A stretch of DNA of 34,490 nucleotides, from contig CALXFK010000097.1 of the NCBI GenBank assembly GCA_944387575.1, forward strand, positions 1 through 34,490, in the 5' to 3' direction. The stretch is from an uncultured Clostridia bacterium (GTDB lineage: Bacteria > Bacillota > Clostridia > Oscillospirales > JAAYOS01). This document shows positions 1-34,490 of this stretch, piece by piece. The notes under the pieces were generated by a model that was not told the DNA's origin, made no database searches, and saw nothing but the letters and a program-made list of their open reading frames with translations. The translations under genes and the position numbers were made by a program. Within the stretch, counting starts at the first letter, position 1. Each line of letters opens with the position of its first letter.

Positions 1-76
1 AAATTCAGATAAGCGATTATACTTCCTGACGTTGGAAACGGTCAATTGTGGCGAATGACAGAAACTTTGCGCAGGC

Positions 77-115
77 AAAAAAATACGTCGGAGCAAAGCG
101 AACTTTGCTCCGACG
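77..115 (-). terminator. Intrinsic terminator of tRNA-Pro
   Basis: A perfect 13-bp stem (86-98 with 103-115, loop CGAA) lies directly after the tRNA 3' end on the minus strand. It is followed on that strand by a run of seven T at 77-83 after TA. This is a textbook rho-independent terminator. The remaining 76 bases to the left edge hold nothing I can support. Confidence 0.9.
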
Positions 116-116
116 A

Positions 117-192
117 TGGTCCGAGTGACAGGACTTGAACCTGCGGCCTCTTGACCCCCAGTCAAGCGCGCTACCAGCTGCGCCACACCCGG
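117..192 (-). tRNA. tRNA-Pro (anticodon GGG)
   Basis: Read on the minus strand, the 76 bases fold as a complete tRNA. The 7-bp acceptor stem (CCGGGTG with CACTCGG, one G-T pair) carries an encoded CCA end at 117-119. The D arm has GCGCAGCTGGTAGCGC and the T arm has GGTTCAAGTCC. The anticodon stem CTTGA/TCAAG encloses the loop CTGGGGG, giving anticodon GGG for proline CCC/CCU codons. It is a single gene with its own promoter and terminator. Confidence 0.96.
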
Positions 193-202
193 ATACCCGA
201 TT

Positions 203-231
203 ATAATAGCATGGTTTACCTGGCATGTCAA
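203..231 (-). promoter_or_regulatory. Promoter of tRNA-Pro
   Basis: On the minus strand a perfect -35 TTGACA (226-231) is followed after 17 bp by TATTAT (203-208). That places the start about 10 bases before the mature tRNA end. It is a sigma-A type promoter close to consensus, as expected for a stable RNA gene. Confidence 0.85.
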
Positions 232-264
232 GATAAAATGGTAAATTTGTGTGCGGCAAACATA

Positions 265-298
265 AACTCTCCGGAGGCGGAAGAGCCTCCGGAGAGTT
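265..298 (-). terminator. Intrinsic terminator of the small gene at 302-475
   Basis: A perfect 14-bp inverted repeat (265-278 with 285-298, 6-base loop) starts four bases after the stop codon of the small minus-strand gene. On the minus strand it is followed by TATGTTTG, a modest T-rich tail. On the plus strand the following bases are also T-rich (TGTTCTATTC), but no plus-strand gene precedes it. Confidence 0.7.
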
Positions 299-301
299 GT
301 T

Positions 302-475
302 CTATTCATTGTTCTCTTTTTCAGACATATCAGCCGGGGGAGATGCTTCCAGGGTCTCCCCGGAGCTGGTATAAGTTTTCGGATCTGTAATGGCGTCAAT
401 GTATTCCGGACCTCTCATAAGGCTCCTGCAAAGTACATACGCCGCAAAGAAGGCATCACTTTTCATTATCTGCAT
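302..475 (-). CDS. Small protein of unknown function (57 aa)
   Basis: This short frame encodes 57 residues, starting MQIMKSDAFFAAYVLC and ending MSEKENNE. I do not recognise the family. Three things support it as a gene. A GGAG lies 8 bases before the ATG at 475. A strong hairpin terminator begins four bases after the stop. The composition looks protein-like: a hydrophobic, aromatic N-terminal half (residues 1-22) followed by an acidic, Ser/Pro-rich tail. A second AAAGGAGG sits about 45 bases upstream of the chosen ATG and would serve a 7-codon frame (MEITLCR) that overlaps the start by 8 bases, so translation might be coupled to a tiny leader. No signal peptide or metal motif is visible. It lies between rpmB and the tRNA on the same strand, but rpmB has its own terminator, so it is probably transcribed separately. 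The alternative is a chance frame. Confidence 0.5.
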   Translation of the reverse strand: MQIMKSDAFFAAYVLCRSLMRGPEYIDAITDPKTYTSSGETLEASPPADMSEKENNE

Positions 476-666
476 AGCGTAATCTCCATAGTGGCAATGG
501 TTGGTTCTGTACCTTTCGACCTCCTTTCAGTCGTGAATTGGAAGATAGTTTGTGTGTAGGAGGAGGTTATCTCCACCAGCAATATATTTATACCACCTTT
601 GCGGGGTGCGATGGTGAACGCCTGATAAATTACCGGTGAACAAATTGTTAATAACGGCGGACAAAC

Positions 667-694
667 AAAAACTGCGCCGCATGAAGCGGCGCAG
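667..694 (-). terminator. rpmB: Intrinsic terminator of rpmB
   Basis: A 9-bp perfect GC-rich stem (672-680 with 686-694, loop of 5) is followed on the minus strand by TTTTTGTTTG. It lies 16 bases after the rpmB stop codon. Confidence 0.88.
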
Positions 695-710
695 CCTTTC
701 TGTCGCTTGA

Positions 711-899
711 TTAGATAGCGCGGGTAACCTTGCCCGAACGGAGGCACCTGGTGCAGGCGTAGACATGGCACGGAGACCCGTTGACCATGGCTTTGACGCG
801 CTTGACGTTCGGCTTCCACATCCTGTTCGAACGGCGATGGGAATGAGATACCTTAATGCCGAAGGTGACACCCTTTCCGCAGAAATCGCACTTTGCCAT
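711..899 (-). CDS. rpmB: 50S ribosomal protein bL28 (zinc-binding C+ form)
   Basis: The 62-residue protein is a full-length bL28 of the large ribosomal subunit. It begins MAKCDFCGKGVTFG and contains the typical basic middle with SHSHRRSNR. Four cysteines are arranged as C4-x2-C7 and C49-x2-C52, the zinc-ribbon (C+) form of L28. A second C-minus, zinc-free paralogue often exists elsewhere in genomes regulated by Zur, but none is in this window. AAGGAGG stands 7 bases before the ATG. The gene is monocistronic, with a promoter at 984-1012 and a terminator at 667-694. A small GC-rich hairpin in the leader (925-940, stem CGCCGC/GCGGCG, loop CTGA) sits just before the ribosome site. It could be a place for autoregulation, but that is inference. 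Confidence in identity is very high. Confidence 0.97.
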   Translation of the reverse strand: MAKCDFCGKGVTFGIKVSHSHRRSNRMWKPNVKRVKAMVNGSPCHVYACTRCLRSGKVTRAI

Positions 900-983
900 T
901 CTTCAAACCTCCTTCTGGCAGAATCGCCGCCTGAGCGGCGGAATAAACAGAACACAACTGTGACATATAACACAAGCTAAACT

Positions 984-1012
984 ATAATAGCAGAACTCGG
1001 GAGAAAATGCAA
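984..1012 (-). promoter_or_regulatory. rpmB: Promoter of rpmB
   Basis: On the minus strand TTGCAT (1007-1012) and TATTAT (984-989) are separated by 17 bp. The expected start is near 977, leaving a leader of about 78 bases that contains the 925-940 hairpin. Confidence 0.75.
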
Positions 1013-1082
1013 GTGTTTTTTTAAAATCGGTGAGAAAAAACGCGACCTTGCCCGCATGCCGGAAAATATGGGCGCATTGCGC

Positions 1083-1111
1083 TTGAAAAAAGGGATGCGA
1101 GATGGTAGAAT
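1083..1111 (+). promoter_or_regulatory. Promoter of the MATE exporter gene
   Basis: TTGAAA (1083-1088), a 17-bp spacer, and TAGAAT (1106-1111) form a good sigma-A type promoter. The expected start is about 20 bases before the TTG start codon, with AAAGGGGG at 1122-1129 between them. Confidence 0.7.
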
Positions 1112-1137
1112 AAGCAACTATAAAGGGGGCGAATAGT

Positions 1138-2577
1138 TTGGCAGCTCAGAAAATTGACCGACGCACGATGCTTCTCACGGCTCCGATATCCAGTTTGATA
1201 CCGCGGATGGCGGTGCCGACGATAATAAGTATGCTTGTCATGTCGTTTTACAACATGGCGGACACATTCTTCGTAAGCTCGCTTGGGGACGCGGCGACCG
1301 GTGCGGTGGGCGTGAACATGTCGGTGATGTCGGTAATACAGATGGTCGGCATGGCTCTTGCAGCCGGTGCGAACAGTTTTATAGCGCGCCTGATAGGTGC
1401 GAACCGCATAGAGGACGCGGAGCGGACGCTCGTGACGACGTTTGCGACCTCGTTTATGCTCGGGGCGGCGCTTCTGGTGTTCGGCACGATATTCATGGAG
1501 CCGATGCTGCGGCTGCTCGGGTCGGACGAGCCGTCGGTGTGGCTTGGTGTTGACGACGCGAAGTACGAGATGTACACGGCGGTGCGCAGGTACTCGAAGG
1601 ACTACGCGACCTATATACTGCTCGCCGCGCCGTTCATGACCTCGCAGTACACGCTCAACCAGTGCCTGAGGGCGGAGGGGAGCGCGGCGCTGTCGATGGT
1701 AGGGGTCGTAGCGGGCGCGGTGATAAACCTCGGTCTCGACCCGCTCTTCATATTCGTGTTCAAGTGGGAGGTTGCGGGAGCGTCCGCCGCGACCGCAATA
1801 TCGCAGTTTATCAGCTTCTGCATACTGCTCATGCCGTACCTGCGGCGGAAAACCGTGCTCAGCCTCTCGCCGAAGCGGTTCGGGTACCGGCGCGCGCTTG
1901 CGGCGGAGGTCGTGAAGATGGGTATGCCGACGCTGATGAGAACCGGGTTCATGTCGGTGGCGACGATAGTGACGAACAATGTTGCGATGGGTTTCAGCGT
2001 CGCGGCGCTCGCGGCGATATCGGTGGTCAACCGCATAATGATGTTTGTTGGCTCGGCGATAATAGGTTACGGTCAGGGCTACCAGCCGGTGGCGGGGTTC
2101 AACTGGGGCGCAAAGCGGTACGACCGGGTCACCGATGCGTTTCGGTTCGCCTCTATTACCGGAGTGGTCGTGATAAGCGTTATCTCGCTTGTCGCGGGCA
2201 TATTCGCACCGAATATAATGCGGCTATTCTCCGAGACGAAGGAGACAATAGACATAGGCTCGCTCTCGATACGCCTGCAATGCCTCGTAATGCCGGTGCA
2301 CGCATGGGTGGTCGTGGTCAACATGACCTATGCGGGGCTCGGGAAGGCGGTCGGAGCGGCGGTGCTCAGCCTTGCGCGGCAGGGTATCTGCTTTATTCCG
2401 TCGGTGGTCGTGATGTCGCTGCTGTTCCGGGAGAACGGGCTTGCGTCGGCGCAGGCGGTAAGCGACATACTCTCGCTTGCAATTGCAGCACCGCTCGCCG
2501 TCAGGGTGCTCAGAGAGCTGCGCCGCCTGATGTCGGAGAACGGACAGTCGCTCGGAAAATTTAAACTGCGTGAATGA
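1138..2577 (+). CDS. MATE family multidrug/Na+ antiporter
   Basis: The 479-residue integral membrane protein is a typical full-length MATE exporter with about 12 membrane segments in two bundles of six. The opening block (ISSLIPRMAVPTIISMLVMS, then FYNMADTFFVSSLGDAATGAVG) is the classic first-repeat signature. The second repeat has FGYRRALAAEVVKMGMPTLM and GYGQGYQPVAGFNWGAKRYD, typical of the NorM/DinF superfamily members common in Clostridia. It would export cationic drugs or metabolites using a Na+ or H+ gradient; the substrate cannot be read from sequence. Translation starts at TTG 1138, 8 bases after AAAGGGGG, with no better ATG nearby. It has its own promoter (1083-1111). The next gene has a separate promoter. 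Like many genes here it uses ATA heavily for isoleucine. Confidence 0.93.
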   Translation: MAAQKIDRRTMLLTAPISSLIPRMAVPTIISMLVMSFYNMADTFFVSSLGDAATGAVGVNMSVMSVIQMVGMALAAGANSFIARLIGANRIEDAERTLVTTFATSFMLGAALLVFGTIFMEPMLRLLGSDEPSVWLGVDDAKYEMYTAVRRYSKDYATYILLAAPFMTSQYTLNQCLRAEGSAALSMVGVVAGAVINLGLDPLFIFVFKWEVAGASAATAISQFISFCILLMPYLRRKTVLSLSPKRFGYRRALAAEVVKMGMPTLMRTGFMSVATIVTNNVAMGFSVAALAAISVVNRIMMFVGSAIIGYGQGYQPVAGFNWGAKRYDRVTDAFRFASITGVVVISVISLVAGIFAPNIMRLFSETKETIDIGSLSIRLQCLVMPVHAWVVVVNMTYAGLGKAVGAAVLSLARQGICFIPSVVVMSLLFRENGLASAQAVSDILSLAIAAPLAVRVLRELRRLMSENGQSLGKFKLRE

Positions 2578-2601
2578 ACGCAAATCAAACAAAAATTATA
2601 C

Positions 2602-2630
2602 TTGTATATATCCGAATACTGTGGTATATT
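2602..2630 (+). promoter_or_regulatory. Promoter of the PH-like membrane protein gene
   Basis: TTGTAT (2602-2607), a 17-bp spacer and TATATT (2625-2630) lie 33 bases before the GTG start at 2664, inside a markedly AT-rich interval after the MATE gene. Confidence 0.65.
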
Positions 2631-2663
2631 ACATTTATTAAAATTGCTAAGGGGGAAATAATA

Positions 2664-3152
2664 GTGGAAAAATCTACCAAACGCGAACTTGGCAACAAAC
2701 TGTACATAATCAAAACGAACTCTGCCTGTAACATACCGCTGCTGTATCCGGCGGTCGCGCTTGCGCTGATAGCGTTTGTGGTGCTGCCGACAAATGAGGT
2801 CACTGCGAATATGGAGTGGATACAGTGGGTCGTTGCGGCGGTGTGCGGTCTGCTTGTTCTCTATGTTATTCTTCAGATGACATACTGCCACATAATGCTG
2901 CATGAGAATGCCATTGTGATCGTCAGCCTCACCGGCAAGAAGATAATATGGCGGGACGATATTGCGGCTATCCGCTGGGATAAGCCGGGGTTTTACGAGG
3001 GCAGCACGCGTGGTGTCCGTAAGAACACCGAGATAGCGGAGGTAATGCTTCATAACGGCGGTATGGTAAAGATATCGACCGGCGCATACACCGGTGTTCC
3101 GCAGCAGCTTGGAAGCTGGCAGTCGGACTATCGGATCCCGCAGGAGCTGTAA
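2664..3152 (+). CDS. Small membrane protein with PH-like C-terminal region, function unknown
   Basis: The protein has 162 residues if the GTG at 2664 is used. That GTG lies 8 bases after AAGGGGG and downstream of a good promoter. The frame is open further upstream (to 2574), but that part overlaps the promoter and is unlikely to be translated. Two hydrophobic segments lie at about residues 23-42 and 50-72, forming a short hairpin in the membrane. The cytosolic tail (about 73-162) reads as beta-strands of the bacterial PH-like type: HIMLHENAIVIVSLTGKKII, then IIWRDDIAAIRWDKPG and IAEVMLHNGGMVKIS. Small bPH proteins with this layout are widespread in Firmicutes and mostly uncharacterised. It is followed by two terminator hairpins and converges on recR. 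The family call is from pattern only. Confidence 0.65.
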   Translation: MEKSTKRELGNKLYIIKTNSACNIPLLYPAVALALIAFVVLPTNEVTANMEWIQWVVAAVCGLLVLYVILQMTYCHIMLHENAIVIVSLTGKKIIWRDDIAAIRWDKPGFYEGSTRGVRKNTEIAEVMLHNGGMVKISTGAYTGVPQQLGSWQSDYRIPQEL

Positions 3153-3175
3153 AGCGAAAAAGTCAAAACAAAGAG

Positions 3176-3202
3176 AAGCGGAGGGGTTTCCCTCCGCTTT
3201 TT
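3176..3202 (+). terminator. Intrinsic terminator after the PH-like gene
   Basis: A perfect 10-bp stem (3176-3185 with 3190-3199, loop GTTT) runs into TTTTT at 3198-3202. It is 23 bases past the stop codon on the plus strand. Confidence 0.88.
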
Positions 3203-3213
3203 GTGGTTTTTAA

Positions 3214-3240
3214 GGAGCCCGGTTTTTCGGGCTCCGGTTT
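3214..3240 (+). terminator. Second intrinsic terminator between convergent genes
   Basis: A perfect 8-bp stem (3214-3221 with 3228-3235) is followed by GGTTTTTA on the plus strand, so it works best for rightward transcripts. It abuts the recR stop codon at 3241, so leftward transcription of recR must also pass through it. On the minus strand its tail is not T-rich, and the first hairpin (followed by CTCTTTGTTTTG) may end recR transcripts instead. Confidence 0.65.
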
Positions 3241-3843
3241 TTATATTTCGCGGCGACCTTCTATCGCGCGACCGAGGGTGGCGGCGTCGGTGAACTCGAG
3301 GTGACCGCCTATCGGGATGCCGTAAGCGAGACGGGTGACCCGCAGACCGTCCGCGCCGCGGAGCAGGCGGGAGATGTAGAGCGCGGTGGCTTCCCCCTCG
3401 GTGTCCGGGTCGGTGGCGAGGATGACCTCGCGCACGCCACCGCCGGAGAGGCGGGCGAGCAGTTCGCGGATGCGGATGTCATCCGGACCTATGTGGTTCA
3501 TCGGGGAGATGACGCCGTGCAGGACGTGGTAAAGCCCGCTGTACTCGGCGGTGCGCTCAATGGCGGCGACGTCCTTGGGGTCGCTTACGACACAGATGAC
3601 CGAGCTGTCCCGCGTGGGGGAGGAGCAGATCGGGCAGACCTCGCCGACGGTGAGGTTCTGGCAGAATTTGCAGAACCCGACCTCGCTTTTTGCGGAGGTT
3701 ATGGCGGCGGCAAACTCCTCCGCCTCCTCAGCCGGAAGCGAGAGCAGGTGGAACGCGAGCCGCTGCGCCGTCTTTCGCCCGATGCCGGGAAGCCGCGCAA
3801 AGCAGTCGATGAGCTTTTCGACCGGTGCGGGAAAATGTTGCAT
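3241..3843 (-). CDS. recR: Recombination mediator protein RecR
   Basis: The protein is 200 residues, the usual RecR length. It acts with RecO and RecF to load RecA onto SSB-coated single-stranded DNA at gaps. An N-terminal helix-hairpin-helix (LPGIGRKTAQRLAF, about 18-31) is followed by a four-Cys zinc finger (C58, C61, C70, C73). A TOPRIM domain follows, with VVSDPKDVAAIE near 85-96 and the acidic ATDPDTEGEATA segment. The C-terminal AYGIPIGGHLEFTDAATL is a strong family signature. GGGGAGAGAAT precedes the ATG. The gene follows ybaB by 18 bases in the conserved dnaX-ybaB-recR order, so it is probably the last gene of an operon that starts with the SRP RNA. Confidence 0.97.
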   Translation of the reverse strand: MQHFPAPVEKLIDCFARLPGIGRKTAQRLAFHLLSLPAEEAEEFAAAITSAKSEVGFCKFCQNLTVGEVCPICSSPTRDSSVICVVSDPKDVAAIERTAEYSGLYHVLHGVISPMNHIGPDDIRIRELLARLSGGGVREVILATDPDTEGEATALYISRLLRGADGLRVTRLAYGIPIGGHLEFTDAATLGRAIEGRREI

Positions 3844-3861
3844 ATTCTCTCCCCGCTATCG

Positions 3862-4203
3862 CTAAATCAGACCGGGAATGTTCAGACCGCCGGTTATCTT
3901 TGACATCTCGCTGTCCATTGTGCTGTCCGCCTTGCGCAGCGCCTCGTTGACCGCGGCGACTATCATGTCCTGGAGCATCTCGAGCTCCTCCGGGTCGAGC
4001 GCGTCCGGCGATATCTCGACCGAGACCAGCTCCTTCTTACCGGTGACCACCGCGCGCACCGCGCCGCCGCCCGAGCTCGCGTCGAACTCGCGCTGCTCCA
4101 TCTCCTGCTGGAGCGCGAGCATGTCCTGCTGCATTTTCTGTGCCTGCTTCATCATGTTCGCGCCGGAGGGCTGCTTGGGCATGTTTGGAAACTTTCTTGC
4201 CAT
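3862..4203 (-). CDS. YbaB/EbfC family nucleoid-associated protein
   Basis: The 113-residue protein is a YbaB/EbfC-type dimeric DNA-binding protein. It has a Met/Gln-rich N-terminal coiled segment (MMKQAQKMQQDMLALQQEME, about 17-36). The core is GGGAVRAVVTGKKELVSVEI and the C-terminal helices contain ALDPEELEMLQDMIVAAVNE, both standard for the family. The N-terminal ARKFPNMPKQPSGANMM extension is normal in Clostridia. Its role is nucleoid association and possible regulation; the exact function is unsettled for the family. GAGGT precedes the ATG. It lies between dnaX and recR with short gaps, the usual arrangement in Firmicutes and many other bacteria. Confidence 0.95.
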   Translation of the reverse strand: MARKFPNMPKQPSGANMMKQAQKMQQDMLALQQEMEQREFDASSGGGAVRAVVTGKKELVSVEISPDALDPEELEMLQDMIVAAVNEALRKADSTMDSEMSKITGGLNIPGLI

Positions 4204-4233
4204 AGCTCAATACCTCACTATATTAGTACTGTA

Positions 4234-5877
4234 TTATATTATTTCAAAGTTGTCGAATTTTGAAAACTTGTCCACAAGCCGTTTCATCCTGTTCTCCTCC
4301 TCACTTGCCGGAGCGCTCAGACGCACCGTGACCGGCGTACCGAGCACCTCGCCCGCCGCACGCCCGAGCGCGGGGGCGATGTCGCCGCGGGAGAGCTGGG
4401 CATGAACGAACGCCTCGCGCGTGTCCAGCGTGAGTACGTCGCCGCTGAGGGAGGGAACAGGAAGCCGCTTGAGCTGCAACAGGTCGGGCTTCGAGAGCTG
4501 TGCCGAGACCGCGTCGAGTATCGCCCGCCAGGTCTGCTCGTCGAGCGCGCCGGGGGTTCCTGTCGTGGCAGACGCACCTTCGGTCGCAGCCGCCGCTGCG
4601 GATGTTTCGGATGTTTCGGATTCTCCCGGCTGAGCAGGTTCGGTTTTGGGTGCGGAAGTGGTGGTTTGTGTGGGCGCCGGCACTGCTGCCGGGGTGACCG
4701 CGGGGGTCACGGCGGGTCTCGCACCAGATCTGAACGCCCGCTCGAGCGCGCAGAGCCTCTCCTCGAATGACGTGAGGGTGGCGGGTGTGGTGGTGAGGGA
4801 GGAGAGGGACGGGTCACATAGGCGGAGCAGGCAGAGCTCCGCGTCCAACCGCCGGTCGATACTGCGCTGCAAGCGGAGCAGGGTGTCGCTGACCGTGTCG
4901 AGCGCGAGGCGGAGCCGGGCGGGGTCCATATCGATGGAGGTGAGTTCGTCGGTGCGGTAGCTGCCGGAGGTGAGTGAGAAGTCGCCGGTTGAGCGGAGCA
5001 CGACGAGGTCGCGCAGCAGGCGGGAGAGTTCGCCGAGAAATGCGGGGATGTCCTCGCCCGCCTCGTAGACGCGGGCGAGTACGCCGAGCGCGGAGTGCGC
5101 GTCGCAGGCGGCGATGGCGCGGACCGCTTCGACCGAGTCGCCGTAACCGGCAAGACCGAGCGCGGAGAATATTTCGTCCTCGCCAATTTCTGGATAACCG
5201 GCGGAGGAGACCTGGTCGAGCATCGAGATGGCGTCCCGCATACCGCCCTCCGCGAGCCGTGCGAGAAGCAGGGAACCGCTGTCGGTGAGCGGGATGTTCT
5301 CGGCGAGGGCTATGCGGCGGAGGTGGAGCGCGATGTCCTGCGGCAGTAACCGCCGGAACGCGAAACGCTGGCAGCGGGAGAGGATGGTCGCGGGTATCCG
5401 CTGGAGATCGGTGGTGGCGAGGATGAAGAGCACGTGCTCGGGCGGTTCCTCGAGGGTTTTCAGGAGCGCGTTGAACGCGCCGGGGGTGAGCATGTGGCAC
5501 TCGTCTATGATGTACACCCGCCGCCTCGCTTCCGCGGGGGTGAACACGGTCTGCTCGAGAAGCGAGCGAATATTTTCAACACCGTTGTTGGAGGCGGCGT
5601 CGATCTCGGTGACGTCGGACAGCGAACCGTCGTTGACGCCGCGGCAGTACGCGCACTCGTTGCACGGCTCGCCGCCGCGCGGGTGTTCGCAGTTGACCGC
5701 CTTGGCGAGCAGCTTTGCGCAGGTGGTTTTGCCTGTGCCGCGCGAGCCGGTGAACAGGTACGCATGGCTCAGGCGACCGCTTTCGACCTGGCGACGGAGT
5801 GTTTCGGTGACCTGGGGCTGACCGATGACGTCCTCAAAGGTCATCGGACGCCATTTGCGGTATAGAGCCTGGTACAA
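4234..5877 (-). CDS. dnaX: DNA polymerase III subunit gamma/tau
   Basis: The clamp-loader ATPase is 547 residues when started at the TTG at 5877, which gives MYQALYRKWRPMTFEDVIGQ, the canonical DnaX N-terminus. AGGAGG lies 11 bases before that TTG. The open frame continues 28 codons upstream, but that stretch overlaps the SRP RNA and is not credible protein. Walker A is GSRGTGKT (44-51). The four zinc cysteines are C63, C72, C75 and C78, Walker B is VYIIDECHML, and sensor 1 is ILATTD. Domain III follows, then a low-complexity Ala/Thr/Pro/Glu linker (about 395-455) and a C-terminal domain resembling tau. No obvious slippery A-run for making gamma was seen. It shares its transcript with the upstream SRP RNA and the downstream ybaB-recR. 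Confidence 0.96.
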   Translation of the reverse strand: MYQALYRKWRPMTFEDVIGQPQVTETLRRQVESGRLSHAYLFTGSRGTGKTTCAKLLAKAVNCEHPRGGEPCNECAYCRGVNDGSLSDVTEIDAASNNGVENIRSLLEQTVFTPAEARRRVYIIDECHMLTPGAFNALLKTLEEPPEHVLFILATTDLQRIPATILSRCQRFAFRRLLPQDIALHLRRIALAENIPLTDSGSLLLARLAEGGMRDAISMLDQVSSAGYPEIGEDEIFSALGLAGYGDSVEAVRAIAACDAHSALGVLARVYEAGEDIPAFLGELSRLLRDLVVLRSTGDFSLTSGSYRTDELTSIDMDPARLRLALDTVSDTLLRLQRSIDRRLDAELCLLRLCDPSLSSLTTTPATLTSFEERLCALERAFRSGARPAVTPAVTPAAVPAPTQTTTSAPKTEPAQPGESETSETSAAAAATEGASATTGTPGALDEQTWRAILDAVSAQLSKPDLLQLKRLPVPSLSGDVLTLDTREAFVHAQLSRGDIAPALGRAAGEVLGTPVTVRLSAPASEEENRMKRLVDKFSKFDNFEII

Positions 5878-5919
5878 AGCGCGCCTCGCCTCCTTATCAG
5901 CATAGTTGTTATAATACGA

Positions 5920-6054
5920 GCCGGTCACAGAGACGGCGGCTCCGGTTACCCCGCGGCACACACGGTTTCCCGCTTAATGCTGCTCGGTTCCCCGCCTGAC
6001 ATGGTTCACAGGTCCGTGTTGCGCGGGACCGAAGCCGTCGCTTCCGCGACCGGC
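5920..6054 (-). ncRNA. ffs: Signal recognition particle RNA (bacterial SRP RNA, 4.5S-like)
   Basis: On the minus strand this segment holds the universal SRP domain-IV block: GTGAACCATGTCAGGC, then GGGGAACCGAGCAGCATTAA and GCGGG. This resembles the E. coli core that contains GTCAGG and GAAGCAGC. The flanks pair into one long hairpin. CCCGCG and ACACGG pair with CGCGGG and CCGTGT. GACGGCTTCGGT pairs with ACCGGAGCCGCCGTC, with small bulges. The outermost GCCGGTC and GACCGGC set the ends near 6054 and 5920. Promoter spacing predicts a start at about 6054, matching the fold. The RNA binds Ffh and targets nascent membrane proteins to FtsY. No U-tract follows, so the 3' end is probably made by processing of a transcript that continues into dnaX. 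No Alu-domain arm is evident. The 3' end is uncertain by several bases. Confidence 0.93.
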
Positions 6055-6060
6055 TTCCAT

Positions 6061-6089
6061 ATTGTATCACTGTTTGGGTCGTTTTACAA
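6061..6089 (-). promoter_or_regulatory. Promoter of SRP RNA-dnaX-ybaB-recR
   Basis: On the minus strand TTGTAA (6084-6089), a 17-bp spacer and TACAAT (6061-6066) place the start at about 6054, exactly where the SRP RNA helix begins. The -35 element overlaps the last codons of the PAP2 gene. Confidence 0.82.
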
Positions 6090-6704
6090 CCCTTTTTCGG
6101 GAGGTGTTTTGCCGCGACAGGCAAATCGGCGCACCATTGCCATCGCCAGCACCGTTCCGAGCGCCGCGCAGACCGCGCCGCTTGCGGCTCCCGCGAGCAC
6201 GTCGGTTAAATAGTGGACGTGTAGCCAGACGCGCGAGAGGGCGATGATTCCGGCGAGCAGGAATGCGCCTGCCGAGACGAGGAGCGCTGTCCTCATGCCC
6301 GCTCCCGCGCCGAACGGTTGTGACCGGCGCAGGGTGAACGCGAGCGCGAACGCGCACGCAAATGAACTTGCGGTGTGTCCGGACGGGAAGGATGCGCCGC
6401 CCGGCGGGTCGATAAGCGGCTCGATGGCAAAGCGGATGAACGGTCTTGCGCGGTCAACGAGGGTTTTGAGCACCAGATTGTTCAGCAGCAGGCAGAATAC
6501 CAGCGAGAACGCGAGCGCAGCTCCGCAGCCGCGTGTGCGCCGGAATATGAGGAGCGCCGCCGCGAGCACGATCCAGATAAGCCCGCCGTCCCCGGCGTGG
6601 GTCACCGCGCGCATGAAGGCGTTGAGAGCGGGGGTGTGCAGCCGGTCGAGTGCGTCGACCACCGAGAGGTCGAGGCTGTAAATTGCGTCTATTATTGCGG
6701 TCAT
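6084..6704 (-). CDS. PAP2 family phosphatase (membrane lipid phosphatase)
   Basis: The protein is 206 residues from the ATG at 6704. That ATG overlaps the carboxypeptidase stop codon (ATGA), so translation is probably coupled; the frame is open upstream but reads as arginine-rich shadow. It has about five or six membrane segments and all three PAP2 phosphatase motifs: K80-TLVDRARP, then SFPSGH (105-110), then SRVWLHVHYLTD with R158, H164 and D168. These carry the catalytic His residues and nucleophile partners. Members dephosphorylate undecaprenyl pyrophosphate, phosphatidylglycerol phosphate or phosphatidate at the membrane face. Undecaprenyl pyrophosphate recycling (BcrC-like) is possible but cannot be told from sequence. 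It is the last gene of the run that begins with the CobW pair. Confidence 0.92.
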   Translation of the reverse strand: MTAIIDAIYSLDLSVVDALDRLHTPALNAFMRAVTHAGDGGLIWIVLAAALLIFRRTRGCGAALAFSLVFCLLLNNLVLKTLVDRARPFIRFAIEPLIDPPGGASFPSGHTASSFACAFALAFTLRRSQPFGAGAGMRTALLVSAGAFLLAGIIALSRVWLHVHYLTDVLAGAASGAVCAALGTVLAMAMVRRFACRGKTPPEKGL

Positions 6705-8224
6705 AAGTTTGTACAGAGGTCGCCGTACTTCCGCTCGAGGTAGCGGGTAAAGCAGGATGGGTCGAACGGGGCTCCGCAGCAGCGCTCTAAGAGGTCGCCG
6801 GGGTCGTACATGCAGCCGTGCCTCCACACGTGTTCCCGCAGCCATTCGTTTACCGGCAAGAGGTCGCCGGACGCGACCGCCGCGTCCACGTCCACGGTTT
6901 TGCGCATGACCTCGAGCATCTGAGCGCCGTACGCCGAACCGAGCGCGTAGCTCGGGAAGTAACCGATGCCGCCGCCCGACCAGTGGCTGTCCTGGAGGAC
7001 GCCGTGCGCGTCGTCCGGCACGGTCACTCCGAGGTACTCGCCCATCTTTTCGTTCCAGAGGCGGGGGAGGTCGCCGACCTCGAACCTGCCCTCCATCACC
7101 CCGCGCTCAAGCTCGTAGCGCACCATGATGTGCAGGCAGTAGGTGAGCTCGTCCGCTTCAATGCGTATGAGCGACGGCTCTGCGCGGCAGACCGCGCGGT
7201 AGAAGCTCTCCGCGTCCACGTCCGCCGCCTCCTCCGGGAATATCTCGCGGAGCACCGGGACTATCAGACCGGCAAACGCGCGGCTGCGCCCGATTATATT
7301 CTCGTAGAACCGGCTCTGGCTCTCGTGGATGCTCATCGAGATGCCTCCTGCAAGCCCGGTCCCGTCGTACTCCTCGCCGATGCCGAGCTCGTAGAGCGCG
7401 TGACCGCCCTCGTGAATGACGCTGAACATTGAACTGAGGACGCTGTTTTCGTGGTAGTGCGTGGTTATGCGCACGTCGCTGCGGGTAAACCCGCTTGTGA
7501 ACGGGTGCTCGGTCTCGCCGATTATACAGTGGTCGCGGTCGAGCCGGAGGATGTCCATGAGCCGCCCGGAGAGCAGGCGCTGTTTCCAGACCGGGAATCG
7601 CCGCGAGGTGAACGGCTCGGGCTTGGAGGCGGCGAGATACGCGGAGACGCGTGACATCAGCGGCACTATCCTCTCGCGCAGCGCCGCGAAGAACGCGTCA
7701 CATTTCTCGGTCGTGAGCCCGCGTTCGTACTCGTCGAGCGCGGTGTCATAGACCGGGGTGTCCGGCGCGATGTACCGGTTAAAGCGGATGTTGGTCTCGA
7801 ATATCTTTTCGAGGTATGGGCGGAAGAGCGCAAAGTCGCTCCGCTCCTTTGCGTCGCGCCAGACTGCGCCCGCCTCGTTTACAAGCCGGTTGTACGCGAC
7901 ATATTCGTCTGCCGGGATGCGGGAGAGCCGCTCGATGCGGCGGAGCATCTCGCTGACGTCGCGCAGGGTGATGGGGTCGAGCTCGTCGGAACGGCTGCGG
8001 AGTTCGCGCAGAAGTTCGGTGGTGTCGCTGCCGGTCTGGAGCTCGTAGGTCACGCCGGACAGCACCGCGAGCGTCTGCCCGCGGAGAGCGGCGCTCCCCC
8101 TCGGAGCGACCGTGTCCCCGTCGTATTGGAGCACGCCGGTCGCGTGCGAGTATGCGGCAAGCGTCCTACGCAGGCTGTCGAAGCGGGACAGGAGCTCGGA
8201 GGTGGAGGTGGTAATAGCCGGCAT
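6701..8224 (-). CDS. Carboxypeptidase Taq (M32 family metallopeptidase)
   Basis: The 507-residue protein is a full-length M32 zinc carboxypeptidase, a cytoplasmic enzyme that trims C-terminal residues from peptides. The zinc motif HEGGHALYELG (H271, E272, H275) and the downstream HESQSRFYEN (300-309, providing the third ligand Glu) are diagnostic. The N-terminal ATGVLQYDGDTVAPRGSAAL and later RYELERGVMEGR, VPDDAHGVLQDSHWSGGGIG and FPSYALGSAYGAQ segments are also family hallmarks. GGAGTGA lies 7 bases before the ATG. There is no signal peptide. It follows the HD gene by six bases and overlaps the PAP2 gene, so it is operonic. Confidence 0.96.
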   Translation of the reverse strand: MPAITTSTSELLSRFDSLRRTLAAYSHATGVLQYDGDTVAPRGSAALRGQTLAVLSGVTYELQTGSDTTELLRELRSRSDELDPITLRDVSEMLRRIERLSRIPADEYVAYNRLVNEAGAVWRDAKERSDFALFRPYLEKIFETNIRFNRYIAPDTPVYDTALDEYERGLTTEKCDAFFAALRERIVPLMSRVSAYLAASKPEPFTSRRFPVWKQRLLSGRLMDILRLDRDHCIIGETEHPFTSGFTRSDVRITTHYHENSVLSSMFSVIHEGGHALYELGIGEEYDGTGLAGGISMSIHESQSRFYENIIGRSRAFAGLIVPVLREIFPEEAADVDAESFYRAVCRAEPSLIRIEADELTYCLHIMVRYELERGVMEGRFEVGDLPRLWNEKMGEYLGVTVPDDAHGVLQDSHWSGGGIGYFPSYALGSAYGAQMLEVMRKTVDVDAAVASGDLLPVNEWLREHVWRHGCMYDPGDLLERCCGAPFDPSCFTRYLERKYGDLCTNL

Positions 8225-8230
8225 TTTACG

Positions 8231-8806
8231 TCACTCCTGTTCCCCGCACTCGGCGGCGATGGCGCTTTCGCAGTCACGCATGGCTTCGAGGGTGCGCGAG
8301 AGGAGCTCGTCGAGCTCCCAGCCGAGCATCTCTGCGCCCTGCTTTATCACGTCGCGCGAGCAGCCGGCGGCGAACCGCTTGTCCTTGAACTTCTTTTTCA
8401 GGCTGGAGAGCTCCATGTCGGAGCAGCTCTTTGAGGGGCGCATCCGCGCCGCGGCGCCTATGAGCCCGGTGAGCTCGTCGACGGCGAAGAGGACCTTCTC
8501 CATCTCGCAGTCCGGCTCAATGTCCGAGCAGAGCCCGTAACCGTGGCTGCATACCGCGTGAATCATCCGCTCGTCCGCGCCGCCCTCGCGCAGGAGTTCC
8601 GGGGCGCGGGTGCAGTGTTCCTCGGGCCAGCGCTCGAAGTCGATGTCGTGAAGCAGACCGACCGTTGCCCAGAAGTCCGCCTCGTCCTGGTACCCGAGCT
8701 TTTCGGCAAACCAGCGCATCACCGCTTCGACGGTGTATGCGTGCGCGATGTGGAACGGTTCGGAGTTATATTTCTTCAGAAGAGCGATTGCTGCGGTTCT
8801 TTCCAT
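8231..8806 (-). CDS. HD domain-containing hydrolase
   Basis: The protein is 191 residues from the ATG at 8806, preceded by GGAGG and beginning [14 protein letters not shown]. The open frame runs 29 codons further up but has no ribosome site there and lies within trkH. HD-superfamily metal ligands are visible: an early His (FHIAHAYTVE), the HD doublet in GLLHDIDFERWPEEHC, a later His in MIHAVCSHGYG, and the distal Asp in FAVDELTGLIGA. This short HDIG-like subgroup is common in Firmicutes and is usually annotated as a hydrolase of unknown substrate, perhaps a nucleotide phosphohydrolase. Its start lies inside the last 41 bases of trkH, a sizeable overlap that suggests coupled translation. Confidence 0.85.
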   Translation of the reverse strand: MERTAAIALLKKYNSEPFHIAHAYTVEAVMRWFAEKLGYQDEADFWATVGLLHDIDFERWPEEHCTRAPELLREGGADERMIHAVCSHGYGLCSDIEPDCEMEKVLFAVDELTGLIGAAARMRPSKSCSDMELSSLKKKFKDKRFAAGCSRDVIKQGAEMLGWELDELLSRTLEAMRDCESAIAAECGEQE

Positions 8807-10265
8807 AACGTTTTCCTCCGTTGAATCTTGGTATAAGTGTTGTGAGCAGGATGAGCATCGGGAAAATCTCGAGCCTTCCCGCAAGCATGACAATGCTCAG
8901 CACGAACTTCGAGAACGCGGAATAGGCGGAGTAGTTTCCGACGGCGCCCACCATGTCGAGACCCGGTCCGACATTGTTGAAGCAGGAGGCCATCGCCGAG
9001 AAATTCACCGTAAACGAGAACCCGTCGAGCGACAGCAGCAGCACCGTGCCGGTTGCAATCGCGCAGTACACCATGAGGTACACGCCCGCGCCCTCCACGA
9101 CGCCGTCGCCCGCGGTCTTACCGTCCATCTTCACCACGCCGACCGAGCGGGGGTGTATCATCCGCTTTATTCCACGGCAGACTACCCGCTTCATCAGGAT
9201 GAAGCGCGAGACCTTGATGCCGCCGCCGGTGGACCCGGCGCACCCGCCGATGAACATCAGCGTGACAAGTATCGTCTTTGAGAACTCGGGCCAGAGGTCG
9301 TAGTTCGCGGTGACATAGCCGGTGGTGGTGATTATCGAGGCGACCTGGAACGACGCGTCGCGCAGCGCGGTCGAGAATGCGTCGTACTGGTCGAGTATGT
9401 TCATCGTGATGAGCGCGACCGCGGCGACGACTATGAGGACATAGACGCGCAGCTCGTCGTTTTTCCAGACGTCCCGGAAGTGCCGGAGCATCAGGAAGTA
9501 GTACAGGTTGAAATTCACGCCGAACAGGAGCATGAATATGCATATCACCCAGTGTATATATGAGCTCTCGTAGTGTGCAATGGAGTTGTTCCAAATTCCG
9601 AAACCGCCGGTACCCGCCGTGCCGAACGAGTGGACGAGGCTGTCAAACACCGGCATCCCGCCGGCGCAGAGCAGCACCACCTCGAGCAGGGTGAGGATGA
9701 GGTAGAGAAAGTAGAGGATCTTTGCGGTGTCCTTCAGGCGCGGGACCAGCTTTCCGGGCGCGGGACCGGGCATCTCCGCGCGGATGATGTACACTGCGCC
9801 GCCGCCTGTCATCGGCACCACGGTGAGCATGAACACCAGCACGCCCATGCCGCCCACCCAGTGGGTGAAGCTCCGCCAGAACATGACCCCGTGCGACAGT
9901 ACCTCGACGTCGGTAAGGATGGTCGCGCCGGTGGTGGTAAACCCGCTCACCGTCTCGAAAAATGCGTCGAAAAACCCGGGTATCGAACCTGTGAGGATGA
10001 ACGGGACCGCCCCGAACAGGCTCACGCATATCCACGCGAGCGCAACTATTACAAAGCCCTCCCGCGCGTGTATCGACGAATCCGCGTGCCTGCCCGGCAC
10101 CCAGGACAGAAACGCGCCCACAGCTCCGCAAAGCGCCGCCGAGATCAGGAACATCAGCGCATCGTGCTCGCCGTACAGTATCGACACAAGGACCGGAAGT
10201 ACCAGCAGCAGGCTCTCGGTCAGAAGTATGTGACCGAGAGTGCGCAGTATCATTTTAATGTTCAC
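8766..10265 (-). CDS. trkH: TrkH family potassium uptake protein, channel subunit
   Basis: The 499-residue membrane protein is the pore of a Trk/Ktr K+ uptake system. Four filter-like P-loop segments are visible: [38 protein letters not shown] and [16 protein letters not shown], each with the conserved selectivity Gly. Ten or so membrane segments flank them, as in TrkH. The start is GTG at 10265 because GAGGTG sits four bases upstream; the internal ATG four codons on is too far. trkA lies just upstream on the same strand (38-base gap), so channel and gating subunit are co-expressed. The C-terminus is short and basic. Confidence 0.95.
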
Positions 10266-10303
10266 AGCACACCTCGTCAGAATTTAGTGGTTGTTCGGAA
10301 CGG

Positions 10304-11662
10304 TCAGGCGAGGATATCGGTTATGTCGCTTATACGGCGGTCATCAGAGATTATTATGACGCGGTCGCCCGGTCGGATCATGTCGTCGCCGAGCGGGACG
10401 ATGACCTCTTCGTTGTGGGTTATCGAGGCGACGAGTATGCCGCGCTTGATGGTGAGGTCGCGCAGCGGGATTCCGGTGAGCCCCGGTATATTTTCCTTTA
10501 CCCGGAACTCGACTGCCTCCGCCCGCCCGCCGGACAGCTTGTAGAGCGTCTCGACGTTGTTCGAGCCGAGGGCGTTCTGAAGCGAGCGCGCGTAGCGCAG
10601 GATGTGGTTTGCGGTGAGGTCGTGCGGGGAGACTATGCTGTCCAGCCCGAGACCGCCGGTGATGGTGCGCAGGTCGGTGTTGTTGACCTTGGTTATCACC
10701 TTATTGACCCCCTGCGTCTTTGCGTAGAGGGACAGGATTATGTTCTCCTCGTCTATTCCGGTGAGAGACACAAACGCATCGGTGCGCGATATGCCCTCCT
10801 CCGCGAGTAGCTCATGGTCGGCGCCGTTGCCCTCTATGACCGTCGCCCCGGGGAGCATTTCGCTTAGCTGCATGCAGCGATCATGGTCCTTGTCGACTAT
10901 TGTGAGCTCAACGCCCGAGTTGCAGAGCATCCGCGCAAGGTAGTACGATATGCGGCTCCCGCCGATGAGCATCGCCGAGCGAACGCCGCTGCGCAGCGCA
11001 CCGATCGCCCGGAAAAACCGCTCCACCTCCGACGGCGACCCCGCGACGGTTATCGTGTCCCCATTGTGGAGCACAAAGTCGCCGTTTGGGATGGTCAGGT
11101 GGTCGTCGCGCAGGACGGTTCCGACGAGTATCTTTAATTGGTACTTTCTATAAAATTCGCTCAGTTTGATGCCGTCGAGCTGGCTGTGTTCGAGTTTGAA
11201 TTCGACGAGCTGGACCTTGCCTCGGGAGAAGTACTCTATCTTCTGGGCGGCGGGGAAGCGGAGGGTGCCGAATATCTCGCGGGCGGCGATCAGCTCCGGG
11301 TTTATGGTCATGGACAGACCGAGATTGTCGCGCATGAATTCGAGCTGGTTGAAATACTCGGTGTTCCGCACGCGCGCGACCGTGTGGCGCGCGCCGAGCC
11401 TGCGGGCTATCATGCAGCCGAGGATGTTCATTTCGTCGGTACCGGTGGAGGAGATCATGAGGCTGCTTTTCGAGATGCCGGCTTCGTTGAGCGCGTTACG
11501 GCTCGCGCCGCTGCCGCAGACGGTCATAACGTCGTAGGCGGCGCTCAGGTGTTCAAGAACGCCCTCGTCGGGGTCGATAGCAACGACTTCGTGTCCGTCA
11601 AGTATGAGCTGTTCCACAAGGGTGCGCCCAACCTTGCCAATGCCGGCTATTACAACATACAT
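10304..11662 (-). CDS. trkA: Trk system potassium transporter TrkA (NAD/nucleotide-binding gating subunit)
   Basis: The 452-residue cytoplasmic protein has the full TrkA layout: RCK_N, RCK_C, RCK_N, RCK_C. The first nucleotide fold starts VVIAGIGKVGRTLVEQL (3-19) with acidic AIDPDE after strand 2. The second starts at AMLIGGSRISYYLARM, where the GxGxxG is degenerate, as is usual in the second half of TrkA. The C-terminal RCK_C ends with IIISDDRRISDI. It binds NAD(H) or ATP and gates TrkH. AAAGGAG lies about 13 bases before the ATG. It is upstream of and adjacent to trkH, and follows the pfkB-type gene by 43 bases. Confidence 0.95.
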   Translation of the reverse strand: MYVVIAGIGKVGRTLVEQLILDGHEVVAIDPDEGVLEHLSAAYDVMTVCGSGASRNALNEAGISKSSLMISSTGTDEMNILGCMIARRLGARHTVARVRNTEYFNQLEFMRDNLGLSMTINPELIAAREIFGTLRFPAAQKIEYFSRGKVQLVEFKLEHSQLDGIKLSEFYRKYQLKILVGTVLRDDHLTIPNGDFVLHNGDTITVAGSPSEVERFFRAIGALRSGVRSAMLIGGSRISYYLARMLCNSGVELTIVDKDHDRCMQLSEMLPGATVIEGNGADHELLAEEGISRTDAFVSLTGIDEENIILSLYAKTQGVNKVITKVNNTDLRTITGGLGLDSIVSPHDLTANHILRYARSLQNALGSNNVETLYKLSGGRAEAVEFRVKENIPGLTGIPLRDLTIKRGILVASITHNEEVIVPLGDDMIRPGDRVIIISDDRRISDITDILA

Positions 11663-11705
11663 TGTTTGAAAACTGCTCCTTTCGACATGTCGACGTTGAT
11701 TTCGG

Positions 11706-12599
11706 TCATTTTTGCTCTATTTGATTTGCCGCTGCGCGCACTCCGGTGCGCAGCGCGTCCTGTCGGGAAGCGTTGTGCAGTCGCGCTGAAAGGAACCCGC
11801 CGAGCAGCGCGTCGCCCGCGCCGACGGTGGTCGCTATCCCGCGCACCGGCAGAGCCGCCTCGTGCACGTAAAGCTCGCGCGAGAGGTAGAACGCCCCGCC
11901 CGCACCGAGCGAACAGAGCACCGCCCGCGCCATGCCGCGTTCGACTGCGACTCGTGCAAGCTCACGCAGCCGCTCAGGCGGCGCACCAAGCTCGCCGAAG
12001 AGCCCGGCGAGCTCATCCGCGTTCGGCTTTATGAGGTCGGGCACGGCTTCAAGTCCGCGCCTGAGCGCCTCGCCGTCCGCGTCGAGCACCGTGTATGCGC
12101 CGCACGCGCGCGCGGTGTGTATCAGCCGCGCATACCCGTCCGGCGGAAAGCCGGGGGGCAGTGACCCGCAGAACGCGGCACACATGGCGCCATCCCTCTC
12201 GCGACCATTGCCGAGACACCGCTCGAGTGCTTCGCAGAGGCGGTCGGCGGTCGAGCTGTCCGCGCGGGGACCCGCCTCGTTGAACTCGGTAAATACGCCG
12301 CCGCAGCTCACTTTCAGGTTTATGCGGGTCTCGCCCGCGACCGGCACAAATTCGTACGCTAACCGTTCGCGTTCGAGGAGCTTCCCGAGCGCAGCCCCGC
12401 CCGCGCCGCCCGCGGTGGATATTATGCGGCAGCCGCACCCGGCTGCGCTCGCCGCGCGAGCCACGTTTATACCCTTGCCGCCTGCCCGGGTGGTGACCTC
12501 GCCCAGGCGGTTCAGCCGCCCGAGCTCGAGCGTCCCGGGGCTGCAAAACCGGTCGAGCGATGGATTTGGGGTCACGGTGACAAGCAGTCCCTGACCCAT
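11706..12599 (-). CDS. PfkB family sugar kinase (1-phosphofructokinase/tagatose-6-phosphate kinase type)
   Basis: The protein is 297 residues from the ATG at 12599; a TTG two codons upstream is also possible. Neither has a clear ribosome site and the gene overlaps or abuts the previous stop, so it is probably translated by coupling. The N-terminal VTVTPNPSLDRF and AGGKGINVARAASAAG match the hexose-phosphate kinase branch (FruK, LacC, PfkB) and not ribokinases. The C-terminal TTVGAGDALLGGFL contains the catalytic Asp in GAGD. The enzyme would phosphorylate fructose 1-phosphate or tagatose 6-phosphate with ATP. There is no PTS gene or DeoR repressor alongside, so the substrate is open. Its position between metal chaperones and K+ transport is unusual. 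Confidence 0.85.
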   Translation of the reverse strand: MGQGLLVTVTPNPSLDRFCSPGTLELGRLNRLGEVTTRAGGKGINVARAASAAGCGCRIISTAGGAGGAALGKLLERERLAYEFVPVAGETRINLKVSCGGVFTEFNEAGPRADSSTADRLCEALERCLGNGRERDGAMCAAFCGSLPPGFPPDGYARLIHTARACGAYTVLDADGEALRRGLEAVPDLIKPNADELAGLFGELGAPPERLRELARVAVERGMARAVLCSLGAGGAFYLSRELYVHEAALPVRGIATTVGAGDALLGGFLSARLHNASRQDALRTGVRAAANQIEQK

Positions 12600-12601
12600 A
12601 C

Positions 12602-13543
12602 TCAATAGAAAGTCGCGACCGGGTCGTCCGGGCGGAGCGCATGAGAGATGTCAAGCGCGGTCAGCACCGGTCCGACCTTGCCGTAAGCCTTGTGGAACAT
12701 GTTGTGGAACTCGGCGGTGACCACAACCCAGTCCCCCTTCTTCAGCTCGCGCGCGTCCGCCCACTGGCAGACCAGCCCCGCAAACTGTATGTCCTCGATG
12801 CAGCAGGTCATGACCTGCCGCCCGATTATGAAGCAGTCGGAGGGGAGCTTCGCCGAGGTCGCGACCGTCCCCTTGAAGCGCACCGTCTTTCCGTCGTACG
12901 CCTCCATGTCCTCCGACAGGTCGCGGTAGAAGAGCGCGTAGTCCTTGTCCTCTACCTCGATGACCGGAGCCTCCTTGTCGAACGGGAGCGGGTCGACGAT
13001 GTCGTCGTACTCCACGCTTCCGTCGAGGTATTCGTATGCGATATCCGCACGGCGGGTCACCCCGCGGACTATCTTGTGTATGGCGTCCTTGTCTACGCTG
13101 TCGTCCGCCCTGCCGAACACGATGAGCTCGCAGCTCTTGAGCTTGTCGACAACTAGATTACGCATGTTTGCGTTGTACACCACATAGGTGGAAGCCTCCG
13201 CAAAGCTGAACTCCTGGTACACTATCCAGTCGCGCGGCATCGCGTTGTACAGTCGGTCGAGCAGCCACATGCCGTTGTACTCGACAAGCACCCGCACCGC
13301 CCGGGTCTCCTTGCGCCACTTCGCAAGGTTCTCTTCGTTCAGCTCCTCCTCGCTTTCCACCATCCGCAGTGAAACGTTGGCACCCGAGAACTTGTCGGGC
13401 GCGTACTCCTCCTCGCCGTCCTCACAGACGATGAGAAGCGTCCGCTCACCCTTGTTGAACCGCTCGTCCTCGAGGGTCTCCTGTATGAAACTGGTCTTTC
13501 CCGAACCGAGAAAGCCGGTGAAAAGATATACCGGGATCTCCAT
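12602..13543 (-). CDS. CobW/COG0523-like GTPase fused to a DUF1980-like C-terminal domain
   Basis: The protein has 313 residues in two parts. Residues 1-185 form a CobW-type P-loop GTPase: Walker A is GFLGSGKT (10-17) and the VLVEYNGMWLLD segment corresponds to the family's E-x-x-G switch. The usual NKxD base-specificity motif is replaced by FGRADD, and the CxCC metal motif of the family is missing. Residues 205-313 (YALFYRDLSEDMEAYDGKTV, DCFIIGRQVMTCCIEDIQFA, KKGDWVVVTAEF) resemble the C-terminal part of the YcgQ/DUF1980 (TIGR03943) proteins, which pair with YcgR-type permeases and are linked to metal homeostasis. GGAGG lies 11 bases before the ATG. It is 19 bases after the His-rich CobW gene and continues into pfkB. 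I infer a metal-related cytoplasmic protein. The domain assignment is by pattern and should be tested. Confidence 0.8.
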   Translation of the reverse strand: MEIPVYLFTGFLGSGKTSFIQETLEDERFNKGERTLLIVCEDGEEEYAPDKFSGANVSLRMVESEEELNEENLAKWRKETRAVRVLVEYNGMWLLDRLYNAMPRDWIVYQEFSFAEASTYVVYNANMRNLVVDKLKSCELIVFGRADDSVDKDAIHKIVRGVTRRADIAYEYLDGSVEYDDIVDPLPFDKEAPVIEVEDKDYALFYRDLSEDMEAYDGKTVRFKGTVATSAKLPSDCFIIGRQVMTCCIEDIQFAGLVCQWADARELKKGDWVVVTAEFHNMFHKAYGKVGPVLTALDISHALRPDDPVATFY

Positions 13544-13562
13544 ATGAACACACGCCTCCGGA

Positions 13563-14741
13563 TCAGGCGACGCCGAACAGCGCCGCGACCGCCGCCGTGT
13601 TGAGCTCGGAACCTATGACACAGAGCCGCCCGGTGAGCTCGGACGAACCGGTGCGCACGTCCGGCTCACCCGGAGTGTAGTCAAAGTGCAGCCAGCTCCC
13701 GTCGGTCGAGCGGACTATGCCCTTCACGCGCAGCACCATGCCGAAGCGCTGCTCGTCCGAGAGCTGATCGAGCATCCCGCGGAGCTCATCCGCACCAAAC
13801 GCGCGGGTGGTCTCCGCACCCCACGAGCTGAACACCTCGTCCGCGTCGTGGTGGTGGTGATGATGATGCTCATGACCGTGACCATGCCCGTGACCGCAGC
13901 ACTCGTGGTCGCCGTCTCCATGACCGTGACCATGCCCATGTCCGCAGCACTCGTGGTCGCCGTCTCCGTGACCGTGTCCGTGACCATGCCCGCAGCACTC
14001 GTGGTCGTGGTCATGATCGTGGTCATGCCCATGTCCGCAGCACTCGTGGTCGCCGTCTCCGTGACCGTGACCATGCCCGTGACCGCAGCACTCGTGGTCG
14101 TGGTCATGCTCATGCTCGTGGGCGGAGGCGACGAATGCATCGAGCGTGTCGCGGTGTTCGATAGCGCCGAGGAGCTGTTTGCCGCTGAGCTGTTCCCAGG
14201 GGGTGGTGACTATAACGGCGGAGGGGTTCTTCTCGCGGAGCATCGAGACGGCGGTCTCGAGCTTTGCGGGGTCGATGCCGGAGGTGCGGCTGAGCACGAT
14301 AGCGCCGGCGGTCTCGACCTGGTCGTTGAAGAATTCGCCGAAGTTTTTCATGTAGACGCGGCAGCGGGTGGCGTCGACGACGGTGACGAGACCGTCGATT
14401 ACGACGTCGTCCGAGAGGACGCCGCGCACTGCGGCGGCGACGTCAGAGAGTTTGCCGACGCCGCTCGGTTCGATGAGGATGCGGTCGGGGGAGAAGCGCT
14501 CGAGCACTTCTGCGAGAGCCTTGGAGAAGTCGCCGACGAGGCTGCAGCAGATGCAGCCGCTGTTCATCTCGGTTATCTCCACTCCCGAATCGCGCAGGAA
14601 GCCGCCGTCAATGCCGATCTCACCGAATTCGTTTTCGATGAGGACGAGTTTCTCGCCGGCGTAAGCCTCCTCGATGAGCTTGCGGATGAGTGTTGTTTTT
14701 CCGGCGCCGAGGAATCCGGAAAAGATCTCGATTTTGGTCAT
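13563..14741 (-). CDS. COG0523/CobW GTPase with large His/Cys-rich metal-binding repeat insert
   Basis: The 392-residue protein is a G3E-family metallochaperone candidate. Walker A is GFLGAGKT (9-16). The signature GCICC (62-66) is the CxCC motif that binds metal near the nucleotide, and LIEPSG (89-94) is the switch motif. The NKxD motif reads LSRTS. Residues 208-298 are a metal-binding insert with 37 His and five Cys-Cys pairs in a 15-16 residue repeat of the form [16 protein letters not shown], ending in seven consecutive His. A typical CobW_C domain follows ([20 protein letters not shown] near 330-350). Zinc is the likeliest cargo, nickel or cobalt the alternatives. AAAGGGA precedes the ATG. 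It is first in a run of eight closely packed genes. Confidence 0.93.
13848..14120 (-). repeat. In-frame 45-48 bp coding repeats encoding the His/Cys-rich insert
   Basis: Five imperfect copies of a 48-bp unit (one is 45 bp) lie within the CobW gene. Each begins with codons for Glu-Cys-Cys-Gly-His and continues with His-Gly or His-Asp dipeptides. Copies differ by whole codons only, so the reading frame is kept. This kind of array can change length by slippage. Confidence 0.9.
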
Positions 14742-14815
14742 TGCTGATCGTCCCTTTCTAAGTATACACTTTACAGCGCTCTTCGCGTGGGACGCGGGGA
14801 GCGGGGGTTTTTGAC

Positions 14816-16030
14816 TTATTTTTTTGTCTTTTTGGAAAAGAGGCTGCTTTTGTGGCGTGCCTCGCGTGCGCGCCGTTTGGCGACAGCACGGCGGCGGCGC
14901 TCATTTTCGCGGCGCTCGCGCTCCGCGTCCTCGTCGAGAGGGGCGGGGCGCTTATAGAGGGTGATGACGCCCTTGTCGTGAAGGGTGCAGGCGAGTGCGA
15001 CGGTGACCGGCATCATTATCATGCCGATGACGCCGAACCAGCGGTAGCCGAGGTATATCGAGATTATCGAGACTATCGGGTTCAGACCGAGCTGGTCACC
15101 CACGATTTTCGGCTCGATGAAGTTGCGCACGACGGTAATGACGCCGTAAATGATGAGCAGACCGAGCGCCTGCGAGTAGTTGCCGAGCAGCAGGTCGATC
15201 GCCGTCCAGGGCAGGACTATGCCGCCGGTACCAAAGACCGGGAGTATGTCGAACAACGCGATACCGAACGCGACCGGTATCGGGTTATCTATGCCGATGA
15301 TGAAGAAGCCGATGGTAAGTTCGACGAAGGTGACGAGCATTATCTTCATGTATGCGCGCAGGTACGCCCCGACGGTGCTCGTGATCGCCGCCTTTCCTGC
15401 GAGGATGATCTTTGTGACGCGGAGCGGGAGCTGCGCGGCGATAAAGCGGGTCACCCCGTAGTAGTTCTGGCTGATGAAGAAGGAGGAGAGGATGGTGAAC
15501 ACGAACGCGATGAGGAACCCGGGGATTCCCTTCGCGACGCCCGCAAGCGAGTTGAGCCCAGCCTTCGAGACCTCGGTCACTCCGTTCATAAGCGCGCTTG
15601 TGATGCTGGTCTGAGCAAGGTCGAGCATCTCGACCCACTCTCTCGGCATACGGTCGAGCAGGTTGTCGAATGTGTTGCCAAGGTTGGACAGCGCCGGCAT
15701 TATCGTGTTTGTAAAGAAGTCGGGAAGGTCGGAAAACAGGTGCCCCAGCACGCTGACAAGCTCGATTGTCAGCAGTGTGAACACCGTTCCGAACACGGCG
15801 TAGCCGAGTAGTACGACCACCACCGCCGCGAGCTTGCGCCCGATCTTCAGCCGGTCGACCACCCAGTAAATTATGGGGCGGAGGGCGAACGCGATGATAA
15901 AGCCGATGATGAATGGCATCATCCAGCCTATCACGTATTTGACGCAGAAGTAGAATAGTGCCGCAACAAGAATGAAGAAGGCGAGGTTGACAATAAACGC
16001 GCTTCTCTTCTGAATTTTCGGGTTATCCAT
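14816..16030 (-). CDS. AI-2E family transporter, YtvI-like permease
   Basis: The 404-residue membrane protein belongs to the AI-2E/UPF0118 permeases: about seven or eight membrane segments with two at the N-terminus (residues about 12-55), a long amphipathic middle, and the family core [20 protein letters not shown], then [40 protein letters not shown] and [14 protein letters not shown]. The last 50 residues are highly charged (Arg/Lys-rich), an extension beyond the permease domain. In sporulating Firmicutes the closest named member is YtvI, a sporulation membrane protein; other members are Na+/H+ antiporters or AI-2 exporters, so function is not certain. GAGGTG lies before the ATG. It is transcribed alone or with the lipoprotein gene upstream; the 121-base gap holds nothing clear. 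Confidence 0.88.
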
Positions 16031-16151
16031 CGCACACCTCGCGGGGTAATTTTATAGTATACATTATGCATTATAACCGCGCTGAAAATAATTCGCAATA
16101 TAGCGCGCGATTCTTAGCGGGGAATATATGGACTTCGGACGCCTGTGGGAA

Positions 16152-17102
16152 CTACCACAGGTTGCCTTTATCCGAGCAGTCCTGCTCGTTGAATGAGGAA
16201 CGGCTGGAGGGGTTCCAGTCCCACGAGCTGTACTTCTCGGAGCAGGAGTTTCCGATGTACGCGCAGCCGCTGAGTTCTGCGGCGGAGGACTGGACAGAGA
16301 ACAGTGCCTGTGCGCCGTCCGAGTGCCCGTTCCCGATGAAAAGGCAGTTTACGAAGCTCGCCTCGGTGTCCTGGAGCAGAACGGCGGAGCCGCCGCAGTC
16401 CGAGATGGTGCAGTGCGAGAGCGAAATACTGTCCGCCGTGCAGTATATCCCGTTCATCCCGCTTATATTGCAGGCGATAAGCGAGATGCCGCTGCCCCCC
16501 TCGAAGGTCAGCGTCCCGTCCGAGCTCACCTCGGAAAGCGGGATATCGTAACCGAAGGTGATGTTGCAGAGGGTGAGGTTTGAGCAGTTGGCGAAGTAGA
16601 ACACCGACTCGCCGCCGTACCCGGACAGTATCCGCACCTCCCCCGACCCCACGAGCGCGAGGTTATCGAGAGACAGTGCAAACCCGAGCCCCGAGAGGTC
16701 GTAGGTCCCCTCGGCGATGTGTATCTCGGTGTCAGACGCGAGAGCCGCGATGAGCTCGCGCGAACTGTTCACCTCTACGACGGTGCGCCCGGTGTCCTCC
16801 GGAGCCGCCATGTCGGCAAGCTGTGTCACCGACGCAAGCGCGCGCAGTTCGCCGGGCGCGCTCTCCGGCTCGGGGAATTGTTCCTCGCTCCCCTCGAGCA
16901 GCTCTATCGCCTCGGATGAACGCCCTTCAAGCGCGAGCGAGACGACCCTGTTTGCAAATTCGTCCGCCGTCTCGGCAGCGCTCTCCTGCACTGCGGTCAT
17001 CGGGATGGAGCCGGAGACCGGAAGCCCTGATACGTTCCCCGTACAGGCAAAAAGCCCGAGCATAAGCACGGGCAGCAAGAATATGGCAATAATACGTGTC
17101 AT
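16152..17102 (-). CDS. Predicted lipoprotein with right-handed parallel beta-helix domain
   Basis: The 316-residue protein begins with a lipoprotein signal peptide (hydrophobic 4-18, lipobox LFAC with Cys20), so it should be anchored to the outer face of the membrane. Residues about 40-105 are acidic and possibly helical. From about 108 (VVEVNSSRELIAALASDTEI, then HIAEGTYDLSG) to the end, short repeated strands such as NLTLCNITFG, GISLIACNISG, SISLSHCTISD and EASFVNCLFIGN form the coils of a pectate-lyase-like beta-helix (PbH1/DUF1565 type). Such proteins bind or cleave surface polysaccharide; no catalytic residues can be assigned. It is Ser- and Cys-rich in the helix. AAAGG lies 7 bases before the ATG. 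It follows the ROK kinase on the same strand. Confidence 0.82.
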   Translation of the reverse strand: MTRIIAIFLLPVLMLGLFACTGNVSGLPVSGSIPMTAVQESAAETADEFANRVVSLALEGRSSEAIELLEGSEEQFPEPESAPGELRALASVTQLADMAAPEDTGRTVVEVNSSRELIAALASDTEIHIAEGTYDLSGLGFALSLDNLALVGSGEVRILSGYGGESVFYFANCSNLTLCNITFGYDIPLSEVSSDGTLTFEGGSGISLIACNISGMNGIYCTADSISLSHCTISDCGGSAVLLQDTEASFVNCLFIGNGHSDGAQALFSVQSSAAELSGCAYIGNSCSEKYSSWDWNPSSRSSFNEQDCSDKGNLW

Positions 17103-17170
17103 TGAGAACCTTTCCGCCGAAATACGGCGTGGAATGCGTGATTTTGTGATTTGTGCGATTTAAGCGTTTT

Positions 17171-17198
17171 TGCCTGCCGGTCCGGAGACCGGCAGGCA
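17171..17198 (-). terminator. Strong hairpin after the ROK kinase gene
   Basis: A perfect 12-bp stem (17171-17182 with 17187-17198, loop of 4) lies 17 bases after the kinase stop codon. No T-run follows on the minus strand; the bases there are AAAAACGC. It may therefore act as a 3'-end stabiliser or a weak terminator, not a canonical intrinsic terminator. Confidence 0.5.
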
Positions 17199-17214
17199 TC
17201 GAGACGTTGTAAGA

Positions 17215-18162
17215 TCAGCCGAGCATCGCGGCGCCGATGATACCGGCGTCGTTTCCGAGGGTCGCCTTGGTGATGGTGGGATGCGGGACGTCCTTGCTCT
17301 TGAACGAGTATGCGTCCGCCGCAACTATCTCACGCAGCGGCGCGAGCAGCGTCTCGCCCTCGTTGGATATGCCGCCGCCTATACATATGGTCTCGGGCTC
17401 AAAAATATTGATGAGGTCGATTATTCCGGCTGCGAGGTGGTGCAGATAGACGTCCACGACCTTCTTTCCGCACTCGTCGCCCGCACGCATCGCGTCGAAC
17501 GCGGTACGTCCGCTGACCTTCTCAAGGTCGCCGCCGACCATCTCCCACATCGCGGTGTCCTTGTTTTCCTGCATGTACTCCTGGGTCGTCTTTATCAGAC
17601 CGGTCGCCGAGGCATACGCCTCCCAGCAGCCCTTGCGCCCGCATCCGCACTGGCGCCCGTCCATCGTGATGACGATGTGACCTATCTCGCCCGCGGTCCC
17701 GTTGTAGCCGGCGTAAACCTTCCCGCCGAGAACTATACCGCCGCCGACGCCGGTACCCAGCGTGACGAACACCGCGTCCTTCGCGCCGACTGCGCCGCCC
17801 GCAGCCACTTCGCCAAGTGCCGCGCAGTTTGCGTCGTTATTTATGTAAACCGGAAGCCCAAACTTGGCTTTGAGACCGGCGGTGATGTCGGTGTTGAGAA
17901 GCGGGAGGTTGGGGGAGAAGTAGACGATGCCGGTCTCGACGTTCATCATGCCGGGCACGCCTATGCCGATGGAGCGGATGTCGGAGAGGCTAGCACCGCT
18001 CTTTTCGAGAAGTGAATCGACGACCTGTTCAAGTCCGCTGAGGACTGCGTCGGTACCCTCGGAAGCGCGGGCGGGTATCGAGACCTTGCAGGTCATTTTT
18101 CCGGATCCGTCAACGAGTGCGGCGGCGATATTGGTACCGCCGAGGTCTATTCCGATAGTCAT
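17215..18162 (-). CDS. ROK family glucokinase
   Basis: The protein is 315 residues from the ATG at 18162, which has AGGAGG at good distance; the frame is open 13 codons further up without a ribosome site. MTIGIDLGGTNIAAALVD is the ATP phosphate-binding start. NNDANCAALGE carries the catalytic Asp110. GTGVGGGIVLGG, then GTAGEIGHI and CGCGRKGCWEAYASATG (172-188), form the ROK signature with zinc ligands His162, Cys172, Cys174 and Cys179. There is no N-terminal helix-turn-helix, so it is a kinase and not a repressor. It would phosphorylate glucose to glucose 6-phosphate for glycolysis; other hexoses remain possible. It stands between metA and the beta-helix lipoprotein with no sugar transporter nearby. 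Confidence 0.93.
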   Translation of the reverse strand: MTIGIDLGGTNIAAALVDGSGKMTCKVSIPARASEGTDAVLSGLEQVVDSLLEKSGASLSDIRSIGIGVPGMMNVETGIVYFSPNLPLLNTDITAGLKAKFGLPVYINNDANCAALGEVAAGGAVGAKDAVFVTLGTGVGGGIVLGGKVYAGYNGTAGEIGHIVITMDGRQCGCGRKGCWEAYASATGLIKTTQEYMQENKDTAMWEMVGGDLEKVSGRTAFDAMRAGDECGKKVVDVYLHHLAAGIIDLINIFEPETICIGGGISNEGETLLAPLREIVAADAYSFKSKDVPHPTITKATLGNDAGIIGAAMLG

Positions 18163-18294
18163 TGTTTTTCCTCCTGTAATGTGTGTAAATAGGCGGCGCA
18201 TGGGTATGCAGCCGGTATTTGGATATTGACACTGGTAATAGGATATAACAAAACTCGCAAAAAAGCAAGCGAATGATTTTCGGGAGCGCCGTTT

Positions 18295-19209
18295 TTACAG
18301 CTCGCTGAGGTCGTAGGGGGTTGCCTGGTAGACGTAGTAGTTGAGCCAGTTGGTGTAGAGGAGCTGGCTGCACGCGCGCCAGGTGACGCGCGGGGTGTTG
18401 CGGGGGTCGTCGCCGGGGAAGTAGTTTCGGGGCAGGTCGATGTCAAGACCGAGCGACTTGTCGCGGAAGTACTCGTCGGCGAGGGTGTTGGCGTCGTACT
18501 CCGAGTGACCGGTCACGAACACTCTGCGACCGTCGCGGCTCATGCAGGCGTAGAGACCCGCCTCGAGCGAGACCGACAGTATTTCAAGCTCGGATACCGC
18601 AGCGACGTCCTCCAGCCGCACCTCGGTGTGGCGCGAGTGGGGGGCGGGGAACACGTCGTCGAAGCCGCGGAAGAGGGGGCAGAATGGGTCGATGACGTTG
18701 TGCATGTACACGCCGAACATCTTCTTTTCGAGTTCGTGCTTCTTTATGCCGTAGTGGTAGTAGAGCCCCGCCTGCGCGCCCCAGCAGATGTGGAAGGTTG
18801 AAAAGACGTTGCGGCTGCTCCAGTCCATTATTTTGCAGAGCTCGTCCCAGTATGCGACCTGCTCGAACGGCATGTGCTCGACCGGTGCGCCGGTGATTAT
18901 CATTCCGTCGTACCTCCGGTCCTTTATCTCGTCGAAGGTGTTATAGAAGGAGAGCAGGTGCTCGCTTGAGACGTGGGTGGGGGTGTAGCTCGAGGTCTGG
19001 AGCAGGTCGACCTCGATTTGCAGCGGGGTGTTGGACAGCCGGCGAAGGAGCTGCGTCTCGGTGGCGACCTTGGTCGGCATCAGGTTGAGGATGACGATTC
19101 GCAGCGGGCGGATGTCCTGAGTGAGTGCGCGGTGCGAATCCATGACGAAGATGTTCTCTCGGGTGAGCGTCTCGTGCGCGGGAAGTGCTTCCGGAATTTT
19201 TATCGGCAT
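18295..19209 (-). CDS. metA: Homoserine O-acetyltransferase (MetA type)
   Basis: The 304-residue protein is a full-length MetA acyltransferase. It activates homoserine for methionine synthesis. The catalytic Cys142 lies in [10 protein letters not shown], and the His-Glu part of the triad lies in FVTGHSEYD. The residue that sets acyl-donor choice is Glu111 (TGAPVE). From published work on the Bacillus cereus enzyme, Glu at 111 favours acetyl-CoA while Gly (as in E. coli) favours succinyl-CoA, so O-acetylation is predicted despite the usual label homoserine O-succinyltransferase. GGAGG lies before the ATG. No SAM riboswitch or T-box was found in the 150 bases upstream. It has neighbours serA and serC upstream but is separated from them by a terminator. 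Confidence 0.95.
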
Positions 19210-19296
19210 CTGAGGCTGCCTCCATACTTGAATTTTAAAATTGTTCGCCGCGCAGCGACGTGTGTTTGCGGCGGGGAAACTCCATAAACGTCAGAA

Positions 19297-19331
19297 TGTC
19301 GAAAAAAGTGGCAAAGCCACTTTTTTCGACA
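19297..19331 (-). terminator. Bidirectional-looking intrinsic terminator after serA
   Basis: A perfect 16-bp inverted repeat (19297-19312 with 19316-19331, loop of 3) has a GC core GTGGC/GCCAC flanked by A6 and T6. It can terminate in either direction and lies 28 bases beyond the serA stop codon, separating serC-serA from metA. Confidence 0.88.
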
Positions 19332-19359
19332 GCCTTCAGCACGTTGTTTTAATGGTTTG

Positions 19360-20517
19360 TCACTTGATGACGCGGCAGCTCAGGATGTCCGGAATGCCGC
19401 GGAGCGCCTCAATGACGTCGTCGGTGTACTGCGTGAGGTCTACCATGGTGTATGCATAGTCGCCGCGGGACTTGCTCGTGATGTTCTCGATGTTTATCGA
19501 GCGGACCGACATGCAGTTGGTAACGGCGCTGAGGACGCCGGGCTTATTGCGGTGCGCAAGGCAGACGCGGACGCCGACCCTTCTTGCGAATACTGCGGGG
19601 AAATTGACCGAGTTGCGGATGTTGCCGTTCTCGAGGAACTCGATGAGCTGCTCGCACGCCATGACCGCGCAGTTCTCCTCGCTTTCGGGGGTGGATGCGC
19701 CGAGATGCGGGAACGGGACCACGCCGGCGTGACCGAGCACGTTCTCGTTCGGGAAATCGGTGACGTAGCGGGCGACCTTTCCGCTCTCGAGGGCGGCTAT
19801 CATGTCCGCGTCGTTGACGAGCTCGCCGCGCGCGATGTTGATTATGCGGACGCCGTCGCGCATCTTGGCGAACGCCTCCGTGTTGAGCATACCCTTGGTC
19901 TCGTTTGTGGCGGGGACGTGGATGGTTATGAAGTCGCTGTTAGTGTAGATGGTGTCGAGGTCAAGCGCGTGGTTGACGCTGCGCGAGAGGTTCCACGCCG
20001 CGTCGACCGAGATGTACGGGTCATACCCGAGCACCTTCATGCCGAGCGAGGTGGCGGCGTTCGCGACCATGATGCCGATGGCGCCGAGCCCGATGACGCC
20101 GAGCGTCTTACCGCTTATCTCGGGACCCACAAACGCGCTCTTGCCCTTTTCGACCGCGGCGGTGACGCCCTCGGTCCCGGCGAGGCTGCGCACCCAGTCG
20201 ATACCGCCGAGGATGTCGCGCCCGGCGAGGATGAGAGCGCCGATAGCGAGCTCCTTGACCGCGTTTGCATTGGCGCCCGGAGTGTTGAACACCACGATGC
20301 CGCGCTCGGAGCACTGGTCTATCGGGATATTGTTGACGCCGGCGCCGGCGCGCACTATCGCGCGGAGGGACGGCTCGAATGCGTAGTCATGCATCTTGGC
20401 GGAGCGGACGAGAATTGCGTCCGGCTCTGCGGCGGAGTCGGACACCGAATATTTCGCGGTGTCCAGCAGCTTCAGACCGTTCTGCGATATGTTATTGAGA
20501 GTTTTTATGTTGTACAT
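19360..20517 (-). CDS. serA: D-3-phosphoglycerate dehydrogenase
   Basis: The 385-residue enzyme oxidises 3-phosphoglycerate to 3-phosphohydroxypyruvate, the first step of serine synthesis. The NAD-binding fold has GVIGLGAIGIMVANAA (about 140-155), the catalytic Arg is in INIARGELVND, and the Glu/His pair is around FPHLGASTPESEENC. A C-terminal ACT domain (KPGVLSAVTNCMSVRSINIE) follows directly after the substrate domain, the short type without the intervening domain of mycobacterial SerA. This compact layout is frequent in gut Firmicutes and Bacteroidetes. The sequence around the NAD fold is a little divergent from hydroxyacid dehydrogenases of other substrates, but adjacency to serC settles the role. 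GGAGG precedes the ATG. It is 36 bases after serC. Confidence 0.94.
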   Translation of the reverse strand: MYNIKTLNNISQNGLKLLDTAKYSVSDSAAEPDAILVRSAKMHDYAFEPSLRAIVRAGAGVNNIPIDQCSERGIVVFNTPGANANAVKELAIGALILAGRDILGGIDWVRSLAGTEGVTAAVEKGKSAFVGPEISGKTLGVIGLGAIGIMVANAATSLGMKVLGYDPYISVDAAWNLSRSVNHALDLDTIYTNSDFITIHVPATNETKGMLNTEAFAKMRDGVRIINIARGELVNDADMIAALESGKVARYVTDFPNENVLGHAGVVPFPHLGASTPESEENCAVMACEQLIEFLENGNIRNSVNFPAVFARRVGVRVCLAHRNKPGVLSAVTNCMSVRSINIENITSKSRGDYAYTMVDLTQYTDDVIEALRGIPDILSCRVIK

Positions 20518-20553
20518 TTAATTCCTGCCTCCGTGTCGGTTCGGTTCGGTGGT

Positions 20554-21636
20554 TCAGTGGCTTGCTTCGAACTTGTCGATATAGTCTATGAGGGCGAGCA
20601 CACCTTCGCGCGGCATCGCATTGTATATCGACGCGCGCATTCCGCCGACCGCGCGGTGACCCTTCAGCGAGGTGAGACCCGCGGCTTCCGCGCCCTTGAC
20701 GAACTCGGCGTTGAGCTCTTCGGTCTCGCAGCGGAAGGTGACGTTCATCATCGAGCGGTACTCGCGGTCGATGCCGAGGATGAACATCTTGGAGGCGTCG
20801 AGGCGGTCATAGAGCAGCTTGGCTTTCTCGGCGTTGCGCTGCTTCATAGCCTCGAGACCGCCGGTCTCCTTGACCCAGTCGAGCACGAGCCCGAGCATGT
20901 AGATGCAGTATGCGGGGGGAGTGTTGTACATAGAGTCGTTCTTGGCGAGGGTGGCGTAGTCCATCATGACCGGGGTGTACGGGAAGGGGCAGAGGTTGAG
21001 GTCGTCGCGCATGATGACGACGGTGAGACCCGCGGGCGCCATATTCTTCTGTGCGCCGGCGTATATGATGCCGTACTTCGAGACGTCGACCGGCTCGGAG
21101 AGGATGCAGCTCGACATGTCGCAGACGAGCGGCGCATCGGTGACCGGGATATAGTTCCAGGTCGAGCCGTAGATGGTGTTGTTCATGCAGTAGTGGAAGT
21201 AGGCTGCGTCCTTCGAGAGGTCGAGCGCATCCTGCTGCGGGATGCATGCGAAATTGCGGTCCTTGGAGGTGGCGGCAATATGTACTTCACCGTACTTGGC
21301 AGCCTCGTCCGCCGCCTTCTTGGAGAAGTTGCCGGTGATGGCATAGTCCGCCTTGCCGGTGGAGGATATGAGGTTCATAGGCGCCATTGCGAACTGGAGG
21401 CTTGCTCCACCCTGGAGGAAGAGTACCTTGTAGCCTTCCGGGATATTCATGACCTCGCGGAGGTTCTTCTCGACCGACTTGATTATCGCGTCGTAGGTCG
21501 CCGAACGGTGGCTCATTTCGGTCACCGACATACCGGAGCCGTGATAGTTGAGCATCTCGGACGCCGCGCGCTCGAGGACCGGCTCGGGCAGCATCGACGG
21601 ACCTGCCGAGAAGTTATATATCCTGTTGTGTCCCAT
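20554..21636 (-). CDS. serC: Phosphoserine aminotransferase
   Basis: The protein has 360 residues, the usual SerC length. It is a PLP-dependent class V aminotransferase that converts 3-phosphohydroxypyruvate and glutamate to phosphoserine. RIYNFSAGPSMLPEPVLERA is the family's N-terminal signature. The PLP lysine is in IIYAGAQKNMAPAG, and FLQGGASLQFAMAPMNL and GMRASIYNAMP are also diagnostic. I chose the ATG at 21636 because AGAGGTGA ends five bases before it; a GTG three codons upstream lies inside that ribosome site. It is the first gene behind the strong promoter at 21710-21738, followed by serA. A phosphoserine phosphatase is not in this window. Confidence 0.96.
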   Translation of the reverse strand: MGHNRIYNFSAGPSMLPEPVLERAASEMLNYHGSGMSVTEMSHRSATYDAIIKSVEKNLREVMNIPEGYKVLFLQGGASLQFAMAPMNLISSTGKADYAITGNFSKKAADEAAKYGEVHIAATSKDRNFACIPQQDALDLSKDAAYFHYCMNNTIYGSTWNYIPVTDAPLVCDMSSCILSEPVDVSKYGIIYAGAQKNMAPAGLTVVIMRDDLNLCPFPYTPVMMDYATLAKNDSMYNTPPAYCIYMLGLVLDWVKETGGLEAMKQRNAEKAKLLYDRLDASKMFILGIDREYRSMMNVTFRCETEELNAEFVKGAEAAGLTSLKGHRAVGGMRASIYNAMPREGVLALIDYIDKFEASH

Positions 21637-21709
21637 GAAAGTCACCTCTGAATTTTAAATTTTTAAATTTGCGTGTCAGGTGCTGGAAAATGGAAAACCA
21701 TTACATAAA

Positions 21710-21738
21710 ATTATACTATTATAACCTTTGTAAGTCAA
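21710..21738 (-). promoter_or_regulatory. Strong promoter of serC-serA
   Basis: On the minus strand TTGACT (21733-21738), a 17-bp spacer and TATAAT (21710-21715) are nearly consensus. The leader to serC is about 67 bases and AT-rich. It is divergent to the hydrogenase-locus promoter within the same 256-base intergenic region. Confidence 0.88.
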
Positions 21739-21789
21739 CTGTACATAGCGGCGCACACAATTTTCTGTATACTTGCAATAAAATAAGTG

Positions 21790-21817
21790 TTGCAAAATGC
21801 CACTAATTCATTATAAT
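21790..21817 (+). promoter_or_regulatory. Promoter of the first half of the hydrogenase locus
   Basis: TTGCAA (21790-21795), a 16-bp spacer and TATAAT (21812-21817) lie 75 bases before the first DRTGG gene. The -10 element is perfect and the -35 differs at two positions. Confidence 0.7.
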
Positions 21818-21892
21818 TATATGTGATACAGGCGGGCGCGGCAGTGCTGCGGCGATTTTGCCCGCCGAAGTTTTAATAAGGAGAAAATCCGA

Positions 21893-22237
21893 ATGCGTGT
21901 ACGCGATATTAAAGAGATTCTTGAGGCGGAGCTGCTCTGCGGCGAGGAACTTCTGGACACCGAGGTGCTCAGCGCCTGCGGTTCCGATTTGATGAGCGAC
22001 GTGCTTGCGTTTGTCAAGGAACAGTCGCTGCTGCTCACCGGGCTTGTGAACCCGCAGGTGGTGCGCACCGCTGATATGATGGATATGCGCTGCATAGTCT
22101 TTGTGCGTGGCAAGCGCCCCGACGAGGGGACGCTCGCGCTTGCGCGGGACCGGGGCATCGCGGTTATGTCCACGGGTCTGCGGATGTACAGTGCATGCGG
22201 GAAGCTGTATGCCGCCGGGCTTGCAAGCGAGGTGTGA
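21893..22237 (+). CDS. DRTGG domain protein (first copy)
   Basis: The 114-residue protein is a free-standing DRTGG domain. MRVRDIKEILEAELLCGEEL opens the domain and VLAFVKEQSLLLTGLVNPQV (about 38-57) plus CIVFVRGKRPDEGTLALA are typical. DRTGG domains occur in HPr kinase N-termini, in CBS-containing pyrophosphatases and as single proteins in clostridial hydrogenase operons. They are thought to bind small ligands, with no proven biochemical role for the single-domain type. AAGGAG lies 9 bases before the ATG. It is the first gene of the plus-strand locus and is one base from the ATPase gene. A paralogue follows at 25410. Confidence 0.88.
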   Translation: MRVRDIKEILEAELLCGEELLDTEVLSACGSDLMSDVLAFVKEQSLLLTGLVNPQVVRTADMMDMRCIVFVRGKRPDEGTLALARDRGIAVMSTGLRMYSACGKLYAAGLASEV

Positions 22238-22238
22238 G

Positions 22239-22670
22239 ATGGACGCGCTGAAACTGCATTACGACGTTGACGGCGAGGACTTCAGCGCAGCGGGCGAGGC
22301 GTCGAGCAATGTGAAGAAGGTGCTGCGGCAGCTCGGGTTCCCGCAGGAGGCGATACGGCGCACCGCGATCTGCATGTATGAGGGCGAGATAAACGTCGTG
22401 ATACATGCGGGCGGCGGCTTTGCGGACGTCACCGTCGAGCCGGAGAGGATAACTATTGTACTTACCGACCACGGTCCCGGCATCCCGGACGTGGAGAAGG
22501 CGATGAGCGAGGGGTGGTCGACCGCCCCGACCAAGGTGCGCGAGCTCGGGTTCGGCGCGGGGATGGGTCTGCCGAATATGAAGAGGTACTCCGACGAGTT
22601 CAGGATAGACACCACCGTCGGGGTCGGAACCACTGTGACGATGACTGTGAATGTGACGCAGGGTCAATAG
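22239..22670 (+). CDS. RsbW-like ATP-binding protein (anti-sigma-factor kinase type)
   Basis: The 143-residue protein is a single GHKL ATPase domain of the RsbW/SpoIIAB type. The N-box is in ICMYEGEINVVIHA (about 44-57), the G1 box is LTDHGPGIPDVE, and the G2 region is LGFGAGMGLPNMKRYSDEF. It lacks a histidine phosphoacceptor domain. RsbW-family proteins phosphorylate a STAS antagonist and bind a sigma factor, but neither partner is encoded nearby, so the target here is unknown. The ATG at 22239 is one base after the preceding stop codon; the longer open frame upstream is a shadow of the DRTGG gene. It is 32 bases before the HydS-type gene. I infer a signalling role linked to the Fe-S protein. 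Confidence 0.87.
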   Translation: MDALKLHYDVDGEDFSAAGEASSNVKKVLRQLGFPQEAIRRTAICMYEGEINVVIHAGGGFADVTVEPERITIVLTDHGPGIPDVEKAMSEGWSTAPTKVRELGFGAGMGLPNMKRYSDEFRIDTTVGVGTTVTMTVNVTQGQ

Positions 22671-22702
22671 AGACAAACTGATGAATGGGAGGCGAGCGTC
22701 CG

Positions 22703-24007
22703 ATGCTGAATTCGGTGACGCTGGACAAGGACAGATGCCGGGGCTGCACGACCTGCATGAAACACTGTCCGACTGAGGCAATCCGCGTGCGGCGGGGACG
22801 CGCGCATATACTTGCGGACAGGTGCATAGACTGCGGGAACTGTATCCGGGTCTGTCCGCACCACGCCAAGAAGGCGCTGAGCGACCCGCTCGACGTCATA
22901 AATGAGTTTGAGTACAGCGTGGCGCTGCCCGCGCCGACACTGTATGGGCAATTTCGGAATATCGACAATATCGAGATAGTACACGACGGGCTGCGTGCGC
23001 TCGGGTTCAGCGACGTGGTGGAGGTCGCCGCCGCAGCCGACCGAATATCCGGGCTCACTCGCGAGATGATGGAGAAGGACGGGCTTCCGCGCCCGCTGAT
23101 TTCGTCGGCGTGTCCGGCGGTGGTGCGGCTGATAAAGATGCGGTTCCCGGCGCTTGTGCCGAATATTTCACAGTTTATGGCGCCGGTCGAGCTTGCGGCG
23201 CTGCGCGCCCGCTCAAAGGCGGTCTCGGTGACAGGGCTCCCGCAAGAGCGGATAGGAGTGTTCTTCATCACTCCCTGCCCCGCAAAGGTGAGCGCCTTGA
23301 AGGAGCCGGAGGGCTTTGAAAAGCCGCTTGTAGACGGTGTTATCTCGATGAACGACATATACAAGCGCCTGCTTGCGGTCATGAAGAAGGGCGGCGAGCA
23401 GCCTAAGGGCGAGGCTGAGAGCGGCATGGTCGGGGTCGGCTGGGCGCGCTCCGGCGGGGAGGCGTCTGCGCTCCCGCGTACCCGTCACCTGTCGGTCGAC
23501 GGCATCGAGAACATAATAAAAATACTCGAGGACGTGGAGGACGACATGCTGCCCGAGGTCGAGTTCCTCGAGCTGAATGCGTGCAACCAGGGCTGCGTCG
23601 GCGGATGCCTGACGGTGGAAAATCCGTACGTCGCAAAGACGCGCATAACGCATATAATGAGCCATCTCCCGGTGCGCAATATCAAGCCGCAGACCGGCGA
23701 GAGCGAACTGATGAGCATCGACCGCGACCTTGAGAGCGACGAGGTGTGGCGGCTGGACGAGGACGTGAGCGTCGCAATGGAGAAGTACGCGCGCATTGCA
23801 AAGCTCACCGCCGAACTCCCCGGACTCGACTGCGGGTCGTGCGGCGCGCCGAGCTGCCGCGCGCTTGCCGAGGACGTCGTGCTCGGTTTCGCAAGCGAGG
23901 AGGACTGCATATTCCGTATGCGCGAGCGTATGCAGTACATGACCGGCTCGGCGGATGCGGACGCATACCTGCCGCCGCCGTTCCGCAAGGGCAGCGTGAG
24001 CGAGTGA
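22703..24007 (+). CDS. HydS-type (putative sensory) [FeFe]-hydrogenase homologue
   Basis: The 434-residue protein starts at ATG 22703, 10 bases after GGAGG. Domains in order: two [4Fe-4S] ferredoxin motifs (C12, C15, C18, C22 and C41, C44, C47, C51); an H-cluster domain (about 70-330); and a C-terminal Fe-S motif of the PF04060 type (C377, C380, C385, C402). All four positions expected to bind the H-cluster are Cys: C137 in SSACP, C192 in TPCPAK, and C294 and C298 in NACNQGC. However, Ala136 replaces the proton-transfer Cys of TSCCP, Thr190 replaces Met of MPC, and the GGGQP tail of the third motif is lost. Ala at this first position is described for the sensory enzyme HydS of Thermotoga maritima. 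No PAS domain is present, so output may pass to the neighbouring ATPase. A purely structural or electron-transfer role is the alternative. Confidence 0.87.
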   Translation: MLNSVTLDKDRCRGCTTCMKHCPTEAIRVRRGRAHILADRCIDCGNCIRVCPHHAKKALSDPLDVINEFEYSVALPAPTLYGQFRNIDNIEIVHDGLRALGFSDVVEVAAAADRISGLTREMMEKDGLPRPLISSACPAVVRLIKMRFPALVPNISQFMAPVELAALRARSKAVSVTGLPQERIGVFFITPCPAKVSALKEPEGFEKPLVDGVISMNDIYKRLLAVMKKGGEQPKGEAESGMVGVGWARSGGEASALPRTRHLSVDGIENIIKILEDVEDDMLPEVEFLELNACNQGCVGGCLTVENPYVAKTRITHIMSHLPVRNIKPQTGESELMSIDRDLESDEVWRLDEDVSVAMEKYARIAKLTAELPGLDCGSCGAPSCRALAEDVVLGFASEEDCIFRMRERMQYMTGSADADAYLPPPFRKGSVSE

Positions 24008-24013
24008 CCGGTT

Positions 24014-24102
24014 CGAAAAACGGCGAAAACACGGGAAAATATGCATGACTGCTGCCGGAGGACGCTGCGGACGTCAGCGCGGAATTTGAAATAGCGGAAT
24101 AG
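24014..24102 (+). pseudogene. Collapsed remnant of a third copy of the lipoprotein gene
   Basis: Bases 24076-24120 are identical to the 45 bases ending just before the start codon of the second lipoprotein gene (24673-24717). They include the gene's last codons (Ser-Ala-Glu-Phe-Glu-Ile-Ala-Glu-stop), so the 3' end of a copy precedes the first intact gene. Further left, CGAAAAACGGCG (24014-24025) matches codons 3-6 of the intact genes. CTGCCGGAGGAC (24053-24064) recalls their Cys-lipobox and Pro-Glu-Asp region, in the same frame as the tail. I read this as one copy reduced by internal deletion. The tail match is certain; the 5' matches are suggestive. Confidence 0.6.
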
Positions 24103-24120
24103 CGCGGGAGGTGTCGGAGT

Positions 24121-24699
24121 ATGTCACGAAAAACGGCGTTCGTTTTTGCGGTCGCGATTGCCGCGTTTGCCGCAGTTTTCACCGGCTGCCGGCAGCAGGC
24201 GCAGACGCCGGAGGACGTCCTGCGGGACTGGTACGGCAAGAACCTGTTCATTTCGGAGGACGGCGGGTACTACTGGTCGAGCTCGCCGAGAGATATAGAG
24301 CCGGGCGGCAGCCTGCCGCAGACCGCGCTGCCGATTACCGACCTGTGCGAGCTTGAGGACGGAAGCGTGTCCGAAGTGTCGTTTGCGGCGGTGACCGATG
24401 AACTTTCTGTTTCAGCCGACGAGGCGGAGGTCGTGTGGCTGACCGGCGCGGACGGGGTGGAGTTCTCCCCGCACTACTGGATTGAGATATACCTCGACGG
24501 CGAGTGGTACTGCCTGAACGTGTACGCGGGGAGGTCCGGCGAGCGGATCGCGCTCGCGCCCGGAATTGAGCGGGAGGATTCGTTCGGGCTGAACGGCGAG
24601 TACCCGGCGGGGAAGTACCGGCTGATTGGGGAGTATTCCGCCTCCGGCGACCCGACCGGGCTCAGGTATCTGAGCGCGGAATTTGAAATAGCGGAATAG
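24121..24699 (+). CDS. Lipoprotein of unknown function, tandem copy 1
   Basis: The 192-residue protein has a lipoprotein signal (RKTAFVFAVAIAAFAAVFTG, Cys23), placing it outside the membrane. A short segment TPEDVLRDWYGKNLFISEDG follows. The C-terminal half (HYWIEIYLDGEWYCLNVYAG through YPAGKYRLIGEYSA and LSAEFEIAE) resembles a bacterial Ig-like fold of the Big_14 type, with the typical DGEWY and GKYRLIGE strands. Function is unknown; a surface binding role is likely. GGGAGGTG lies before the ATG. It sits between the HydS-type gene and the second DRTGG gene and is nearly duplicated by the next gene. Its placement inside a redox locus may be incidental insertion or a real functional link. Confidence 0.82.
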   Translation: MSRKTAFVFAVAIAAFAAVFTGCRQQAQTPEDVLRDWYGKNLFISEDGGYYWSSSPRDIEPGGSLPQTALPITDLCELEDGSVSEVSFAAVTDELSVSADEAEVVWLTGADGVEFSPHYWIEIYLDGEWYCLNVYAGRSGERIALAPGIEREDSFGLNGEYPAGKYRLIGEYSASGDPTGLRYLSAEFEIAE

Positions 24700-24717
24700 C
24701 GCGGGAGGTGTCGGAGT
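24673..24717 (+). repeat. Repeat unit boundary (copy of 24076-24120)
   Basis: These 45 bases, spanning the last codons of copy 1 and the ribosome site of copy 2, are identical to 24076-24120. The offset is exactly 597 bases, which is also the distance between the two start codons. They mark the period of the tandem duplication. Confidence 0.93.
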
Positions 24718-25296
24718 ATGTCACGAAAAACGGCGCTCGTTTTTGCGGTCGCGATTGCCGTGTTTGCCGCAGTTTTCACCGGCTGCCGGCAGCAGGCGCA
24801 GACGCCGGAGGACGTCCTGCGGGACTGGTACGGAAGACGCCTGTTCATCTCGGAGGACGGCGGGTACTACTGGTCGAGCTCGCCGGGAAATATCAATCCG
24901 GACACCGGCATGCCGTGGATGACGATTCCGCTTGTCGGGCTGTTTGAGCTTGAGGGCGGAGACGGGTCTGAAGTGTCGTTTGCGGCGGTAAATGAGGAGG
25001 TGTCCGTCTCCGATAGCGAGGTCGCGGTCGTGTGGCAGACCGGCGCGGAGAATATAAGCGCGGCGGTCGACTACTGGATTGAGATATACCTCGACGGCGA
25101 GTGGTACTGCCTGAATGCGGACGTCGCCACCTTCGGCGAGCGGAGCGAACTCGTGCCCGGCGTCGAGAGGGAGGACGCGTTCGCGCTGGACTACTACTAC
25201 CCGGCGGGGAAGTACCGGCTGATTGGCGATTACAGCCCGACCGGCGAGCCGACCGAGCACAAATATCTGAGCGCAGAATTTGAAATAGCGGGATAA
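24718..25296 (+). CDS. Lipoprotein of unknown function, tandem copy 2
   Basis: This is a 192-residue paralogue of the preceding gene, the same length with lipobox Cys23 and the same Ig-like C-terminal half (YWIEIYLDGEWYCLNADVAT, YPAGKYRLIGDYSP, LSAEFEIAG). The first about 50 residues and the strands around DGEWY are nearly identical between copies. Residues about 52-95 (NPDTGMPWMTIPLVGLFELE) and about 130-150 differ clearly, so the copies have diverged in specific stretches after an ancient duplication, or conversion keeps the ends alike. GGGAGGTG precedes the ATG, copied from the repeat boundary. A long inverted repeat follows at 25315. Confidence 0.82.
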   Translation: MSRKTALVFAVAIAVFAAVFTGCRQQAQTPEDVLRDWYGRRLFISEDGGYYWSSSPGNINPDTGMPWMTIPLVGLFELEGGDGSEVSFAAVNEEVSVSDSEVAVVWQTGAENISAAVDYWIEIYLDGEWYCLNADVATFGERSELVPGVEREDAFALDYYYPAGKYRLIGDYSPTGEPTEHKYLSAEFEIAG

Positions 25297-25314
25297 GTGC
25301 CTGAGTGCCGCGAA

Positions 25315-25359
25315 ACCGTGCGGGTGCGGGAACAGGAATTTGTGCCGCACCCGCACGGT
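25315..25359 (+). other. Long perfect inverted repeat between lipoprotein 2 and the second DRTGG gene
   Basis: Bases 25315-25329 and 25345-25359 form a perfect 15-bp GC-rich stem around a 15-base loop, 19 bases after the lipoprotein stop. No T-run follows on either strand. It could stabilise or partly terminate the upstream mRNA or be a palindromic protein site. Confidence 0.6.
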
Positions 25360-25409
25360 GCGAAGTGAGGAGCGAAACTGTTGGAAAACGTCGAAAAGGA
25401 GGGTGAGAT

Positions 25410-25751
25410 ATGAAGGTAAACGAGCTTGCGGAAGGGCTGTCGCTCGAGTGTCTGTACGAGGGCGACGGCGAAAGAGAGGTCGAGGGCTGCTACTGCGGCG
25501 ACCTGCTGAGCTGGGTCATGGGCAGGGCGAGCGCGGGCGATGCGTGGGTGACGATAATGTCGAACGTCAACGTGGCGGCGGTCGCCGCGCTTGCGGATGT
25601 GGCGTGCGTGATACTCGCGGAGGGCGTGGAGCCGGACGAGGCGCTGCGCGGTCGGTTCGAGAGGCTGGACTGCGCGGTGTTCCGCAGCGGTATGGCGGCG
25701 TATGAGCTCGCATGGAGGATACACGGACTGCTTGAGGGGCGGCAGGAATGA
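25410..25751 (+). CDS. DRTGG domain protein (second copy)
   Basis: The 113-residue single DRTGG-like domain is related in layout to the first copy: MKVNELAEGLSLECLYEGDG, then GCYCGDLLSWVMGRASAGDA and CVILAEGVEPDEALRGRFER, with a C-terminal helix. It carries three extra Cys/Tyr residues near 27-30 (GCYCGD), typical of the variant next to PHP proteins in clostridial hydrogenase loci. Function is unknown; a ligand-binding or signalling role is inferred from context. AAAGGAGGG lies before the ATG. It overlaps the PHP gene by four bases (ATGA), indicating coupled translation. Confidence 0.85.
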   Translation: MKVNELAEGLSLECLYEGDGEREVEGCYCGDLLSWVMGRASAGDAWVTIMSNVNVAAVAALADVACVILAEGVEPDEALRGRFERLDCAVFRSGMAAYELAWRIHGLLEGRQE

Positions 25752-26485
25752 GGGTGGCGTACGACCTCCACCTTCACTCCTGCCTCTCTCCGTGTGGGTC
25801 GGACGACATGACCCCTGCGAACATCGCCGCGATGGCGGCGCTTGCGGGGTACTCGCTCATCGCGCTTACCGACCACAATACCACACGCAACTGCCGCGCG
25901 GCAGCCGCAGCCGCCGAGGAGAACGGGCTTGCGTTCGTTCCGGGAATGGAGCTCACAACCGCGGAGGAGGCGCACATCCTCTGCCTGTTCCGGTCGGTGG
26001 AGGCGGCGGAGGAGTTCGGGAAATACGTCTACGAGCGGCTGCCCGACGTGAAGAACCGCCCGGAGTTTTTCGGAAACCAGTACATAATGAACGAGCTCGA
26101 CGAGGTGACCGGTGAGGAGCCGCGGCTGCTGCTCTCCGCGACCGGTATCGGGACGTACGACGCCGCCGCGCTCGTGCGGGAGTTCGACGGGGTGGCGCTG
26201 CCCGCGCATATCGACCGGGACAGCTTCTCGATAATTTCGAACCTCGGTTTTTACGACGAGCGGATGGGCTTCGGCGCGGTCGAGCTGAGCCGAACCGCAA
26301 ATGTGCGCGAGCTGTACGAGCTGCACAGCCAGCTGCGCGGGATGGGCTGCATATTCAACTCGGACGCGCATTCGCTCGAGGCTATGCCCGACCCGGAGCA
26401 CACGCTCGAGCTAGAGGAGCTGAGCGCGGCTGCGGTGGTGGATGCTATTGCCGCGGGAAGGCTCAGCGAGCGCATAGAAATCTGA
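25748..26485 (+). CDS. PHP domain phosphoesterase (TrpH/YciV-like)
   Basis: The 245-residue protein is a PHP-superfamily metal-dependent phosphoesterase. The metal motifs are present: YDLHLHSCLSPCGSDDMTP (His7, His9), LIALTDHNTTRN (Asp and His), the Glu in FVPGMELTTAEE, the His in AEEAHILCLF, the His in ALPAHIDRD, and the C-terminal FNSDAHSLEA. Related enzymes (TrpH, RnaseAM) hydrolyse 5'-nucleoside monophosphates, pAp or short RNAs. The LSPCGSDDMTP variant is recurrent next to clostridial hydrogenase genes. The substrate here is unknown. It is translated by coupling to DRTGG copy 2 and is the last gene before a terminator-like hairpin and the nuoE promoter. Confidence 0.9.
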   Translation: MRVAYDLHLHSCLSPCGSDDMTPANIAAMAALAGYSLIALTDHNTTRNCRAAAAAAEENGLAFVPGMELTTAEEAHILCLFRSVEAAEEFGKYVYERLPDVKNRPEFFGNQYIMNELDEVTGEEPRLLLSATGIGTYDAAALVREFDGVALPAHIDRDSFSIISNLGFYDERMGFGAVELSRTANVRELYELHSQLRGMGCIFNSDAHSLEAMPDPEHTLELEELSAAAVVDAIAAGRLSERIEI

Positions 26486-26517
26486 AAATCAGGGCTTGAA
26501 AATACAAAAAATTGTAG

Positions 26518-26540
26518 TATCTGCCGAAGGTAGATATTTT
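26518..26540 (+). terminator. Weak intrinsic terminator after the PHP gene
   Basis: An 8-bp stem (26518-26525 with 26529-26536, one G-T pair, loop GAA) is followed by TTTT. It sits 32 bases past the PHP stop and just before a new promoter, so the locus may be at least two transcription units. Confidence 0.5.
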
Positions 26541-26553
26541 GCTGAAAAAGCAG

Positions 26554-26582
26554 TGGAAAAAGCTGTGCTTCGATGCTATAAT
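26554..26582 (+). promoter_or_regulatory. Promoter of the HydABC operon
   Basis: TGGAAA (26554-26559), a 17-bp spacer and a perfect TATAAT (26577-26582) lie 69 bases before nuoE. The AT-rich interval also contains small hairpins (TCTGC...GCAGA near 26600). I looked for a Rex palindrome and did not find one. Confidence 0.68.
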
Positions 26583-26650
26583 ATTTAACGTTGAGATTTG
26601 TCTGCATATGAAGCAGATGTATGCACGCGCAATTATAAGGAGGTTTTGAA

Positions 26651-27145
26651 ATGCCCAATACCAAGACGTTGGTGAGCTTCAGGGGTACGCCTGAGCAGGA
26701 GGCGGAGCTCCGGAAGTTCATCGAACAAACCAAGGACGAGCCCGGCTCGACCATGCCCATAATGCAGAAGGCGCAGGAGATATATGGGTATCTGCCCGAA
26801 GAGGTGCAGATAATCATAGCTGAGGCGACCGGGGTCCCGCTCACCGAGATCTACGGAATAGCGACCTTCTACGCCCAGTTCTCGCTGAACCCGAAGGGTG
26901 AGATCCAGGTGAGCGTATGTCTCGGTACTGCCTGCTACGTCAAGGGCTCGGGCGACGTGCTCGAACGTGTCGTAAAGAAGCTTGGTTGTGAGGCAGGCTC
27001 GATTACCGCCGATGGGCGCTTCTCGGTTGATGCAACGAGGTGCGTCGGCGCGTGCGGACTTGCTCCTGTCATGATAGTGAACGGCGAGGTCTACGGTCGT
27101 ATCAAGCCGGATGAGGTTGATGCGATCCTCGAGAAGTACATGTAA
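26651..27145 (+). CDS. hydC: NuoE-type [2Fe-2S] subunit of NAD-linked hydrogenase (HydC)
   Basis: The 164-residue protein is a complete NuoE homologue: an N-terminal helical bundle (MPIMQKAQEIYGYLPEEVQI, EATGVPLTEIYGIATFYAQF) and a thioredoxin-fold [2Fe-2S] domain with all four ligands, C90 and C95 in CLGTAC and C131 and C135 in CVGAC. In trimeric [FeFe] hydrogenases this subunit (HydC) passes electrons between the NuoF-like subunit and the rest of the complex. AAGGAGG lies before the ATG. It heads the HydC-ATPase-ferredoxin-HydB-HydA run. Confidence 0.95.
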   Translation: MPNTKTLVSFRGTPEQEAELRKFIEQTKDEPGSTMPIMQKAQEIYGYLPEEVQIIIAEATGVPLTEIYGIATFYAQFSLNPKGEIQVSVCLGTACYVKGSGDVLERVVKKLGCEAGSITADGRFSVDATRCVGACGLAPVMIVNGEVYGRIKPDEVDAILEKYM

Positions 27146-27159
27146 GGTCTGGCGCCGCC

Positions 27160-27705
27160 ATGAAGGAGATCTCACTAAATCTGCTCGATATTGCGCAGAA
27201 CTCGGTTTCTGCCGGAGCGACATTGATAGAGCTCACGGTGCGCGAGTCGCAGGCTGAGGACATCGTGCTGATGAGTGTCGCGGACAATGGCAAGGGGATG
27301 AGCCCCGAGTTTCTCGCGCGGGTGACCGACCCATTCACCACCACCCGCACCACCCGTCCGGTGGGCATGGGGCTTCCGCTTCTGAAGATGGAGGCGGAGA
27401 TGACCGGTGGGGGGCTGGAGATAAAAAGCGAGCTTGGGCGCGGGACGACGGTAACCGCCACCTTCCGCCGCTCGCATATCGACACGCCGCCGCTCGGCGA
27501 CCTGAAGGGAACGGTGGTCACGCTTGTGCAGGGCAGTCCGGATATCGACTTTGTCTATCGCCGTGAGACCGACCTGGGGCAGTTCGTGCTCTCGACAAGG
27601 GAGATGCGCGAGCAGCTCGGTGGGGTCCCGCTCGACGAGCCGGAGGTTCTCGCGTGGATAGGCGAGTATATCGAGGAAAACGAGCAGAGCCTGCAGGGTG
27701 AGTAA
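27160..27705 (+). CDS. Histidine-kinase-like ATP-binding protein without phosphoacceptor domain
   Basis: The 181-residue protein is a GHKL/HATPase_c domain by itself. The N-box is LLDIAQNSVSAGATLIEL (8-25), G1 is VADNGKGM (47-54), an F/lid region DPFTTTRTTRPVGMGLPLLK follows, and the last box is GRGTTVTATF. There is no HisKA or sensor domain, and the C-terminal 60 residues (from about 121) carry a separate small acidic region. A like-sized ATPase is regularly found between nuoE and the ferredoxin gene in clostridial hydrogenase operons. Its substrate is not known. It starts 14 bases after nuoE. Confidence 0.88.
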   Translation: MKEISLNLLDIAQNSVSAGATLIELTVRESQAEDIVLMSVADNGKGMSPEFLARVTDPFTTTRTTRPVGMGLPLLKMEAEMTGGGLEIKSELGRGTTVTATFRRSHIDTPPLGDLKGTVVTLVQGSPDIDFVYRRETDLGQFVLSTREMREQLGGVPLDEPEVLAWIGEYIEENEQSLQGE

Positions 27706-27733
27706 GGCGCATTCCGGCGGGGGCACCGCCGGC

Positions 27734-27765
27734 TCCGTGTAACGACTAATCCGTGTAACGACTAA
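27734..27765 (+). repeat. Two direct tandem copies of a 16-bp sequence
   Basis: TCCGTGTAACGACTAA occurs twice head to tail (27734-27749 and 27750-27765) in the 177-base gap between the ATPase and ferredoxin genes. Nothing else was recognised there; the gap is unusually long for this otherwise tight operon. Confidence 0.92.
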
Positions 27766-27882
27766 TATGGCAACCGCTCGCCACTTAACAGAGCGGCAGC
27801 ACGGCGCAAGACCGGTTTCCGTCCGCCGCTGACGGGAACTGCATGGCTGCGCCGGTGCGACAGCGGCAGATAGGAGAATACA

Positions 27883-28254
27883 ATGGCTAAAAGCATAGCT
27901 GAGCTGAAGGCTATACGTGATCGTATGCAGGCGCAGATGAACCTGCGCAAGGACGACGGGGACAGCATCCGCGTCGTGGTGGGCATGGCGACCTGCGGTA
28001 TCGCGGCGGGCGCGCGTCCGGTTCTTGCAGCAATAGTGGACGAGGTCGGCAAGCGTGAGCTTGCGGACGTCAAGATAAGCCAGACCGGCTGTATCGGCGT
28101 TTGCCGTCTCGAGCCGATAGTTGAGGTTTTCGAGCCGGGCAAGGAGAAGGTAACATATGTCAATATGACCGAGGACAAGGCGCGCCGCATGGTAAGCGAG
28201 CATCTTGTAAATCACCGTGTGGTGTCCGAGTACACCATCGGCGCGGCTGAGTAA
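27883..28254 (+). CDS. Thioredoxin-fold ferredoxin-like protein with three Cys
   Basis: The 123-residue protein resembles the [2Fe-2S] thioredoxin-like ferredoxin domain of NuoE and NuoF. RVVVGMATCGIAAGARPVLA is the first ligand loop and ISQTGCIGVCRLEPIVEVF the second. Only three Cys exist: C38, C70 and C74. The second Cys of the usual C-x4-C is Gly43, so the cluster would need a non-Cys ligand or be absent. The N-terminal helix (about 1-25) is a small extension. GGAG lies before the ATG. It is 12 bases before the hydB gene, and proteins of this form recur at that place in trimeric hydrogenase operons. Its role in electron transfer is inferred. Confidence 0.87.
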   Translation: MAKSIAELKAIRDRMQAQMNLRKDDGDSIRVVVGMATCGIAAGARPVLAAIVDEVGKRELADVKISQTGCIGVCRLEPIVEVFEPGKEKVTYVNMTEDKARRMVSEHLVNHRVVSEYTIGAAE

Positions 28255-28266
28255 GGGGGAAGAGAG

Positions 28267-30054
28267 ATGAATTTTGCGAGAGCACATATACTCGTCTGCG
28301 GCGGTACAGGCTGCACCTCTTCCAAGAGCCCCGAGATAATCGCCGAGTTCGAGTCCCGCCTCAAGGAGAACGGGCTTGCCGATGAGATAAAGGTCGTGCA
28401 GACCGGCTGCTTCGGTCTCTGCGCGCTCGGTCCGATAGTCGTCGTCTACCCGGAGGGCATCTACTACTGCCAGGTCAAGGTGGAGGACGTCGAGGAGATA
28501 GTCAGGGAGCACATGCTCAAGGGGCGCGTCGTGGAGCGCCTGCTTTACAAGGAGAGCGAGGAGGTCAGCGAATCGCTCAACGACACCGACTTCTACAAGA
28601 AGCAGACCCGTATCGCGCTGCGTAACTGCGGCGTTATCGACCCGGAGAATATCGACGAGTACATCGCTTACGACGGATACCAGGCTCTTGCCAAGTGCCT
28701 GACCGAGTACACTCCGCAGCAGGTCATCGACCTTGTGAGCGCGAGCGGACTTCGCGGGCGCGGCGGCGCCGGCTTCCCGACCGGGCGCAAGTGGCAGTTT
28801 GCGGCGGTCGAGAAGGGACCGGTCAAGTACGTCTGCTGCAACGCCGATGAGGGCGACCCGGGCGCGTTCATGGACCGTTCGGTGCTCGAGGGCGACCCGC
28901 ACAGCGTGCTCGAGGCGATGACCATTGCCGGTTACGCAATCGGTTCCAGCCAGGGTTACATCTATGTCCGTGCCGAGTACCCGATAGCGGTTCAGCGTCT
29001 GAAGAAGGCGGTTGAGCAGTCCCGTGAGTACGGGTTCCTCGGAAAGAACATATTCGATTCCGGATTTGACTTTGATATAGACGTCCGTCTCGGCGCAGGC
29101 GCGTTCGTCTGCGGCGAGGAGACCGCGCTTATGACCTCGATAGAGGGTCACCGCGGCGAGCCGCGTCCGCGTCCGCCGTTCCCGGCGGTCAAGGGTCTGT
29201 TCGGCGTGCCGACCATCCTCAACAACGTCGAGACCTATGCGAATATCCCGTGGATACTCGTCCACGGACCGGAGAAGTTCGCCGAGATGGGTTCGGGCGC
29301 GTCGAAGGGCACCAAGGTCTTCGCGCTCGGTGGCAAGATAAAGAATACCGGTCTTGTCGAGATACCGATGGGCACTCCGCTCCGTCAGGTCATCGAGGAC
29401 ATCGGCGGCGGCTGCCCGAACGGGAAGAAGTTCAAGGCTGCGCAGACAGGCGGACCTTCCGGCGGCTGCATCCCCGCTTCGCTCATCGACACTCCGCTCG
29501 ATTATGAGAGCATGGCGGCAATCGGTTCGATAATCGGTTCCGGCGGACTTATCGTCATGGACGAGGACAACTGCATGGTCGACATCGCGAAGTTCTTCCT
29601 CGAGTTCCCCGTCGACGAGAGCTGCGGAAAGTGCTCGCCCTGCCGTATCGGCACCCGCCGCATGCTCGAGATACTCAATAAGATAACTTCCGGTCAGGGC
29701 ACGCTCGAGGATATCGACACCCTCGAGGAGCTCTGCAACCACGTCAAGAACAACTCCCTGTGCGGACTGGGTCAGACCGCGCCGAACCCGGTGCTGTCCA
29801 CCCTTCGCTACTTCCGCGACGAGTATATCGCCCACGTTGTGGACAAGAAGTGCCCGGCGGGAGTGTGCAAGGCGCTGCTCAACTACTCCATCGACCCGGA
29901 GAAGTGCAAGGGCTGCACGCTCTGCGCTCGTAACTGCCCGGTCGGCGCTATCACCGGTTCGGTGCGGCAGCCGCATGAGATTGACAAGTCCAAGTGCATA
30001 AAGTGCGGCGCCTGCATTGAGAAGTGCAAGTTCGACGCCATATACAAGGCGTAA
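28267..30054 (+). CDS. hydB: NuoF-type NAD(H)-binding flavoprotein subunit of [FeFe] hydrogenase (HydB)
   Basis: The 595-residue protein has three parts. Residues 1-90 form a thioredoxin-fold [2Fe-2S] domain (C11, C16, C48, C52). The central NuoF module contains the FMN/NADH motif GLRGRGGAGFPTGRKW (161-176), CNADEGDPGAFMDR, and the [4Fe-4S] motif ESCGKCSPCRIGTRRM. The C-terminus adds two [4Fe-4S] ferredoxin motifs (CKGCTLCARNCP and CIKCGACIEKC). This is the layout of HydB in electron-bifurcating hydrogenases, where it takes electrons from NADH and reduced ferredoxin. GGGGGA lies before the ATG. It is 14 bases upstream of hydA. Bifurcation is predicted from the subunit set and cannot be proven here. 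Confidence 0.96.
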   Translation: MNFARAHILVCGGTGCTSSKSPEIIAEFESRLKENGLADEIKVVQTGCFGLCALGPIVVVYPEGIYYCQVKVEDVEEIVREHMLKGRVVERLLYKESEEVSESLNDTDFYKKQTRIALRNCGVIDPENIDEYIAYDGYQALAKCLTEYTPQQVIDLVSASGLRGRGGAGFPTGRKWQFAAVEKGPVKYVCCNADEGDPGAFMDRSVLEGDPHSVLEAMTIAGYAIGSSQGYIYVRAEYPIAVQRLKKAVEQSREYGFLGKNIFDSGFDFDIDVRLGAGAFVCGEETALMTSIEGHRGEPRPRPPFPAVKGLFGVPTILNNVETYANIPWILVHGPEKFAEMGSGASKGTKVFALGGKIKNTGLVEIPMGTPLRQVIEDIGGGCPNGKKFKAAQTGGPSGGCIPASLIDTPLDYESMAAIGSIIGSGGLIVMDEDNCMVDIAKFFLEFPVDESCGKCSPCRIGTRRMLEILNKITSGQGTLEDIDTLEELCNHVKNNSLCGLGQTAPNPVLSTLRYFRDEYIAHVVDKKCPAGVCKALLNYSIDPEKCKGCTLCARNCPVGAITGSVRQPHEIDKSKCIKCGACIEKCKFDAIYKA

Positions 30055-30068
30055 GGAGGATAATGTAA

Positions 30069-31841
30069 ATGGATATGGTTAACGTCAAGGTAAACGGCGT
30101 CGAAATACAGGTGCCGGCCGGAAGCACTGTCCTCGAAGCCGCGCATATCGCGGGAGTGGATATCCCCACCCTCTGCTATATGAAGGAGATAAACGCCATC
30201 GGCGCGTGCCGTATGTGCGTCACCGAGGTCAGCGGGGCGCGCGGACTTGTCGCCGCGTGCGTCTACCCGGTCGCCGAGGGCATGGAGATAAACACCAACT
30301 CGCAGAAGGCTTTCGCCGCGCGGAAGATGACCCTCGAGCTCATACTCTCCAATCACCGTATGGAGTGCCTGACCTGCTCGCGCAGCCAGAACTGCGAGCT
30401 CCAGGCTCTTGCCAAGGAGTACGGTGTGGAGCAGGTCCGCTTCGGCAACCCCAAGGAGATACAGCCGGACATCGAGTGCTCGACCGCTCACCTCATCCGC
30501 GACAACTCCAAGTGCGTTCTCTGCCGCCGCTGCGTGGCAGTCTGCCGTTACAATCAGCACGCCGCGGTCATCGGACCGTCGATGCGTGGTTTCTCGACCC
30601 ATATCGGTTCCGCGTTTGAGCGCGGACTGGGCGAGGTCGCGTGCGTGAGCTGCGGTCAGTGCATCGCGGTCTGCCCGACCGGCGCTCTGACCGAGGTCGA
30701 TAACACTGCCGACGTCTGGGCGGCTCTTGCCGACCCGTCGAAGCACGTCGTCGTCGGCAGCGCCCCGTCGGTGCGCGCCGCGCTCGGCGAGGAGTTCGGT
30801 ATGCCGATAGGCACCAATGTCGAGGGCAAGATGGCGACCGCTCTGCGCCGCCTCGGCTTCGACGCGGTGTTCGATGTCAACGCGAGCGCCGACCTCACCA
30901 TCATGGAGGAGGGTCACGAGTTTATCGAGCGCCTCACCAACGGCGGCGTCCTCCCGCTGATAACCTCCTGCTCGCCCGGATGGATACGCTTCTGCGAGCA
31001 GTACTACCCCGAGTTCATCCCGAACCTGTCGAGCTGCAAGAGCCCGCAGCAGATGTTCGGCGCGATGATGAAGAGCTACTATGCAAAGAAGAAGGGGCTC
31101 GACCCGAAGGACATATATGTCGTGACCGTCATGCCGTGCACCGCGAAGAAGTACGAGGTGCGCCGTCCCGACCAGTCGTCGGTCGACGGTCTGTGGGACG
31201 TTGACGCGACCATCACCACCCGCGAGCTGGGCAAGATGATACGCCGCGCAGGCATCGATTTCGTCTCGCTCGGGGACAGCGGTTTCGATCCCGAGTTCGG
31301 CGCGTTCAGCGGCGCGGGAGTCATCTTCGGTGCGACCGGCGGCGTCATGGAGGCTGCTCTGCGTACCGTCGTTGAGGTCGTCAGCGGCAAGGAGCTTCCG
31401 AAGCTCGAGTTCACCGAGGTTCGCGGAATCGAGGGCATCAAAGAGGCGAGCTACCAGGTCACCGACGACCTCACCGTCAAGGTCGCGGTCGCGAACGGTC
31501 TTGAGAATGCGTCCCGCCTGCTCGAGAAGATCAAGAAGGGCGAAGCGAACTACCATTTCATCGAGATCATGGCGTGCCCCGGCGGCTGCGTCAACGGCGG
31601 CGGTCAGCCGATACAGCCCGGCAAGATCCGCAACTTCGTCGACCTGCGCAAGGAGCGTGCAAAGGCGCTTTATAACCAGGACGACGCGATGAACCTCCGC
31701 AAGAGCCACGAGAGCCCGCTCATGAAGGAAGTTTACGGCGACTTCCTCGGCGAGCCCGGCAGCCACCTCGCACACGAGCTGCTGCACACCAAGTACTATG
31801 CCCGTCCCAAATACCCCGGATTCGAGGCGGACAGAGCCTGA
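30069..31841 (+). CDS. hydA: [FeFe] hydrogenase catalytic subunit HydA (trimeric, NAD-linked type)
   Basis: The 590-residue protein makes or oxidises H2. Domains in order: [2Fe-2S] (C36, C47, C50, C64); His-Cys [4Fe-4S] (H96, C100, C103, C109); two [4Fe-4S] motifs (C149-C159 and C192-C202); H-cluster domain with L1 TSCSPGW (299-305), L2 MPCTAKKYE (355-363), L3 MACPGGCVNGGGQP (501-514); and a C-terminal small-subunit-like tail (about 535-590). The second Cys of the usual TSCCPGW is Ser302. AGGAGG lies 9 bases before the ATG. It ends the operon, followed by a strong terminator. No HydE/F/G maturases are in this window and must be elsewhere. Confidence 0.97.
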   Translation: MDMVNVKVNGVEIQVPAGSTVLEAAHIAGVDIPTLCYMKEINAIGACRMCVTEVSGARGLVAACVYPVAEGMEINTNSQKAFAARKMTLELILSNHRMECLTCSRSQNCELQALAKEYGVEQVRFGNPKEIQPDIECSTAHLIRDNSKCVLCRRCVAVCRYNQHAAVIGPSMRGFSTHIGSAFERGLGEVACVSCGQCIAVCPTGALTEVDNTADVWAALADPSKHVVVGSAPSVRAALGEEFGMPIGTNVEGKMATALRRLGFDAVFDVNASADLTIMEEGHEFIERLTNGGVLPLITSCSPGWIRFCEQYYPEFIPNLSSCKSPQQMFGAMMKSYYAKKKGLDPKDIYVVTVMPCTAKKYEVRRPDQSSVDGLWDVDATITTRELGKMIRRAGIDFVSLGDSGFDPEFGAFSGAGVIFGATGGVMEAALRTVVEVVSGKELPKLEFTEVRGIEGIKEASYQVTDDLTVKVAVANGLENASRLLEKIKKGEANYHFIEIMACPGGCVNGGGQPIQPGKIRNFVDLRKERAKALYNQDDAMNLRKSHESPLMKEVYGDFLGEPGSHLAHELLHTKYYARPKYPGFEADRA

Positions 31842-31852
31842 AATAATTAAAG

Positions 31853-31884
31853 AAAAGGGTGGGAGCGAAAGCTCCCACCCTTTT
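31853..31884 (+). terminator. Intrinsic terminator of the hydrogenase operon
   Basis: A perfect 14-bp stem (31853-31866 with 31871-31884, loop GAAA) ends in TTTT, 11 bases after the hydA stop. It is flanked by AAAA/TTTT, so it could also stop leftward transcripts. Confidence 0.92.
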
Positions 31885-31905
31885 GCTGTATTCGGCGACA
31901 ATAAA

Positions 31906-31931
31906 AGCGGGAGGGGATTACCCCTCCCGCT
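31906..31931 (-). terminator. Intrinsic terminator of the MBOAT-DHHW operon
   Basis: A perfect 11-bp GC-rich stem (31906-31916 with 31921-31931, loop ATTA) is followed on the minus strand by TTTATTG. It lies 30 bases after the DHHW gene stop. Confidence 0.88.
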
Positions 31932-31961
31932 ATGTGGTGGTGCGGTGTGCTTGTCCTGAAC

Positions 31962-33071
31962 TCAGCGGAACACTACCGTGCCGTTGAGAAGGCTCGACGA
32001 GAGCATGAACAGCACGTCACGGTTCGCGTTTGCCTGTTCGGAGGTGTCCATGAACTGGGGTATCGCCGCCGAATTGATATAGCGGAGGTCGATGACCGTC
32101 ACCCGCTGGTAACCGCTTATGAGCAGCGGCGCGAGGCTGCTGCCGAACGAGTCGCGGAAGATGACGAGTTCGCGGTCGTTTTCTGCGAGCGGGTTGTCGA
32201 TGGTGAGGAACGCCTTCGAGCCGCCGAGGAACAGGTCGTAACCGTCTGTGCCGCCGAACTTATCGGTGGTGTAGACCGGCATCTGCGACGAGCTCTCTGC
32301 GTCATGGACTGTGGCTGCGTCGGTGACCTCATTTGTCAGGTAAACGAGCGTGTCCGGCTCGACCGGGAGCGCCGACTGACCGGCGTACACTCCGTTGAAC
32401 GGGTACATCTCGTGCTCGGTGTACTCGCTTACCGGGTCAAACTCGGTCCCGAGGGCGGCGCTGAGTGCGTCGAGCACCGGCTGGAGATCCTCCTGGCGCC
32501 AGTGGGAGTCGGTGGAGTAGTAGTCGTCCACGCCGAGAAGCCCGAACAGGTCAATGTAGGTCATCGACGGGGAATTTTCCACCATTATCCGCTCAAGCTC
32601 GTCGTAGTCGATTGAAGGGTAACCGTTCGGCTCTGCGAGTACCGCGTTCTTGTCCGGAGGAATTGCGACGAACAGATTCGCGCCCGAGAAGTATTTGGCG
32701 GCGAGCTTCTCGAAGAAGTCCGCGCAGTACGCGACGTGGCTCGAGTTGAGCGTCTTTTCGAATTTTGAAAGCGAGCCGTCCGCGAGGTATATCCCGTCCA
32801 CGTCCTTCTGGGCGAAGAGACCGAGCCGCAGCGCCGCGTTGAGAGTGCGGAAGCTGTCGCGGAGCGGGAACTGGTCGAGCAGGTATTCTTCGAGCGTCTC
32901 GCTGTATTTTGCGGAAAAGACCGAGCTCGCGGTGATTTCGGGGAACTGCGCGAGCGGTCGGCGCTCGGAGTAGCTTATTTCCCCGTCGGGCAGGAGTATC
33001 TCCGCAAGACCGAGGATGGAAATAATGGCGACAAAGCTGACCACTGTGATAATTTTTCTGAGTTTGTTCAT
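31962..33071 (-). CDS. DHHW/AlgX-like protein, probable partner of the O-acyltransferase
   Basis: The 369-residue protein has an N-terminal membrane anchor (IITVVSFVAIISILGLAEIL, about 7-26) and an extracytoplasmic SGNH-like domain of the AlgX/AlgJ/DHHW class. Visible marks are the juxtamembrane SERRPLAQFPEI, DQFPLRDSFRT, the DSHW motif in YYSTDSHWRQEDL (the DHHW variant), and the Ser-containing block VIFRDSFGSSLAPLL near 300-315. Partners of this kind take acetyl or other acyl groups from an MBOAT and transfer them to cell-surface polysaccharide. AGGAGGG lies before the ATG. It is 13 bases after the MBOAT gene, so the pair is one operon. The polymer modified is unknown. Confidence 0.9.
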   Translation of the reverse strand: MNKLRKIITVVSFVAIISILGLAEILLPDGEISYSERRPLAQFPEITASSVFSAKYSETLEEYLLDQFPLRDSFRTLNAALRLGLFAQKDVDGIYLADGSLSKFEKTLNSSHVAYCADFFEKLAAKYFSGANLFVAIPPDKNAVLAEPNGYPSIDYDELERIMVENSPSMTYIDLFGLLGVDDYYSTDSHWRQEDLQPVLDALSAALGTEFDPVSEYTEHEMYPFNGVYAGQSALPVEPDTLVYLTNEVTDAATVHDAESSSQMPVYTTDKFGGTDGYDLFLGGSKAFLTIDNPLAENDRELVIFRDSFGSSLAPLLISGYQRVTVIDLRYINSAAIPQFMDTSEQANANRDVLFMLSSSLLNGTVVFR

Positions 33072-33084
33072 CTGTCAGCCCTCC

Positions 33085-34490
33085 TCAGAAGCGGAAATAC
33101 AGGAACGGATTAAACGAGCCGTTGACTATGCTCGCGGTGCTCGCGAGCAGCATCAGCGCGCAGGAGACCGGCTCGAGAAGCGTCATTGCGCCGCTGTCCT
33201 CGTAGCGCAGCGCGAGCTTGCGGAGCAGCGGCACCGAACCCACCGCCGCAAATGCCAGCAGCAGCGCATAACTGCGCAGGTAGTAGAGCGCCTCGCCGCT
33301 CACGAGCGGGATACCGCCCGCGCCGAACATGCCGCCAATGTCTTCGACCGCGCCGCTCAGTCCGTTTGCGTTGAACAGGACAAACCCGAAGAGTGTCCAT
33401 ACGATAACCCAGACGTGCCCAAATATGCGCGGCGAGCGTTCAAGCACTTTTCCGACCCACAGCTTTTCCACGAGCAGCAGGATTCCGTACATCACGCCCC
33501 ACGCGATGAAGTTCCACTCCGCGCCGTGCCACATTCCGGTGAGGAACCACACTACGAGGATGTTGCGTATCCACTTCACCCTGGAGACGCGGTTTCCGCC
33601 GAGCGGAATGTAGACGTAGTCGCGGAACCAGCCGCCGAGCGTCATGTGCCAGCGCCGCCAGAACTCGGTCACGCTGCGCGAGATATACGGGTAGTTAAAG
33701 TTCTCGGGGAAGTTGAAGCCGAATATCCTGCCGAGACCTATCGCCATGTCGCTATAGCCGGAGAAGTCGTAGTATATCTGGAACATGTACGCGACCGCGT
33801 ACAGCCAGTAGAACAGGATGCTCTTCTCGTCCGATGCGCGGAAAACCGAGCAGAGTTCTCCCATAGAATTTGCGATAATGACCTTTTTGGCAAGTCCGAA
33901 CACGAACCGGCGGGCGCCCGCCGCAAACTGTTCGAGCCCGGTCTCGCGCGCGGCAAGCTCGCTTTCGACGTCCGAGTAGCGAACTATCGGACCGGCGACG
34001 AGCTGCGGGAATAGACAGACGTAGGTCGCAAAGGTCGCGAAGTCGGCGCGGGCGTGGGTGTTGCCACGGTAGACGTCGATGGAGTAGCTCATGGTCTGGA
34101 AGGTGAAGAAGCTGATGCCGAGCGGCAGCGGAACCCCGGTCAGCGGGATTGACGTTCCAAAAATTCCATTGACTATTCCGATTAAGAAGTCAATATACTT
34201 GAAGAACCCGAGCAGCAGCAGGTTTATAACAACCGCGCTTATCAGCGCGCGCTTTGCGGAGGGAGTGTCCCGGTGCTTTTCGATATATATGCCGTGCAGC
34301 CAGTCGGACACCGACGAGAAGAGCAGCAGCAGCGTGTATACCGGCTCCCCGAAGAAGTAAAACAGAAGGCTTGCAGCGAGCAGAACAAAGTTCCGCGCAC
34401 GACCGCCGAGGGCCGTGCGCGGAACCAGGAAATATACTGCAAGCGTCGCGGGAAGAAAGAGGCACAAAAACGTGACGCTTGAAAACAGCA
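33085..34490 (-). CDS. MBOAT family O-acyltransferase (start codon cut by window end)
   Basis: The protein is 467 residues within the window. It belongs to the AlgI/DltB/PatA type of membrane-bound O-acyltransferases with about ten membrane segments. The frame reads (M)LFSSVTFLCLFLPATLAVYF, the usual start; the two bases TG at 34490-34489 match an ATG whose A lies one base outside. Family motifs: LGISFFTFQTMSYSIDVYRG, FPQLVAGPIVRY, YYDFSGYSDMAIGLGRIFGF, NFPENFNYPYISRSVTEFWR and GMWHGAEWNFIAWG containing the catalytic His. It moves acyl groups across the membrane for O-acylation of exported polysaccharide, together with the DHHW protein. Upstream regulation is outside the window. Confidence 0.95.
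   Translation of the reverse strand, partial: LFSSVTFLCLFLPATLAVYFLVPRTALGGRARNFVLLAASLLFYFFGEPVYTLLLLFSSVSDWLHGIYIEKHRDTPSAKRALISAVVINLLLLGFFKYIDFLIGIVNGIFGTSIPLTGVPLPLGISFFTFQTMSYSIDVYRGNTHARADFATFATYVCLFPQLVAGPIVRYSDVESELAARETGLEQFAAGARRFVFGLAKKVIIANSMGELCSVFRASDEKSILFYWLYAVAYMFQIYYDFSGYSDMAIGLGRIFGFNFPENFNYPYISRSVTEFWRRWHMTLGGWFRDYVYIPLGGNRVSRVKWIRNILVVWFLTGMWHGAEWNFIAWGVMYGILLLVEKLWVGKVLERSPRIFGHVWVIVWTLFGFVLFNANGLSGAVEDIGGMFGAGGIPLVSGEALYYLRSYALLLAFAAVGSVPLLRKLALRYEDSGAMTLLEPVSCALMLLASTASIVNGSFNPFLYFRF

Follow-up and report, generated by a model that had tools for sequence, protein, structure and literature searches.

The window that we analysed, 34,490 nucleotides of DNA from an uncultured Clostridia bacterium, encodes an [FeFe]-hydrogenase homologue, here called HydS-D, that keeps the cysteines of the H-cluster and has alanine at the proton-transfer position. 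Does such a protein turn over H2 or sense it, and if it is a sensor, through which proteins would its signal leave? The first-pass annotation of this DNA had proposed an H2 or redox sensor that signals through separate partner proteins. The sensory part of this proposal has been in print for group D since 2012, and the annotation restates a published outline: Carere 2012 classed the M2e enzymes as sensory, as they lie near kinases and bifurcating hydrogenases (PMC3561251), and Land 2020, who characterized TamHydS of Thermoanaerobacter mathranii, proposed a sensory role for group D. That study described TamHydS as lacking a PAS domain, with a C-terminal cluster shared by groups C and D and a histidine-kinase-like ATPase encoded next to it, and raised the question of how the signal exits the protein (PMC8163306).

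HydS-D retains an H-cluster site

Pfam profiles matched Fe_hyd_lg_C (98.1 bits), PF04060 (46.9 bits) and two Fer4 domains in HydS-D, giving a layout of two N-terminal [4Fe-4S] motifs, the H-domain and a C-terminal Cx2Cx4Cx16C site. A Pfam scan of the protein found no PAS domain. The longest open reading frame covers 22685-24007 (440 amino acids) and has an internal ATG at 22703; because GGGAGG lies just 5′ of this ATG, the 434-residue start is the likelier of the two.

Individual residues were placed by their columns in CpI. C137, C192, C294 and C298 proved to be the H-cluster ligands, as the first-pass annotation had read them; among the sequences compared, their columns do not vary in group D (141) or group C (19), and hardly any group B sequence departs from them. 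The three departures that it had named were also borne out: A136 falls in the CpI C299 column, T190 replaces the methionine of the MPC motif (CpI M353), and GGGQP is missing (GCVGGCLTVENP). In addition, N292 falls in the CpI M497 column. We built an AlphaFold model (43 aligned sequences; pLDDT 89, pTM 0.87) and compared it with the PDB: the top matches were all [FeFe]-hydrogenases, with the D. desulfuricans, CpI, CbA5H and TmHydA structures best. Because the closest relatives are 59-66% identical and the model matches [FeFe]-hydrogenases, the residue pattern lies far beyond chance. A degenerate or ferredoxin-like protein is ruled out by the Pfam domains, the residue table and the matches of the structure model.

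The departure of the canonical second-sphere residues (Cys299, Met353, Met497 and GGGQP) might also be expected of a structural pseudo-hydrogenase in which the H-cluster is never assembled. We consider this highly improbable, given that neither the four ligands nor the group D proton path varies and that the genome encodes the maturases HydG (928 bits) and HydF (537 bits), both over cut-off; a radical-SAM HydE candidate adjoins HydG. Moreover, TamHydS, in which Ala likewise stands at C299 and neither Met is kept, accepts a synthetic [2Fe] cofactor and shows activity (PMC8163306).

HydS-D is a member of group D

The comparison drew on one shared genome set and comprised 141 relatives that score as group D, together with 62 sequences of group A, 23 of group B and 19 of group C. 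Groups A and B were anchored by NCBIfam curated models on the members scanned, and group C was assigned by length, backed by PF04060 and PAS matches in some members. A glutamate at the Tam E252 column (E253 in HydS-D) was found in all 141 group D sequences and in none of the A, B and C sequences compared, and the equivalents of Tam E289 and D265 are kept in HydS-D as E290 and D266. The H2 chemistry of TamHydS depends on E252/E289 (PMC10407848). Alanine occupies the C299 column in 90% of the group D sequences compared, whereas cysteine does so in 62 of 62 from group A. Thr at the M353 position (44% of group D) and Asn at the M497 position (66%) are, judged by these columns, normal for the group. 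The C-terminal cysteines are 100% conserved in the group D sequences compared, and their spacing in HydS-D agrees with that published for C379/C404 of TamHydS.

In the trees, groups A, B, C and D each formed one side of a branch, and HydS-D fell within D (SH-aLRT 100). TamHydS itself was outside the tree; its stand-in was a Tam-like sequence (L162), 49% identical to HydS-D, that was chosen by published residue numbers of TamHydS: all seven that were checked agree, as do both Met replacements. Because support for C and D as sisters was moderate and the AU test was uninformative, we claim only that D is separate.

By the trees and the matches of the AF2 model, HydS-D is neither a ferredoxin-like protein without an H-cluster pocket nor one of the catalytic group A or B enzymes. 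Membership of group A or B is ruled out by the tree, by scores below the cut-offs of the curated catalytic models (89.5 of 406 bits for TIGR02512 and 155 of 450 bits for TIGR04105), by the lack of Cys at the C299 position and by the absence of GGGQP. Group C HydS proper is ruled out as well, since HydS-D has neither a PAS domain nor the group C residues (Gly at the M353 position). On its sequence, HydS-D is a plain member of group D/M2e, the class of TamHydS. Among the 299 genomes sampled from the phylum, 117 encode a group D relative.

HydS-D shares with TamHydS its domain order, the Ala at the C299 position, the E252/D265/E289 path, the lack of PAS, the Cx2Cx4Cx16C site with neighbouring Asp and the histidine-kinase-like ATPase beside the gene. 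It differs at the M353 position (Thr, where TamHydS has Ser), at the M497 position (Asn, where TamHydS has Leu) and at Tam K35 (Arg instead of Lys), and two lipoprotein-like genes are inserted 3′ of hydS. The group C (M2f) proteins TmHydS, R. albus HydS and HfsB resemble it in their N-terminal clusters, H-domain, PF04060 cluster and proposed sensing, but they usually have PAS, carry Gly at the M353 position, lack E252 and lie on a separate side of the tree. The first-pass annotation had set the protein apart from T. maritima HydS by its missing PAS domain, which holds, and by its PF04060-like motif, which does not: the same C-terminal Cx2Cx4Cx16C site is common to groups C and D (PMC8163306; group C proteins of this order).

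A conserved and partly fused gene cassette

Pfam matches agreed with the neighbourhood that had been read from the letters, in which hydS-D lies beside genes for an RsbW-like ATPase and a DRTGG protein, 5′ of a separate hydABC (Table 1).

Table 1. Features of the hydS-D locus, in window coordinates
Feature	Position	Strand	Basis
DRTGG protein 1, 114 aa, invariant DxxS	21893..22237	+	Pfam 27.1 bits (cut-off 25.2); conservation
SpoIIAB/RsbW-like ATPase, 143 aa; N-box YEGEINVVIHA, DHGPGI, GFGAGMGLPN	22239..22670	+	Pfam HATPase_c_2 48.4 bits; PDB matches to anti-sigma F factor
hydS-D, group D (M2e) putative sensory [FeFe]-hydrogenase, 434 aa	22703..24007	+	Pfam, trees, residue table, structure model, GGGAGG 5′ of ATG
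Codons A136 (CpI C299 position) and C137 (H-cluster ligand)	23108..23113	+	Residue table
Codon E253 (TamHydS E252), Glu unique to group D	23459..23461	+	141/141 in D, 0 in A, B, C; role in TamHydS from PMC10407848
C-terminal [4Fe-4S] motif C377-x2-C380-x4-C385-x16-C402 (PF04060), flanks D376 and D401	23831..23908	+	Pfam, residue table
DRTGG protein 2, 113 aa, invariant DxxS	25410..25751	+	Pfam 25.5 bits (cut-off 25.2)
PHP-domain phosphoesterase, 245 aa	25748..26485	+	Pfam 28.4 bits (cut-off 26.4)
HydC-like NuoE, [2Fe-2S]	26651..27145	+	Pfam PF01257 165.6 bits
Second stand-alone HATPase, of hydABC operon	27160..27705	+	Pfam; syntenic in relatives
Trx-like [2Fe-2S] ferredoxin	27883..28254	+	Profile matches
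HydB-like NuoF	28267..30054	+	Pfam Complex1_51K
HydA, group A6 catalytic [FeFe]-hydrogenase	30069..31841	+	NCBIfam NF040763 877 bits (cut-off 765)

Three further observations concern the window itself. Between hydS and the second DRTGG gene, positions 24076-25296 hold a tandem 597-nt duplication, comprising two 192-residue lipoprotein-like open reading frames (132 of 193 aligned positions identical) and a tail that resembles a third copy; these frames had no NCBIfam match, and the insertion is absent at that place in the family relatives L140, L141 and L156. The second HATPase (27160-27705) has conserved boxes of its own and is syntenic in most loci. The group A6 HydA reads TSCSPGW: the column of C300, a ligand of [4Fe-4S]H, is occupied by Ser, a feature that it shares with 90% of the group A sequences in the comparison.

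Across relatives, hydS is embedded in a strongly conserved cassette of DRTGG, SpoIIAB-like ATPase, HydS, DRTGG and PHP. In a tally of deduplicated loci with enough flank, whose counts are lower bounds where start codons are misplaced, the ATPase lay upstream of hydS in 137 of 143 loci and a DRTGG gene did so in 132 of 143; downstream, we found DRTGG in 100 of 108 and PHP in 97 of 108, and all four partners occurred together at 89 of 106. The Tam-like genome that encodes L162 (L209) has the order drtgg1-ATPase-hydS-drtgg2-php-hydABC, as in the window. The position of the cassette relative to hydABC varies, being upstream, divergent or in a stretch without hydA.

Three kinds of gene fusion join these proteins. 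The ATPase is fused to the N terminus of HydS in 17 of 17 genomes of one order (both domains matched; one internal stop in 2 of the 17), DRTGG is fused to the C terminus of HydS (2 of 3, in two genera), and in another order 18 of 22 genomes encode DRTGG1 and the ATPase as one fused protein. Read in the usual way, such fusions imply that the proteins would work in contact. The conserved order and the three fusion kinds lend real support to the earlier idea of separate partner proteins. Of the 80 loci that span 15 kb or more, 25 showed no hydA, some of them being cut by contig ends.

A few loci depart from this composition. At L223 and L224, HydS and a DRTGG protein are present and the ATPase was not found; at L210 and L211, HydS and the ATPase occur without DRTGG or PHP and adjoin a sensor histidine kinase and a response regulator. 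L210 also encodes, beside the group D hydS, a 637-residue protein (6537-8447, reverse strand) with Fe_hyd_lg_C, PF04060 and a chemotaxis MCP signalling domain.

These arrangements bear on whether HydS-D might be a slow catalytic or electron-buffering enzyme, such as a high-affinity H2-uptake accessory of HydABC, with no sensory function. TamHydS does interconvert H+ and H2 reversibly, though slowly (PMC8163306), hydS often lies in one run with hydABC, and the two N-terminal [4Fe-4S] sites can carry electrons. Against this stand the remodelled proton path and the low rates. In addition, the proteins to which HydS is joined by fusion, or next to which it is nearly always encoded, are the SpoIIAB-like ATPase and DRTGG proteins and not redox subunits, and the cassette is also found without hydA in the locus examined. 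We regard an enzyme of this kind as unlikely.

Conserved residues of the partner proteins

The ATPase resembles SpoIIAB/RsbW in its GHKL fold, its E-xxx-N N-box and its G boxes. The Glu and Asn of the N-box and the G1 and G2 boxes are invariant or nearly so in 143 sequences, and the nearest solved structures in a PDB search were SpoIIAB. With 52.4 bits the protein falls short of the 135 bits that the SpoIIAB equivalog model TIGR01925 requires, and no STAS antagonist or sigma factor was seen among the conserved neighbours of the cassette. The cassette differs from SpoIIAB/RsbW partner switching, which involves SpoIIAA/RsbV and SpoIIE/RsbU, in that its partners are DRTGG and PHP proteins. In the PHP protein, the metal-ligand residues H8, H10, D42, H43, E68, H76, H154, D206 and H208 are present and are 96-100% conserved in relatives. 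A DxxS motif, invariant in both DRTGG families, is not apparent in AF1212, a DRTGG-like protein whose structure has been solved.

A candidate H2-gated switch

An H-cluster site, the group D proton path, maturases, a conserved and partly fused cassette, intact ATPase boxes and PHP ligands are all read directly from the genes. We favour, as the probable joint reading, that HydS-D is a group D sensory-type hydrogenase governing an H2-gated switch of the Ser/Thr-kinase type, which would act via the ATPase, DRTGG and PHP proteins. The H-cluster, inserted by HydEFG, would bind H2 slowly and with high affinity, with a Glu-based proton path replacing the Cys path. Binding would then change the conformation of HydS, and the upstream SpoIIAB/RsbW-like ATPase, which we infer to form one complex with the two DRTGG proteins, would read this change. 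Acting as a Ser/Thr kinase, or as a nucleotide-gated anti-sigma-like binder, the ATPase may target one of the DRTGG proteins or else a regulator downstream; the state would be reset by the PHP phosphoesterase. Most likely, the output would tune the bifurcating hydrogenase encoded by hydABC and the redox balance of fermentation. For TamHydS, changes in secondary structure on exposure to H2 are cited from earlier work in PMC13104023, a study in which H2 did not reduce the C-terminal cluster.

HydS-D might instead use its H-cluster and Fe-S clusters to sense redox or ferredoxin state (or CO or O2) through the same partners, with H2 not its real ligand. The accessory clusters are fully conserved, the H-cluster of TamHydS reacts to CO and O2 as well as to H2 (PMC8163306), and the partner fusions are silent on which signal is read. 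By contrast, TamHydS has low affinity for CO and high affinity for H2 (PMC8163306, PMC10407848), and the E253 path to the azadithiolate amine, invariant in D, seems to be needed only by H2/H+ chemistry. We judge a sensor of redox state, CO or O2 to be rather improbable, somewhat more so than a slow enzyme.

Within the favoured reading of an H2-gated switch, a more specific version is possible and is put forward tentatively: an unnamed signalling module in which HydS would be the gas-sensing subunit, alongside a Ser/Thr kinase of SpoIIAB type, a PHP phosphatase and the DRTGG pair. H2 binding would gate the kinase, whose substrate would be the invariant serine of DxxS, and the three kinds of fusion suggest that the module is built as one complex.

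A catalytically slow hydrogenase that signals to a GHKL-type ATPase is also found in the regulatory [NiFe]-hydrogenase system HoxBC/HoxJ. That system differs in its unrelated hydrogenase and cofactor, its PAS domain and its histidine phosphorelay; the role of HoxJ in this H2-sensing hydrogenase is described in PMC5707799.

The same genome carries other hydrogenases. A group C HydS on contig C76 (G000; L142:4244-7366, reverse strand) has a SpoIIE-type phosphatase and a Trx-like [2Fe-2S] protein as neighbours, a set that resembles hfsABC, and contig C16 encodes a group B hydrogenase. It is a tempting idea that the group D and group C loci may be the kinase arm and the phosphatase arm of one switch.

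Implications for H2 signalling

A literature search for hydrogenases together with DRTGG returned nothing relevant; most subscription papers lie outside its coverage, and the partner set or the fusions may be reported in print. What plausibly goes beyond the published proposal is the naming of candidate partners, drawn from the cassette and the three fusion kinds. Group D proteins are common and are studied as H2 sensors without PAS, and the conserved cassette and the fusions name concrete candidates for their signalling partners. The fusions also make the question of signal transduction directly testable. If the proposal is true, the unnamed module would be a widespread route of H2 signalling in the phylum, free of both PAS and phosphorelay. 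A switch of this kind could determine the H2 output of fermenting gut and biofuel bacteria.
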